A stretch of 64,000 nucleotides of DNA, from contig OX328112.1 of NCBI GenBank assembly GCA_946811185.2, positions 25,263,558-25,327,557 on the forward strand, in the 5' to 3' direction. Under the pieces are notes generated by a model that was not told where the DNA came from, did no database searches, and worked only from the letters and a program-made list of their open reading frames with translations. Of this stretch, positions 1-64,000 are shown in pieces (positions within the stretch are counted from its first letter, which is position 1; each line of letters begins with the position of its first letter). The translations under genes and the position numbers were made by a program. Source of the DNA: Hippopus hippopus. Taxonomy: Eukaryota; Mollusca; Bivalvia; Cardiida; Cardiidae.

Positions 1-530
1 AATCTGAGATGGCACTTTACGACTACATTAGATTTTGTTCTTCACTAGACTTGCGCAAAACAGAAAATTACATAAAAATGGAAAGTGTCGATTCAGATTA
101 GTCCGCTCAGGCTGATCCGAGACAACACTTTACCCAAATGTCCGGATGCCCCTTTTCGTGTGTTGCAGGCCATATAGGTACTGGATGGCTCTTACAGGGC
201 AAAAAACATTGCTATTGATCTTAAGTCCATTGAACCTGTACCTTGTTGACAAGTCTAAACCTTGGCAACATAATTATGTAGCTTTTACAGACAGAGTAGG
301 TCAGATCAGACTGCAGAGACTGTGGTACAGAATTAAATTTTCACATGTCTAAAATTTTTTGGTCAGTGAAAGAGTTGATTTTCATTAACATTTTTGTGCA
401 ACTTTCCCACAGTTTGTCACAAGTGTACAAGGTTTGGGTAGTTGGACATATAGATTATTAAGTTAGTATGACATTAAGTATTCAACAAAGTAATATTTAT
501 GGGTATATATTCAACCAATGACCTCAGAAC
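1..530. other. Leading stretch, no gene seen
   Basis: AT-rich sequence with no convincing exon. Around 85-135 there is a decayed piece resembling the 'cagact..cgct..cagtctgatc' short palindrome of MITE family B, next to 'acactttaccc'. Frames of 68 codons occur but show no splice-site framing and no family resemblance. Confidence 0.4.
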
Positions 531-537
531 ACTTTTG

Positions 538-1680
538 GCTAGTTTTAGTTCCACTGGCCAAAAGCCAGCAAGCTTATATCGTGGCCCTGTGTCCATCGTG
601 TGAGTGTGTGTGTGCCTTAATTTTTATTTCAAACGTCTTCTTTGAAACTATTCATCCAATTTTGACAAAACTTCAGAAAATGATCCTGCTATGTTCCTCT
701 CCAGAATTTCTCAAAAGAAGTTGATTCCTTAGAAAACTCTCATTGCCATGGCAACAAAACTGAAAAATTTTGAAAATCTTCTTTTCTGAAACCGTAAGGC
801 CTAGAGCTACCAATTTGACATGTAGCTCAATCAAATGGACCTCTACCAAATCTCTGGAAATTTTAACCCTGGGGTCAAAATTAGTCCTACTCAGGAGTTC
901 ACGAGTTTTACTTAGGCTTATATATTAAAAACTTCTGTTTCTTAACCATTAGGCTGAAGGCTACCAAATTTTTGCATGTAGCTTCAATTAATAGACTTCT
1001 ACCATGTTTCTTGAAATTATAGTCCTGGGGTCAAAATTGACCCCGACCCAGGGTTACAAGTTGTATGTTGGCTTATATAGTAGAAACTTTAAAAATGTTC
1101 TCGTTCCTAACCATAAGGCCTAGGGCTACCAAATTTTGCATGTATATTATCTAATGGACACTCCCTGTATTGTTCACATTATAGCCTTAGGGTCAAAATC
1201 GGCCCCGCCCTGGCAGTCACAATTTTTAAATGGGCTTTCATGGTACATAGTGAAATTTTCTAAAATCGTCTAGTTCCTTACTATAAGACCTTGGGCCACT
1301 AGATTTTGCCTGTATACTTACCTAATGGACTGCTACCGAGGTTGTTCAAATGAGAAGTCACAACTTTTACACAGGCTTATGTAGTGAAAACTTCATGAAA
1401 TCTTGTTCCTGACCTTGTTTATAACCCATGGCCTAGACCTGCGTTATTTGGCATGCAGTTTTATCCTTTTGACCTCTACCAGGATTCAACTTGTTATATC
1501 TCTTTGGTCAAAAATGGCTTCCCCTTTGGGGTCACAACTTTCACATGGGCTTTTGTAGAGAAAACTTTTTTTAAGTTTTCTTGTTTGAAACCATTTTGCC
1601 TAGAATTGTAATGTTTGGTATGTATGGTTTGTACAAATTAGCCAGTGGAGTAATACAAGGCCATCATGGCCCTCTTGTTT
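538..1680 (+). mobile_element. Dyad-headed element, ggccaaaagcc type
   Basis: It starts 'ttttagttccactggcc' with a short dyad (ctggccaaaagccag), followed by a 'gtgtgagtgtgtgtg' stretch where related copies have 'gtccgtccgtcc'. It then runs through about five degenerate units of roughly 130 bp, each with 'cctagrgctaccaaattttgcatgtagctt' and 'ctggggtcaaaattggcccc' segments. It ends 'gccatcatggccctcttgttt'. The same start, units and end recur at 15437-16760. No open reading frame of note; non-autonomous. Confidence 0.7.
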
Positions 1681-1724
1681 GAAAAAGACTTCTCATACCA
1701 CAATTCTGAGACAGCTTACTTTGT

Positions 1725-1938
1725 CAACTCTTTACTACACAACATAACTTTAGCCTTCTCCAAATTGAAACTAAATAAATGTGACTCAAAAATTGAAATT
1801 TGATTTGGGAAGGGTAGAAAATAATGTGGGAAAAGATGAAAATGCTGGTTACCAGCATTTTCTTCTTTTCCCACAATGTTTTCAAAAGGCCTCTTCCTCA
1901 GTGTTGGTTTAACTCCAGATTGTGTGGTAACGAGTCAA
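1725..1938 (+). mobile_element. TTAA-P element
   Basis: Copy with a diverged 5' end and a nearly intact central palindrome (about 1830-1890). The right terminus is decayed to 'tggtaacgagtcaa'. The family description is given at 35659-35887. Confidence 0.8.
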
Positions 1939-2540
1939 TAAAGTAAAATGATTCAGAATACATGTATCTCACAAGTTATCGGATTTTGTAAATCTTTAGA
2001 TGCAAGATCACTTTTTATCACATAAAACCTCCTGCGGCAGTGTATTAAACCCATGACTTATTTTTGATAGTACACTAGTGTATTATTGCTTTTTGGGTCC
2101 CGGTTCTGATCAATTTTCAGTCACGAGCGCGTGAAGCTTAAGAAACCAACCTCAGAAAATGCCGGAAATTGTACTACTATACCCTTTCGCGGAAAAATGA
2201 CGTCATTGTTGCAAAGGCGTATGCACGTGGACAGTTTTTGATTTTCATGTTTAATGAAAAGCAAGAAATGCAGCGAAAGCTTTAAAAAAAAAGAAGCAAA
2301 ATTGCTGAATCAGTTACACTTCCCTCCCCTCTAGAGACTGTTTTATTCTACTTTTTGTGTAAGTGTCATGGTGTTATGTACTTGTATATGTGCACATTTG
2401 AAACCGAACTACAATTGTAAACATGGACCTGTGAACGGTATTATAGTTTGATAAAAATGATAATACATAAACACTCATGTAAGATCCTCTTTGTGCATTC
2501 TAATCTTGAATATTTTACACTTTTTTGAAAAGTAACTATA
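1939..2540. other. Intergenic, no gene seen
   Basis: Contains a 'tgacgtcat' CRE-like site near 2199 and a 'ccctttcgcgg' stretch. No exon framing or recognisable repeat was identified. Confidence 0.35.
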
Positions 2541-3118
2541 GTTGAGCAATGCTCTGGCAACAGGGAGTTTAATGCGTCTTAATGATTGTTTGGTGTTTAA
2601 TGATTGTTTGGTGTTTAATGCCATTTCAACATTATTTCAGCTATATCGCGGCAGCTGGAGTCTCTTTTACCAGTACTGCCCACAGTTTTCTTTCTAAGCC
2701 ACTGGCTGCTTTCCCACATAACCATCATCGAAACAATGGTCAGCGGTGGGAGAGGAATGAATCCTGTTGCAATCACCATCATCAATCCTTGGAAAGAAAT
2801 TGGCCGAGCCAGGGATTGAACTCACGATCCCCTGTTCTCAAGTCTTGCAAGCTAGTGACTGAGCTACTGGGGCTCGGTGTATCTTAATGAAGCATCATAC
2901 CAAGCAAGTCATCACATGATTATGGATCCATAAAATCTATTATGTCTAACAGCTGACTGAATCACGAGGTAGAATGGTTCTTTTACATCCAGAAAATTGA
3001 CCAGCAGCAAAAAGTTATGACCAGGGTCAGATTGTGCGGACTGCGAAGTCTGACCTTGGTCGATGATTTGTGCAGATGCATAAAATTCCCTTTTCACAGA
3101 GCATGGCTCAGTTGTAAT
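2541..3118 (+). mobile_element. Family C MITE split by a SINE
   Basis: The left end 'gagcaatgctctggcaa..ggg..tttaatgcgtc' and the right end 'gatgcataaaattcccttttcacagagcatggctc' are inverted copies of each other. The middle has 'ggatccataaaat', 'cagaaaattgacc' and a short palindrome ('ggtcagattgtgcgg..ctgcgaagtctgacc'). Other copies lie at 12368-12633, 48548-48728 and 59550-59812. A SINE occupies 2586-2881. Confidence 0.7.
2586..2881 (-). mobile_element. tRNA-derived SINE, 9-bp TSD
   Basis: On the minus strand it opens with a tRNA-like head: the B-box complement is seen as 'gggattgaactcac' and the A-box complement as 'gtgactgagctactgggg'. The body shares 'ccactggctgctttccca' and 'ttatttcagctatatc' with the other SINEs here. 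The same nine bases, tcttaatga, flank it at 2577-2585 and 2882-2890, which fits LINE-mediated insertion. The 'gattgtttggtgtttaat' tail is duplicated. Confidence 0.75.
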
Positions 3119-3149
3119 TGGCATATGTGAAAGTGCGTAACAGTTACAG

Positions 3150-3672
3150 TATTAGTTGTATGGTCAGGTGGCAGGGGACTTGGAAACTTGTTCACTGCTG
3201 TGGTGAACCATGTCGCCCCGAGCCGAAGGCGAGATGGCGACATGATTCGCCACAGCCGTGAACAAGTTTCCAAGTCCCCTGCCACCTGACCATACAACAA
3301 ATTTATCATATTGCAAAGTTTTACCATTCCAATGTGTGTTAAGCAAATTTTACCTGTTTTTTGGTTTCAAAAATTGAGTACGCTGGCGAAGTAGAATTTC
3401 CCTTCTGAGTGCCGCAATTCAATGAAAACTGACGTCACTGGGAACTGACGTCACTGAAACCTTGGTAAAACGTGCAGTTTGGTGCATAATCTTGATATTA
3501 ATCTTGATCGAAGCCGCCATTTTGGATGTTGTGTTGAAAGTGTAATCATGAATACGAGGCTCCCGAAAGAGAAACTGTTTTTACGTTGGATTTGCCAGTG
3601 TACATGATATATATGTTCAGGGCATATTATCCAATCAGATCACGAGAAATTTCTTTGCAGTATGATAATAGA
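3150..3672 (+). mobile_element. Hairpin-headed element with CRE sites, copy 1
   Basis: The element opens with a near-perfect 144-bp inverted repeat (3156-3299) centred on 'ccgagccgaaggcgag', which could fold into a hairpin with a very short loop. About 370 bp follow, with two 'tgacgtcac' CRE-like sites (3430-3455), a 'gccgccattttgg' YY1-like site and a 'ccaatcagatcacgag' CCAAT box. A second copy with the same order lies at 41651-42180. No coding frame. Confidence 0.7.
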
Positions 3673-3710
3673 TGTGATTGGCATTTTGTAATAGTGGCAG
3701 TACATAGTAA

Positions 3711-3933
3711 CTATTTACCAAACAATACCGGGTTTTCACGACTCTGAGAAAGAAGCCTTTTGAAAACATTGTGGGAAAAGGAGAAAATGCTGGTAACCAA
3801 TATTTTCTCCTTTTCCCACAATGTTTTCTTTCTTCACAGAACTATTTTCATTTTTTGAGTCACAATAATTTTGTCGTCTGCAAATGCTTTCAATTTGGAC
3901 CAGTCTAAATTTTATCATTTGGTAAAGAGTTAA
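3711..3933 (-). mobile_element. TTAA-P element
   Basis: Near full length, reverse orientation, with a palindrome at about 3762-3828. Its right-hand TTAA (3930-3933) is also the left end of the next copy. Confidence 0.9.
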
Positions 3934-4156
3934 CTCTTTACAAGACAATGTTATAGACTTGTCAATATTGAAAACACCTGCAGATTAGAAATCACATCAG
4001 CGCAAAATAATGATGGCATTTGTCTTTGAACAGATTGACAACACTGTGGCAAAAGGAGAAAGTGCTGTTTACCAGCATTTTCTCCTTTTCTGACAGTGTT
4101 TTTTGTTCCTTTTTCCATAAAGTCATTATCCCAGGTAATTGTTTGGTAAAAGATTA
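3930..4156 (+). mobile_element. TTAA-P element
   Basis: Abuts the previous copy at a shared TTAA. The palindrome has several mismatches ('gtggcaaaaggagaaagtgctgt'). Confidence 0.85.
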
Positions 4157-4640
4157 AATAAAAGAGAAAGGTCGAAATTTTGACACTTTTGTTTGTAGCA
4201 GACAAACTTTGTTAAAAGTTTTGTATATTATGCAATGGATTTATCATAAAGTTTTAATTTAATATGGCCATGTACGGAGTATGATCAAGGTATTTGTGAG
4301 CAGTAAAAGGTAGGTGCATTCTTTATGCTTAAAAGTCATTTTAACCTTTATCAAAGGAGAAAAAATTTAGAACATGGATGTCCAGTTTTAAAGAATTTGC
4401 AAACATTGTTATTGTGGTTCAAATCATTAGATATGTCTTTGAAAGACAGAAAACTTCTGGGGAAAAGGAAAGTCTTCTCCCTTACAATAATGATTATTGT
4501 TACAATTTGGGATTTCATTTAGAAATCCTAAAGTTTGTCATTCACAAAACAAAAAGAATAAATTGAAAGAGAAATCTGACAAATGAAGGGAGTGTTAATT
4601 GTCATGATGCTGTTTTTTTTTCCTGGAAAATTGTTCATAT
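4157..4640. other. No repeat or gene assigned
   Basis: AT-rich. Short frames of about 60 codons occur but have no splice framing. Ends in a poly-T/pyrimidine run (4612-4622) upstream of the candidate exon at 4651. Confidence 0.3.
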
Positions 4641-4650
4641 TTGATGTTAG

Positions 4651-4675
4651 ACTTCCTACGTAAAGTTATTTGCAG
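4651..4675 (+). CDS. Candidate micro-exon of unnamed upstream gene
   Basis: A 25-nt segment between a 'gatgttag' acceptor and a 'gtataa' donor. Read from its first base it gives TSYVKLFA plus one base. That base joins the two leading bases of the exon at 8820 to make a GAG codon, so the join reads TSYVKLFAERILAKLG. The phase fit is the only support; the donor is weak and the exon is short. It could be coincidence. Confidence 0.35.
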
Positions 4676-4897
4676 GTATAACAATTATTACATTACTGCA
4701 TACGTGGATATATATGCATGGCAAAAAATTTGCGAATTACCGATTACAGACATTTTGCTTACAGTAATATTTGCAAATCCAAGACTTTCGTTATTTATTG
4801 GTATATTAAAATACACAAACTGAAAAGTTTGCGAATTTTTCAAATTTGCGAAATTGCAAAAATTCCCATGTCGCAAGAATTTCCACTTATACAGTAT

Positions 4898-5116
4898 TTA
4901 ACTCTATACTACTCAATTCCAACTTTTAACTACCTTGAAGAAGAAGGCTTTTAAAAACATTATGGGAAATGGAGAAAATACTGGCAACCAGCATTTTCTC
5001 CTTTTCCAAGAATGTTTCATACGCAAACAAATTTAAATTTTTGAGTCGCAGTAAGGTTGTCAGAGAATTCTTTCGATTTGGACAAGTAAAAAATTTTGTT
5101 GTTTGTCAAGAGATAA
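4898..5116 (-). mobile_element. TTAA-P element
   Basis: Diverged copy in reverse orientation. The right palindrome arm decays after 'tctccttttcc'. Confidence 0.75.
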
Positions 5117-5427
5117 AATGGAGAAAATGTTTCCAGATGTGGCAAAGATACATAGCAATATGTAAGAATAAACTGGTGTTAGAAATCAACCAGACACTAA
5201 AGTGCATTAAGGACCATTTAATAGAAGGTGCAATATGATCTTGAATTATTTCACAGGATTTCTTGACCGCTTGAAATTCAGCCCTCTTCTAGTTGATTTA
5301 CATGTATGTTGAAAGTTTGCATTTCTTGTTTATGCAACAAAGTAAATCTTGCTTTGATTATCGCCAAGGGGTTGAACCCTACGATAAAATGATGAAAATC
5401 TAATCATTGTTTTAGACAAAAATCCAT

Positions 5428-5613
5428 TTAACTCCTTACCAAACAGAATTTTAGCTTGTCCAAACTGGAAGCATCTACAGAGAACAGAGTTGATAACATT
5501 TTGGGAAAAGGAGAAAATGCTGGATACCATCCTTTTCTCGTTTTCCTACAATGTTTTCAAAAGTCTCCTTCTTTAGGGCAGTTAAAACTCATGACTGTGT
5601 GATAAAGGGTTAA
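5428..5613 (+). mobile_element. TTAA-P element, internally shortened
   Basis: Both termini are kept ('ttaactccttacc' and 'gataaagggttaa'). About 40 bp of the left interior is deleted and the palindrome centre is imperfect. Confidence 0.8.
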
Positions 5614-6164
5614 AGTAAGTTACTCTTGTTTTCAAAATGAAATTCACATTTTAGTTCCAATTTTTCTGAAACTTGTGTATGTTGCAATAAGCACTGAAAC
5701 CTAATCAAATCTGACTTGATTCTAAAAGAAATAGTATTGAAAATTAACTTTTTTTATTTGTTTCATTCAACATAAATACCTGTTATTCTTTCTTATGCTG
5801 TGACCCTGAGAGCTGTGATGTTCAAGCCAAGTTGAAACCTGGAAAACTTGTAGAATTTTTGTCAATATATTTATCATAATTTCTTTCTGTGCATATGTTA
5901 GAAAATTTTCAAAACCTCAAAATATTATTAGAAAAATAAACTCCAATTCTTTTTTCTGGGTTTATTTAAAGGTGTGTTTGTGGGGGGGAAGGGCGCATGC
6001 ACATGTAATAATATGTACAGTGAATCCTAAAGTGAGATATAAGGGATGGCTGTTTGAACTCTAATAGATGAGTTTCATCACAGATTAAAGCCAGTTTTAT
6101 GTGTTTGTACAAATTTTTTTTCAAAAACAGAAATGGCCTGTCATGAACAGTTTTTTCCTTTTGC
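5614..6164. other. No gene seen
   Basis: AT-rich spacer with a 'gggggggaagggcgcatgc' patch near 5980. Nothing recognised. Confidence 0.3.
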
Positions 6165-6371
6165 TTGACTCCTTCAGCGCCAAATAAATAAACTCGACCT
6201 CTTTCGACGACTCTAAATACAATTCGTTGAAACTTACAAAGATTTTGCTTGCATAGGCTTTACTGAACAAGCGGATGGCTTAGATCAAAGATCAGACTGC
6301 ACGTTCTGTGCAGTCTGATCTTTGTCATCCGCAAAAGTCACTGTTTTCGCCTATGGTGCCGAAAGGGTTAT
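6165..6371 (+). mobile_element. Family B MITE
   Basis: Termini 'ctccttcagcgcc' and 'ggtgccgaaaggg' are inverted copies. The interior holds a short palindrome, 'agatcagactgcac' against 'gtgcagtctgatct'. Related copies: 10263-10405, 27669-27790, 30752-30965, 41215-41390 and 51950-52150. Confidence 0.65.
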
Positions 6372-6688
6372 ATGTTTTCAAAGGTTGCTTGTTTTAAAAT
6401 AATAATCAACCCTTGAATAAGAGAAAAGAGCAAGGGAGGCAACTCTGTTTGGACTGTTTAACAACAAAACAAAGTACAATCAGTGTTTCATAAACTTACA
6501 CCAGTTCTGCTCTGATTGGGACTGACAAAATGAAATGATGTATTTGTGTGTATTATAGGAAAAAAAAAAACCCTCTCTACTAGTTCAAAGATAAATCCCA
6601 TTATAAAGAGCAATGCTTGATTTATTGTCTGCAAACTCTCTCCATATGGAAAAAGACTAATATTTTGTTGTCTTGCTTTCATAAAGTG

Positions 6689-6918
6689 TTAACTCTTCAC
6701 CACATGGCAAAAGTTTAAACTTAACCAAAATGAAAGCATTTGCAGATGATAGAACAAATGTAGCTGAAATGATGGCTTCTGTCTTTGATAGGGAAGAAAA
6801 CATTGTGGGAAAAGGAGAAAATGCTGGATACCAGCATTTTCTCCTTTTCCCTTCAATGTTTTTGAAAGCCTTTCCTGTCAGGGTCGTTAAAATTCAGGAT
6901 TGTGCGATTAAAGGTTAA
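6689..6918 (+). mobile_element. TTAA-P element
   Basis: Full length between two TTAA. Palindrome at about 6790-6862 with few mismatches. Confidence 0.88.
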
Positions 6919-6959
6919 GAAGTGCTGGCCAGAGTATCATAATAAGTGGAAGACGGTTA

Positions 6960-7189
6960 TTAACTCTTTACCAAACCACAAAATTTTAGACTGGTCAACT
7001 TTGAAAGTATTTACAGAAGACAACATTAGAGTGGCACAAAGGATGAGACTTGTATCAGAAACAGTAGAAAACTTTGCTGGAAAAGGAGAAAGTGCTAGTT
7101 AACAAGCATTTTCTCAGTTTTCTACAATATTTTCAGAAGCTTTCTTTGTGACGGTTAGGTCGTTAAAATTCATTGTGGAAAAGGGTTAA
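6960..7189 (+). mobile_element. TTAA-P element
   Basis: Full length. Palindrome arms are worn ('gctggaaaaggagaaagtgctagttaacaagc'). Confidence 0.85.
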
Positions 7190-7289
7190 GTCATATCACA
7201 GTGAAAAGTGCACTGATTGATATGTACACTTAAGTTTTTTTTTTAAATCCAGACTTTTTACAACTCTACTTAATTTACCTGCTGCTCTC

Positions 7290-7610
7290 CTATGTGACCT
7301 TCTCAGAAACAATGTCTATTGGTGACAGGAATGATTCTCATCATGATGAATGTGATAAACTTTGGTAAGGGAGTTTGCTGAGCTTTGATTGGATGTTACA
7401 ACCCATAGATTAACTATCCTGAATGTGACTGACTGGGCTGGGCACTGGAATATGAATTGTTTATGGGTATATACATGTAGGAAAGAATATTAGCCCCTTT
7501 TATAAGTGCAAAGTAGCCAGTGGCTCGGAAGAATGTTCTGCAGTGTACTGGTAAAAGAAAATGCAGGATAGCATGGATAGGTGCAATGGTTGCTATGATA
7601 GAATGTTGTT
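7290..7610 (+). mobile_element. Degenerate SINE-like repeat
   Basis: Shares 'cagaaacaatg..ggtgacaggaatgattc' with the SINE body at 2732 (opposite sense), and its tail 'gcatggataggtgca' with repeats at 46910 and 58230. No clear A or B box remains. Confidence 0.5.
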
Positions 7611-7669
7611 TCTCCAATACCAGCTTGAAGTCAAGAGTAATTTGTCAATATGGACAGGTCTAACATTTT

Positions 7670-7890
7670 GTGGTCATCAAACAACATAATCTTAGAGTCT
7701 TCCAAATTGAAAGATTTGCAGATGACATATTGTGGTTTAAACAATGGAATTGTCTTTGAAAGGGCAGAAAATATTGTGGGCAAAGGAGAAAATGCTGGTT
7801 ACCAGCATTTTCTTCTGTGCCCAAAATGTTTTCAAAAGCCTTTCATCTAATAGTTTTTGGGATTGTATGGAAAAGGGTCAAGTTACTTTG
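7670..7890 (+). mobile_element. TTAA-P element
   Basis: The termini are lost or diverged; the palindrome (about 7768-7834) and left interior are recognisable. Confidence 0.75.
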
Positions 7891-7940
7891 ATTCTTGTTG
7901 AGGTCAGGGTCAAATTAAAATTTAGGCTACAGGTCATAAG

Positions 7941-8153
7941 TTAATCCTTTAACACACAATCCCAAGTTTAAACGTCCTGGAGGTAGAAGGATTTTGAAAA
8001 TATTGTAGGAAAAAGATGGAAATACTGGTAACCAGCATTTCTCTGTTTCCCAAATTTTTTTTTACCCTTTTAAAGAAAGATACCACCACCTGAGCCACAT
8101 TTAATTTGCCGTCTGCAAAATCCAAAGTTATTTCATTTTGGTTGAGAGTTTAA
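7941..8153 (-). mobile_element. TTAA-P element
   Basis: Reverse orientation. Strongly diverged palindrome and right interior. Confidence 0.75.
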
Positions 8154-8312
8154 ATAAATAACTGACCATGCTTCTTATCAGTGTAAATAGTGGTCTTTGA
8201 ATTGCTGAAAAACATGTATATATATGTTTATCTGTATGTAGAATATTAAAAGTCTTGTAAGATAATAAGCCATGTTCTCCAGACTTGGTTGTAAGACCGA
8301 GTCCTGTCTCTT

Positions 8313-8468
8313 GACCTTTTATCAGAGGGCAAACTTTCAGAAATGTTTGATTTGAAAGCACTTAATTTTGCAGAAGACAAATTGAATGCAGCTTTGTGAA
8401 ATTTGTCTTTGCAAGGATGGAAAAAGTTGTTGGAAAAGGAGCAAATGCTATATACCATGTTTCCCTTG
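8313..8468 (+). mobile_element. TTAA-P element, 3'-truncated
   Basis: The left half and first palindrome arm are present ('gttggaaaaggagcaaatgcta'). It stops where the following copy begins. Confidence 0.65.
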
Positions 8469-8696
8469 ATAACCTCTTTTCCAGACGACAAAAAAGCAGA
8501 TTTCTCCAAATTGAAAGCATTTGCAGACGGCAATTTAAATGTGGCTCAAATAATAAGATTTGTCTGTAATAGGGTAGAAAACATTGTGGGGAAAGGAGAA
8601 AATGCTGGTTACCAGCATTTTCTCCTTTTCCCATTATGTTTTCAAAAGGCTTTTTTCCCAGGGTCCTTAAAACTCGGGATTGTGTGGTAAAGGATT
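8469..8696 (+). mobile_element. TTAA-P element
   Basis: Well-kept palindrome (8577-8643) and right end 'gtgtggtaaaggattaa'. The left TTAA is decayed. Confidence 0.85.
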
Positions 8697-8819
8697 AAAC
8701 ACCTGGGGAATACATCATGTTTGAAAAAAAGAATCATGTAATTTAGTTCTTGTCATTGAAATTATGATCATAAGAAAATGATCTTGATCTATGATAAGTT
8801 AACTTGTTATATCTTATAG

Positions 8820-8878
8820 AGAGAATCTTGGCCAAGTTGGGACTTAAATCTGTACTCAAAAAGCATTGTAAATTACAG
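8820..8878 (+). CDS. Exon of unnamed upstream gene
   Basis: A 59-nt exon between 'atatcttatag' and 'gtaacttctg'. Two leading bases complete a codon, then it reads RILAKLGLKSVLKKHCKLQ and ends in phase 0, which matches the phase-0 start of the exon at 13460. The residues are lysine and leucine rich and look like an amphipathic helix. I do not recognise the family. The open, splice-framed reading and phase continuity support it as real coding sequence. Confidence 0.55.
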
Positions 8879-9163
8879 GTAACTTCTGTGACTAGACACA
8901 AAGTGATGATCTGGGGTAGATGCTGGCAGAATTATTCTAAATTTATTCATAGGCGATACCATGGTGAAAATGCTATTTTCTCTAACCAAATGTACCTCCT
9001 TTATTGAAGAGCTCAATCAGTTTTCAATGCAGTGCAAAGGATTCAAATCTCAAAAACTTAGAGAAAGGATGAAGTGTTTTGAGATTGTATTGATTACCTC
9101 TTCATTTCATAATCTTTTCCTTTTCTACATGTACCGACCTATAGATAAGAAGGGTCTTTGGGA

Positions 9164-9400
9164 TTAAATTTTTACTAAAAGGAAAAATGTTAGATGCCTC
9201 AAAATTCATAGTAGTTGCAGATGATAAAATTTTAATTAAATGTGCCTCAAATGATGAGAATTGTCTCTGAAGAAGAGAGGAAATATATTATGGGAAAAGG
9301 GGAAAATACTGGTTTCCAGCATTTCCTTCTTTTTCCACAATGCTTTCAAAAGCCTTCGTCCTTAGAGTCGGTAGAACAGAAAACTGTTTAGTAAAATCCT
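9164..9400 (+). mobile_element. TTAA-P element
   Basis: Diverged copy with palindrome at about 9285-9350. The right terminus has drifted ('tttagtaaaatcctt'). Confidence 0.75.
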
Positions 9401-9457
9401 TATAATGTTTATATTTGTACCCAAAACCCATGCTGAAAGTTTTCATTAGAATTGTCT

Positions 9458-9685
9458 TATAGCTCTTTACCAAACCATATAATTTTGGACTGGACCGAAT
9501 TTGAAAGTTTGCAGACGACAAATTAAATGTAGCTAAAGTGATAATTTCTGTCTTTGGTTGGTTAGAAAACTCTGCGGGAAAAGGAGAAAATGCTGTTTAT
9601 CAGCATTTTCTCCTTTTCCCACAATGTTTTCAAAAGCCTTCTCTTTCAGGGTCATTAAAACTTGGGATTGTTCGGTAAAAAGTTA
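9458..9685 (+). mobile_element. TTAA-P element
   Basis: Near full length. Palindrome 9565-9632; right end 'ttcggtaaaaagttaa'. Confidence 0.88.
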
Positions 9686-9811
9686 AGACATCTAATTTTA
9701 GAAATAGATTAATACTGAAAGATTATAATACTAACATATTTATGTTAGCACTGCACTGCACTTTGAGTATTTCAAGAACTCAGACACAGAGAAATACATG
9801 TAAAGAACCAT

Positions 9812-10033
9812 TTAAGGTATACGGCCCCTAACTCATCGGTAAACATGGACATTTTCTTAAAGGCTATTCGGCCAGTCTCGGCAGCTTCCGTCTTTTAATA
9901 TGAGAGTTAGGGGCTATAGGCTCACTAACTCTGCAGTAAATATCGTGTAACGTCAACGTTTTCCTAAAGCCTATTAGGCCAATCTCGGCAGCTTCCATCT
10001 TTAAATATGAGAATTAGGGGCCATAGACCTTAA
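9812..10033 (+). mobile_element. MITE with 'ggcccctaactc' termini
   Basis: Inverted ends (ttaaggtatacggccccta / taggggccatagaccttaa) lie between TTAA motifs. The interior is a direct duplication of about 105 bp, each unit holding 'ggccaatctcggcagcttcc'. One copy in the window. Confidence 0.65.
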
Positions 10034-10262
10034 GCAGAAAACTTGAAAGCATTGTTGCAAAAGGAAAAATTGCTTATTTTAGGCAACTTCTTCCATTGTA
10101 ATTAGGTTTTATTTACATTGATTATCCATACTTCACATGGATTTATACAAGTTGTCTGCTACAATTTTCTTTTGTGAGGTAATATGTTTGAAAGTAAATG
10201 AACAAGATTATTTCACCTGTCAACCTCTCCCTTATGTGGACACCTCTTGGCAACTTTCTTTC

Positions 10263-10405
10263 TTAATAAACCCTTCAAGCGCCCCTCACAAATTAAGTTG
10301 CCTTTTCGGTTAGTGTAAATCTAAGATCAGACTACATATTTTATGCAGTCTGTTCTTGATCTACACTAGCTGTAAAGGCAACAGTAGATGTGAAAGGGAA
10401 TTTAA
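10263..10405 (+). mobile_element. Family B MITE, short
   Basis: Runs from 'cccttcaagcgcccc' to 'gtgaaaggg' with a central imperfect palindrome 'agatcagactacat..atgcagtctgttct'. Confidence 0.55.
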
Positions 10406-10451
10406 GGCTTATTACAAATTTTGATCGTGTCTTCTTTAGATACATGTAGTT

Positions 10452-10670
10452 TTAACCCTTTACCACACAATCCCGAATTTTAACAACCCTGGGAAAGAAG
10501 CCTTTTAAAAACATTGTGGGAAAAGGAGAAAATGCTGGTAACCAGCATTTTCTCCTTTTCCCACAATGTTTTCTATCCTTTCAAACAAAAATTTCCTAAT
10601 GTGTGCAACATTTAGCCTGTGGTCTGCAGATGCTTTCTATTTGGACCTCCCTAAAATTTTGTTGTTTGGT
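10452..10670 (-). mobile_element. TTAA-P element
   Basis: Well-kept left terminus and a perfect-looking palindrome (about 10505-10573). The right TTAA is lost. Confidence 0.88.
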
Positions 10671-10704
10671 AATCCATTTGTTCAATCCTAAGATTTCTCT
10701 ACTT

Positions 10705-10925
10705 TTTACTAGTTGACATTTTACACTTGTCAGATTTAAAAGCATTTGCTGAATACAAATTGAATGCAAATCAAATGATGAGATTAGGCTGTCAAAGGGT
10801 GAAAAAAATTTGTGGGAAAAGGAGAAAATGCTGGTAACCAGCATTTTCTCCTTTTCCTACAAACTTTTCAAAGGCTTCTTACCTCAGGGTGGTAATTTTA
10901 ACATGAACTTGTTTGGTGAAAGGCT
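10705..10925 (+). mobile_element. TTAA-P element
   Basis: The core palindrome, 'gtgggaaaaggagaaaatgc' and its mirror, is intact. The terminus 'ttggtgaaaggct' is decayed. Confidence 0.8.
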
Positions 10926-10999
10926 ACGCAAATAATTCAAGTCAGTGGAGAAGTCCTGATTAGTGCAGATTTAAGTTCATTTTGGCCAGAGCATATTTC

Positions 11000-11105
11000 A
11001 AAGTTGTAAAGCATGTAGATTCAGGATCAGACTGTACTTTTAGTGTATGCTGATCTTGATCTAAATTGTCCACAAAATCACCTAAAAACCAGACAACCCT
11101 TTGGT
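11000..11105 (+). mobile_element. Family B MITE fragment
   Basis: Palindromic 'aggatcagactgtac' with 'gtatgctgatcttgatct', then 'ccctttgg'. The left end was not located. Confidence 0.45.
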
Positions 11106-11157
11106 TACCTATGAGCTGAAGTTGACTAATTTAGAAAAAAAAAACACAGGGTATAGG

Positions 11158-11390
11158 GTTAACGCCTTATCAAACAGCAAAATTTTGGATGCAACCAAAA
11201 TAAAGGCATTCATAGCTGACAAAATTCTAATGTAGCTCAAATGATGATTTCTGTCTTTGATTGAGTAGAAAACATAGTAGGAAAAGGAGAAAATGCTGGT
11301 TACCAGCATTTTTTCCTTTTTCCACAATATTTTCAAAAGTCTTCTTTGTCATGGTCGTTTAAAATCAGGATTTTGCTGTGAAGGGTCAAA
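11158..11390 (+). mobile_element. TTAA-P element
   Basis: Left end 'ttaacgccttatcaaac'. The palindrome (about 11268-11335) has a few substitutions; the right end is worn. Confidence 0.82.
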
Positions 11391-11574
11391 ACAGTTTTGA
11401 CAGTGAGAAGGGAATTTAAAACTTGGATTCACTGGATTTTGATATACTTCCACAGCAGTAGGACATATTTTTTGAAGATGATTTTTGCAAAGAGGTATTT
11501 TAATTTTATTCGTGGATGTTGATTATAAAAAGGTTATATAACTGAAAAAGATTTTTTTTTGTTTTTTGCTCGTG

Positions 11575-11831
11575 AAAAGGGAGCTTAATGTATCTGCAAA
11601 AGGTACCGGCCCATGTCAGTGTGTGAATTTCAGGCAGGCTGACCTGGGTTGAAACTCTTTGCTTTTGGTATATTTTCTACATGTTCTGGGACAAGTCTAC
11701 CTTCAGATTAAGTCATTTGTTAGATAAAATGGATTTTAGGGATCTATAGAAATATGATTACTTGCTTGGTACAGTGCGTCAGGAAGATACGTGAAAACCC
11801 CATTTTCTCAGAGCATGACTCATATACCGGT
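11575..11831 (-). mobile_element. Family C MITE, diverged
   Basis: Outer ends 'gaaaagggagcttaatgtatc' and 'ccccattttctcagagcatgactcat' are inverted copies. The inner marker 'gcaggctgacctgggtt' matches other family members. Confidence 0.55.
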
Positions 11832-11848
11832 AATTGAGACTGATTTTT

Positions 11849-12122
11849 ACCCCCCACCAAAGGCGGAGGGATATAGTTTTAGCGTTGTCCGTCCGACCTT
11901 CTGTCTGTCTGTCTGTCTGCCTGTGTGTCCGTCAGGGAGAATATCTCCAATACCGTTGGACGGAATTTCGTGAAACTTAATACGTGTGTACATAACCCAT
12001 TCCACTGATATACTTTTTTTTTTTTGATTTGATGAATAATGGCCAACTGGGAGCGATTCTAAGTTACGCTGTCAAGCAAATTTTTTGGCGGGGGATATCA
12101 TTTCAACGAAATTGCTTGTTTT
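11849..12122 (+). mobile_element. 'cccccgcc' dyad element, short form
   Basis: Begins 'ccccccaccaaaggcggagggatatag', then 'gttgtccgtccg' and a (gtct)n run. Ends 'ggcgggggatatcatttcaacgaaattgcttgttt'. The same two ends bound the longer copy at 17911-19367. Non-coding. Confidence 0.7.
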
Positions 12123-12124
12123 TT

Positions 12125-12353
12125 TTAACTTTTTACTAAACGACAAAATTTTAGACTGGTCCATATTGCAAGCATTTGCAGACGGCAGATCAAAAGTGTC
12201 TCAATTGATAAAATTTGTCTCTGAAAGGATAGAAAACCTTGTGGAAAAAGGAGAAAGTGCTGGTTACCAGCATTTTCTCCTTTTCCCACAAGGTTTTCAA
12301 AAGCTTTTCTTCCCAGGGTCGTGAAAACCAGGGCTTGTTTGGTAAAGAGTTAA
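12125..12353 (+). mobile_element. TTAA-P element
   Basis: Full length. Starts within a few bases of the end of the preceding dyad element. The central palindrome carries a 'gaaagtgc' variant in its left arm. Confidence 0.9.
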
Positions 12354-12367
12354 GTGTCAAAAAAAAC

Positions 12368-12633
12368 ATGAGCCATGCTCCGGCAAAAGGGGGTTTAATA
12401 CATCTCTGTGATCCATGGTACCAAACAAGCCATCACATACTTAGGGATCCAAAATATCCACTTTTTTAACAACCAACTTTATCATGAGATAGACTGGTTC
12501 TTGAACATACAGAAAATTGACCAATAGCGAAAAGTTTTGGCCAAGGTCAGCCTGAGCGGACTGCGCAGGCTGACCTGGGTCGATACTTTTTTCGCAGATG
12601 TATTAAGCCCCCTTTTCACAGAGCATGGCTCAT
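12368..12633 (+). mobile_element. Family C MITE, best copy
   Basis: A 266-bp element with terminal inverted repeats of about 35 bp (gagccatgctccggcaaaag / cccttttcacagagcatggctc). Inside are 'gggatccaaaatatcc', 'cagaaaattgacc' and a strong short palindrome, 'caggctgacctgggtcgat' with 'ggccaaggtcagcctgagc'. No coding frame. The superfamily cannot be fixed because the target duplication is unclear. Confidence 0.75.
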
Positions 12634-12704
12634 ATGTGTCTTATTGCATTACTTCCTGCAGTTAATCTTTGTCATGCAGCAGACAACTAAAAAATTTTGG
12701 CTTT

Positions 12705-13142
12705 CAGCTTTACCAAACAACAATATTTTAGACTTTGCATAATTAAAAGCATTTACAGATGACAATTGTAATATGAAATCTGTCTATCATAGGGTTGAAA
12801 TCATTAAGGGAAAAGGAGAAAATGCTGGTTACTAGCATTTTCTCCTTTTCCAACAATGTTTTTAATAGCCCTTTTTTCAAGAGTCATTATAACTCAAACT
12901 TGATAAACCTTTTATTAACAATTTCTATAATCATTTGTTTTTAGGAATACAAGTTTAAAACCACAAACTGTGACAAGATTATATAAGTACATGTATTATC
13001 AAGTCGGGTTTATAAATTATCTTGTCACGGTATGTGATTTTGAACCTGTTATCCTAAACAAAAACAATAATATGAACTGATAATGAAAAGTTTATCAAGT
13101 GAGGGCGATAAAAGTCTGGGATTGTTTGGTATAGGGTTCAAG
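12705..13142 (+). mobile_element. TTAA-P element interrupted by another MITE
   Basis: The left part and palindrome run to about 12895. The right end 'gggattgtttggtatagggt' resumes at 13115. The intervening 203 bp are a separate inverted-repeat element. Confidence 0.75.
12898..13100. mobile_element. MITE nested in TTAA-P
   Basis: Inverted ends 'acttgataaaccttttatta' and 'taatgaaaagtttatcaagt', and a second inner inverted pair around 'cacaaactgtgacaagatta' / 'ttatcttgtcacggtatgtg'. No coding frame. The host sequence next to both ends looks like a diverged duplication of 'gagtcattataact'. Confidence 0.65.
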
Positions 13143-13265
13143 AGACCAATAATTGTTTATGTTGATTAATGGTACCCATATTTTAAGAGAGTATTTTCCA
13201 ATTAGATTGCAGTACATTTGTAAAATATTTTGTTTGTGTATGTGTCTTAGATTAAAATGAAATCT

Positions 13266-13445
13266 ATTTATCTTTTTGCCTGGCTCAGAGGTTAAAGTAT
13301 ATGTTAAGTAAATCTAGTAAACTGCAGGTTCAATCCTCACACGCAGATTTTGGGGCTCAGTTGTAGTTCCCTTGTGAAAGACATTCAGAATTGTTGAAAG
13401 GGGCATAAAATGCCATTCAATCAATCAATCACTTAGTACTTTTCT
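13266..13445 (+). mobile_element. tRNA-derived SINE
   Basis: Head with A box 'tggctcagaggttaaag' and B box 'ggttcaatcctcac'. Short body and a tail of 'aatcaatcaatca' repeats. Confidence 0.65.
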
Positions 13446-13459
13446 CTAATTTTTAACAG

Positions 13460-13591
13460 GTAGATATTACCTATCACATACCATCATATTCTAAGTACTC
13501 CAAGAAAGCTCAAGCTGTGTATGCTAGTCTTATAGAAAAGTTTGTGTCCATGGCTGCCTGCAGTACTGAATGTCAGGTGTTTCCTTCCTAA
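13460..13591 (+). CDS. Probable 3'-terminal exon of unnamed gene
   Basis: After the acceptor 'tttttaacag' the frame reads VDITYHIPSYSKYSKKAQAV (residues 1-20), then YASLIEKFVSMAACSTECQ, and meets TAA four codons later. It joins in phase 0 to the exon at 8820-8878. A 'gtgttt' at 13577 could be a weak donor instead of reading to the stop. The composition looks like real protein, but I do not recognise it. It cannot be spliced directly onto the FLACC1 exon at 27109 because the phases differ, so it is best treated as a separate gene ending here. Confidence 0.55.
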   Translation, partial: VDITYHIPSYSKYSKKAQAVYASLIEKFVSMAACSTECQVFPS

Positions 13592-14090
13592 ATTTGGATG
13601 TCTTGACACTTTTGGCATGAACGCTAACATTTAGTATGTTGCATTCCTCAAGAATTTTGTCTGTTGATGTCAGAAAGAACTGGGACTTTTTTCATGAGCC
13701 ATTCTAAATCACTTTCATATCCTCATTCTTTATTTAGAAAGTAACTTAATTTCTGTCTGATCAAACCAACTAATTTAGCCATTTGGAAATTTTGTCTTAC
13801 TTTGAAATTTGGAAAAATTTTTAGAGCTAGAGTGTATTTTACAATTGTTAATGAATAATTATGGCCTTAGCCCGTTCTGATCTCAACATTTAAAATATTT
13901 ATGCAGGTAATTTAGAAACTATTCAAATATTAATACCAAATTCTACATTTGGATTTCCTGAGCAGACCTTTCAAGGGTATCTCAATAATTTCCATCAATA
14001 ACCTGCTTCAGATCTTGATCTAACTCAGCAATATATACCTGTCTTGAACAACTTTTGACTGATTGGTCAGTCTAGTAATAATCATCCTGA
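13592..14090. other. Putative 3' flank, no gene seen
   Basis: No canonical aataaa signal is obvious directly after the stop at 13591; AT-rich, no repeat assigned. Confidence 0.3.
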
Positions 14091-14315
14091 TTAACCCATT
14101 ACCCCACGATGCCTACTTTTGACGACCCTGGAAAAGAAGCCTTTTGAAAATACTGTAGGTTAAGGAGAAAATGCTGGTAAACAGTATTTTCTCCTTTACC
14201 CACAATGTTTTCTACCCAATCAAAGCAAGATTACATTATTTGAGTCACATTGAAATTGTCGTCTGCAAATGCTTTCAATTTGGACAAGACTAAAATTTTG
14301 TCGTCAGGTACAGTA
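14091..14315 (-). mobile_element. TTAA-P element, right end lost
   Basis: Everything from the left TTAA to 'ttttgtcgtcaggtaca' is present. Its final TTAA is replaced by the start of the 46-bp tandem repeat. Confidence 0.82.
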
Positions 14316-14317
14316 TT

Positions 14318-14756
14318 GCTGCCAACAAACATTAGGGGAAAACCTTTGTTAGAACAAAGTGTCGCTGCCAACAAACATTAGGGAAAAACCTTTGCTAGAA
14401 CAAAGTGTTTCTGCCAACAAACATTAGGGAAAAACCTTTACTAGAATAAAGAGTTGCTGCCAACAAACATTAGGGAAAAACTTTTGCAAGAACAAAGTTT
14501 TGCTGTCAACAAACATTAGGGAAAAACTTTTGCTAGAACAAAGAGTTGCTGCCAACAAACATTAGGGAAAAACCTTTGCTAGAACAAAGTGTTGCTGCCA
14601 ACAAACATTAGGGAAAAGCTTTTGCAAGGACGAAGTGTTGCTGCCAACAAACATTAGAGAAAATCTTTTGCTGGAACAGTGTTGCGGCCAACAAACATTA
14701 GGGAAAAAACCTTTGCTAGAACAAAGTGTTGTTGCCAACAAACATTAGGGAAAAAC
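14318..14756 (+). repeat. 46-bp minisatellite, about 9.5 units
   Basis: Unit begins 'gctgccaacaaacattaggg' and continues 'aaaaacctttgctagaacaaagt'. Unit starts at 14318, 14364, 14410 and 14456 show an exact 46-bp period. Later units differ by a few substitutions and small indels. Flanked on the left by a truncated TTAA-P and on the right by half of another. Confidence 0.92.
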
Positions 14757-14863
14757 CTAATTAAAAACATTGTTTAGCGGCATTTTCTCCTTTTCCTACA
14801 TTGTTTTCAAAATGCCTCTTTCTCAAGGTTGTTGAAAGTTGGGATTGTGTGGTAAAGGGTTAA
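14757..14863 (+). mobile_element. TTAA-P right half
   Basis: Only the second palindrome arm ('agcggcattttctccttttc') and right terminus 'gtgtggtaaagggttaa' remain. Confidence 0.8.
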
Positions 14864-15068
14864 GAAGTGATAGTTACTGAAAGGGTTAAAGTGCCTATAG
14901 GACTCTTCAGAAAAATGAATTTAAATATTTGCAGAAAATGAAAGTATAAAGGAGTTTTTGTGTAGATCTTATCACTTCTATTTACTCAAGAACATTCGAA
15001 GTTGTCCTTTTTCATAATTCAGAAGTCTCAAAATATAGAGCCTCCAGTTCATTCTACTGTTTAAATTC

Positions 15069-15297
15069 TTAACTCTTTACCAAACAACAAAATTTTAGAC
15101 TCATCCAATTTCAAAGCATTTGCAGACAACAAAATTAATGTGACTCAAAAGTTGAAATTTGTGTTGGGAAGGGTAGAAAACAGTGTGGGAAAAGGAGAAA
15201 ATGCTGGTTACCAGCATTTTATCCTTATCCCACAATGTTTTCAAAAGGTTTCTTTCTCAGAGTTGTGAAAACCAGGAATTGTTCGGTAAAGGGTTAA
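15069..15297 (+). mobile_element. TTAA-P element
   Basis: Full length with clean TTAA ends. Palindrome 15176-15243. Confidence 0.9.
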
Positions 15298-15360
15298 CCC
15301 TTCTTCACATAATCTGGAGTCTTAACGACTCATAAATTTTATGACAACTAGACCAGTTTT
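15294..15360 (-). mobile_element. TTAA-P fragment
   Basis: Starts at the TTAA that closes the previous copy and keeps about 45 bp of the reverse-orientation left end ('cccttcttcacataatc'). Confidence 0.55.
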
Positions 15361-15436
15361 AGACTTTATAAATCAACACAAAATAAATCATAATAAAACA
15401 GCCCAAGAAATTGGCATTGAAACCTGCCAAGGTTTT

Positions 15437-16760
15437 TAGCTCCACTGGCCGAAGGCCAGCGGGCTTATGTCATGGCCTGTTGTCCGTCGTGTGTCCGTCC
15501 GTCCGTCCGTCCGTCCGTCCGTCCGTGTGTCCGTCCGTCCGTCCGTGCGTTAACTTTTTTTTTAAAACGTCTTCTTCTCTGAAACTACCCATCCAATTTT
15601 GATGAAACTTCACAGAAATGATCCTGCCATGGTCCTCTTCAGAATTTCTTGAAAGAATTTAATTCCTTCAAAAACTCTGGTTGCCATGGCAACAAAACTG
15701 AAAAATTTTGAAAATCTTTGAAAATCTTCTTGTCTGAAACCGTAAGGCCAAGGGCTACTAAATTTGGCATGTAGCTTTATCTAGTGGACCTCTACCAAGT
15801 TTCTTCAATTTATAGCCCTGGGGTCAAAATTGGCCCCGCCCCAGGGGTTACAAGTTATACATGGGCTTATTTAGGGAGAACTTTAAAATTCCTCTTCTAC
15901 CTAGCCATAGGGCCTAGAGCTACCAAATTTGGCATGTAGCTTTATCTAGTGGACCTCTGCCAAGATTGTTCAAATTATAGCCCTGGGGTCAAATTAGGCC
16001 CTGCCCGGGGGTAACAAGTTTTACATGGGCTTATATAACAAGTTTTACATGGGCTTATATAGGGAGAACTTTAAAATTCTTCTTTGACCTAGCCATGGGG
16101 CCTAGGGCGACCAAATTTGGCATGTAGCTTTATCTAGTGGACCTGTACCAAGGGTGTCCAAATTATAGCCGAGGGTCAAATTTGACTTCGCTCCGGGGGG
16201 TAACATGTTTTACATGGGCGGGCTTATATAGGAAAATCTTTCGCATCTAGCTATAAGGGCTAGAGCTATCAAATTTTGCATTTAGCTTTATCTAGGGGGT
16301 CTCTATCAAGGGTGCCCAAATTATAGCCCAGGGGGTCAAATGTAGCCCCACCCCAGGGGGTCACAAGTTCTACATGGTCTTATATAAGGAAACTTTAATA
16401 ATCTACTTGTACATAGCCATATTTAGGCCTAGGGCTACCAAATTTTGCATGTAACTTTATATAATGGGCCTCTACCAAGAGGGCCCAAATTTTAACTTTG
16501 GGGGTCAAGTTTGACTCCACACCAGGGGTCACAAGTTTTACATTGGCTTTTATAGTGAAAACTTGATAAACCTGTGTCATGGATCACATATTTTACAGGG
16601 CCTTTTATTCAGCAAACTTGTTTTACATGACTTTTTATTGGGCAAGATTAAAAAATCTTTTTGTTTATAACCACACATTCTAGTTTCATATTGTAGGTCT
16701 GGGGTCAAAATTGCCTTCATTCCAGGGATCGCAAGTTTAACATGGGCTTCAAAATATTGT
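15437..16760 (+). mobile_element. Dyad-headed element, ggccgaaggcc type
   Basis: Opens 'ttagctccactggccgaagg' (dyad ctggccgaaggccag), then a (gtcc)n microsatellite at 15482-15545. At least six degenerate units of about 130-160 bp follow, each with 'cctagggctaccaaatttggcatgtagctttatc' and 'ccctggggtcaaa'. The usual 'ctcttgttt' end is missing here. No coding frame beyond repeat-born ones. Confidence 0.75.
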
Positions 16761-16875
16761 CACTTCAATTTAAACATTAATCAAGGGAAATAACTCTTTT
16801 TATGAAAGATAAAGTTCGTTACTATTTACCTCCCTTGATTATCAAGCTGCAGTGATACATGATTGGTGCTAGACA

Positions 16876-16958
16876 AGTTTTTTAGCTCCACTGGCCGAAG
16901 GCCAGCAGGCTTATGTTATGGCCCGTTGTCCGTTGTGCGTCCATCCGTATGTTAACTT
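16876..16958 (+). mobile_element. Fragment of ggccgaaggcc dyad element
   Basis: Restarts with 'tttagctccactggccgaag' and 'gtccgttgtgcgtcc', then runs into another dyad element. Confidence 0.6.
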
Positions 16959-17601
16959 TTTAGCTCACTTGAGCACAACGTGCTCAAGGGGAGCTTTTAG
17001 GATCACCTGGTGTCCGTCGTGCGTCGTGTGTCGTCAACAATTCTTTAAACATCAACTCCTCCTAAACCACTGGGCGGATTTGGACCATACTTGGCTGGAA
17101 TGTTCCTTGGAAGGTCCTCTTTAAAAACTGTTCACAGAATTTGATTCCATCAAAAACTCTGGTTGCCATTGCAACCAAATGGAATTTTTTAGGGAATTCT
17201 TTAAAAATCTTCTCCTCTGAAACCACGGGTCAGATTTCGAAATAATTTCACAGGATTGTTCCTTGGGTGACCCTTTTCAAAAACTGTTCGTAAAATTTTG
17301 ATCCGTCAAAAAACGTGGCTCTGGTGAATGGGGGCTTCTTGCACTATACAGAAATGAAGGAATTCTTTAAAAATCTTCTCCTCTGAAACAGCAGGTCAGA
17401 TTTTGAAATAATTTCACAGGATTGTTGCTTGGGTGACCTTTTTCAAAAATTGTTCGTAAAATTTTGATCCGTCAAAAAATGTGGCTCTGGTGAATGGGGG
17501 CTACTTGCACTATATGGAAATTTAGAAATTCTTAAAAATTCTTCTTCTCTGAAACGACTGGTCAGAATTTTACTTAATAGCCATCATGGCCCTCTTGTTT
17601 T
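16958..17601 (+). mobile_element. Dyad-headed element, gagcacaacgtgctc type
   Basis: Starts 'tttttagctcacttgagc' with dyad 'gagcacaacgtgctc'. 'gtgtccgtcgtgcgtcg' follows, then three units with 'aatcttctcctctgaaac' and 'cacaggattgttccttgggtgac'. Ends 'agccatcatggccctcttgttt'. Confidence 0.72.
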
Positions 17602-17619
17602 CATATTGGAGTTTTAAAA

Positions 17620-17875
17620 CAGTTTTAACAGCTTACATTATATCACGGCAGTCGGTGCACCTACGCATGTGTTTCCTGGCTTTCTTATACTAGTACTGAC
17701 ACAATTTTCTTTCCAAGGCACTGACTTACTTTTCTGACATGCATCGGAGGTGGGAGGCTAAAAATCATTTGACAAAATGTTTGCCTCAACAGGGCATTGG
17801 ACCATCAACCACCAGGTCATGAGTCAGATAGCCTTACCACAGAGCTACCAGGCTGGGCCGGACTTTTACAAGATG
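17620..17875 (-). mobile_element. tRNA-derived SINE
   Basis: On the minus strand the head carries the A-box region (complement 'accacagagctaccaggctggg') and B-box region near 'ccaccaggtcatgag'. The body contains 'ggctttcttatactagtactg'. Same family as 34858-35117. Confidence 0.65.
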
Positions 17876-17910
17876 ACAAAATGATAGGCTTGGTCAAAGT
17901 GAAAGCTTTT

Positions 17911-19367
17911 TTATCCCCCGCCTTTGGCAGGGGGATATAGTTTTAGTGTTGTCCGTCCATCCGTCTGTCCGTGAGAATATCTCCAATACCATTGGACGGA
18001 ATTTTGTGAAACTTTATACATGTGTACAATAACCCAATCTGCCGAGACACTTTTTTTTTATTCGATGCAAAAATGGCCTACTGGGAACGATTTAAAGATA
18101 CGCGGTCGAGTGAATTTTTGATGTTTTCAGTCTTATCTTGAAAACTATACAGAATTTTTACATCAAACTTGTCACATTTATCAACCACCATTTAGAAATG
18201 CAGGACAAAAAGTTTCATCCAGATTGACCATGCAACGCCACAGTTATATACCCTTGTTTTTATTTTTTTAATGCGGTGCCATGGAAAAAGGGGGCTTGAT
18301 GTATATTTTCATTATGGACCAATATCTCTTTAACTACAGGACAAAATGTTATGAAACTTAATATTTATATTGTTTATCACAAGCCACAGACAATAGTTAT
18401 TTGTTTTTATTTCATGAAATGCCATGTCATGAAAAAAGGGGGCTAAATGTATACTTTTATCATGGACCAATGACCATCTCTTTGTCCGTCTTTCCGCACA
18501 AATATCTTCTAAAATCCTTGACAAAAACTAATGGAAATTCAGACACGTGTTCCTTGTTATGTCCACCTATATCTATTTTTTTCGCTTTTTTGATATTCAA
18601 TATGGTGTTACAGAAAAAAGGGGCTTCATATATTTTTCCATTAGGGATCAGTATCTCTTTAACTCAAAATCCATGACGAAAATTTATGAAACTTCATACG
18701 TGTGTTCCTTATGATAGTCCGCCAATATCATTAATTTAGCTTTTTTCAGTAAATGTCGTGTCATGGAAAAAGGGGGCTTGACGTTTATTTTCATTATGTA
18801 CCAATATCTCTTTAACTACAGGACAAAATGTTATAAAACTTCATATTTATATTGTTTATCACAAGCCACAGACAATTGTTATTTGTTTTTATTTCATGAA
18901 ATGCCATGTCATGAAAAAAGGGGGCTAAATGTATAATTTCATTCTGGACCAATAGCAGTCTGTTTGCCCATCCGTCCGCCTGGACAGATATCTTCTAAAG
19001 TCCTTGATAGAAATTGATGAAACTTCATGCATGTCTTCCTTTGGATAGTCCGTTGATACACTTTTCTTCTATATATAATGACGTGTCATGGAAAAATGGG
19101 GCTTGATGTATGTTTTCATTGTTTTCATTTAATGAAATGCCATGTTATGGAAAAAGGGGACTTAATGTATAATCTATTTATTGGACCTCTTATTATTTTT
19201 TATTTAATGAAATGCTGTGCCATGGAAGAAGGGGGCTTAATGTGTAATTTCATCATGGACCAATGGCAGAAAGCCCACATGTACATGCAAAACGCAATAC
19301 CTCTAATATGTTTGTATCAAAAAAGGTCTTTTTCGGCGGGGGATATCATTTCAACGAAATTGCTTGT
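17911..19367 (+). mobile_element. 'cccccgcc' dyad element, long form
   Basis: Starts 'tatcccccgcctttggcagg', then 'gttgtccgtccatccg'. It contains at least six degenerate units with 'atgaaatgccatgtcatgg' and 'aaaaagggggctta', and ends 'cggcgggggatatcatttcaacgaaattgcttgtt'. The ends match 11849-12122. Confidence 0.72.
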
Positions 19368-19552
19368 TAAATACCAAATTAATCATGTCTTTGATAATTT
19401 GATTTGTCTCTGAAAGGGTTGAAAAAATGAAAACTTTATGGAAAAAGGAGAAAATGCTGGTAAGTAACATTTTCTTCTTTTCTCACAATATATTTGAAAG
19501 CCTCCTTTTTCAGGGTTGTTACAACTCCAGATTTTTTGAGTAAAGGGCTTAT
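19366..19552 (+). mobile_element. TTAA-P element, 5'-shortened
   Basis: Begins at the TTAA touching the end of the preceding dyad element. Much of the left interior is deleted and the palindrome arms have diverged. Confidence 0.65.
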
Positions 19553-19759
19553 ATATCCTTTTTGGGATTTAAATCTTGACATTGGCCACAAGTATTTAGA
19601 GGTGAAGAGAAGAATTTGATGATTGTTTTACTCTTTCAAAACTTTGGCTCAAACATCACATGAGCATTCAGTAAGCAATTTGTACCAATGAATTACCTAC
19701 AAAAATTAGTAAAGAAAATAGGAGTTCATTAAAATACTCAGACGTAGCTGAATTTAAAT

Positions 19760-20600
19760 ACAGGGTACAGTCAGTAAATTCACATACTGATTCTGTAAAT
19801 CACAAACTAGTTATGACAGCAAAATAAAACTTCTTTCATGTTTAACTGCAGCATCATGCTCATGGTTTAAGAAAAAATCAACAAATTTGAGCTTTCCTTG
19901 TTCAATTTCTATGACATTGTTCTGACGAACATGTTGGCTATGGAGCATTTTGAAGGTTACACAAGAGAAAACTGCTCATTACATTGTGCTTGATGATAAC
20001 TGTCTAAGATATGGGTTAGTCATCACAGCGTTCACAGCTTTATAAAATATTCACCCACTGACCTCACACATTTCTGATGCCTGTCCACCAGCTTCAGGTC
20101 ACTTTCTCTTCTACAGAGAGTAGAAGAGGCACCCATCTTGCACTGACTTTACTTATTTTCATCTCTTCCTTCAAAACGGAATAAACAGTCCCATGACCAA
20201 CTCCAGCATATCTGCTATTTTTTCAATGCATTTATGCTGGTCATTTCAAGAAATGACGTCAAGCACTTTTACAACATTTCACGTTTGTTCGACTGCCTCA
20301 TGGATCTCTTATCATCTCAAAGTTTTATCCGATCTTCATTAAATCTTTTATGCCATTTAAGAATTAATGTCCTTGAACAAACAGACCTCTCACTTGCTTT
20401 GTTCATAAACTTCCAAGTGTCTGTAGGTGTCATCCCCGCCTTGACACAGAATTTGATCACAGATCTCAGCTGTATATGTTTGTTTGACATAGACATTTTT
20501 TGCTCAATTTTTCTGATTCCTTCTCTTAGATATTGTGTTTTGACAGCATTGTTTGATATATGACATCAAAATTGGGCCATTTTCATACTTTTCTCGAGAG
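19760..20600 (-). pseudogene. Dead mariner transposase
   Basis: The minus strand reads an N-terminal helix-turn-helix typical of mariner: SVIKFCVKAGMTPTDTWKFM then SRTLILKWHKRFNED, a stop, and DDKRS. Further along is the linker-to-catalytic boundary VSARWVPLLLSVEEK, followed by stops. Several frames and stops break it. The terminal repeats were not located. It is the site into which the LTR array at 20641 has landed or lies next to. Confidence 0.7.
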
Positions 20601-20640
20601 CATACTACAAAGGAAATCGGCACGCCAATTGAATAAAAGT

Positions 20641-20870
20641 TGTTACTGGAGACCACTCCTTCATGCATAGCTTCGTCCTGATTTAAATACAATACGTGAC
20701 AAGTGCGTTGGGGAGATATCTCTTTAGCTCAGTGCTTATGGTATTGGTCTTTTAAACCTCGAAAAATGAGGATATTTGTCCGCCGTGGGTTCGAATCCCG
20801 CCAGATGTGGTTTGTATTTCAGCCATGCATTTGTTCATTTGTTTCTTAGTTACGGACTTTGTTCGTAAGA
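20641..20870 (+). repeat. LTR 1 with tRNA-like sequence
   Basis: 230 bp, starts 'tgttactggagaccactcc' and ends 'gttcgtaaga'. Its A box differs by one base from the other units ('agtgc' for 'agtgg'). Confidence 0.85.
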
Positions 20871-20888
20871 TGGGGGCTCGTCCGGGAT
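20871..20888 (+). promoter_or_regulatory. Primer-binding site, tRNA-Pro type
   Basis: TGGGGGCTCGTCCGGGAT, complementary to the 3' end of tRNA-Pro and placed directly after the LTR, as in retroviruses and LTR retrotransposons that prime from tRNA-Pro. The units at 21217 and 21555 each have one mismatch. Confidence 0.85.
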
Positions 20889-20975
20889 TGGCCATTGAGC
20901 CATTAATCCCATTTGTTGTCCGAAAACGGACTTTCTGCCTAATAAGGCTTTGAGTCATCAATAAATGATGACTTT

Positions 20976-20986
20976 AAGAGGGGATG
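20976..20986 (+). promoter_or_regulatory. Polypurine tract
   Basis: 'aagaggggatg' directly before LTR2. The equivalents are 'aagagtgggtg' before LTR3 and 'aagagggggtg' before LTR4. This is the expected plus-strand priming site. Confidence 0.7.
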
Positions 20987-21216
20987 TGTTATGGGAGACC
21001 ACTCTTTCATGCATAGCTTCGTCCCGATTTAAATACAATACCTGACAACTGCGTTTGGGAGATATCTCTTTAGCTCAGTGGTTATGGTATTGGTCTTTTA
21101 AACCTCGAAAAACGAAGATATTTGTCCGCCGTGGGTTCGAATCCCGCTGAATGCGTTTTGTATTTCAGCCATGCATTTGTTCATTTGTTTCTTAGTTACG
21201 GACTTTGTTTGTAAGA
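20987..21216 (+). repeat. LTR 2 with tRNA-like sequence
   Basis: 230 bp, 'tgttatgggagaccactct' to 'gtttgtaaga'. Contains 'tttaaatacaatacc', a possible TATA-like region, ahead of the tRNA-like part. Confidence 0.85.
21071..21144 (+). promoter_or_regulatory. tRNA-like Pol III promoter (A and B boxes) in LTR 2
   Basis: The A box TAGCTCAGTGG (21071-21081) and B box GGTTCGAATCC (21134-21144) match the tRNA internal promoter consensus. Between them is 'ggtcttttaaacc', which resembles an anticodon arm with TTT, then a possible long variable arm 'cctcgaaaaacgaag'. The D stem does not pair, so a working tRNA is unlikely. The same arrangement is in LTR1 (20725, 20788), LTR3 and LTR4. Confidence 0.75.
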
Positions 21217-21322
21217 TGGGGGCTCGTCCTGGATTGGCCATTGAGCCATTTGTTGTCTAATTAATAGACTTACTGCCTAATTGGACTTTCTGTCATCAAA
21301 ATGATGACTTTAAGAGTGGGTG

Positions 21323-21554
21323 TGTTACGGGAGACCACTACTTCATGCATGGCTTCGTCCCGATTTAAATACAATACCTAGCAGCTGCGTTAGGGAGATA
21401 TCTCTTTAGCTCAGTGGTTATGGTATTGGTCTTTTAAACCTCAAAAAAAAAAACGAGGTTATTTGTCCGCCATGGGTTCAAATCCCGCCAGTTGCAGTTT
21501 GTACTGCCATGCATTTGTTCATTTGTTTCTTTGTTACGGACTTTGTTCGTAAGA
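21323..21554 (+). repeat. LTR 3 with tRNA-like sequence
   Basis: 232 bp. The variable-arm-like part has an A-run expansion, and the B box has one change ('gggttcaaatccc'). Confidence 0.85.
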
Positions 21555-21670
21555 TGGGGGCTCGTCTGGGATTGGCCATTGAGCCATTAATCCCATTTGT
21601 TGTCCGAAAACGGACTTTCTGCCTAATAAGGCTTTGAGTCATCAATACATGATGACTTTAAGAGGGGGTG

Positions 21671-21900
21671 TGTTACGGGAGACCACTCCTTCATGCATAG
21701 CTTCGTCCCGATTTAAATACAATACCTGACAACTGCATTGGGGAGATATCTCTTTAGCTCAGTGGGTATGGTATTGGTCTTTTAAACCTCGAAAAACGAG
21801 GATATTTGTCCGCCGTGGGTTCGAATCCAGCCGGATGCGGTTTGTATTTCAGCCATGCATTTGTTCATTTGTTTCTTAGTTACAGACTTTGTTCGTAAGA
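21671..21900 (+). repeat. LTR 4 with tRNA-like sequence
   Basis: 230 bp ending 'gttcgtaaga', followed by the target repeat aagt rather than by a primer-binding site. It is therefore the true 3' LTR of the array. Confidence 0.85.
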
Positions 21901-21904
21901 AAGT

Positions 21905-22786
21905 AGGTACTTGATTTTGAAAATGACAGTAAATCAAAGTGCTCAATAAAGAATTATATGCACTTGCAATTGAAAAGTGGGTCTCTGTTAACTTGGCTAC
22001 AGAAGGAATTATGCGAAAATTACACAGATGTGCACTTCGTCACAAAGCTCTCATGCACAAAATTTCAGAAGCATCAAACCTTTGGTTTATTTTTGATTGT
22101 GACTGTACTTCATATCATACGATTTTACAGATGACATGGTCACATAATGCAACTATCTAATCCACTACCCAGTGGTAAATTTGTATCAACACTTTCCTAC
22201 ATCAAGTGTTGCACCAGATTTAGCGACTTGGATTGGGTTGAATAATTCTTCTTTTTGAGGAATTATTGATATTGGTGATTCAGAGTGGACAACTTCAGAT
22301 TTATATTTCAGGTAATTGAATGCCATCTGGCTAATTTGAAGTTTATATCATTTGATACTCGCAATGGTAATATCAAAGGGATATAATTTATGAGAGAAAA
22401 GAGTTCATAAATGAAAGCCCTCAATTGCCTGTAAATTTCTATAGATGTAATTGCCCACTTTTCTATTGGCAACTCAAGTAAATCTTTATAAAAACAACCT
22501 TTATGATTTTATTTTCAGACTACATGCTTTTTTATGATATTTTGCCTTTATAACTGGATACCTGGATTGAAGTAATGAAAGAGCGTTTTATTGAAGCTCA
22601 TTGATTTTTCAACAAAACATTTGGAACTTATTCATTAATCGTGCAGTTTTGATTAATTCTTTGCTGTAAGGAGGTGGATGGTGTATCCTTATAATGTGTT
22701 ATTGGACTTAGATTACGAGCTAGGCAACTGGCTAATGAATCAGAGATTCTAAATCTGACTCCTATAGCCGGCTGAATTTGATTCAT
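21905..22786. other. No gene assigned
   Basis: The first part is probably the remaining 5' flank or terminus of the interrupted mariner. A 73-codon frame at 21939-22160 has no recognised relatives. The rest is AT-rich and unassigned. Confidence 0.3.
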
Positions 22787-22966
22787 TTAACTCTTTACCA
22801 AATAACAATATCTTAGACCTGTCCAAATTGAAAGCATTTACAGATGACAGCTTTAATGTGACTCAAAAATCGAAATTTGTTGTGGTAAAAGGAGAAATGC
22901 TGGTTCCACAATCTTTTCAAAAATCTTCTTCAGGGTCGTTCAAATGATTGTTTGTTGAAGGGTTAA
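22787..22966 (+). mobile_element. TTAA-P element without palindrome centre
   Basis: Both TTAA ends are present; about 50 bp at and after the palindrome centre are deleted, leaving only 'ggagaaatgctggttccac'. Confidence 0.8.
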
Positions 22967-23002
22967 TTGCAGGGGTACAACTGAAACTTTTCTGTTGTTC
23001 AT

Positions 23003-23281
23003 AACTATTTACCAAATGACAAACTTTTGGACTAGACCAAAATTGAAAGCATTTGCAGAGGACAAATTAAAAGTAGCTAAATTTATGATTTTCATCTTTC
23101 ATAGGGTAGAAAACATTGTGGGAAAAGGAGAAAATGCTGGTATCAAGCATTTTCTCCTTTTCCCACAATGTTTTCTACTCTATAAAGGACAAATTCCTGC
23201 ATTCTCCTTTTTCCACTATGTTTTCAACAGGCCTCTTTCCAAGGCTTTTTAAAACCTGGAATTGTTTGGTAAAGGATTAAT
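23003..23281 (+). mobile_element. TTAA-P element, chimeric
   Basis: Forward copy whose right half is 50 bp too long. After the second arm it continues as in the reverse orientation ('tctactctataaaggac'), then repeats the second arm and ends forward ('gtttggtaaaggattaa'). This looks like recombination or template switching between two copies. Confidence 0.78.
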
Positions 23282-23335
23282 GTAGTCAAAGATAGAGAAT
23301 TTAAGCAATTAAATTATGAAGTTATGACACTTTTA

Positions 23336-23560
23336 TTAACTCTTTATCAAGCAATACAATTTTAGACTAGTTCAAATTGAAAGCATTTGCAGACAACAAA
23401 ATAAATGTGACTCAAAAAATTGAAATTTGTTCTGGAAAGGGTGGAAAACATTGTGGGAAAAGGAGTAAATGCTGGTTACCAGAATTTTCTCATTTTCCCA
23501 CGAAGTTTTCAAAAGGTTTTTTCTGAGGGTCGTTAAAAGTCAGGATTGTGTGATAGTTAA
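23336..23560 (+). mobile_element. TTAA-P element
   Basis: Good left end. The palindrome (about 23450-23515) has a few mismatches; the right terminus is decayed. Confidence 0.82.
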
Positions 23561-24087
23561 TTTGAAATGAATGTAGACATTGACAGTGCTACATTTAAAA
23601 TGTATGGCTGAGCTAGGTTTCAAATGCTAAATGAATTATCCTAAGGTAATGGAGATTATCGGTACATAAAATTATGAAAACAAAGATTGTGCCTGTGTGT
23701 GATTGGAACAGTAAAATTTTACATCATTTTGATGTGTCACCAGTGTGAGTATAATTCCCTTTGTTATATACCAGTAAATTTTCTGGCTCAAATACAAGCG
23801 TCACTATCGGATGAAAAAACACACACAATAAAAAAAAATCTCCATCTACACACTGAGAAATACTGTCTCAAATACGGTATGATGAGGTACCTTGTGCACG
23901 GACTAAGCATGCATCGATTTGCGATTTGATTGGTCAACATGTTTCACTGTAATATTAATCTGCCATTCATAAAAACAGAGTTACTACCATCCACACTATT
24001 AATTGTCTCATTTTATTTGCTGTTTTTGAATAAAATACCAATAATTGCAAAATGCTGTTGTTGAAAATTGTAGGTATATAATAAAAG

Positions 24088-24217
24088 GAATATCATGTTG
24101 TAGTAGCTGCGTTGAATATCATGTTGTAGTAGCTGCGTTGAATATCATGTTGTAGCAGCTGTGTTGTATATCATGTTGTAGTAGCTGCATTGAATATCAT
24201 GTTGTAGTAGCTGCGTA
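24088..24217 (+). repeat. 26-bp minisatellite, 5 units
   Basis: Unit 'gaatatcatgttgtagtagc' plus 'tgcgtt', starting at 24088 and 24114 and so on, with few substitutions. It runs straight into the inverted repeat at 24214-24280. Confidence 0.88.
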
Positions 24218-24280
24218 AGAAAATTTTGACATTGCGCAAGACCTTTGGTCTTACGCGATATCAAATTTTTTCACGCTGCT
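24214..24280. repeat. Short-loop inverted repeat
   Basis: Arms 'gcgtaagaaaattttgacat' and 'atcaaattttttcacgc', with 'aagacc ttt ggtctt' at the centre. A 'gattggtcaacatg' CCAAT-type motif lies upstream at about 23928. The layout resembles the hairpin-headed elements elsewhere in reverse. Confidence 0.65.
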
Positions 24281-24533
24281 CGAATTAAATACAAGCATCA
24301 GGAAAGTTATTACAACATAATATTCCATATGTATACCATTCCATAACTAAAAAACAGCAAATAACACCATTGTATGAATTAAAAAATGTAATTTGACATA
24401 CTTGTGACAAGTACTTGGGTAACCAATGGGTTTTTGCACTTTACTATACATAACTTTTTAGCAATAAATACTGTCCTAATCCAGTCTCATTAAAATCTAG
24501 CATTTCTTGTTTCAGGAAAATTACAGGATTTTT

Positions 24534-26343
24534 TTAGCTCACCTGAGCACGAAGTGCTCAGGATGAGCTATTGTGATCACTCACCATCCATCGGCATCCG
24601 GCGTCCGTCCGTCCGTCCGTTCACATTTCTTTGTTTACACTCTAGCATCTACAAATATTAACCAATCAGCACCAAACTTGGTCAAAATATATATGACCAT
24701 AAGATCTCGGATGAGTTCGATTATGGGTGTAATCGGACTAGAACAACAGGAGTTATTTGCCCTTGAATTAGAAAAATTGCTATATTTGACTTTGTTTACA
24801 CTCTAGCATCTACAAATATCAACCAATCAGCACCAAACTTGGTCAAAATATATATGACCATAAGATCTCAGATGAGTTTGATTATGGGTGTAATCGGACT
24901 AGAACAACTGGAGTTATTTGCCCTTGAATTAGAAAAATTGCTATATTTGACTTTGTTTACACTCTAGCATCTACAAATATCAACCAATCAGCACCAAACT
25001 TGGTCAAAATATATATAACCATAAGATCTCGGATGAGTTCGATTATGGGTGTAATCGGACCAGAACAACTGGAGTTATTTGCCCTTGAATTAGAAAAATT
25101 GCTATATTTGACTTTGTTTATACTCTAGCATCTACAATTATTAACCAATCAGCACCAAACTTGGTCAAAATATATATGACCATAAGATCTCGGATGAGTT
25201 CGATTATGGGTGTAATCGGACCAGAACAACTGGAGTTATTTGCCCTTGAATTAGAAAAATTGCTATATTTGACTTTGTTTACACTCTAGCATCTACAATT
25301 TGTAACCAATCAGCATCAAACTTGGTCAAAATACTTATTACTATAAGATCTCGGATGAGTTCAATTATGGATCTAATCGGACCAGAACAACTGGAGTTAT
25401 TTGCCCTTGAATTAGAAAGTTCTTTGGAATAGTTCTTTGTCCGGAGCATAACTTTGTCATCTCCAGTCTGATTGACTTGAAACTTGGCATTTGTAGTTGT
25501 TGCAATAATACAAAGTGCAGTGTGAAAGAACCATAACTCTACCTCGTACTGTCTATTAGTTATTTCCCTTTGAACATCATTTTTACAGCATTTTCTGCTT
25601 GTCCGGAATATAACTTTGTCATCTCAAGCCTGAACATCTTCAAATTTGGTATGCATGATTGTTGTAAAATTACGGAGTGCAGTGCACAAGAACCATAACT
25701 CTTCCTAGTACAAATTTTGAGTTATTCCCCTTTGACCTTCATTTTTACAGCATTTTTTCCTTGTCCAGAGCAAAACTTTTTCATCTTAAGTAGGAATGAC
25801 GTGAAATATGGTATGCTTATTTGTTGCAATATGTGGAAGTGCAGTGCACAAGAATTGTAAGTCTACCTCGTGCTGTCTTTGAGTTATTTCCCTTTGATCG
25901 TCATTTTTACAGCATTTAGGCTTGTCCAGAGTATAACTTTGTCATCTCAAGTCAGAACGACTTCAAACTTGGTATGCATGTTTGTTGCAATATTACCGAG
26001 TACAGTGCACAAGAACAATAACTCTGCCTAGCGCAGATTTTGAGTAGTTCCACTTTGATCTTCATTTTTACAGTATTTCTTGCTTGTCTGGAACGGAATT
26101 TTTAAGTCTCAAGTCAAATTGACTTGAGACTTGGTAAACATGTTTGTTGCATTACCTGCCCTTTCCGATTATTATACCTCCTTGACAACTGGTGGTGGGA
26201 CGGGCTTATCTTGTGACAATTTGCCGCTCTTGTTTCATTATCATTTGGCCTTGAACCTCGATATTTGGTATTTATCTTCATTGTAGACCTTTACTGCTTA
26301 GTACTCAGGTGAGCGATATAGGACCATCATGTTCCTCTTGTTT
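24534..26343 (+). mobile_element. Dyad-headed element, gagcacgaagtgctc type, 1.8 kb
   Basis: Starts 'tttagctcacctgagcacga' with dyad 'gagcacgaagtgctc', then (gtcc)n. Inside are five 161-bp units and about four units of roughly 158 bp. It ends 'gctcaggtgagcgatatagg' and 'accatcatgttcctcttgttt'. The terminal 'gctcaggtgagc' is the inverse of the start. No real coding frame. Confidence 0.8.
24629..25430 (+). repeat. 161-bp tandem repeat, 5 units
   Basis: Unit starts at 24629, 24790, 24951, 25112 and 25273 with an exact 161-bp period. Each contains 'actctagcatctacaa', 'caccaaacttggtcaaaat' and 'aagatctcggatgagtt'. Divergence between units is only a few percent by eye, lower than in the neighbouring parts. 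Confidence 0.92.
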
Positions 26344-26563
26344 TATCTTTTAAAGTGGGTAAAAAAATGAACAGTTTCTGTCATTAATTTTATACATAAT
26401 ATAACCTGTACTGCACTAATATGAACACTGCTGGTGATGAAAGATATTTCTTTTCTTATCAGAATAAATATAAGTGTTGCATAAATGCTATTTCTGTTTT
26501 ATCATAACAGCCCAAGAAAAATGTATCATTTAGATTTAACATTTCTTATTTCAGGGAAACTTT

Positions 26564-26778
26564 CTGTTTACCAAACAACAAAATTTTAGAGTAGTCTAAA
26601 TTCAAAGCATTTGCAGACAACATGATAAATGTTATTTAAAACTTGAAATTTGTGTAGGGAAGGGTAGAAAACATTGTGGGAAAAGGAGAAAATGCTGGTT
26701 ACCAGCATTTTCTCTTTTTCCCACAATGTTTTCAAAATGCTTCTTTCTCAGGGCGTTAAAGTCGGGATTGTGTGGTAA
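26564..26778 (+). mobile_element. TTAA-P element
   Basis: Good palindrome (26668-26735). Neither end retains a full TTAA. Confidence 0.85.
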
Positions 26779-27108
26779 CAAGAAGAAGAGTTTTACACTT
26801 TTAAATTGGGTCACAAAATGTGCATTTACTGTCATTAATCCTTGTCTAACCTGTACTGCACTTACATGAACATTGCTGGTGGCACCAATTATTTCATTCT
26901 TTTTATTAGAATAAACATAAATGCTCCACAAAATACAAGACGGAGAAATGCTAATTGGGTCATCGGTAATCAGATTTTAGTTTGAGTGAATGATATTTAT
27001 TCTACAGTTTGAATGATTCAAAACATAATTTCGTTTTATCCTTGCTTATTTTTGGGAAAATGAAACGAAATAAAGATGATACCTGTCCTTTCAATATCTC
27101 ATCCATAG

Positions 27109-27252
27109 GTCCACGCCAGTCCACAGTACCCGACCTGTTACACATGGGCACATTGTACCCGGAACAGCTAGTTCTACTACAACAGAAAATGGTGTTCCTG
27201 TACGCATGCATCGGCCTAAAACAGCAGCAGCAGTTCTGGGCATGAACAGAGA
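27109..27252 (+). CDS. FLACC1: FLACC1-like protein, first exon found (5'-incomplete gene)
   Basis: A 144-nt exon between 'atctcatccatag' and 'gtaagt'. Its first base closes a codon from a missing upstream exon, and it ends with two bases (GA) that pair with the next exon. It reads STPVHSTRPVTHGHIVPGTA.., rich in Ser, Thr and Pro and probably disordered, ending in PKTAAAVLGMNRE. No start codon or upstream exon could be found in the 13 kb before it. The gene assignment rests on the downstream exons. Confidence 0.75.
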
Positions 27253-27283
27253 GTAAGTAAAAGTCGTCATTCTTTGTGTTCTT

Positions 27284-27503
27284 TTATCTCTTTACTAAAT
27301 AACAAAATTTTAGACAAGTCCAGATTTAGAGCATTTACAGATGCCAAATCACTAGTACTAGCTCAAACCATGAGATTGTTTTTCGTAGAAACTGTTGTGG
27401 GAAAAGGTGAAAATACTGTTCTTAGCATTTTCTCTTATTTGCATAGTTTTATTAGAAAGCTTCTCCCTTAACGTTGATAAAACACCAGATTGTAAAGGGT
27501 TAG
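27284..27503 (+). mobile_element. TTAA-P element
   Basis: Lies 30 bp after the exon donor. The right arm and right terminus are worn. Confidence 0.78.
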
Positions 27504-27668
27504 TACATTCATTGTAAAAACTATTTTCTTCTTGCAGAATTACCGTAAGTATCGAAACTAAAATTTTATACGAGGTTCTTTGTACAGAAAATGAATTTTT
27601 ATGATGCCTTAATGATGCCTTAATGGTATCATTAAATCCAGACATAGGTTTACTGGAATAGGGGTCAG

Positions 27669-27790
27669 TTAACCCTTTGTCTGCTAAGCGTGAGTGCGTC
27701 ACTCACTGGCTTTTAGCGGACAGTGTAGATCAAGATCAGACTGCACAGAATGTGCTGTCTGATCTTGATCTACAATGTCCAATAAAGGTA
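27669..27790 (+). mobile_element. Family B MITE, palindromic part
   Basis: Starts 'ttaaccctttgtctgctaag'. Has a near-perfect inverted pair 'agatcaagatcagactgcac' / 'ctgtctgatcttgatct'. The right end is not identified. Confidence 0.6.
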
Positions 27791-28034
27791 TGTTTTCCCA
27801 CAAAAAATACCTTTGAAATAGCAAAATCAGGGTTTTTACTATCGGCTTAAAAGTTTCATTTCATTTATTTAGCAGGATATAGGTTGAAAAAATAAGCACA
27901 CCAGATAGAAAAAGCCATTTGTCTTAGCATTTTGTCATAATTCAACTACCTTTTTGGTGCAGTATAATTATCTAAAACCATGCGAATCCCACCAATAGTA
28001 GCCAATTTCCAAACTTACTTATTTCTATTTATAG

Positions 28035-28143
28035 CTGTGACAGGGTTTCCCAGTTAGAACATGAGAGCACTAGAAGACACAATTTTGAATCACACACACC
28101 TGTGAAAAAGAATAAACCCCCACCATGGCAGAAAAACATAGAT
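28035..28143 (+). CDS. FLACC1: FLACC1-like protein, exon
   Basis: 109 nt, acceptor 'atttatag', donor 'gtaagt'. The leading C completes GAC; the exon then reads CDRVSQLEHESTRRHNFESH and TPVKKNKPPPWQKNID, ending in phase 0. It is the basic, low-complexity N-terminal region before the conserved beta-like motif of the next exon. Confidence 0.8.
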
Positions 28144-28158
28144 GTAAGTATAAAATTG

Positions 28159-28387
28159 TTTAACTGTTTACCAAACAACAAAATTTTAAACTAGTCCAAA
28201 TTGAAAGCATTTGCAGACGACAAAATAAATCTGATTGAAAAATTGAAATTTGTTTTGGGAAGGGTAGAAAACATTGTGGGAAAAGGAGAAAATGCTGGTT
28301 ACCAGCATTTTCTCCTTTTTCCACAATGTTTTCAAAAGGCCTCTTTAAAAGAGTCGTTAAAAGTTGGGATTGTTTGTATAGGATTAA
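28159..28387 (+). mobile_element. TTAA-P element
   Basis: Full length, 15 bp downstream of an exon donor. Palindrome 28266-28333. Confidence 0.9.
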
Positions 28388-28439
28388 GGGGTATTCCCTG
28401 ACTTTGTTTTTATGATGGTCATTTCACCCCTTCAACTTG

Positions 28440-28674
28440 AATAAAAAGTAAAGAAATAAATTTTTGAAGGATTTAAAAGGGAAGATGATATTGGGAAAAA
28501 GAGAAAATACTGATTAACAGTATTTTCTTATTTCAGAGCTTACTTCTTCAGGTTCATCAAGGCAAAAAAAATTTTTTTTTGGGGGGGGGGGAGAGGGCCC
28601 AAATTGAAAAAAACAAGGGTGAAATGCTTTTAATTTGGACGAGTCTAAGATTTAAATGTTTGGGAAAGGGTTAA
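28440..28674 (-). mobile_element. TTAA-P element, degenerate
   Basis: A weak palindrome ('gagaaaatactgattaacagtattttctt') and right terminus 'gggaaagggttaa' remain. A poly-T/poly-G patch (28570-28592) sits inside. Confidence 0.6.
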
Positions 28675-28697
28675 ATAACTTTCCTTGTGTCATATGT

Positions 28698-28920
28698 ATT
28701 TATCCTTTACCACACAGCCCTGAGTTTTATTGACCCTGTGGAAAAAAACCTTAGAAGACATTGTAGGTAAAGAGAAAATGCTGGTTTTCCCGTAATGTTT
28801 TCTACTCTTTCTGATCTAACACAAAAATACTACGTGCAAATATTATTTAACTTGTCAGCAAAATTTAATGCTTTCAGTTTGGAAAAATCTAAAATTTGTT
28901 GTTGTCTAGTAAAGAGTTAA
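28698..28920 (-). mobile_element. TTAA-P element, second arm partly deleted
   Basis: Left arm 'aaagagaaaatgctggt' runs directly into 'ttttcccgtaatgttttc', so one inner half arm is gone. The right TTAA is intact. Confidence 0.78.
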
Positions 28921-29201
28921 TCATTTTTTGTCGGCCTAAAAATAGTTTTTGCTTTTATTTTCTGTCTTTGTACGAACCAATCTTGAGTAATCAGTTTTAG
29001 GAAATCTATTGACTCATGCAGGTTAAAAAAAAAAATCCTAGAAAGGCATTTTGTTCTTTTTACGAGTTTTGATTGGATGAGACAGGTTATAAATGACTTA
29101 AGTGCAAACATTGTTATGTTTGTTAGATTACCTGAAAATCAATTTCTGCATTGATTTTACCTTCAGAATGAAATTGAAGTAAAAAAGATATTTGCTGTCT
29201 C

Positions 29202-29429
29202 TTAACCCCTCATCAGATGACACGATTTTAGACTTGTCCAAATTGAAAGCATTTGCAGACGACAATGACAGTGTGGCTCAACTGGTGCAATCTTTCTTTG
29301 ATAGGATAGAAAACATTGTGGGAAAAGGAGAAAATGCTGGTTACCAGCATTTTCTCCTTTTCCCACTATGTTTTCAAAATGCTTCTTTCCCAGGGTCGTT
29401 AAAAGTCGGCATTGCGTGGTAAATGGTTG
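29202..29429 (+). mobile_element. TTAA-P element
   Basis: Full length. Palindrome 29309-29375 almost perfect. Confidence 0.9.
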
Positions 29430-29479
29430 AAAAATGTATACAGATATGTGTGTTGCAATTTCTGTCTTTTCGGGTCAGA

Positions 29480-29580
29480 ATGACCACTAAAATTTGGACT
29501 GAGTAGATAAAAAATCAGACTCTAAGCTATGTGCAGTCTGATCTTGATCTGCAGTGCCAGCTATAGCAATGAGGGCCATT
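29480..29580 (+). mobile_element. Family B MITE fragment
   Basis: Inverted pair 'aaatcagactctaagc' / 'tgtgcagtctgatcttgatc' with 'gcagtgccagc'. Confidence 0.45.
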
Positions 29581-30195
29581 CTTCAGTTATTTCCCTAGAT
29601 TCTTCTCCAGTACTATATTGGTCCTGATAAAGGGATTACTTGGTTTTTATCCTTGATTTTCTTGCACTACACAGATATAATCTTGAAGTAATATCTCGGC
29701 TAAAGCTGGTTAGGTTGTTTTACGGATCAAAATATACATATTTCTCTGATATTTGAGAGCAGAATTTGCTTTAATATCACATGGGGACCTTACAATAATC
29801 ATAAATCAAATAATATTTATCGCAACATCCCCAAAGGAATCAAGGATAAAAACAAAGGAACAGATGTAAAAGGACCAATCTGTTGTGTGGTAACCTTTAG
29901 TCTTTATCAAGGAAGGGAGATAATTTGGCATACAGGAATGTCCCCCATTAATATGAATTGGTTTAACTGAGAAAGCTGTTTGCACCTTTAAAGCTTTTTG
30001 CCTTGCAAGTGCCAAAGAAATGAAGAGTGTGTTTTCATTCAAGAAGAAAGACTAAAATTTTGAAATTTTAAGGCTTCTTTTATCCAACAGATCGTTCCAA
30101 AGATGAGACACTGTAGATTTGATTGGAGATTAGTGTGGTCTTTCTAATCTGGTCTTGATGGACACTGTTCACTTAAATGATATCAGTCATGCTTA

Positions 30196-30432
30196 AATGG
30201 TTGTTGAATGTTGAATGGTGTTTTAAGCCGCTTTAAACATTATTTCAGTTATATCATTGCAACAGCTCACATATTCATGTATTTCCTGTGTTTCACCAGT
30301 ACTGAGCTAGGGCTCTGAAGTGTCTTGCCCAAGGACAAACCCACAAAAACCCAGTGGATCTGGTGAGGCTTGAAGCTGGGGCCTCAAGGTTACAAGTCCT
30401 ACACTTTACCACTGAGCCACGCAGGACCCCTT
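30196..30432 (-). mobile_element. tRNA-derived SINE
   Basis: On the minus strand the head is seen as complements 'accactgagccacgcagg' (A box) and 'gaagctggggcctc' (B box region). The body shares 'aaacattatttcagttatatc' and 'tttcaccagtactg' with the SINE at 2586. Confidence 0.65.
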
Positions 30433-30435
30433 GCT

Positions 30436-30664
30436 GAACTCTTTACCTCACAATCCCGACTTTTAACGACCCTAAGGAAGGAGACTATTGAAAACATTTT
30501 GGGAAAAGGAGAAAATGCTGGTAACCAGCATTTTCTCCTTTTCCCAAAATGTTTTCTACCCTTTCAGTAACAAATCTGATCATTTGAAACATGTTTACTT
30601 TCTCCTGTAAAAATGCCTTTATTAAAGACGAGTCAAAAAGCTTGTTGTGTGGTAAAGGGTTAAA
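30436..30664 (-). mobile_element. TTAA-P element
   Basis: Abuts the SINE head. Palindrome 30489-30555 near perfect; right TTAA intact. Confidence 0.88.
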
Positions 30665-30751
30665 TGGTACTGTATTGGCTAATATTTAGCTAATGAATTA
30701 AACTTTAACACATGACAAAATTTTGAAAAAAAATAATTTTAAGTACTTTTT

Positions 30752-30965
30752 TGTAACCCTTTCAGCCCCATAGGCAAAAACAAGAGATTTTGCGGACAGT
30801 ATAGATCAAAATGAGACTGCACAGAACTTGCAGTCTGAATTTGGAACTATACGATTACCTTGATTAGTTAAGCCTGTGATATGAAAATCTCTCTAGGTTT
30901 TATTGAATTGTATTTTCAACCACCAAAAGGTGCACAGTCTTAATATTTGGGGCTGAAAGAGTTAA
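30752..30965 (+). mobile_element. Family B MITE, full copy
   Basis: Termini 'taaccctttcagcccca' and 'ggggctgaaagagttaa' form inverted repeats that include TTAA/TAA. The interior has the short palindrome around 'gagactgcacag' / 'cttgcagtctga'. Termini starting CYCTTT after TTAA parallel those of TTAA-P. Confidence 0.7.
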
Positions 30966-30992
30966 TTAAGGGTAAAAAGACTTATTTATTTG

Positions 30993-31221
30993 GTAACCCT
31001 TTACCAAATTAGGAAGTTTTGGACAAGTCCAGCTTGAAAGCATTTCCAGGCCACAAAATGGATATGACTCAGAAATTAAAAGTTGTTGTGGAAAGGGTAG
31101 AAAACATTGTGGGAAAAGGAGAAAATGCAGGTTACCAGCATTTTCTCCTTTTCCCACAATGTTTTCAAAAGGCTTCTTTCTCAGGGTCATTAAAAGTCGT
31201 GATTGTGTGGTACAGGGTTAA
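30993..31221 (+). mobile_element. TTAA-P element
   Basis: Full length. Palindrome 31098-31165 with one change ('atgcaggtt'). Confidence 0.9.
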
Positions 31222-31288
31222 ACTAATAACCCTTGAGGCCTTAAAAAAATAAAGCCTAATAGAGAATTAGTAATGTGTATATCACAGG

Positions 31289-31504
31289 CTTTTAATTGGG
31301 ATGAATTTGTCCAAAATTGAAAGTATTTACAAGTTGACAAATTAAAACCCTCAAAAATGATGCATTTGGGTCTAGAAAATGCAGAAAACATTGTGGGCAA
31401 AGGAGAAAATGCTGGTTACCAGCATTTTCTCCTTTTCCCACAATGTTTTCAAAAAGCTTTTTTCATAGGGTTTTTGTAACTTTGGATTGTGTGGTATAGA
31501 GTTA
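31289..31504 (+). mobile_element. TTAA-P element, left end lost
   Basis: The first about 20 bp are missing. Palindrome 31384-31450 intact. Confidence 0.83.
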
Positions 31505-31855
31505 AAAAGTTATAATGTCCTGATTTGGAATGGTTTTATACTTTAGGACAGAGTTCTGACTAAAAGATGTGTATCGGTATAAAAGATTCTTGCAAGCAGT
31601 ATTGTAAACATGTAGAAAGCAGATCATGATTTTTGTTCCTGTTTTTTCTTTACATGATAGAAACATTAAATCGAAAAAAAAATTTATCCAAGATTCATTG
31701 ATATTAAACAGAGTTTCAATTCACAAATTAAATAAGGCCAAAAAAGTAGGATTCAGCTTGGAAATGATTGTAAAAATAGATGTTGGAAAAGATATTTTCT
31801 TTATGTATCTGTCTGTTCATAAGTGCTAGTTTTAAATTTCTGTCAATTGGTGCAA

Positions 31856-32055
31856 TTAAGGATAGGGTACCCTGATGGGATTCATGTAACATTGCCTTTC
31901 ATCGTACAGATTTGGCTAATCGGTAATTGATGTGGAGAACCAGCATCTATTGGCCGATTCATTACGAATTACCCGAGTCCTAGCCGAATCTGTACGTTTT
32001 TTCGGCGATGAAAGGCGATCTAACAGGAATCCGCATTAGGGTGCTGTGTCTTTAA
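31856..32055. mobile_element. 'ggatagggt' long-inverted-repeat MITE
   Basis: The two halves are inverted copies ('catcgtacagatttggctaa' / 'ccgaatctgtacg') and the ends are 'ttaaggatagggtaccc' / 'gggtgctgtgtctttaa'. A better copy lies at 51208-51420. Confidence 0.7.
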
Positions 32056-32274
32056 ATTTGCCAATATAAAGGAAAAATTTAACTCTTTACCTCTCAATCC
32101 TAAGTTTTAATGACCCTGAAGAATAAGGCTTTTGAAAACATTTTGGGAAAAGGAGAAATTGCTGGTATAAGGCTTTTGAGAACATTGTGGGAAAAGGAGA
32201 AAATGCTGGTAACCAGCATTTTTTTTCTTTTTCTACAATGTTTTGTACCCTTTCAACAGCATTTGATACACATA

Positions 32275-33489
32275 TGAGGGGTGATCAGAAAGAATGTGGA
32301 CCAGTGCCTTTATCGGAATATTGTTATAAAAAATAACTTTGAGTGCTTACTATTTTTTAAAGTAACCTCCCATGAATTTTATGCAATTATTCATTCTTGA
32401 TTTCCACGTGCGAAACATGTGTGCGAGTGCGTCACGTGACGTTACTATCAAGGACCCGGTCATAGCGAAGGTTAGCTCCTCTCTGTTCTCGTAGTGTATG
32501 CCATATAGAGAATCTTTTAAAACAGGAACTAGTTTGAGGTCACAGGGAGTTAGGACTGAATTATAGGGAACGCTGGCTAATGTTTCTATGTTTAGTTTTT
32601 GCAAAGTTTCCTGTTCAAGAGTGGCTTTGTGAGCTAGGGCGTAATATTAATGTAAAGTGACGTCACTCTGCAGGACTTCTGGCTGTTTTTTTTGTATGAT
32701 GTTTGTGAAATTTATTTGAATAATGTGGGCATTAAACTCAGTATTGACTGTAGTATGTATAGATACAACATGATTTAGAAGAAGACTGGGAGAATAGAAA
32801 TACATGATGTACATAACTTTTCCGAGTGACTTAGAAAGGTTTGCTTTAACAGCAGAAGGCGATGTTCGATGTTTCCATACACTGCTTTGTTGTTTAGATT
32901 CATTCTCGTTAAAGTGTCCCTATGTTTCATCGCATGTTACAGTACGATCAGTAAAGTTTGACCTCTCTACCCTAATGCGTTCTGAAATTTCTTAACAGAT
33001 TTGGACCCTAACCCCCATTTTCTCAGGCATCAGTTGCAGAAGTACCCACCTTGTGAAAACACGCGACATTCCAAGATTCCCAGTCAAAATTCCTGGGCAC
33101 TTCTATATGAAATGTTAAGTGTGTCAGCTATTTTCATGACAGTATCTTGGCAATCTTGTTTTACATGCTGCTCTACATCAGTTATGATTTTGTCTGTGAC
33201 TGATGTTGATGGACGGTCAGATTTAGGGTAATCTTTAACAGTATCGCACCCTTGTCTAAACCGATCTGATCCGTAATAAAATAAAATGTCGTCCAACATT
33301 TTGAACCACTAATGCAGTATATGACGTCATCAAAATGACGTCGTACTTTACCTACTTGAATATGACGACATTTGAAAGCTTGAGTCAGTTACCAGATAAT
33401 TAATGCCCTTCTATGCAAATTTTTGTAATCCTACCTGTAGTAGTTTTCAAAATAAGGAGGTGGTCCACATTCTTTCTGATCACCCCTTG
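32275..33489 (-). mobile_element. Mariner element nested in TTAA-P
   Basis: TA at 32273-32274 and 33490-33491 flank terminal inverted repeats (gaggggtgatcagaaagaat / attctttctgatcacccctt). The length of about 1.2 kb fits the family. The minus strand holds a broken transposase. It lies inside a TTAA-P copy and is therefore younger. Confidence 0.85.
32350..33299 (-). pseudogene. Broken mariner transposase
   Basis: The minus-strand N-terminal part (33299-33084) reads DRPSTSVTDKIITDVEQHVK and IADTLNISYRSAQE, the linker and second helix-turn-helix of mariner-type transposases. The C-terminal tail (32604-32350) ends NCIKFMGGYFKK and stop. The catalytic middle is not in one frame, so it is inactive. 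Confidence 0.75.
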
Positions 33490-33543
33490 TATCTTTTGTT
33501 GTCTGAAAGACTAGTCTAAAATTCTGTCGTGTGGTACAGGGTT

Positions 33544-33790
33544 ACCGTAAGTCAAGTAAAAAACCATGATACTGTATGAAAATGTTTACTATACTGAACA
33601 GCAAGACTGCATGCAGTTACAAGTAGCGCCTGGTTTCTGGAACAGCATGAGGCTAAAGTAGAGTGCATTGTGTCAAACAGCCATTCTTGTAGTGTCTGTG
33701 GCATTTTTTTAGCATTTTTTCAGCAATAGACTTCTTCCTATTTTAAAATTTATGTTGGTATGACTATAGAATGACAAAAAGATTAAAAAA
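33544..33790. other. No gene seen
   Basis: AT-rich intron sequence without an assigned repeat. Confidence 0.3.
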
Positions 33791-33799
33791 GTTTATTAT

Positions 33800-34140
33800 A
33801 TTCCTGTCAGTGAATTACTGGGATTCACAGTGAATAACACCACTTGTGATGATAAATATGGTATCATCACTAATGACGATATAGTTTTAGATTGTTTGCC
33901 GGAACTACTTTTTTCCTATATTGCTTATATTGTATAATTCTTGATAATTATCGGAATAAAAAGGGTGAATTAGGAATATAATAAACAGGATAATCAACTG
34001 GTTGTGTGTGATATTAAAAATCTGTCACTGGAACGGAGTTTGATGCATTTAAAAAACTCGTCCTTCAGACTCATTTTTTCAACTGCATCACACCCCAGTT
34101 TACTGACAGATTTTTAATATCACACACAACCAGTTGATTA
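33800..34140 (-). mobile_element. Hairpin-headed element, type 2
   Basis: Inverted arms 33991-34027 ('taatcaactggttgtgtgtg') and 34102-34140 enclose about 75 bp. The adjoining part carries 'tgccggaactac', whose complement 'gtagttccggca' occurs in the hairpin-headed element at 46972-47700. Related layout, different hairpin sequence. Confidence 0.6.
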
Positions 34141-34151
34141 CCCTTTATATC

Positions 34152-34355
34152 TTAATTCTTCACTAGACAATAAAATTGAGACATGTCCATATTGAAAGCC
34201 TTGGCAGACAGCAAACTGAAATGATTGGACTTGTCATTAAAGTATAGAAAACTTTGTTTGAAAAGGAGAAAAAACTAGTTTCAAGCATTTTATCCTTGAC
34301 CTACAATGTTTTCAAAAGTCCTCTTTGTCAAGATCAGAAAAAAACACTGGATTAA
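34152..34355 (+). mobile_element. TTAA-P element
   Basis: Diverged palindrome. Its right TTAA (34352-34355) is shared with the next copy. Confidence 0.75.
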
Positions 34356-34581
34356 CCCTTTACCACGTGACAAAAATGTGAACTTGTCCAAAGTGAAAGG
34401 ATTTTGCAGACGACAATTTAAATGTGGCTCAAATGATGGAATTTGTCCTTAATAGGGTTGAAAACATTGTGGGAAAAGGAGAAAATGCTGGTTACCAGCA
34501 TTTTCTTCTTTTACCACAATGTTTTCAAAATGCTTCTTCCTTTGGGTTGTTAAAACTTGGGACAGTGTGGCAAAGAGTTAA
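34352..34581 (+). mobile_element. TTAA-P element
   Basis: Full length. Palindrome 34459-34526. Confidence 0.9.
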
Positions 34582-34591
34582 TTGGTAAGGA

Positions 34592-34816
34592 GTTAAGTCT
34601 TTGCCATACAATTCAGGACTTTAACAACAATAGAGAGGGCTTTTGAAAACATAGTAGGAAAAAGAGAAAATGCTGGTAACCAGCATTTTCTCTTTTTCCC
34701 ACAATCTTTTCTACCCTATGACAGACTAATCTCAAAATTTGAGCCACATTTGATATGATGTCGGCAAGTGCTTTCAAGCAGATGGGACTAGAATTTCTTC
34801 GTATGGCAGAGAGTAA
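34592..34816 (-). mobile_element. TTAA-P element
   Basis: Reverse orientation, good palindrome (34643-34710). Abuts the next copy. Confidence 0.85.
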
Positions 34817-35313
34817 ACTCTTTACCAAATGGCAAAATTTTGGACTTGTCCAAATTGCCCCACCCGGGTGGCTCAGTGGTGAGTGTGTCGGACTCATGAC
34901 CTGGTGGTTGTGAGTTCGATACTCGGTTGAGGCGAACTTTCTTTCTGGCGTATTTTTGCCTCTCACCTCTGCTGAAGCATGTGAGAAAAGTAGTCGGTGG
35001 CTTTGGAAAGAAAGTTGTGTTAGTACTGGTGTGAGAAAGCCAGGAAACACATGTGCGTCACCGACCGCCATGATATGACCTTAGCTGTTAAAGTGGCGTT
35101 AAACCCCAATACAACCAACTTGTCCAAATTGAAAACATTTGCATACGACAAATCCAAGGTGGCTCAAATGATAAAATTTGTCTTTGATAGGGTAGAAGAC
35201 ATTGTGGGAAAAGGAGAAAATGCTGGTAACCAGCATTTTCTCCTTTTCCCACAACGTTTTGTAAAGCTCTCTTCTTCAAGGTAAAAAGTTGGGATTGTGT
35301 AGTAAAGAGTTAA
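34814..35313 (+). mobile_element. TTAA-P element split by a SINE
   Basis: The left 44 bp end at 34857; the rest resumes at 35118 after a SINE with a 14-bp target duplication. Palindrome 35190-35256. Confidence 0.88.
34858..35117 (+). mobile_element. tRNA-derived SINE, 14-bp TSD
   Basis: Head with A box 'tggctcagtggtgag' and B box 'ggttgtgagttcgatac'. Body includes 'ggctttggaaagaaagttgtgttagtactgg'; ends 'aaagtggcgttaaaccccaa', a tail common in molluscan SINEs. The exact repeat acttgtccaaattg at 34844-34857 and 35118-35131 proves insertion into an existing TTAA-P copy. Confidence 0.9.
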
Positions 35314-35538
35314 CTCTGTACCAAACGACAAAATTTTAGACAGGTCCAAATTCAAAGCACTTGCAGACGACAAATTAAACGTAACTCAAAAATTGAAATT
35401 TGTTTCCAGCAGGGTAGAAAACATTGTGGGAAAAGGAGAAAATGCTGGTTACCAGCATTTTCTCTTTTTCCCACAATGTTTTCAATAAGCTTCTATCTCA
35501 GGGTCGTAAAAACCAGGGATTGTTTGGTAAAGGGTTAA
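35310..35538 (+). mobile_element. TTAA-P element
   Basis: Full length, sharing TTAA 35310-35313 with the previous copy. Palindrome 35416-35483. Confidence 0.92.
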
Positions 35539-35658
35539 ACACTACAATTTAAGATATAGTGAGGCCCAGTAGATCTATTGCTTTATAACAATTTTTCAAA
35601 ACCAAATTTCCCCATTAAAAGGGTATCATACTTAATCAAGGATATGAAATAACATTTC

Positions 35659-35887
35659 TTAACCCTTTACCAAACAATGCAATTTTAGACCAGTCCAATT
35701 TGAAAGCATTTGCAGACAACAAAATAAATAGGGCTCAAAAATTGAAATTTGCTTATGGAAAGGTAGAAAACATTGTGGGAAAAGGAGAAAATGCTGGTTA
35801 CCAGCATTTTCTCCTTTTCCCACAATGTTTTCAAAAGGCCTTTTCCTTAGGGTCATTAAAATTCGTTATTGTGTGGTAAAGGGTTAA
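35659..35887 (+). mobile_element. TTAA-P element, type copy
   Basis: Describes the family. 229 bp including the TTAA at each end. Inverted termini CCCTTTACCAAACA and TGTGTGGTAAAGGG (about 12-14 bp). The left interior holds 'caatttgaaagcatttgcag' and 'aaattgaaatttg'. The centre (35765-35832) is a near-perfect palindrome of about 66 bp: 'gaaaacattgtgggaaaagg' plus 'agaaaatgctggtt', then its mirror. The right interior reads 'ccttagggtcattaaaattc'. No coding capacity; the 'ENIVGKGENAG' peptides seen in many frames are translations of the palindrome. A TTAA target and CCC/CYC termini are the signature of piggyBac-type elements, so I infer a piggyBac-mobilised MITE; no autonomous partner is in the window. 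Confidence 0.93.
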
Positions 35888-35951
35888 AGAAAAATAAAAT
35901 CCTCTCAAAATAGAAGGCAGAAAGAAATTCTTTTTTAATATGTATCAGCAT

Positions 35952-36172
35952 TCAACCCTTTACCAGATGAGAAAATTTTAGACTTGTTCAAATTGAAAGC
36001 ATTTGCAGACGAAAAATTAAAGTTGGTTCAGTGGAAAAGATTTGTCTATAGAAGGGTAGAAAACTGGGGGAAAAGGAGAAAATGGTTACCAGTGTTTTCT
36101 GCTTTTCCCAAAATGTTTTCAAAAGCCCCTTTTCATAAGGGTTGTTAAAACTAGATTGTTAGGTGAAGGAAT
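35952..36172 (+). mobile_element. TTAA-P element
   Basis: Good left end. Palindrome shortened on both arms; right TTAA lost. Confidence 0.8.
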
Positions 36173-36289
36173 AATATAAAATTAAAGGCAATCATTTTTT
36201 ACCAAAATAGGACCAAGATTATATCCCCTTGTATTAGATATAACTGTCCAGAGAGTCATCCACAAGACATAGAAGTTTTCAAGAAAAGT

Positions 36290-36490
36290 CATAATTATTA
36301 AGAGAGGGGCTTTTGGAAACAATGTGGAGTTAAACAATGTAATGCTGGTAACCAGCATTTTCTCTTTGTTTCCGCAATGTTTTGTACCTGATCAAAGACA
36401 AATCCTGTCATTATTTTGAGCTACATTCAATTTGTTTTCTGTGAAAGATTTTAATTTGGATGAGTCTAACATTTTGTTGTCTGGTAAAGA
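36290..36490 (-). mobile_element. TTAA-P element, left end lost
   Basis: Starts inside the left interior ('gaggggcttttggaaac') with a damaged first arm. Confidence 0.7.
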
Positions 36491-36678
36491 CATAGGCATT
36501 CAGAGAGTAAAAAAAATAAATCAGTGAATCAATGTCTATGGTTTTGTAAGGGCCTTTACATTGTTTCTCTCACTTTCACAGAATAAACATCAAAACTTTG
36601 TGATATAATCTGTAAACAAAGCTAAACAAAGCTGTTTCTCTGATTAGGAACAAACCCATTTACACTGTTTTCCAATTG

Positions 36679-36914
36679 TTTAACCTTTTACTAAACACAA
36701 ATGTTTTAAGGATCACTTGGAAGAATGTATCTGATAACATTGTGGGACAAGGAGAAAATGCTGGTGACCAGTATTTTCTCCTTTTCACACTATGTTTTTT
36801 ACCCTATCAAATATAAATTCTAGCAATTCAGCTACATTTAATTTATTGTCTGCGAATTCTTTCAATTTGGACTAATTTGGTCTAAACATTTTGTTTTGTT
36901 TGGAAAAGGATTAA
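36679..36914 (-). mobile_element. TTAA-P element
   Basis: Full length, diverged. A short duplication 'ggactaatttggtctaaac' in the right interior. Confidence 0.8.
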
Positions 36915-37028
36915 TGTTTTACCAAATAATCAGAGAATTTCAGGATCTTATGGAAGAATACTTTTGAGAACATTGTGGAAAAAGTAGTTGAGTTTTTTAC
37001 AACCTAGTTTTGTCTGATAAAGGGTTGA
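36914..37028 (-). mobile_element. TTAA-P element, large internal deletion
   Basis: Left end and part of the first arm joined to the right terminus 'gtctgataaagggttgaa'. Confidence 0.6.
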
Positions 37029-37169
37029 ACAAAAGTTTTCATTGTTTTATGCTCCAATAAAGTTATTTGAGACGTGATTTTTGTGCATGGCTTAGTTTTG
37101 AATGTTTTTTATTGTTAGTTCCTCCTTATTGTGTCAAAATGGCTGGTAGGTTTAGATTTTATGAAGTAC

Positions 37170-37290
37170 TGTTCGAAAATTGATTGATTGATTGATTGGT
37201 ATTTTTCACCATTTTCAACATTATTTTGATCATATCACGGAGTCAGGTCATATGTTCATGCATTTTCAGGGTTTTACCAGTACTAGACTG
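37170..37290 (-). mobile_element. SINE 3' fragment
   Basis: The 'attgattgattgatt' tail and 'ttcaacattattttgatcatatcacgg..ttttaccagtact' body match the SINEs at 2586 and 30196. The tRNA-like head is missing. Confidence 0.6.
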
Positions 37291-37459
37291 TTCGAAAAGT
37301 GACTTTTGATGATCATTTATTTTCATGCACTAACTTAAGTTTTAACCATACTACATGACAGAAAATTATAAGCATTTTTTATTCTTATTATGATTCTTTC
37401 AAAAAATGGTACAAGTACAAATAAGAAGTGGATCCATGTATTTTTTTCCTTATGTTCAT

Positions 37460-37508
37460 ATTCTTTCAAGTCGGACAAGTCTGAATTTTTTTGTCTGATA
37501 AATAGTTA
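37460..37508 (-). mobile_element. TTAA-P right-end fragment
   Basis: 'ttcaagtcggacaagtctga' to 'ctgataaatagttaa', joined to the next copy at the TTAA. Confidence 0.6.
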
Positions 37509-37729
37509 ACCCTTTCCCTTACAATCCCAAGTTTTAACAATCCTGAGAAAGAAGCCTGTTGAAAGCATTATGGGAAAAGGAGAAAATGCTGGTAGCCAGC
37601 ATTTTCTCCTTTTCCCATAATGTTTTCTACCCTTCCCAAAACAAATTTCAAATTTTCAACGACTTTTGTCATCTGCAAATGCTTTCAATTTTGACCAGTC
37701 TAAAATTTTGTCATTTGGTAAAGACTTAA
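37506..37729 (-). mobile_element. TTAA-P element
   Basis: Full length. Palindrome 37560-37627 keeps a compensated 'cattatggg/cccataatg' pair on both arms. Confidence 0.9.
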
Positions 37730-39431
37730 GGGAAAGTCTGACGGGCTTTTGTTTCGAAGGTTTGTTTGTTTCAGTTGTAGTTATTGTTCACAGTTTTGTG
37801 TTTTTGTGTTTATTTGATAAGGGAAAGTGAAGTTTGGTTTGTTTGTAAGATAGTAGCCCAAAACGTAGGGCATATGATTTTAGAATATTTTTGTTTAAGA
37901 TTGAATTTTGGACTTCTGTTAAATTTAAAGAAAAAACTCTGGATCTAAATATAAATGGATTAATTAAGAGTTTGGATAATAATCTCTGAAATGAATCCAT
38001 TAAGACATAAACAGTTGGAAAGACCACCATCAGTGAGTGATTTCTGTTACCTCTACCTTTATGTTATAAAGAAATTAAATGCACACAGTGTATTAAGTCT
38101 AAATGAAAGAGATAATTGTTTCAACCTCAAAATTTTAATCTCTGTAACATTTTTGCTAAGTGACAATCAGGAGCCATATATATATTATTTTTTGGCATAG
38201 CTGAATGCGCTGGCTTTTGACCTACTTCTTAGTATGATTGATAAAAATTGTGCACATGTTCATTCTGCGGGACCCTGCTGGCATATGTGCTCAAACATTT
38301 ATAATGACAGTAATATACATGCTTATTGAAACCCTTTGGGTCTTTATTCACACCATAGCAAACTAACTTGACAGGGTTTGATTCTTTTCTTTTTGGTAAT
38401 TAAACATTTTTCTAAGCATTACCCAGTACTACATGTCTACACAAGTGTATTTCGACCAACTATGTTAGATTTTGGAGTTGTTGCCTAGAGAGCGGTTATC
38501 TGTATAACTATCTAAAGCATTCTAGATCTTGAAGTAGCTGTTACGGCAGTAACTGAGTGTCAATTTCCAGGTTCTTCTGAAATGTAGATTCTGACTGGAT
38601 AGAGTTGGTAGATATATTCTAGTGTCAGTATCAGAGTCAGTATCATGTTACAGCTGCATGTTAAGTTAGAATTATAAAAAGCACCAGTCAGCACCATATG
38701 GTATATAAAGCAGCACTGTTCCTCTGTCAAGTTATACATTTATGAAGCAGATCTCGCTAGATCTCCTTCAAACTCTGAAGTTATAAGAAGAGAACAAAAC
38801 AGGTCAGGGACGTAGGATGTCATACAGTCAAAAAAAGTACCTCTCCAAAGTCAAGCCAAGCAACAGTTAGATCTGTGTTTGTCTCTCCCCACCCAACCTC
38901 ATTTATTCTGTCAATATCCACAGAGGCAAGGAGATTCACTTATTTTTGTCATAAAATATGAATCCAATTATCATCAGAGAAGCTCATTGAATTTTGCTTC
39001 ATACCCTAGCAATCTTTCACTAGTTTCCAGTTCAAGTAGCAACTCTGCTGCTATAGGAACAAGCATAGAATGCTGCTCGTAACTCCCAGAATACTGGTGG
39101 TGCTCCTCATCTGTAATGCAATATTCATAATAATAATTATGTAGCATTAACCCTATACAGAGAAACTTGTAGGATTGTTCAGTAACTAGAAAGCTCAACA
39201 AGCAACTTAGTACTACTTAGCTTGTAAATGAAGAAAGCAACATTGTACCTGGAGGGTTTAAAGCATTATGAGTACAATACTCACTCTACAATAGCGCTGA
39301 TATAACACTATCATGGATCTGCTAACTCTATTCAGTAGGGGAGTACATTTTAGAGGAACCTGGAAATGAGCATGTAGCCAGTTGTTCATAAATAGAACTA
39401 CTGCTCATCAAGATTCATCTATCTTTTACAG
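37730..39431. other. Intron stretch without identified repeats
   Basis: 1.7 kb with no TTAA-P, SINE or dyad element that I can recognise, in contrast to the surroundings. Frames of 65-80 codons on both strands (for example 38974-39201 minus) have no family resemblance or splice framing. Confidence 0.4.
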
Positions 39432-39547
39432 CCACCTCTTGTGCCCTTTGTTGTTGGTCCTGGCTATATTCTATCCAAGAGCAAGGCAAAGTTTGCTGTG
39501 ACCTTGAAAGATGAATTCTTCGAGCCCCCACAGGATGAGGAAGTGAA
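39432..39547 (+). CDS. FLACC1: FLACC1-like protein, exon with conserved N-terminal motif
   Basis: 116 nt, acceptor 'cttttacag', donor 'gtaagt'. Reads PPLVPFVVGPGYILSKSKAK then FAVTLKDEFFEPPQDEEVK and ends with two bases (AA). The block G-Y-x-L ... VTL-x-D-E-x-F is what I know from vertebrate FLACC1 (formerly ALS2CR12), just before the coiled coil. This is one of the two anchors for naming the gene. Confidence 0.88.
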
Positions 39548-39932
39548 GTAAGTTTACTATTTACTTGGTTGCATCTGGAGCATGGCACTGCAGGATTTAT
39601 CAGTTTATTGCCTGGAAATCCTGCAAATATAAGTCATAATTTCAAAATCTACATCTTGAATTCCACAGCTCACAGAAAGAGGACCATTCCAACAAAAAAA
39701 AAATTCCATACAGACAACAAAAGCTACCACATGTATAAATTGCATTGTTTATGAATGAATATAGATCTAGTATAAACAGCCTCTAAGCACCTGAAAAAGT
39801 CAGAATGATATGCTTCCCCCCAATTATTTTCATTGCCTCTTATTTCAGTAATAACAGGGGGAGGGGTGGCATTTCTCCCCAAACTGCCTATTTCTAGATG
39901 CATCCCTGCATTTACTACTGTTATTTCACTGG

Positions 39933-40157
39933 TTTAATCCTTTGTCACGTAGTCCTATGGTTAAGCGACCCTGAGGAATAAGCCTTTTGAAATCATTGCT
40001 GGAAATGGAGGAAATACAAACAGCATTTTGTCCTTTTTCCACAATTTTTTCTTCTGTTCCAAATACATATTTCAGTGTTTGAGTTACATTTACTTTGTTG
40101 TCTGTAAATGCTATCAAATTGGATGAGTCTAACATTTTGGTATTTGGTAAAGAATTC
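39933..40157 (-). mobile_element. TTAA-P element
   Basis: Diverged. The centre is shortened ('ggaaatacaaacagcattttg'). Confidence 0.72.
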
Positions 40158-40225
40158 AAGGTTTCCAGAAATTGTCTTTGAAAGTAATTCATATTTTGTT
40201 TAATAATTTGTGTAAAACAAATAGG

Positions 40226-40461
40226 TTAAACTCTTTATCAAACATCCAATGTTTTTTGGACCTTGCCAAAGAAGGCTTTTGGACACAATGTGTGTAAGGA
40301 GAAACTGCTGGTAACTAGTATTTTCTCTTTTTCCCACAATAATTTCTACAGCTTAAAGAAATATAAAAACAACCCCATCATTCGAGCCACAAACAATTTA
40401 CTGTAGACATACGAAAACTTTCAATATGAACAAGTTTAAATATGCTGTCCGATAAAGACTT
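40226..40461 (-). mobile_element. TTAA-P element
   Basis: Diverged reverse copy; the right terminus is worn. Confidence 0.72.
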
Positions 40462-40690
40462 TACTCTTCACCACACTAATCTGAGTTTTAATAACCCTGA
40501 TGTAAAAGGCTTTAGAAAACATTGTGGAAAAAGGAGAAAATACTCGAAACCAGCATTTTCTTCTTTTCCCACAATGTTTTTTCTACCATTTCTGCTACAT
40601 ATCTCATCGTTTGAGTAACTTTTGACTTGTCGCCTGCAAATGCTTTGATTTTGTACCAGTCTAAAATTTTGTAGTTTGGTGAAGAGTTAA
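40458..40690 (-). mobile_element. TTAA-P element
   Basis: Reverse copy with right TTAA 40687-40690 shared with the next. Confidence 0.83.
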
Positions 40691-40912
40691 CCCATTACCA
40701 CACAATCCTGACTTCTACCAACCCTGTCTGAGAAGACTTAAAACATTGTGGGAAAAGGAGAAAATGCTGTTAACCAGCATTTTCTCCTTTTCCCACAATG
40801 TTTTCTATTCTGTCAAAGAACTTCAGTTTCTTTGTATCACTTTTGAAAACTGTCGTCTGCATAAGCTTTCAATTTTGAAGACTCTAGAATTTGCTGTTTA
40901 GAAAGAGTTTAA
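40687..40912 (-). mobile_element. TTAA-P element
   Basis: Third of three head-to-tail reverse copies. Palindrome 40741-40806 near perfect. Confidence 0.87.
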
Positions 40913-41214
40913 TGAAAAATTGCACAATGTTCTTAGAGAGCTTTTTATATTTTTTGCCACCATGTTTTGACATTTTTTCATGAAAGAAACCTTCATTCAT
41001 ATGGATTACCAGTGTCTTACAAAGATGTTCTCAAAGCCTTCTTGCGCATATTGGTTTAAACTCGTTAGAATAAGTTTAGTCATACATTCATACTTCAAGG
41101 AGTAGAGGAAGTTCTCCATATGGTGTTCCTGAAGGGTATGGTAAACTAACTGACTTTGCTGGTTTGCTTAAAATCCTGTCCAAGATTTTTTTTTTTTAAA
41201 TTCTGTTAATTTTA

Positions 41215-41390
41215 AGCTTGTTAAAGGCAACATAAGGTGCATTTTCTGTTGATAAAGATCAGACTGCACAGAATGCTGTCTGATCTTTCATCTGTGCTGT
41301 GCTGTATTTAAAGAAATATTCTGGCCTGTAACTTGGTTATATTGAGACTGAAAATATGTTTCATTTTTTCAGTAGCTGGAAGAGTTAATC
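41215..41390 (+). mobile_element. Family B MITE
   Basis: Palindromic 'aaagatcagactgcacagaa' / 'tgctgtctgatcttt'. Right end 'agctggaagagttaa'. Confidence 0.6.
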
Positions 41391-41395
41391 TTTTA

Positions 41396-41620
41396 GCTTT
41401 ACCAATCATACTGTGTTTTCATTATCCCTAGGAAGAAAGAACTTGAAGTTATTGTGGGCAAAGATGAAACTTCTGATGACCAACATTTTCTTCTTTTCCC
41501 ACAATGCTTTTCTTACCCTTTCAAATACAAAACTCATCACTTAAACCATATTTAACTTATTGTGTGAAAATGCTTTCAATATGGACAAGTCTAAAATTTT
41601 GATGTCTTTTAAAGAGATAG
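41396..41620 (-). mobile_element. TTAA-P element, degenerate
   Basis: Recognised by the right interior ('aaatgctttcaatatggac') and a worn palindrome (about 41450-41515). Confidence 0.7.
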
Positions 41621-41650
41621 CTAATATTCAAACTCAAACAAGAGTGCCAT

Positions 41651-42180
41651 TATTAGTTGTACAGTCAGGTGGCAGGGGACTTGGAAACTTGTTCACGGCT
41701 GTGGTGAATCATGTTGCCCCGAGCCGAAGGCGAGGTGGCGACATGATTCACCACAGCCGTGAACAAGTTTCCAAGTCCCCTGCCACCTGACCATACAACG
41801 ATTTTATTATACTGCAAAGTTTTACCATTCCAACGTTTGTTAAGTGAATTTTACCTGTTTTTTGGTTTAAAAAATTGAGTACGCTGACGAAGTAGAATTT
41901 CCCTTCTGAGTGCCCCAATTCAATGAAAACTGACGTCACTGGGAACTGACGTCACTGAAACCTTGGTAATACGTGCTAAAACGTGCAGCTTGGCGCATAA
42001 TCTTGATGTTAATCTTGATTGATGCCGTCATTTTGGATGTTGTGTTGATATGTAGTCATGTCTACGGGGCTCCCGAAAGGGAAACTGCTTTTACGTTGGT
42101 TTTCCCAGTTTACATGATATATATGTTCGGGGCAGATTATCCAATCAGATCACGAGAAATTACTTTGCAGTATAATAATA
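41651..42180 (+). mobile_element. Hairpin-headed element with CRE sites, copy 2
   Basis: Hairpin arms at 41655-41799 ('tcaggtggcaggggacttgg' and complement), then two 'tgacgtcac' sites, 'gccgtcattttgg' and 'ccaatcagatcacgag'. Co-linear with 3150-3672; the YY1-like core is mutated here. Confidence 0.75.
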
Positions 42181-42212
42181 ACTTATGACTTTAGAATGGA
42201 CTGGAGTTACTT

Positions 42213-43597
42213 GTTTTAGCTTACATGAGCACGAAGTGCTCAAGGTAATCTTTTGTGATCATGCTTTGACAGTTATCTGTTATGTGTTGTTCATTGCCTG
42301 TCGTCAAGTTTTGCCTTTTGCACGCTTTAGAGGCTTCATTTTCAGTCAAATACTCATGAAACTTGGCAAGAATGTATGTCTTGATAATATGTCAGAGGAG
42401 ATTGAAAATGGGTCACAATGGGTCAAAAACTAAGTCAGCAGATCAAATCTTTGAAAACCCTTCTGTACACTCTAGAGGCCACATTTTCAGTCCAAAACTC
42501 ATGAAAGTGCTTCAGAATGTTAGTCTTGATAACAATCTCAGACATCTTTGAAATGGATCATGTCAGGTCAAAAACTAGGCCACCAGGTCAAATCTTTGAA
42601 AAACCTTGTGTACACTCTAGAGGTCACATTTTCAGTCCAGTACTGATGAAAAATGGTTGGAATCTTTGTCTGGACAATATCTCTTTAAGAAATGCAAAAG
42701 GTTTTAAAGTGGTCAAAAACTAGGTCACCAAGTCAAATCTTTGAAAATCTTATGTACACTTTAGAAGCCACATTTTCAGTCCAATACTCAGGAAAGTTGA
42801 TCTTGAATGTTCGTCTTGGTGATATCTAAGGCAACTTTGACAATGGGTCATTTCCTGTTAAAAACTACATCACCTCGGGTCAGATCTTTGAAAAACCTTG
42901 TATACACTCTAGTGGCTGCTTTTTCAGTCCAATACTTATGAAAGTGGTTCAAAATGTTTATCTTGATAATATTTAGAACAAGTCTGAAAATGGGTCAAGT
43001 TGGTAAAAAACTAAGTCACCAGGTCAAATCTTAGAAAAACCTTGTGTACGCTTTAGAGGCCACATTCGGTCAAAAACTTTTTTTCAGTCTAATACTCATG
43101 AAAGGATGTTTATCTGGATGATAGGATGTTTATAAAAATGGGTTATGTTGGGTCAAAAAGTAGGTCACTTGGACAAATCTTTGAAAAAGCTTGTATACAC
43201 TGTAGAAGCCAATTTTTTTTAATCAAACATAAGAATTGGTCAGAATACTTGTCATGATGATACCATTGATAGGTTTGAAAATGGGTTACATCAGGTCAAA
43301 AAGTAGGTCACTTGGACAAATATAAGGAAACTTTGTGGACACTCTTGAGGCCACATTTCACTTCAAATCTTCTATGATGATACATGTATTTTCAATGAAA
43401 ATGGGTCAAGTTAAAAAAGTTGGCCACTGAGACAAATCATAGAAAAAGCTCGTATACACTCTAGATGTCACATTTGCAGTCCAATACATAATTGTGAAAG
43501 TTTGTTAGATTGTTTGTCTTGATATCTTGGAAATTGGTCATGTTGGGTCAAAAGTCTCAGGTGAGCGAATTCAGGGCCATCATGGCCCTCTTGTTTT
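42213..43597 (+). mobile_element. Dyad-headed element, 1.4 kb, with about 10 internal units
   Basis: Starts 'ttttagcttacatgagcacg' (dyad gagcacgaagtgctc) and ends 'tcaggtgagcgaattcaggg' and 'ccatcatggccctcttgttt'. Units of roughly 125-135 bp contain 'tacactctagaggccacatt' and 'gggtcaaaaactaggtcacc'. They are diverged, unlike the 161-bp units at 24629. Confidence 0.78.
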
Positions 43598-43894
43598 TTC
43601 ATTCTGTTTACTGACATGGCCAAATTAATTTAACCAATGGAGTGCCAAATAAACAAGATGACATTTCAAACTGAGGAAAAAAAAAAAAAAATTTATTTCA
43701 TTTTAAAATTTAATGCTGCTTTTGATCAGAATTTTAGCATATAGTGAACAGTTTAGATCCAATATTAGACCATATGCTTTAACTTGGTCTACACTTTCCC
43801 GCAAAAGCAACTAAAATGATGTGATGTTAACAAAAGTTTTTGTCTAATATTTGCTTAAATGTAAACTTTCACCCTCAGAGTGCCAAGTAAACCG

Positions 43895-44007
43895 AACAGC
43901 AGTGATAACCAGCATTTTCTCTTTTTTCCATGATATTTTCAATAACTTTCTTTCTCAGGGTAACAGCAGTTAAAAAATAATTAAAGCTTGTTTGGTAGGG
44001 AGTTACA
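43895..44007 (+). mobile_element. TTAA-P right half
   Basis: Begins at the palindrome centre ('gataaccagcattttctc'). Right end 'tttggtagggagtta'. Confidence 0.65.
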
Positions 44008-44221
44008 GATAGTAAATACATGTCAAAGCAATGTGATAAAAGAAGGACTTGCTGATTACAATCATTTGCTTCCTTTTGCTACAATGTTTCCAAAATTTGC
44101 CCACTGCAAGGCGAATGATTTCCTATGCAGAAGATAAAAAGTTTTAATTCACATTGTATGTCGGCACTTTCTTTACTGAGATTTTTTCTCGCAGAAGAGA
44201 ATTATCTCTTTTGATTGATCA

Positions 44222-44440
44222 GTTATCCCTTTACAGCATGATGCCGACTTTTAACCACCCTGGGAAAGAAGCCTTTTAAAAACATTGTGGGAAAAGGAGA
44301 AAATGCTGGTAACCAGCATTTTCTCCTTTTCCCACAATGTTTTCTACCCTATCAAAGAAAGACTGCCCCATTTGAGCCGCATTGAAATTGTCATCTGCAA
44401 ATGCTCTCAATTTGGACACCTGTCGTCTTGTAAAGGTTTA
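44222..44440 (-). mobile_element. TTAA-P element
   Basis: Palindrome 44277-44343 apparently perfect; right end shortened. Confidence 0.87.
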
Positions 44441-44567
44441 TACTGCCTTTTTTGATCCTGTGAACAGACATAGGGTAGAAAGGTACAAATGTTTTTGTTG
44501 TGTGTGTTGTTTCATTGTTTGTTATGCTTTTGATCTTGAAATCTAAATTTAATAATTCATAAATATT

Positions 44568-44612
44568 AGCCCCACTGGCCAAAGGTCAGAAAGCTAATGT
44601 CATGGCCCTGTT
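44568..44612 (+). mobile_element. Fragment of ggccaaaggtc dyad element
   Basis: 'ttagccccactggccaaagg' and 'ctaatgtcatggccctg' match the start of the element at 15437. Confidence 0.5.
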
Positions 44613-45247
44613 TCTGTGGTAAGGAAAGCACTTTTTAAAACAGCCATTACATAATTGCTGTTTTAATAATATTGTTTTCAAGTTGTTCAGGTTGTTTCGA
44701 TGCACCATTTTGAGAGTCTGCCCCTGGCGACAAGATCTGCCATCCACCTCTATTTTTTTAATCTAATTTTAGTGAGTGTGCATCACTTTTCTATACAGAT
44801 CAAATCGCCTTGTTTGGTTTTTCGACACCATGTTTCTCCTCAAAGCATCCATTATGTGACAAATTATTGCATCAAAACAGAATCAATAGCAGAAATCTTG
44901 ATCTACATTACCTTTGAATCCTCGATTAACAACTCCCGGAGTGAACTCCCCCTGAGTTATTATCGGATGATCAGAGTTAATATCGAAACACAGTGAAAGA
45001 GAAGCCGCCCCTTTTAACGTTTTCCTTTCAAAATCAACATGTTTATGCCAGACTTACTTTTCGTAACAGACTCAAAGGTTACTACAGAAATTTCGTTATT
45101 GGGTTATGGGTGTCAAGCTACAACTATGTTGCAGCAAAAACCATAGAACTGATAGCCACAATGGTAGCAATGACTTCTCTACTTAGCCATTATGGTTTTT
45201 GGGATAGCTACATGTCTTTTAAAAACATTTCAGTGTTTATCAATATT
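44613..45247. other. Intron, no gene or repeat assigned
   Basis: Two overlapping frames of about 100 codons (44700-44996 and 44993-45301) lack splice framing and known relatives. The second runs into the TTAA-P copy, which argues against coding. Confidence 0.35.
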
Positions 45248-45470
45248 AATTATTTCCCAGACAATCCAAAGTTTAATGGACCTCAGGAAGAAGGCTTTTG
45301 AAAACAATGTGGGAAAAGGAGAAAAAGCATGAAACCAACATTTTCTCCTTTTCACACAATGTTTTTCAAACCTTTCAAATACAAATCCAATAGATGAGTT
45401 ATACAACTAACTCATCATCTTAAAATCCCCTAGATTTAAACTGTTCTAAATTTTGTTCCCAGGTAAAAAG
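45248..45470 (-). mobile_element. TTAA-P element, diverged
   Basis: Palindrome worn ('gagaaaaagcatgaaacc'). Both termini altered. Confidence 0.7.
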
Positions 45471-45764
45471 TATATAGCTGAAAAAATGCTGTCAGATTGT
45501 CAAAAACCAAGCATATATACACCGATAGCCAATAAGGTTCAAATTTATTAGAATCTGAATAAAATAAATTACAAATGTACAAGTTACATGATAGTTACTT
45601 TTTCTTTGTTTTCATATGAAAAGTAAATCTTTTAATCTTAAGTAGCCATGGTGATTTTATCTTTTTATTGGCAATAGGGCAGTAATGAAATTGACTCTTT
45701 TAAGTGTGATTAAATTACAAGAAATTAGCATAGGAACATTTAAATTTTGTGTTTTATTTTACAG

Positions 45765-45788
45765 AAAAAAGCAAGTTGACTCGGAAAG
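45765..45788 (+). CDS. FLACC1: FLACC1-like protein, 24-nt micro-exon
   Basis: Between 'tgttttattttacag' and 'gtaggt'. The first base completes AAA; it then reads KKQVDSE and ends with AG, which joins A of the next exon to give Arg. Both junctions keep the frame, giving EEVKKKQVDSERDNLISQ, so the exon is well supported despite its size. Confidence 0.78.
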
Positions 45789-45897
45789 GTAGGTTATACC
45801 ATATGTGAATTATATTTTTACTGGTAAAAAATTTATGTTAGATAAAATTCTGAGCTTTGTCAGTGTTTTGTTTTTAAGTTAAACACTTTCATTGTTA

Positions 45898-46050
45898 TAG
45901 GCGACAGTGGCGGGATGGGTGTGGACAGCTTAGTGCAAGATAAGACTGCACAAAAATTCCAGCCTTATCTTGGATCTATAGACTGCCAGTTTGTTTAGTC
46001 AAGCCTATAAGATAAAAAACTTTCAGGGTCTCTGTGGATTGTATTGCAGC
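45898..46050 (+). mobile_element. Family B-like MITE fragment
   Basis: Inverted pair 'gcaagataagactgcac' / 'ccagccttatcttgga' between 'ggacagctta' and 'agactgccag'. Confidence 0.45.
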
Positions 46051-46078
46051 TATTGAAAGAGGTACATGTAGAGTCTTT

Positions 46079-46165
46079 ATGAGCCATGCTCTGTGAAAAG
46101 GGGGCTTAATGCATCATTCTGCAAAAAGTATCAATCCATGTCAGCCTGTGCATTCAAAAAATTAT
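46079..46165 (+). mobile_element. Family C MITE left end
   Basis: 'atgagccatgctctgtgaaa' then 'agggggcttaatgcatc', as at 12368. The right end is not present. Confidence 0.6.
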
Positions 46166-46295
46166 TTGATGTTGATAGACTTAATGAATGCCATTACAAC
46201 AAGAGTTCAAAGAGTAGACCATGGACAATTATGAAATACAGTTTAGAATGGCATTGGAAAGTTATTTACTTGCATTTTGTCACGGTAAATTTCAG

Positions 46296-46389
46296 AGATA
46301 ACTTGATATCCCAGTTACAGGAGAGAATCTCAGACCTTTCTCTGTATTTGGAGGAGGAAAGATTAAACCATAAACAGACAAAACAGAAG
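46296..46389 (+). CDS. FLACC1: FLACC1-like protein, first coiled-coil exon
   Basis: 94 nt, acceptor 'ggtaaatttcag', donor 'gtaagt'. Reads (R)DNLISQLQERISDLSLYLEE then ERLNHKQTKQK, ending in phase 0. The I-S-x-L-x-E-x-I-S-x-L pattern at the start of a coiled coil corresponds to the block that follows the VTL motif in vertebrate FLACC1. Second anchor for the name. Confidence 0.88.
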
Positions 46390-46414
46390 GTAAGTTGACT
46401 GTCTCTTGTAGCCA

Positions 46415-46628
46415 GCCTCAAATAATCTCTTGGTTTTTTGACCTCGGGAAAGGCTTAAGAAAACATTGTTGGAAAAAAGAAAATGTTGGTAACCAGCATT
46501 TTCTCCTTTTCTGACTATTCTTTTATCCTTTCAAAGACAAATCCCAACATCTGCGCCACATTTAAATCATCATTATATGCAAATGCTTTCAATTTTTATC
46601 AGGCTCAAAATTTTTTGTCTTGTTAATA
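46415..46628 (-). mobile_element. TTAA-P element
   Basis: 25 bp after an exon donor. Both TTAA ends degraded; palindrome 46461-46526. Confidence 0.75.
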
Positions 46629-46699
46629 CATGTTGCTAGTAAAGCAGTCCAGGTTTTGGATATTATCAGGAAATTTACCTTTTGTCTAAAAATAAACAG

Positions 46700-46968
46700 C
46701 TGAGCCCCATTTGTACATTTGGTTGCATACAGGGCATGAGAACAGGGAGTTGCTGGTTTGAATTCCCAGCTCAGCAAAGTTCTTTCTGAGGACTGATGAG
46801 AGTCACTGTGAAGGGTTCATTCCTCTCTCAACACTGATCATTGTTTTGACGATTGTTATGTAGGAACGCAACCATTGGCTTGGGAAAATATTGTGCAAAC
46901 TGGTAATAGAAACTCCAGGAAAGCATGGATAGGTGCACTGGCCATGACAATATAACTGAAATTAAGGA
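46700..46968 (+). mobile_element. Degenerate tRNA-derived SINE
   Basis: 'gctggtttgaattcccagctc' resembles a B box. The body 'gatgagagtcactgtgaagg..cattcctctc' and tail 'aagcatggataggtgcactgg' match repeats at 57780-58240. Confidence 0.55.
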
Positions 46969-46971
46969 ATG

Positions 46972-47700
46972 AAGAGAATTTTTTTGTTTTCATTGAGGTA
47001 TGAAAAAAAAACCTAATCACACTGTATGAAACCGCGAAGCGGTTTCATACAAAAGTGTGATTAGGTTTTTTCTTCATACCTCCATGAAAACAAAAAAAAA
47101 ATTCTCTTCATTCCTTATAATTCAATATCACAGACAACAAATATGCACTTAAATAATACTAACTGCTCTTTTTGTGTAAATCCAACATTGCGTATTTATT
47201 TACTGTCCTTTTCATTGATATTTCAAAGCGCGGTAAAACTGCTCCTTCATGACGTCAAATGACGTAATTCATGACGTCATTACAGTATTGAACGTTTGCA
47301 GATTGAGTGGATTTATTATTAGAAGTTCAATACACTAGAATTAAGTTGAAAATAAGATCGTTTAAACCCAGCAGAGTAACAATGAGTTTTCAGCTCTCTC
47401 TTTGAATTTACTGTTGGACTTTTTTTTCAGTATTCAGAAAAAACAAATTCAGCTAGCAATTTAATCTTCGGACTCGATATAAAATCAGACCGAAAAAACA
47501 TTATGAAATCTCGTATATATATGTTTGTTTACATTACTTTGACTGCAAAAGTAGTTCCGGCACTGCTAAATTTTTTTTTTTCATGGAGCTATGAAAAAAA
47601 TTTTTCAGCCAATCAGAACTCGCCAATGTTCATGAAAACTATTAATATTGAATTATACAGTATTAAACACCACACAATGAATCAACCTGATAATTAACAA
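46972..47700 (+). mobile_element. Hairpin-headed element, type 3, with CRE cluster
   Basis: A long inverted repeat (46972-47118) centred on 'aaaccgcgaagcggttt', with arms through 'gtgtgattaggtttttt' and 'gaattttttttttgttttc'. Then come three 'tgacgtcat/tgacgtaat' sites at 47250-47282, 'gtagttccggca' and 'cagccaatcagaactcgcc'. The order of hairpin, CRE sites and CCAAT box is the same as at 3150 and 41651. Confidence 0.65.
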
Positions 47701-48056
47701 TCAATGAAATAAGATAAGGGCAACAAGTGAAAAATGTGATACAAAATTTGATTGGTCAGTCAAGCTACATGATCTTGATATTTGAATAGAGACACAAGAA
47801 AGGAGTGCAGTATCAGTGAAAATTTTGTCATGATTGTCTGCCCTAAATATAAAAGATATTTGTTTGTATGCTGAATTCCTACTTCAACAATCCTTGCAAA
47901 TGAGACAGATATTTTCAATTAGTGAGAGGGAACCAAATATTGCAACACAGAGGCTGGTTTGTCAAAACATTTTGCTGAAAATAGACAATGTGGACCCAAA
48001 AGCAGATGACTCCTCAAGTTTAATTTCAATTTTACATGTTTTCATTTATTTTGTAG
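47701..48056. other. Intron, nothing assigned
   Basis: A 75-codon frame at 47834-48061 ends inside the next exon's acceptor region and is not framed by splice sites. Confidence 0.35.
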
Positions 48057-48118
48057 GCTGAAGAATATCTAAAAGACAAGATTGATGAGCTGGAAACTGC
48101 TAGAAAAAATGCTCTTGC
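48057..48118 (+). CDS. FLACC1: FLACC1-like protein, coiled-coil exon
   Basis: 62 nt, acceptor 'tttattttgtag', donor 'gtaagt'. Reads AEEYLKDKIDELETARKNAL and two bases (GC). Charged heptad-like helix. Confidence 0.85.
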
Positions 48119-48547
48119 GTAAGTTATTTACCAAAGGTCGAGATCGTAGGCAATTTTCACATTCTCAAATCAGTAGCTCTGTATCAAAACCTATATGTTA
48201 CAAGCACCCATAACAATTCTCATGATAACATGATTCTTATAAATAACCACAGTATACACAATTCATTGCCTTTGAATAATAAGGTTCTAAGTGTTACTCA
48301 CACTTAATATGACGCATACAATTTTGAAAATGGTATTTCAAGCTTTCTCATTTTATGGGACTGTAATTTCATCAAAATCATATCCTGTTATGCAGACCAA
48401 AACAGGTGCTGAAAATGGTCATATTAAGTTAATGGTTACTGTTATGTTAAAAATTTTGTTTCAAGTTTTTTCTAAACAGTGCTTTTTCAGTTACAATTTT
48501 GTTATTCTAAGGCATCAGATTGTGCAATCTGATCTACTAAAAGCAAG

Positions 48548-48728
48548 TGAGCTGCACTCTGGCAAAAGGGGGTTTAATGCATCTCTGTGAAGGATTATAC
48601 CAAGCAAGTCATTACCTAATTATGGATCCATAAAATCCATTTTGTCTAATAACCGACTGAAACCTGGGGTAGAACAGTCTTTTGACACTTTTTTGCAGAT
48701 GCATTAACCCCTATTCACAGAACCTGGG
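48548..48728 (+). mobile_element. Family C MITE, internally deleted
   Basis: Left end 'gagctgcactctggcaaaag' plus 'ggggtttaatgcatctc'; right end 'gcagatgcattaacccctattcacagaacc'. The central palindromic segment is missing. Confidence 0.65.
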
Positions 48729-48954
48729 TTAACCCTTTACCACATGACAAAATATTAGCCTTGTCCAAATTGAAAGCACTTGCAGACAATTTCAGTGTGG
48801 TTCAAATGGTGCAATCTTGCTTTGATAGGGTAGAAAACATTGTGGAAAAAGGAGAAAATGCTGGTTACCAGCATTTTCTCCTTTTCCCACAATGTTTTTA
48901 AAAAGCCTCTTCTACAGGGTCGTGAAAACCTGGGATTGTTTGGTAAAGGGTTAA
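48729..48954 (+). mobile_element. TTAA-P element
   Basis: Full length, directly after the family C copy. Palindrome 48830-48897. Confidence 0.9.
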
Positions 48955-49303
48955 GTATAGATCTAGCTTGATACAGTTTAGAAATTAAATGTTCATCTAA
49001 ATATCTGTGTGACATGAAACAATCAATGCAAATTACTGTTTGAAATATATCGAGAATTTGCACTAAAAGTGCTGGAAATCACAACTTTTTTTGTCTTGCA
49101 CAAGATCACCTTCAAAAAATGTGGCAACAAACTTTCCATTTACCAGTGTTTTCACGTGTATTGTACCCAAAGTCATGTTGGTTATTGCTATTTTACTAGT
49201 ATTTCTTTTACTGTGATCTGCTGCAAATTTGTTAAGGATACAATATAGAGGTTGAAATTACTGGTGTTTTTCCAGCTTCTTTTCCTCGTATCTTTCACAT
49301 ACC

Positions 49304-49530
49304 TCTTTAACAGACTACAAAATTTTAGACTCGGCCATATTAATAGCATTTGCAGATGACCCAAGGGAATGTGACTCAAGTGATGGAATTTGTCTGTGAA
49401 ATAGCAGGAAGTAAAGCTGAAATAGGAGAAAACAGTGGTCACTAGCATATTTCCCTTTTCCCGCATAATGTTTTCAAAAGCCTTTTCATTCAAGATTGTG
49501 AATATGCTACAGTTATGTGATAAAGGGTTA
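49304..49530 (+). mobile_element. TTAA-P element
   Basis: Ends 30 bp before the next exon. Palindrome badly worn; right end 'gtgataaagggttaa'. Confidence 0.75.
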
Positions 49531-49560
49531 AATACAAAATCATCTTATTTTTTGTTGTAG

Positions 49561-49658
49561 AGAGAAAGAAAGAGAATATCAAGAAGAAAAAGAAAAACTG
49601 AGAACTCAACTCACCACTGAGCATAATAATTATAAAACTAGCGCTGAAGCACAAATAA
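49561..49658 (+). CDS. FLACC1: FLACC1-like protein, coiled-coil exon
   Basis: 98 nt, acceptor 'tttttgttgtag', donor 'gtaagt'. Reads (A)EKEREYQEEKEKLRTQLTTE then HNNYKTSAEAQI and one base. Strongly charged helix. Confidence 0.87.
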
Positions 49659-50070
49659 GTAAGTTTAATGTTTTTCTCAGAGGGTACCAGTCATAACCGT
49701 AATTTCTTTTTCAAACATTGTACATCCTGATCTTTTTTCTACACTATACAATACTGACTCTCTGTTCAGAACAGCCCTGTCACTGTTAATTCTTTTTTTG
49801 CAAGAAAAGCAATGATTCTTAATCTGATGACAGATTTCTACTTCAATCTGCCGACAATTTTTGCTAGATCAGATCAAAGAAACTACCATTACATCATCAT
49901 GCCATGCAAAAGCCATGGTTTGAAGTCAGGATAGGGCCAAAAGTATCTCAAATGTTACCAAGTAACTTAGTCTTAGAAATGTTGGCCTAATTAGACACAT
50001 TTGCATCAGAAATATTTAACAATATATTTGACAAACTGTTTAATACCTATATAATCCTTTTTTTGCTATG
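49659..50070. other. Intron, nothing assigned
   Basis: No repeat family recognised. Confidence 0.3.
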
Positions 50071-50077
50071 AATTGTT

Positions 50078-50342
50078 AGCTCATCTGTTTTTGAAAGAAA
50101 CGATGAGTTATTGTCATTAGCCCTTGCGTGGTCATCATGCAAAATCTTTGACATTTTGTAATATTATTACTGAAGATATTTACTTCGAACATGGACAAAC
50201 TGTTTACAATCAAAAGGGAAACTCATACAACAGGGGGGGGTAACCATCAAAATACTTTGACAGTTATGCCCCTTACTCAGAATTTTCACTGAAAATCAAG
50301 CACTTGCAGCAGAGCGGTGCATGTGGTGCTCTTGTCCATTTA
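50078..50342 (+). mobile_element. 'ttagctcatctg..gctcttg' element
   Basis: Starts 'gttagctcatctgtttttga' with dyad-like 'gaaagaaacgatgag'. Contains 'acaatcaaaagggaaactca' and 'tatgccccttactcagaattttcactg'; ends 'gcatgtggtgctcttg'. Copies at 54925-55212 and 61020-61905 (split). Confidence 0.65.
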
Positions 50343-50434
50343 TGTGGTGATGTGCAACCATTCGCTCACACACCATCTTTGTATATTCACATTGTAGCTA
50401 TAACATTGTGGAGATGTTTTTTTCTTTGTTGCAG

Positions 50435-50587
50435 CGCGCATGAAAAAGGAAATAGAATTTCTACAAGGGGCATTTGAATCTTACAAAACCTCATTGCATC
50501 AGGAAACAGATGACAAATGGAACAGAAAACAGGAAGATTTGATGAATGAACTAGAGGCTCAGAAGGATAAAGAAATTCATGAGCTGA
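50435..50587 (+). CDS. FLACC1: FLACC1-like protein, central coiled-coil exon
   Basis: 153 nt, acceptor 'ctttgttgcag', donor 'gtatgt'. Reads (T)RMKKEIEFLQGAFESYKTSL, then HQETDDKWNRKQEDLMNELE and AQKDKEIHEL. The aromatic-containing stretch E-x-x-x-L..F..Y..S followed by E-x-x-D-K-W matches the Y-x-x-L-x-x-x-F-x-x-Y .. E-x-K-W segment of vertebrate FLACC1. Confidence 0.88.
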
Positions 50588-50896
50588 GTATGTTGTTTAC
50601 AGTGTTTAGATGACTCGTTAACTCCTGAGACAACTTGCATATAGCTTTAAAAATAATCCTGTAGAACTTGTGACATCCTGGAACGAGTATGAGTTAAGTT
50701 TCCAGGACGCAATTGTTAAGAATAATAAATTGAAGATTTTAAAAGTTCTTTTACTATCAGTGTAACATATGTAAGTTTAAAATTTATGACGGACAAATGA
50801 AGTGATACAGGTGAAAAAATTGTGGCTAATACAGAAATTTTTCCATTGAGCATTTCCCTCTTTTGTTGCAATGTGTTTAAAGTTGGTCGGCTTTCA

Positions 50897-51113
50897 CTGT
50901 TTACCAGATGACAAAAATGTAGACAGGTCTAAACTGAAAGCATCTGCAGACAACAAATTGAATGTTGCTTTATTTCTATCTTTGAAAGGGTAGAAAACAT
51001 TATGGGAAAAGGAGAAAATGCTTGTTACAAGCATTTTCTCCTTTCCCCACAGTGTTTTCAAAAGCTTTCTTTCTCTGGGTTGCTAAAAGTCAGAATAAAG
51101 TGGTAAAGGGTTA
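50897..51113 (+). mobile_element. TTAA-P element
   Basis: The left TTAA is lost. The palindrome centre has a compensated change ('gcttgttacaagc'). Confidence 0.85.
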
Positions 51114-51202
51114 AGACAACAAAGATGATCTACAGGACTTCTGGTAACAAGTTAAAGGCGAGTTTCTTGTCACATAAAATCCTTGATGGTCTCTATGTAT
51201 GA

Positions 51203-51425
51203 TTTAAGGATAGGGCACCCTAATGGGAGATGTGTAACATCACCTTTCATCGCCAAAAAAACGTACAGATTCAGCTAAGACTCGGGTAATCTGTAATCGA
51301 TCGGCCGATAGACACTGGTTCCCAGCGTGGATTACGGATTACCCAAGTCTTAGTCGAATCTGTACGTTTTTTCGGCGATGAAAGGTGACATTACACATCA
51401 CCCATTAGGGTGCCCTATCCTTTAA
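51203..51425. mobile_element. 'ggatagggc' long-inverted-repeat MITE, best copy
   Basis: TTTAA at 51203-51207 and 51421-51425 flanks ends GGATAGGGCACCCTAATGGG and its inverse. Almost the whole 213 bp is palindromic, with arms through 'ctttcatcgccaaaaaaacg' / 'cgttttttcggcgatgaaag'. Related copy at 31856-32055. Non-coding. Confidence 0.8.
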
Positions 51426-51675
51426 TTACATGTCCTTGCACAGAATCAAAAAATTTTGTCTGAATTTTCAGGGTGATTGTGTTACTTGAAAAAGTACTTG
51501 AAATTTTTATTATCAAATTAAAGAATTTAGAATTTTCCATATGAAAAGTGACTGTAGATGGAATTCGTCTTTTTTCCCCATTTAACAGAAGTTTTTCCAT
51601 ACCTGTGCCTTTATTGAAATGAATTTTTCATGTTTTGGAACCTAAATCATATGTCTATATATGAAAAGTGTATAT

Positions 51676-51870
51676 TTAACCCTTTACCACACAGCAAAAT
51701 TTTAGACCTATCCAAATTGAAAACATTTGCAGATGACAATTTCATAGTGGCTCAAATGACACAATTTTTCTTTGATAGGATAGCCAGCTTTTTCTCCTTT
51801 TCCCACAATGTTTTTAAAAGGCTAATACCTCGGAGTTGTTAAAAGTCATCATTGTGTGGTAAAGGGTTAA
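51676..51870 (+). mobile_element. TTAA-P element, first arm deleted
   Basis: From 'gataggata' it jumps to 'gccagctttttctcctttt', so only the second arm is present. Clean TTAA at both ends. Confidence 0.82.
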
Positions 51871-52296
51871 ACCCTTGACTTGTTGACAAATTTTAGACTT
51901 GCCCAAATTGAAAGCATTTGGCAGAAAACAAATTAGATGTGGCTTTAACTCTTTCACTACTGGATAAATAAATTGTGTTTTCTCAAAGGCTAAGAATACA
52001 TTTCCTTTGCAAGGTCAAGAGACTGTTCGGTCATAGTCTAGAATACAGCAGAGGACAGTGTAGATTGGAGATCAGACTGCACATTCTGTGCAGTCTGATC
52101 TTGATCTACACTGTCCACAAAAGCTTCTGGTGTTGTCTATGGTATAGATACATTTAATAATGAAATTTGTTTTTAAAAAGGTAAAAAGCATTGTAAGAAT
52201 AGGAGAAAATGCTGGTCATCAGCATTTTTTTCTTTTCGCACCAAAACCTTCTTTCTCAGGGTTTTTAAAACTAGATATTATTTGGTAAAGGGTTAA
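51867..52296 (+). mobile_element. TTAA-P element interrupted by family B MITE
   Basis: The left part abuts the previous copy at TTAA and stops near 51947. Palindrome and right end resume at about 52155. The insert is the family B copy. Confidence 0.75.
51950..52150 (+). mobile_element. Family B MITE nested in TTAA-P
   Basis: Starts 'taactctttcactactgg'. Centre 'gatcagactgcacattctgt' with its inverse 'gcagtctgatcttgatctac', flanked by 'acagtgtagat' / 'tctacactgtcc'. Confidence 0.65.
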
Positions 52297-52379
52297 AAAA
52301 TTAGAAGTGTTCACTGCTACAAAAGCAGCATTTTTACTTTCATAACTTTACGCATTTATTCACCATTCTATGTGTACAG

Positions 52380-52483
52380 AATTGAAGATTATTCAAGAAA
52401 AGAACATGGATAAAACTCAGCAAGCTAAAGATCATCACAGAGCTATCGACAATTTACGCAAAGAGCATAAAAGAGAATTGGAC
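52380..52483 (+). CDS. FLACC1: FLACC1-like protein, coiled-coil exon
   Basis: 104 nt, acceptor 'tatgtgtacag', donor 'gtaagt'. Two leading bases complete AAA, then LKIIQEKNMDKTQQAKDHHR and AIDNLRKEHKRELD in phase 0. Confidence 0.87.
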
Positions 52484-53404
52484 GTAAGTGATCATGTTTT
52501 GTACCCATATTAGAGTAGAAACTGTTAGGCAGAAAGTCATGTGGTTTCAACTCAAAATACAAGTATTTTTTGTGTGTTTGAACCCATATTATATTGCTCA
52601 CTACTTGTTAGAAATAGGATTTTTTTAATGTGATGTGAACCCATATTACAGTAGTGATATGATATGAACCCATGTATTATTGTGATAACCATTTGTTAGA
52701 AGAATCAGTGATTTAAACATTATGTAATGACAAAGTATTTCACATGATATGTATGTATCTATATTGTACAAGATACCATTTGTAAGAAAGCCCAGTGCAA
52801 GTGAGTAGAACTTGGAATGACAGTGTCATGTTGTGAGTGTGTTCCCATATTGAACTGGTCGCCTTTGATTTTGTTGGAATGTTTAATTCATGTGGTCTGA
52901 ATATATGTTACAGAGATTACCCCTTGTTTTAGTAACCATATGTAAGAAAACTTAATGTATGTGATCTAAACCAGTAATGATAACTGTTTTATGTAGTGTG
53001 CTTGTACCCATATTTTATTGACCACCATTTGTAGAAACATTCATTTTATGTGATGTGCACCTGGATTATAGACAGGATGTTATCTGAACCTATATAGTAG
53101 TGGTAACAACCTGTAAGAAAGCTTAATTCATGTGATTTGAACTCATAATGACAATAGTTCATTTGATATGTCTGTACAGAAGTAACCATTTGTAGAAATC
53201 TTATGTGATTTGAACCCAAAATTCCTGTATTACAAGTGATCAATCATATTCTTTTTAATGGAGAAAAAATATTGGTCTGAACCTGTTTTGTACACCTTAC
53301 ACATACATACTTTTTTAATTTCCTGCTTTAAATGTATGATAAAGTTCACGCCACATACTTTTAAACCAAAATTGCTCAGTAAGCCATACAATGAGAATTT
53401 ATAT
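52484..53404 (+). repeat. Degenerate tandem-like intron repeats
   Basis: Recurring 'catgtgatttgaaccca' / 'taaccatttgtaagaaa' phrases at irregular spacing of about 70-110 bp suggest an old, decayed tandem array. No coding evidence. Confidence 0.5.
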
Positions 53405-53405
53405 G

Positions 53406-53990
53406 TACAAGGGCTGTTTGATATGTAATGTGTATTGTACCACAGCACGATAACGCTTTGCACGATTTCGTGGATGATGATGCGCTTGAATAGCTCTATT
53501 CAATACCTTTCCAACGGTATAAACACGAGCCTTCAGCTCCACATAGTTTTAAACTTAGAGTCATTTCAATAGAGCTAGTCATTGACCACTGTTGTAAAAA
53601 TGGTTGGAAAACGGATTAAGAATATTAAAGAAATTAGAGCTTATATAAAAGTTTGCACAAAACTCGGTCATTCGGTAATGCAGATTTTTACTGAATGAGG
53701 GGAACTTTATGGGTCTGATAAGGTATCTTATGAGACAGTTCGTAGGTGGAGAAAGAAATTTCTGACTGGCTCAGAGTCCGTCAAAGATGCAGCAAAATCT
53801 GGCCGACCTGTGACTGTAACAGGCAAGGCAAATGTCTCAAAAGTCAGGGAAATAAATGAAAGTGATGGCAGATACACGATTCGTGATATTGCCAACGCTG
53901 TTGGCATATTGCTATCGCGGGTGCATTTCATTTTGAAGTGTATTTTGAAAGTACAAAAGATTTCTGCCAGATAGATACATCAAGGGTTTT
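53406..53990 (+). mobile_element. Mariner 5' fragment with broken transposase
   Basis: Starts 'tacaagggctgtttgatatg', a terminal-repeat-like end. From 53601 the + strand reads MVGKRIKNIKEIRAYIKVCT, then LGHSVMQIFTE and a stop. It continues SYETVRRWRKKFLTGSESVK, AAKSGRPVTVTG (GRP-type linker) and YTIRDIANAVGI, and breaks at VQKISAR. That is the paired-like DNA-binding half of a mariner transposase; the DD[D/E] catalytic half is absent. Confidence 0.75.
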
Positions 53991-54239
53991 CATAACAATA
54001 TTACGGAAAACACAAGAAATGTAGAGTCATATTTCCATCTGGTTGAGTGGCATGGCCTGTTTACCTAGGTAACTAGTGCGCGGGAACTACTGTTTCTGCC
54101 TTCAATTGAAGAGTTGAAAAGTAAATCATTATTTTTCACTGGTCGTAAACCATGAAATATTGAACAATATTCCACCATTATTTCTGGATAAACTACCGAA
54201 AAGCATGAAATACTAATTAATACTATTTCATTTTTGCAG

Positions 54240-54251
54240 GAACAGGAAGCA
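54240..54251 (+). CDS. FLACC1: FLACC1-like protein, candidate 12-nt micro-exon
   Basis: Between 'atttcatttttgcag' and 'gtaagg' lie four codons, EQEA, in phase 0 at both ends. Including them gives HKRELDEQEASLIRKFSN, which keeps a continuous charged helix; skipping them also keeps the frame. Strong splice consensus on both sides is the main support. Confidence 0.55.
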
Positions 54252-54379
54252 GTAAGGGGCATGCCTATGATTTCATTTTATAATAACCATTTACCCCTAA
54301 ACCTATTTTGTAAAGATTTATTTTGAGACCTCTAATTTTTCATACAATTTTGTAGTTGGAAAAGGTGCTGGAATAAGTT

Positions 54380-54480
54380 TCCTGTAGGTCCATGATCAGA
54401 CTGTACAATCTTTGTAGTATGATCTGCTTCTGAATTATCTCCAAAAGCAGAAAAGTGTTTTTAGCATCATGAGGGTTGGT
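54380..54480 (+). mobile_element. Family B-like fragment
   Basis: 'ccatgatcagactgtac' with 'gtagtatgatctgcttc' and 'caaaagcagaaaag'. Old. Confidence 0.35.
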
Positions 54481-54591
54481 CAGTTTTATAGTTCTTGTTA
54501 GATCTGGTTTGGGTATATTTTCTTTTTTTCTGAATTAGGATAACCTCACACCCTGTTGGTTACTTTTTTTTAACATAAGTGATAATACACA

Positions 54592-54775
54592 TCAATCCTT
54601 TAGCACACAATCTGAGTTTAAAAAAAATCTTTAGGAAGTAGGCTTTTGAAAACATTGTTGGAAAAAGAGAAAATGCTGGCAACCAGCATTTTCTCTTTTT
54701 CCCACGATGCTTTCTTCCCTTCAAAAGACAAATTTCAGTAACCAGCATTTTCATTTACTCTGCAGCTATGAGACT
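54592..54775 (-). mobile_element. TTAA-P element, truncated
   Basis: Left end and palindrome (54645-54710) present; the right interior is cut short with a stray 'aaccagcatttt'. Confidence 0.75.
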
Positions 54776-54917
54776 AACTCTTTATTACCAGATTAGAAGA
54801 GTTCAGACTTGTCCATATTGAAAGCATTTGCAGACGAAAAAATCAGGATGCCTAAAAGAATGAAAGGTATCTGTGAAAGGGTAGAATACATAATGGTAAA
54901 AGGGGAAAATGCTGGTT
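54774..54917 (+). mobile_element. TTAA-P left half
   Basis: Runs to the palindrome centre 'gaaaatgctggtt' and is cut there by the element starting about 54918. Confidence 0.75.
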
Positions 54918-54924
54918 AGTTGGT

Positions 54925-55212
54925 CATTAGCTTGGCTGTTTTCAAGAAAATGAAGAGTTTTTGTCATAGCCCTGGCATGTCATCGCCTGCGTTGTCATCT
55001 TCGTCAAACTTTGACAGTTTGTAATATCTCGGTTATTTACTTCAAACCTGCACAAGTTATTAACTATCAAAAGGGAAACGCATATAAAAAGGGTAGGTAA
55101 TCATCAAAATATTTTTGACACAGTTATGCCCCTATTTTGACCTAGAATTTTCACTGAAAATTAAGCTTCTGCAGTCGAGCCTTGGCACCCGCATGCGGTG
55201 CTCTTGTTTTTT
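54925..55212 (+). mobile_element. 'ttagcttggctg..gctcttg' element
   Basis: Same family as 50078-50342: 'aactatcaaaagggaaac', 'cagttatgcccctattttga', and end 'gcatgcggtgctcttgtttt'. Confidence 0.7.
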
Positions 55213-55241
55213 TCTAACAGTGGTATGGATTTGCTTAAATA

Positions 55242-55470
55242 TTAACTCTTTACCAAACGACAAAAGTATAGACTGGTCCAAATTGAAAGCATTAGCAGAC
55301 GACAAAATAAATGTGACTGAAAAATTGAAATTTGGTTTGGAAAGGGTAGAAAACATTGTGGTAAAAGGAGAAAATGCTGGTTACCAGCATTTTCTCCTTT
55401 TCCCACAATGTTTTCAAAAGGCTTCTTTTTCAGGGTCGTTAAAAGTTGGGATTGTGTGGTAAAGAGTTAA
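55242..55470 (+). mobile_element. TTAA-P element
   Basis: Full length with clean ends. Palindrome 55349-55416 with one mismatch ('gtggtaaaagg'). Confidence 0.92.
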
Positions 55471-56180
55471 ATAACTTAGTTTAGGATAAGGATATAATAC
55501 TTTGCCCTTTTCAACTGGAATTAAGGATATTTTTTTTCAGTTTTAAGAAAACATATCAGAGTACATGTGCTATTTTGTTCAGACTTGTATGGGCTTGGAT
55601 ATTTAAAAGATTTTTTTGTGGTCAAGTAGCAGATTTTCATGAGGAAAACATAATTAATCAAGGTTTAGAACACTTTTCTGTTACAAAAATGTTGGGGTCA
55701 ACAGGTAAAAATTGCAATACAATAACAGGAATTTGGAAAGTGGAAATGATAGGACAACATCAATAATGCTAAATCAACTTTTTTTTTACATGGTATATGT
55801 ATTTTGTCAAAGATTGTAAAAGACAACTTAAACCACTACAATGAAATTAAGGAAAAGTTAAGAAAAATACTCTATATGTCACACACCACAGATAATAACA
55901 ACACCTACTATTTTTTTTCACAATTTGATAATATCACATATTTTTCCCCAATAGATTTCATGGAGTCAACTTTTTTTTTATCCCCACTGAAAACTACCCT
56001 TTTTTCTCACCAATTTTGTATATTTTCCATATATACAGTTATTTTTCATGTTATTTCTGTCCTTTTTTTTGTAAATCTAAGGATGAATTATAAACAATTG
56101 CATGCTAGAATGTTATCTATTTGTTGAGTGTAATGTAACAGCATTAACTTCCATTTTTCAATTACTTTTCATACATTTTC
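55471..56180. other. T-rich intron, nothing assigned
   Basis: Long T runs; frames of 60-107 codons are low-complexity and not splice-framed. Confidence 0.35.
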
Positions 56181-56409
56181 TTAACCCTTTACCACACAAT
56201 GACGCCTTTTAACACCCCTGAAAAAGAGGCCTTTTGAAAACATTGTGGGAAAAGGAGAAAATGCTGGTAACCAGCATTTTTTCCTTTTCCCACAAAGTTT
56301 TCTACCCTATCAAAGAAAAGTTGCGTCATTTGAGCCACTATGAAATTGTCGTCTGCAAATGCTTTCAATTTGGATTGGACTAAAATTTTGTCGTCTGGTA
56401 AAGGGTTAA
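56181..56409 (-). mobile_element. TTAA-P element
   Basis: Full length, reverse, clean ends. Palindrome 56235-56302. Confidence 0.92.
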
Positions 56410-56494
56410 GTGTCTTTACATTAATCAAAGTTAGTAACCAACTATCACTTGAAATATGTAAAGCATAAAATGTTTGCAGATACATGTACATATA

Positions 56495-56713
56495 TTTAAC
56501 CAAGTTTTAACGACCCTGATAAAGAAGGCTTTTGAAAACATTGTGGAAAAAGTAGATATTGCTGGTTACCAGCATTTTCTTCTTTTCCCACAATGTTGTT
56601 TACCTATTCAAGGACAAGTACCTGTACTCTCATTAGAAATACATTTGAACTGTGATCTGTAAATTCCATTAAGATTGTCAAGTCTAAAATTTTGCTGTGT
56701 AGTAAATGGTTAA
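56495..56713 (-). mobile_element. TTAA-P element, left end shortened
   Basis: TTAA directly joined to 'ccaagttttaacgaccctg'; the 15-bp terminal repeat is missing on the left. Confidence 0.82.
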
Positions 56714-56825
56714 ACATTATCTTTAGAACTTTCTCAAGAACTTATCAACTCTTTCGGCCAAAGGCCAGGGAAGCGTATGCCATGGTGAGGTTTCCTTTCC
56801 CTGTTGTCTATCCATCAAGTATCAA

Positions 56826-57045
56826 TCTGATGGCACACTATCTTGAGTTTTAATGACCTTGAGAAGAAAAGCTATTGAAAACATTGTGGGAAAAGGAGAA
56901 AATGCTGGTAACCAGCATTTTCTCCTTTTTCCACAATGTTTTCTACCCTTACAAATTTTATTAGTTTAGCAACATTTATTTTGTGGTCTGCAAATGCTTT
57001 CAACTTGGACAGGTCTAAAATTTTGTTTTCTGGGAAAGAGTTAAA
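56826..57045 (-). mobile_element. TTAA-P element, left TTAA lost
   Basis: Palindrome 56877-56944 near perfect. Right end 'gggaaagagttaa'. Confidence 0.87.
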
Positions 57046-57298
57046 AAATGATCTGTAGCTCTTTCACCATCCATTCTGAATATTTCTGTAATGATTAAGT
57101 CCTAGACTAGCCATTTGATTGGCTGAGCTGGAGTGCTTTATCCAGTGAGGTAGCTTGTCATAGAATTGAGAGTTAGAATGTATTTTAGAATGGTTTATTA
57201 ATAATGACGGACCCTGATAAACTGTATCAAAATTGATGTATAGCCAGAAATTGTCCAAAAGCCTTGTGCAAGGCAGAAACTTTTTTTGGCCAGTCTTT

Positions 57299-57481
57299 AT
57301 ATCTCTCCACCACACAGAGAAGTTTTAGACTCGTCCAAATTGAACACATTTGCAGACAAGTTAACTATGGCTCAGATGATGCAATTTGTTGTTGGAAGAA
57401 TGGAAAACAATGTGTGAACAAAAGAAAATGCTGGTTACCAGCATTTTCTCCTTTATCCAAAATGTTTTCACAATCCCTTTT
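57299..57481 (+). mobile_element. TTAA-P element, right end lost
   Basis: Worn first arm ('aatgtgtgaacaaaagaaaatg'). Stops after 'gttttcacaatccctt', 90 bp before an exon. Confidence 0.75.
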
Positions 57482-57572
57482 CCTTTTCTTGTTAACACTG
57501 AATTATTTGTTGAAGGAAATATGCTTAAGAATTCTTTGTATCATAATGTGTACTTTCTGTTTCAATCTGCAG

Positions 57573-57644
57573 AGTTTGATCCGAAAGTTTTCCAATGTTG
57601 CAGCTGATCTTGAGAGACTGAGGAAGGCAGAGGCAGATCTAGAG
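57573..57644 (+). CDS. FLACC1: FLACC1-like protein, coiled-coil exon
   Basis: 72 nt, acceptor 'tttcaatctgcag', donor 'gtaatg'. Reads SLIRKFSNVAADLERLRKAE and ADLE, phase 0 on both sides. Confidence 0.87.
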
Positions 57645-57699
57645 GTAATGTCTTAGAGCTTCTGTATCTTGCATCATCAATTGAAACATGGCACACTGC

Positions 57700-58290
57700 C
57701 CAACCCTTTGCTGAGCCCAGTAGTTCAGTGAGTAAGGTACAGGACTTGAAGTCAGGGGGTTGGTAAATCAAATCCTCAGCTCTGCAGATTTCTTCCAGGG
57801 GATTGATGATAGTCATTGGGATAGTAATATGCAGGTTTTGAAACCATATTCGTATTCACCAACCATTCTTAAGAATATTCTTGTCTTATGCTGAATGATT
57901 TTTCTAAATTAGAAAGTTACACAACTTCTGATTGGCTAAACCATTTGGTTTAGCCAATCTGAAGTTGTGTTACTTTCAAATCAAGAAAATTTTTGAGGAT
58001 TAAACGAAGAATATTCTTAAGAATGGTTGGTGAATACAGACCCAGGGGTTGGGTAAATCAGATCCTCAGCTCTTGCAGATTTCTTTCAGAGGATTGATGA
58101 TAGTCATTTGGACAGGATTCATCCCTCTCGGAATGGTGAAAAAAGTATTCATGCAGTTTATTTGGGAAAGCAGCCATTACATGGAAAGAAGGCTATTCAA
58201 ACTACTGGTAAAAGAAACTCCAAGAATGCATGGATAAGTGTACTGGCTTCTTCCAAGCTCCAGCATTAATTTCAGTTTAGTTAATGAATA
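57700..58290 (+). mobile_element. tRNA-derived SINE split by a foldback element
   Basis: Head with A box 'agtagttcagtgagtaagg' and B-box-like 'ggtaaatcaaatcctc'. The segment 'gggttggtaaatcaaatcct..gattgatgatagtcatt' occurs on both sides of the foldback at 57850-58040, and the tail 'gcatggataagtgtactggc' follows. Confidence 0.6.
57850..58040. mobile_element. FB foldback element, copy 1
   Basis: Near-perfect palindrome over its whole length: outer 'tattcaccaaccattcttaa' / 'ttaagaatggttggtgaata', centre 'gattggctaaacc' / 'ggtttagccaatc'. Non-coding. Copies at 62604-62793 and 63760-63925. Confidence 0.8.
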
Positions 58291-58427
58291 CAACATCGTG
58301 AAAATAGCATTGCAATAGGGAATACCTGTGGAAAACAATTAGTGGTACTGTCACAATGTTTTACAAGGTGGTTTGGAGCAAGATGTAGTTGATGATGAGT
58401 TAGTATATGTATGACATTATTTTGTAG

Positions 58428-58517
58428 GACATCAGAGCTGACTATAGTATGCTAAAACAGAGCTATGATGATACTTGTCAACAGCTGAAAAACATTACAC
58501 GGGAATTAACTGATACA
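58428..58517 (+). CDS. FLACC1: FLACC1-like protein, coiled-coil exon
   Basis: 90 nt, acceptor 'cattattttgtag', donor 'gtatgt'. Reads DIRADYSMLKQSYDDTCQQL then KNITRELTDT, phase 0. Confidence 0.87.
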
Positions 58518-58689
58518 GTATGTACATTCAATTACAGTCTGTGTTCTTACCCACCTTTATGCATAGTTTATCGTTATGCAAATTAATTCAACTGGTACAG
58601 AGTATTAAAAGTATAGGATCGGTTTTGTCATCTACCTTGCTTTATCCATGTAACATAAGTGATAGTTGTCTGAGAGAGTCACCCATATG

Positions 58690-58900
58690 GGGATGACCAG
58701 CCCTGAATAAGTCAGATGGTTACTAAGAGCATGAGCTTTGTGAACATTAAATCTCTGGACGCATCAAATCTCTGAGGGTGTGAGTTTGATCCCCATGGCT
58801 GGCGACCTAAAATTACATATAGTCTTTCAGATGAGATGTTAAATGGAGGTCCCATGCGATGGTGCTATACACTGAGCATGTTAAACAACCAGGCATAACT
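58690..58900 (+). mobile_element. Degenerate SINE-like repeat
   Basis: 'gtgtgagtttgatccccatgg' resembles a B box; the following 'tctttcagatgagatgttaaatggagg' resembles V-SINE-like bodies. The A box is lost. Confidence 0.4.
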
Positions 58901-59272
58901 TAGGATGGGTTTTGTCCTGTATCCTGCAGTAACCCCCATAACAAAACTGTATTCTTATGTTGTTGCCCATATGGGTAACTAGTGGTGACGCTAAATTTAC
59001 GGAAATCAAACACCCATATAGGCAACCGGTGGTAATGACTATATAAACTTTGCATTTTCCGCTGAATGATATTGATGTATATATAGCTGGTTGTTTTCTT
59101 GAGTCATGTGTTTTTGTGACAGCTAATGACAATATCATGTACTGTAAAGCTCAGAGCACCAGAAAAGAAAATACAGGAGTTGCCTTTTTACCTTTGGAAT
59201 TTTTTCCCCATTAAGTGGTAAAGTCCATTTAACTTATTTGGGAATCAATATTTTTATATACCTTTTTTTTTT

Positions 59273-59501
59273 TAAACCCTTTACCAAACAATCCCTGGTT
59301 TTCACAGCTCAGAGAAGGAAGGCTTTTGAAAACATTGTGGGAAAAAGAGAAAATGCTGGTTACCAGTATTTTCTCCTTTTCCCACAATGTTTTCTACCCT
59401 ATCAAAGACAGAAATCATCATTTGAACTCCATTTAAATTGTTGACTTCTAATGCTTTCAGTTTGGTCTGGTCCAAAATTTTGTCGTGTGTTAAAGGGTTA
59501 A
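59273..59501 (-). mobile_element. TTAA-P element
   Basis: Near full length. Palindrome 59326-59393 with two mismatches. Confidence 0.9.
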
Positions 59502-59549
59502 CCCAGAAAGTAAGACTGATGGTTCATAAAGCTCTGTAGACATTGATTT

Positions 59550-59812
59550 GAGACATGCTCTGGCAAAAAGGGGCATAATGCATCTTCATAAGCCATTATA
59601 CAAAGCAATTCATCACATGATTATGGATCCATAAAATCAATTTAGTCTTAGAAAAACCTGGATATGGAGGTTTAATGGTGCTTTGACATGCAGAAAATTG
59701 ACAAAAACAAAACTTTATGACCCATGTCTGCCTATGTGGACAGCGTAGGCTGATACTGGTCGATAGTTTTTGCAGATGTATTAAGCACCCTTTTCACAGA
59801 GCATTGCTCCTT
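59550..59812 (+). mobile_element. Family C MITE
   Basis: 'gagacatgctctggcaaaaa' to 'cacccttttcacagagcattgctcc', with 'ttatggatccataaaatc' and 'cagaaaattgaca'. Ends 24 bp before an exon. Confidence 0.7.
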
Positions 59813-59835
59813 GTTATGGATATCTTTTAATACAG

Positions 59836-59945
59836 AAAGTAAGACTGATAGCATTTGAAGACCAGTTTGATGTTAAAGTACAGGAAGTGGACGAAAAATA
59901 CAAACAGAAAATTGATGAGCTGATGACACAGAATACAGAGCTGAA
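59836..59945 (+). CDS. FLACC1: FLACC1-like protein, C-terminal conserved exon
   Basis: 110 nt, acceptor 'tcttttaatacag', donor 'gtaagt'. Reads KVRLIAFEDQFDVKVQEVDE then KYKQKIDELMTQNTELK. The E-(V/T)-(D/E)-E-K-Y-K-x-x-I-x-x-L-x-x-x-N block corresponds to the C-terminal coiled coil of vertebrate FLACC1. Confidence 0.9.
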
Positions 59946-59955
59946 GTAAGTTTAT

Positions 59956-60184
59956 CATAATCCCTTACTGCATGATCTCAACTTTTAACGACCCTCAGAA
60001 AGAAGCCTTTTGAAAACATTGTGGGAAAAGGAGAAAATGCTGGTAACCAGCATTTTCTCCTTTTCCGGCAATGTTTTCTACCCTTCCAAAAACAAACTTT
60101 AATTGTTAACTGTCATTTATTTTGTTGTCTGCAAATGCTTTCAATACGGACAAGTCTAAAATTATGTAGTTTGGTAAAGAGTTA
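59956..60184 (-). mobile_element. TTAA-P element
   Basis: Starts 10 bp after an exon. Palindrome 60015-60080. Confidence 0.88.
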
Positions 60185-60192
60185 ATGGGTAC

Positions 60193-60416
60193 AACTCTTA
60201 ATCAAACAACAAAATTTTGGACTTGTCCAAATTGAAAGGCATCTGCAGACATGCAAAATAAATGTGACTCAAAAATTCAAATTTGTTTTGTAAAAGGGTA
60301 GAAAACATTGTTGGAGAAAGGAGAAAATGCTGGTTACCAGCATTTTCTCCTTTCCCCACAATGTTTTCAAGAGGCTTTTTCCTCAGGGTCTTTAAAACTC
60401 GGCATTATGTCATAAT
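60193..60416 (+). mobile_element. TTAA-P element
   Basis: Opposite orientation to its neighbour, so the pair forms a large inverted repeat. Palindrome 60300-60367. Confidence 0.85.
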
Positions 60417-60476
60417 GAATAAAAATTCAGCTTGGGTTTCTGCAGTAAATATCATAAGTATGATACTATAAGAATA

Positions 60477-60992
60477 TTATGAGTCATGCTCTGTGAAAGG
60501 GGGGCTAAATGTATCAGCAGAAAGTATCAACCCAGGTCAACCTGCACAGGCTGACCAGTGTCAAAACTTTTTATTTTTGGTGAATTTTCTTCAAACAGAA
60601 GACTTTTCTGCCTTGGGTTGATGCACGCTGACCTGTGTTGAAACTTTTTGCTTTTGGTATATTTTCTGCATATTGAAGGACCACTTTATCTTGGGATTCT
60701 GTTAGACAAAATGGTTTTTTATGGATCCTTAACTGTGTGATGACTTGCTTGGTACAATAATAATAATAAGCATTTTGTTTTAAGAGGGTGAAAAGACTCA
60801 TTTAGCTGTTAAACTAATATCCCATGAGGCCCTCTGAAAAAAAAAAACAACTCAATAATGTTTATGTTGTACAGTTACAACAGGGATCAAGATATCCATT
60901 GTAACAAATAAAGGTAGGTACTGATTTGTGGTACCTATAACTGCATAATGGTGATGCATTAAACCCCATTTTGCCGGAGCATGGCTTACATG
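60477..60992 (+). mobile_element. Family C MITE, complex
   Basis: 'atgagccatgctctgtgaaa' opens at 60478 and 'gatgcattaaaccccattttgccggagcatggct' closes at 60990. The interior has two copies of the 'gctgacctgtgttgaaactttttgcttttggt' segment and an extra 'aataataataag' part. Confidence 0.55.
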
Positions 60993-61019
60993 AATGAATT
61001 ACCCATCTGCAGACCACTT

Positions 61020-61905
61020 GTTTAGCTTGGCTGTTTGGAGAGAAAACATCAAGGTATTGTCACAGCCCTATTATTGTGTTGCCATCATGGTGTAAAAAGT
61101 TTAACCCTTTACCACACAATGCTGAATTTTAACGATCCTGGGTCTTTTGAAAACATTGTGGGAAAAGGAGAAAATGCTAGTAACCAGCATTTTCTCCTTT
61201 TCCCACAATGTTTTCTACCCAATCAAAGAAAAATCGCATCATTTGAACCACATTGAAATTGTCGTCTGAAAATGCTTTCAATTTGGACATGTCTACAATT
61301 TTGTCGTTTGGTAAAGTGTTAACCTTTTCTGATATCTCTGTCATTGATGAAGATCCTTACTTCAAACTTGGGCTAGCTGTTCATTTCAAAGCGGGGAATG
61401 CTTAATGGGGACGAGATGAGTACCAATTGATTCAGGTAGATGTCAGATTTATCAAGTTCAGTTTATACTGCAACTATGGCCTTTTTGGAGTCAGTGAGTC
61501 TCGAAATACAGATATAAATATTGTGTTCTTAAATCTAAATTCGAATGCAGGACAAGCACCAGCAAATCTCCCCTGTTGAAAGTATTGGGAAGTTTTCCAT
61601 ACTTATCTTTGCTGGATTTGGGTAGTATATGTTGCAAAATGTTTTGTTTAGAATATTTGAATTGTGCTAGCAATTTTGTTGTCTACTTCATTTGAAAACT
61701 TTGACATTTCTTCATATCTCTCTCATAACTGAAGATAAAATGTCTTAGTCCAGGTTTTTGTTAACTCTCTAAAGGGGAACCCATACCAAGGCAAGTAACC
61801 TTCAGAACATTTTTGACACACTCATGCCCCTTTCTTTACTTGGACTTATAATTAATAATGTAACTGTAGAGTGAGCGTCAGCACCCATGCGTGGCACTCT
61901 AGTGT
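61020..61905 (+). mobile_element. 'agcttggctg..cactctag' element, split
   Basis: Start at 61023 ('agcttggctgtttggagaga'). A TTAA-P copy is inserted at 61101. Internal segments 'tctctgtcattgatgaagat' at 61336 and 'ctctaaaggggaacccatacc' / 'actcatgcccctttctttac' resume later. Ends 'gcgtggcactctag'. Confidence 0.5.
61101..61322 (-). mobile_element. TTAA-P element
   Basis: Full-length ends. An 8-bp deletion in the left interior ('ctgggtcttttgaaaac'). Palindrome 61148-61214. Confidence 0.9.
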
Positions 61906-61946
61906 GGTTTTATATCTATTTTACTGTAAAAGTGTAATCACATCAT

Positions 61947-62176
61947 TTAACTCTTTACCAAAACAACAAAATTTTAGACTTGTCCATATTGAAAGCATTT
62001 GCAGACGACATAAAAAACGGGACTCAAAAAATGAAACTTGACTTTCAAAGAGTAGAAAACATTGTGGGAAAAGGAGAAAATGCTGGTTACCAGCATTTTC
62101 TCCTTTTCCCACAATGTTTTCAGAAGGCTTCTTCCCCAGGGTCGTGAAAACCAGGGATTTTTTGGTAAATAGTTAA
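61947..62176 (+). mobile_element. TTAA-P element
   Basis: Full length. Palindrome 62054-62121 apparently perfect. Confidence 0.92.
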
Positions 62177-62245
62177 GCTACATTTTTCATCTGTAAATGC
62201 ATTTAATACGGACACGTCTAAGATTTTGTCATTTAGCAAATATAT
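62177..62245 (-). mobile_element. TTAA-P right-end fragment
   Basis: 'catctgtaaatgcatttaat' and 'cacgtctaagattttgtcatttagcaaa', 28 bp upstream of an exon. Confidence 0.6.
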
Positions 62246-62272
62246 GATTTCCTTTTTAATGTACCATTGCAG

Positions 62273-62372
62273 AAGACTGTATGTAAGCAAGTGTGGTGAG
62301 CTGTATGAAGAGAAAGTCCTGTTTGAAAGAGATCGAGTGGACAGAGTCATGAAGTCACAGGAGATCATGCAG
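62273..62372 (+). CDS. FLACC1: FLACC1-like protein, coiled-coil exon
   Basis: 100 nt, acceptor 'gtaccattgcag', donor 'gtaagt'. The first base closes a Lys codon, then RLYVSKCGELYEEKVLFERD and RVDRVMKSQEIMQ. Continues the conserved C-terminal coiled coil; ends in phase 0. Confidence 0.88.
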
Positions 62373-62469
62373 GTAAGTAAATACATTGCCTCATACGAGC
62401 AACTTTTTATATTTCTGCTTTTGAATACATTGTGGCAACATGCAAAACTGCTTAAAATGAGCAATATCC

Positions 62470-62603
62470 TAATGGGAGACAGTGCGGTAGGGTATTGGCC
62501 TCTCATACCAAGGGATCAGGGCTGGAATCCTGTGATGAAGGGTGGTCAACCTTTGGAAATACTTACAACACGGTGTGAGTAATGGTTAATGTGTCAAGAG
62601 TCC
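62470..62603 (+). mobile_element. SINE head-like fragment
   Basis: 'cagtgcggtagggtattggcc' and 'gggctggaatcctgtgatg' resemble A and B boxes. No tail; the FB element follows. Confidence 0.4.
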
Positions 62604-62793
62604 AAATTCACCAACCGTTCTTAAAAACAATCTTAGTCTTTATACCAGAGATTTTCTAAATTTAAATGTAAAACAGCCTCTGATTGGCTAAACCGAATGG
62701 TTTAGCCAATCAGAAGTTGTGTTACTTCCAAATTTAGAAAACTCTGGAGGGTAACACTATTAATGTTCTTACGAAAGGTTGGTGAATACAGAT
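62604..62793. mobile_element. FB foldback element, copy 2
   Basis: Ends 'aattcaccaaccgttctta' / 'cgaaaggttggtgaata'. Centre 'gattggctaaaccgaatggt' / 'ttagccaatcaga'. Confidence 0.78.
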
Positions 62794-63090
62794 CCAGGAA
62801 TGCATCGTTGAGAGTGATTCAATCAAAGTTGTTAAAAACTGTTTCACAACCTATGTAAAATAAATAGGTTTAAAAAAAATTGAGCAATTTTACCTTTTTC
62901 CATATTATTTATTTATTTATTCATTTATTTAGTTATTTATTTCATAAATTTATAAATTACTACTAGAAACTTGTTTTTGTTTTGCAGCAGATCAAAAATA
63001 AATCCCAAATTGTATTGCCGAAAAAGTCAGACATTTTTTCGTGTTATTTTTAAATACTGATCACACTTACTGTAAACTTGCATATTTCAG

Positions 63091-63402
63091 AAAATGCTAC
63101 ACTCCAAACACAAAGTAGAGATAAGTCTTCATCCAGGCCTTAAAGAGGTGGAAAACAAGGAAAGGGTTCCCAAAATGCGACCAGGAAGTGCCCCTACAAC
63201 AAATAGGGAGACCGAGTCGGCAGCATTAAGTGCAGGTGAACTGAATCATTTGCAACATGGTGAAGAAGAAGAAATTCGGCCGACGGTGTTATTGCCTGAG
63301 GATAGTGAGGAGATTGAGGAAATGAGGAAAAGTTTAATGCAGGACATTAAATCTATGTCAAAAGAGGAACTGATGAAAACTATATCAGATACAGTTTCTT
63401 GA
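63091..63402 (+). CDS. FLACC1: FLACC1-like protein, last coding exon
   Basis: 312 nt from the acceptor 'tgcatatttcag' to TGA at 63400-63402. Reads KMLHSKHKVEISLHPGLKEV, a Pro/Ser/Thr-rich linker (MRPGSAPTTNRETES), then an acidic stretch (GEEEEIRPTVLLPEDSEEIE) and a terminal helix MRKSLMQDIKSMSKEELMKT. Summed over 15 exons the product has at least 532 residues, somewhat longer than the roughly 450 of human FLACC1 because of this tail and the N-terminus. Expected role from family knowledge: a sperm-flagellum or ciliary associated coiled-coil protein. Confidence 0.88.
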   Translation, partial: KMLHSKHKVEISLHPGLKEVENKERVPKMRPGSAPTTNRETESAALSAGELNHLQHGEEEEIRPTVLLPEDSEEIEEMRKSLMQDIKSMSKEELMKTISDTVS

Positions 63403-63755
63403 TGATGAAAAATGAGGACATGCTGTAGAAAATATCCATGATAGAGTAAGATTTGTGAATTAACCAATAGGTGGCCAGCACAATATTAGCAGCCTGAGCA
63501 GACAGTGTATATCAAGATCAGGGTCAATTTCACCTACAATTCGGAGAACATTTAGCCTTGCATTCAGGCCCTGCATTTGAGTCCTTCTAATTAACAAGGT
63601 ACACAGCTTAGTAAACTCACAGGAATCTGTGTTGTTATTTGCCCTTCATCTAAAATACAGAGTTAAATGAGACATTGAGAACATTATATTAGTGTACTTG
63701 TTTTGCAGTTGGTGATATTTTTTTTTTTTAATGAAAATGCTCTATTTAATGGGCT
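63403..63755 (+). other. Putative 3' untranslated region
   Basis: Follows the stop codon. Contains a family B-like scrap ('gacagtgtatatcaagatcagg', 63501-63522). No canonical aataaa was found; the transcript end is unknown. Confidence 0.35.
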
Positions 63756-63759
63756 GATA

Positions 63760-63925
63760 CCAGTCTAAAGAACACTCCGAGTCGTATTTTGAGAATTTCC
63801 TAAATTTGAAAGGAACACAACTTCTGATTGGCTAAACCAGATGGTTTAGCTAATCAGAAGTTTTGTTACTTTCTAAATCTAAAATTAGGCTGAATGAAAT
63901 TAAGAATGGTTGGTGAATACCGACC
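63760..63925. mobile_element. FB foldback element, copy 3
   Basis: The centre 'ctgattggctaaaccagatg' / 'ggtttagctaatcag' and right end 'aagaatggttggtgaatac' are clear; the left outer arm is diverged. Confidence 0.7.
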
Positions 63926-64000
63926 CATATGGCACATTCTCACAGCCTGGTCTCGGTTATATACTGTCTGATATTTTGTTAAATAATATGACCAAAACCT

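Follow-up and report, generated by a model that had tools for sequence, protein, structure and literature searches.

A tandem terminal-repeat retrotransposon in miniature with tRNA-like RNA polymerase III promoter motifs in its LTRs in the bivalve Hippopus hippopus

Positions 20641-21900 of the 64-kb stretch of Hippopus hippopus DNA analysed here (the window) were resolved by direct-repeat comparison into four long terminal repeats (LTRs) and three internal segments (INT), in the order LTR-INT-LTR-INT-LTR-INT-LTR. Tandem Repeats Finder returned exactly these boundaries, with a period of 346, 3.7 copies and a score of 1967. All parts lie on the + strand: LTR1 (20641-20870, 230 bp), internal segment 1 (20871-20986, 116 bp), LTR2 (20987-21216, 230 bp), internal segment 2 (21217-21322, 106 bp), LTR3 (21323-21554, 232 bp), internal segment 3 (21555-21670, 116 bp) and LTR4 (21671-21900, 230 bp), a single unit LTR1-INT1-LTR2 measuring 576 bp. 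An earlier note on this DNA, made from the letters alone, had described four near-identical LTRs of 230-232 bp; the lengths are confirmed, but "near-identical" is a little generous, since the LTRs share 90.3-94.8% identity over ungapped columns (6 pairs). LTR3 is the most divergent of the four, with no significant difference between the LTR3-LTR4 and LTR1-LTR4 divergences (P 0.20). Internal segments 1 and 3 are 97.4% identical, differing at 3 of 116 sites, and internal segment 2 is the divergent one, being 10 bp shorter, aligned with 12 gapped columns and only 86.7% and 85.7% identical to segments 1 and 3 (14/105 and 15/105 substitutions). The description of the internal segments as non-coding agrees with the lack, inside the array, of any stop-to-stop frame of at least 110 aa. 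No second copy of the array was found elsewhere in the window, where the remaining matches at E <=1 cover only 14-24 bases.

The array carries a set of marks typical of LTR elements. Directly abutting the LTR, each internal segment starts with the 18-mer TGGGGGCTCGTCCGGGAT or a form of it changed at one base. This start matches a primer-binding site (PBS) for tRNA-Pro at 18 of 18 positions in segment 1 (20871-20888, + strand) and at 17 of 18 in segments 2 (21217-21234, + strand) and 3 (21555-21572, + strand). When up to three mismatches are allowed, this 18-mer occurs at three sites in the window, one per internal segment, a number reached in none of 100 shuffles. Murine leukaemia virus (MLV) uses this sequence as its tRNA-Pro primer site. 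The same 18-mer is contained in the MLV PBS probe of a published study of proline-tRNA primer-binding sites. At the other end of the internal segments, an AAGAG-G-rich polypurine tract (PPT) precedes the next LTR in all three cases: AAGAGGGGATG, which includes the junction, at 20976-20986 on the + strand in segment 1, and AAGAGTGGGTG and AAGAGGGGGTG in the other two. Both the primer-binding site and the polypurine tract that the earlier note had placed in the internal segments are thus present throughout. The LTRs begin with TGTTAC (TGTTAT in LTR2) and all four end with GTAAGA. The whole array is bounded by a single target-site duplication, AAGT, which the earlier note did not contain, with its 5' copy at 20637-20640 and its 3' copy at 21901-21904; two 4-mers at this spacing agree by chance at 0.62% of window positions. 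A 5-bp duplication, AAAGT, is also possible if the LTR ends one base earlier, and would suit fungal and plant lineages; we prefer the 4-bp reading because the LTR ends TGTTAC and GTAAGA then form an imperfect inverted repeat. With primer-binding sites, purine tracts, LTR termini and an outer 4-bp duplication all in place, the identification of the locus as a tandem terminal-repeat retrotransposon in miniature (TRIM) holds.

The LTRs contain motifs of a tRNA-type RNA polymerase III (Pol III) promoter, whose role here is putative. An A-box-like motif, TAGCTCAGT, lies at LTR position 85 in all four LTRs (20725-20735 on the + strand in LTR1, with starts at 21071, 21407 and 21755 in the others), and a B box, GGTTCRAATCC, lies at LTR position 148 in three of them and at 153 in LTR3 (GGTTCGAATCC at 20788-20798 on the + strand in LTR1, the others at 21134, 21475 and 21818). 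The spacing of about 63 bp between the boxes reported for each LTR therefore applies to LTR1, LTR2 and LTR4 (63 bp in each), LTR3 having a longer A run and a spacing of 68 bp. The string GGTTCNANTCC occurs four times in the 64 kb, counted over both strands, each time within one of these LTRs, against an expectation of 0.30, and none of 100 shuffles reached four; no B box was found in the window outside the four LTRs. A TATA-like box, TTTAAATA, sits 43 bp upstream of the A box (20682-20689 on the + strand in LTR1) and at the same place in LTR2-4.

The stretch around these boxes resembles a tRNA to a limited degree. In LTR1 (20718-20809, + strand) the Rfam tRNA model aligns from end to end, placing TTT as an anticodon-like triplet in a CTTTTAA loop and leaving about 20 inserted bases ahead of the T arm, at a score of 21.7 bits, below the threshold of 29, and an E of 0.12 over 4227 families. 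The same model gives 13.6 bits and a shifted alignment in LTR4. The sole match listed for LTR2, where two lower-scoring matches of the same clan were omitted, is a T-arm piece under the tmRNA model, and LTR3, scanned as part of the array, likewise shows a T-arm piece under the tmRNA model among the matches listed. The anticodon-arm-like piece described in the earlier note is visible as the CTTTTAA loop of the model alignment, but the tRNA fold itself is poor: the folding energy of the tRNA-like stretch of LTR4 has a z of +0.82 relative to shuffled sequences, 161 of 200 of which fold equally well or better, which leaves a stable tRNA fold unsupported. The insert between the anticodon-like arm and the T arm carries a hairpin-like CCTCGAAAAACGAGG in LTR4, and the variable-arm region may resemble that of tRNA-Leu. 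ARAGORN finds no tRNA gene in the window; in a relaxed mode it calls seven "genes" in the array, which were discarded as meaningless because some of them are antisense. Given the low Rfam scores and a fold in LTR4 no better than that of shuffled sequences, the tRNA resemblance appears to be confined to the boxes and arms, with no working tRNA.

This combination of features corresponds to Helenus, a class of TRIMs with tRNA-derived sequence in their LTRs, described by Kojima (2024; PMC10886601) in fungi, a single plant and animals of six phyla (Ctenophora, Chordata, Mollusca, Brachiopoda, Nemertea and Arthropoda). The statement in the earlier note that no animal LTR with a tRNA-type promoter had been described does not stand against that report: TRIMs with tRNA-like LTRs have been known since 2024, and the present array is a further example. 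According to the passages of PMC10886601 that define the class, Helenus elements are short and gene-less, about 1 kb or less in length (311-1263 bp), a range that includes the 576-bp unit found here; they share TRGCY and GGTTC box motifs, here TAGCTCAGT and GGTTCRAATCC in 4/4 LTRs, and a tRNA-complementary PBS next to the 5' LTR together with a PPT, here in 3/3 internal segments. Target duplications are given there as 4 bp in animals and 5 bp in fungi and plants, and the AAGT of the present array, known from one insertion and also readable as 5 bp, is of the animal type. Its PBS also agrees with that account, which calls the PBS of Helenus Gypsy-like and reports tRNA-Pro sites among the bivalve families, of which it counts 51, and in Gypsy-13_CGi. 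Further parallels in the same source are the alignment of molluscan Helenus to tRNA-Lys-TTT (Figure 2d legend), comparable to the CTTTTAA loop here, and the tandem arrays of the zebrafish LTR-11_DR. The stretch of about 20 bases inserted between the anticodon-like arm and the T arm is a possible point of difference from Helenus. Every testable Helenus feature was found at the locus, which is assigned to the class by these features and not by a match to a named family. In PMC10886601 only a small number of Helenus families are predicted to encode a tRNA, "TRIMp3" is proposed as a name for TRIMs carrying a Pol III promoter, and it is stated that function cannot be concluded for Helenus until it is validated experimentally. 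A literature search that mostly covered journals outside subscription returned no further publications on Helenus or TRIMp3 and, among the matches listed, no additional LTR element driven by a tRNA-type promoter. None of six strings taken from the array matched in the main texts of the 5.39 million papers covered. The array adds a well-preserved case to the tRNA-type Pol III TRIMs (Helenus/TRIMp3), with two new details, a single duplication around a mosaic-looking array and a small number of T runs able to stop Pol III.

Transcription by Pol III terminates where at least four T follow one another. Among runs of at least three T on the array strand, 944/2136 reach four or more in the window outside the array, whereas the proportions in units 1, 2 and 3 are 1/14, 2/16 and 1/14 (nominal binomial P 0.0034, 0.0079 and 0.0034). 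A runs in the array are like the background (7/17 against 879/1985). Only 12 of 1837 overlapping 346-base stretches taken elsewhere in the window (both strands, step 25, at least 13 T runs of three or more) match units 1 and 3 in having no more than one T run that reaches four. The shortage is weaker when measured against dinucleotide shuffles (P 0.035, 0.081, 0.018 and 0.094 for units 1, 2, 3 and LTR4), and the units, which share ancestry, are not independent. A TTTT that could stop Pol III has been retained in every LTR in the anticodon-like loop, between the two boxes, and the fifth T run of at least four in the array is private to LTR2. A TTTT is also present in the 3' flank, at 21915. The polyadenylation signals AATAAA and ATTAAA are absent from all four LTRs; AATAAA is present in internal segment 1 only, segments 2 and 3 being without it. 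Together, the T-run pattern and the LTR free of polyadenylation signals provide an argument for Pol III use drawn purely from sequence, one that the Helenus families already published could put to the test.

Sequence conservation across the LTRs gives mixed evidence on a Pol III promoter. Alignment columns 71-120, which start upstream of the A box and reach the anticodon-like arm, are variable at 2 of 50 positions, compared with 33 of 227 overall (nominal P 0.017, for a region picked after the alignment had been inspected). The B-box stretch (columns 141-166, 3/26 variable) displays no special conservation, and the 3' end of the LTR, which lies beyond the tRNA-like part, varies almost as little as the A-box stretch (3/49 variable).

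These observations bear on an alternative in which the TRIM is driven by an ordinary RNA polymerase II (Pol II) LTR promoter with TTTAAATA as its box, the tRNA-like stretch being left over from the insertion of a SINE or tRNA and now without a role. Such a promoter would account for TTTAAATA at one position in 4/4 LTRs, 43 bp before the A box, a motif that may allow a Pol II start, and it is consistent with the poor tRNA fold and the ordinary conservation of the B-box stretch. The lack of AATAAA and ATTAAA in the LTRs, the retention of the box motifs in all four of them and the scarcity of long T runs, unmatched by A runs, argue in the opposite direction. Moreover, Pol III can itself make use of a TATA-like box that precedes a tRNA-type gene. 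We consider this alternative unlikely.

As to how the array grew, the single duplication that bounds all of it makes expansion in place after one insertion the most likely course. The divergence of internal segment 2 from segments 1 and 3 (14/105 and 15/105) exceeds that between the two outer LTRs (12/230; Fisher P 0.015 and 0.008), and for this reason the array looks mosaic. Because an element inserts with two identical LTRs, this excess points to the arrival of another copy that already differed, through recombination of cDNA or through gene conversion, although the argument would lose force if gene conversion had acted on the outer LTRs. The divergence of segment 2 and the mosaic look could also be produced by recombination between two separately inserted neighbouring elements, a mechanism that the relevant passage of PMC6934838 attributes to Yin et al. 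That origin predicts the 5' flank of one element and the 3' flank of the other, whereas the outer flanks here share AAGT, and we regard it as rather improbable. Both the mosaic and the shared AAGT would be better explained if the cDNA of a second element had recombined into a resident LTR, or by gene conversion.

In a more elaborate version, to which we give little credence, the LTR element would be functional under Pol III, and the inter-box TTTT would determine where its RNA ends: as a leaky stop, read through in the 5' LTR but effective in the 3' LTR, it would yield a terminal repeat of about 40-50 nt. Nearly all remaining T runs would be limited to three so that Pol III is not halted, and the array would have arisen from the cDNA of a second, diverged sister element that recombined into a resident LTR. 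Least credible of all is a tRNA-derived satellite, that is, a tandem tRNA pseudogene without a retrotransposon history: the tandem arrangement and the lack of a further copy in the window would suit it, but a satellite is not expected to show a PBS, a purine tract, LTR termini with a TG start or a duplication, here AAGT, that bounds a whole number of LTRs in an array starting and ending with an LTR.

We therefore favour, with a probability of roughly 85%, a Helenus-type TRIM without genes that inserted once, with a 4-bp duplication, and expanded to four LTRs and three internal segments through LTR recombination. The anatomy, motifs, termini and duplication can be read directly in the array; the life cycle proposed for the element starts from them and is conditional. 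The A and B boxes of an LTR would recruit Pol III, whose transcript would run through the internal segment into the next LTR. This RNA would be copied by the reverse transcriptase of an autonomous Gypsy-type element, with tRNA-Pro priming at the PBS and the PPT priming the second strand, and the integrase of the Gypsy-type helper would insert the cDNA with a 4-bp duplication. We infer the superfamily of this helper, Gypsy, from the published Helenus class.

Two other kinds of TRIM invite comparison. The bivalve element biv-TRIM, as portrayed in the relevant passages of PMC6934838, also forms tandem arrays in clams, of the form TDRx-I(x-1), and its terminal repeats of 202-218 bp are comparable to the LTRs of the present array. 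In contrast, no clear PBS is reported for it there, the PPT is GGGGAGA in most and the internal domain measures 77-80 bp; the biv-TRIM TDR forward primer had no match in the window at up to three mismatches. Cassandra of plants shares a Pol III-type promoter in the LTR of a TRIM and tandem arrays, while its LTR sequence is derived from 5S rRNA rather than from a tRNA, in the accounts given in parts of PMC7215508 and PMC10886601. No 5S rRNA was detected in the array, the three Rfam matches listed at E <=10 being tRNA and tmRNA.

Short matches to other genomes were also obtained. GAGATATCTCTTTAGCTCAG matched one contig of an archaeal metagenome-assembled genome (L001), and a 17-mer of the anticodon-like region matched two viral contigs (L002 and L003). 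All three were rejected as chance, because they share only 17-23 bases with the array at E <=0.01. No viral contig matched GAGATATCTCTTTAGCTCAG or the PBS 18-mer.

The window as a whole contains 13 stop-to-stop frames of at least 110 aa, of which the 10 that were scanned gave no Pfam match; one frame of 121 aa has 4122 relatives at E <=0.001. A short hairpin repeat, a near-perfect inverted repeat around AACATTGTGGGAAAAGGAGAAAATGCTGG, was located at 72 merged places between 1810 and 62125, some of them partial, with one query copy at E <=1e-3; examples lie at 62040-62125 and 30490-30556, and it looks like a MITE-type element. This repeat triggers sub-threshold microRNA matches, and the Rfam microRNA matches inspected elsewhere in the window are hairpins below the family thresholds and are not regarded as microRNAs here. 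Other tandem arrays in the window lie at 24629-25418, 25437-26151 and 42314-43066, with periods of 161, 162 and 145/290 bp, respectively, the first and the last of which open alike (CTTTGTTTACACTCTAG and CCTTGTGTACACTCTAG), and at 14312-14758, where a 46-bp unit is repeated in 9.7 copies with 88% matches.
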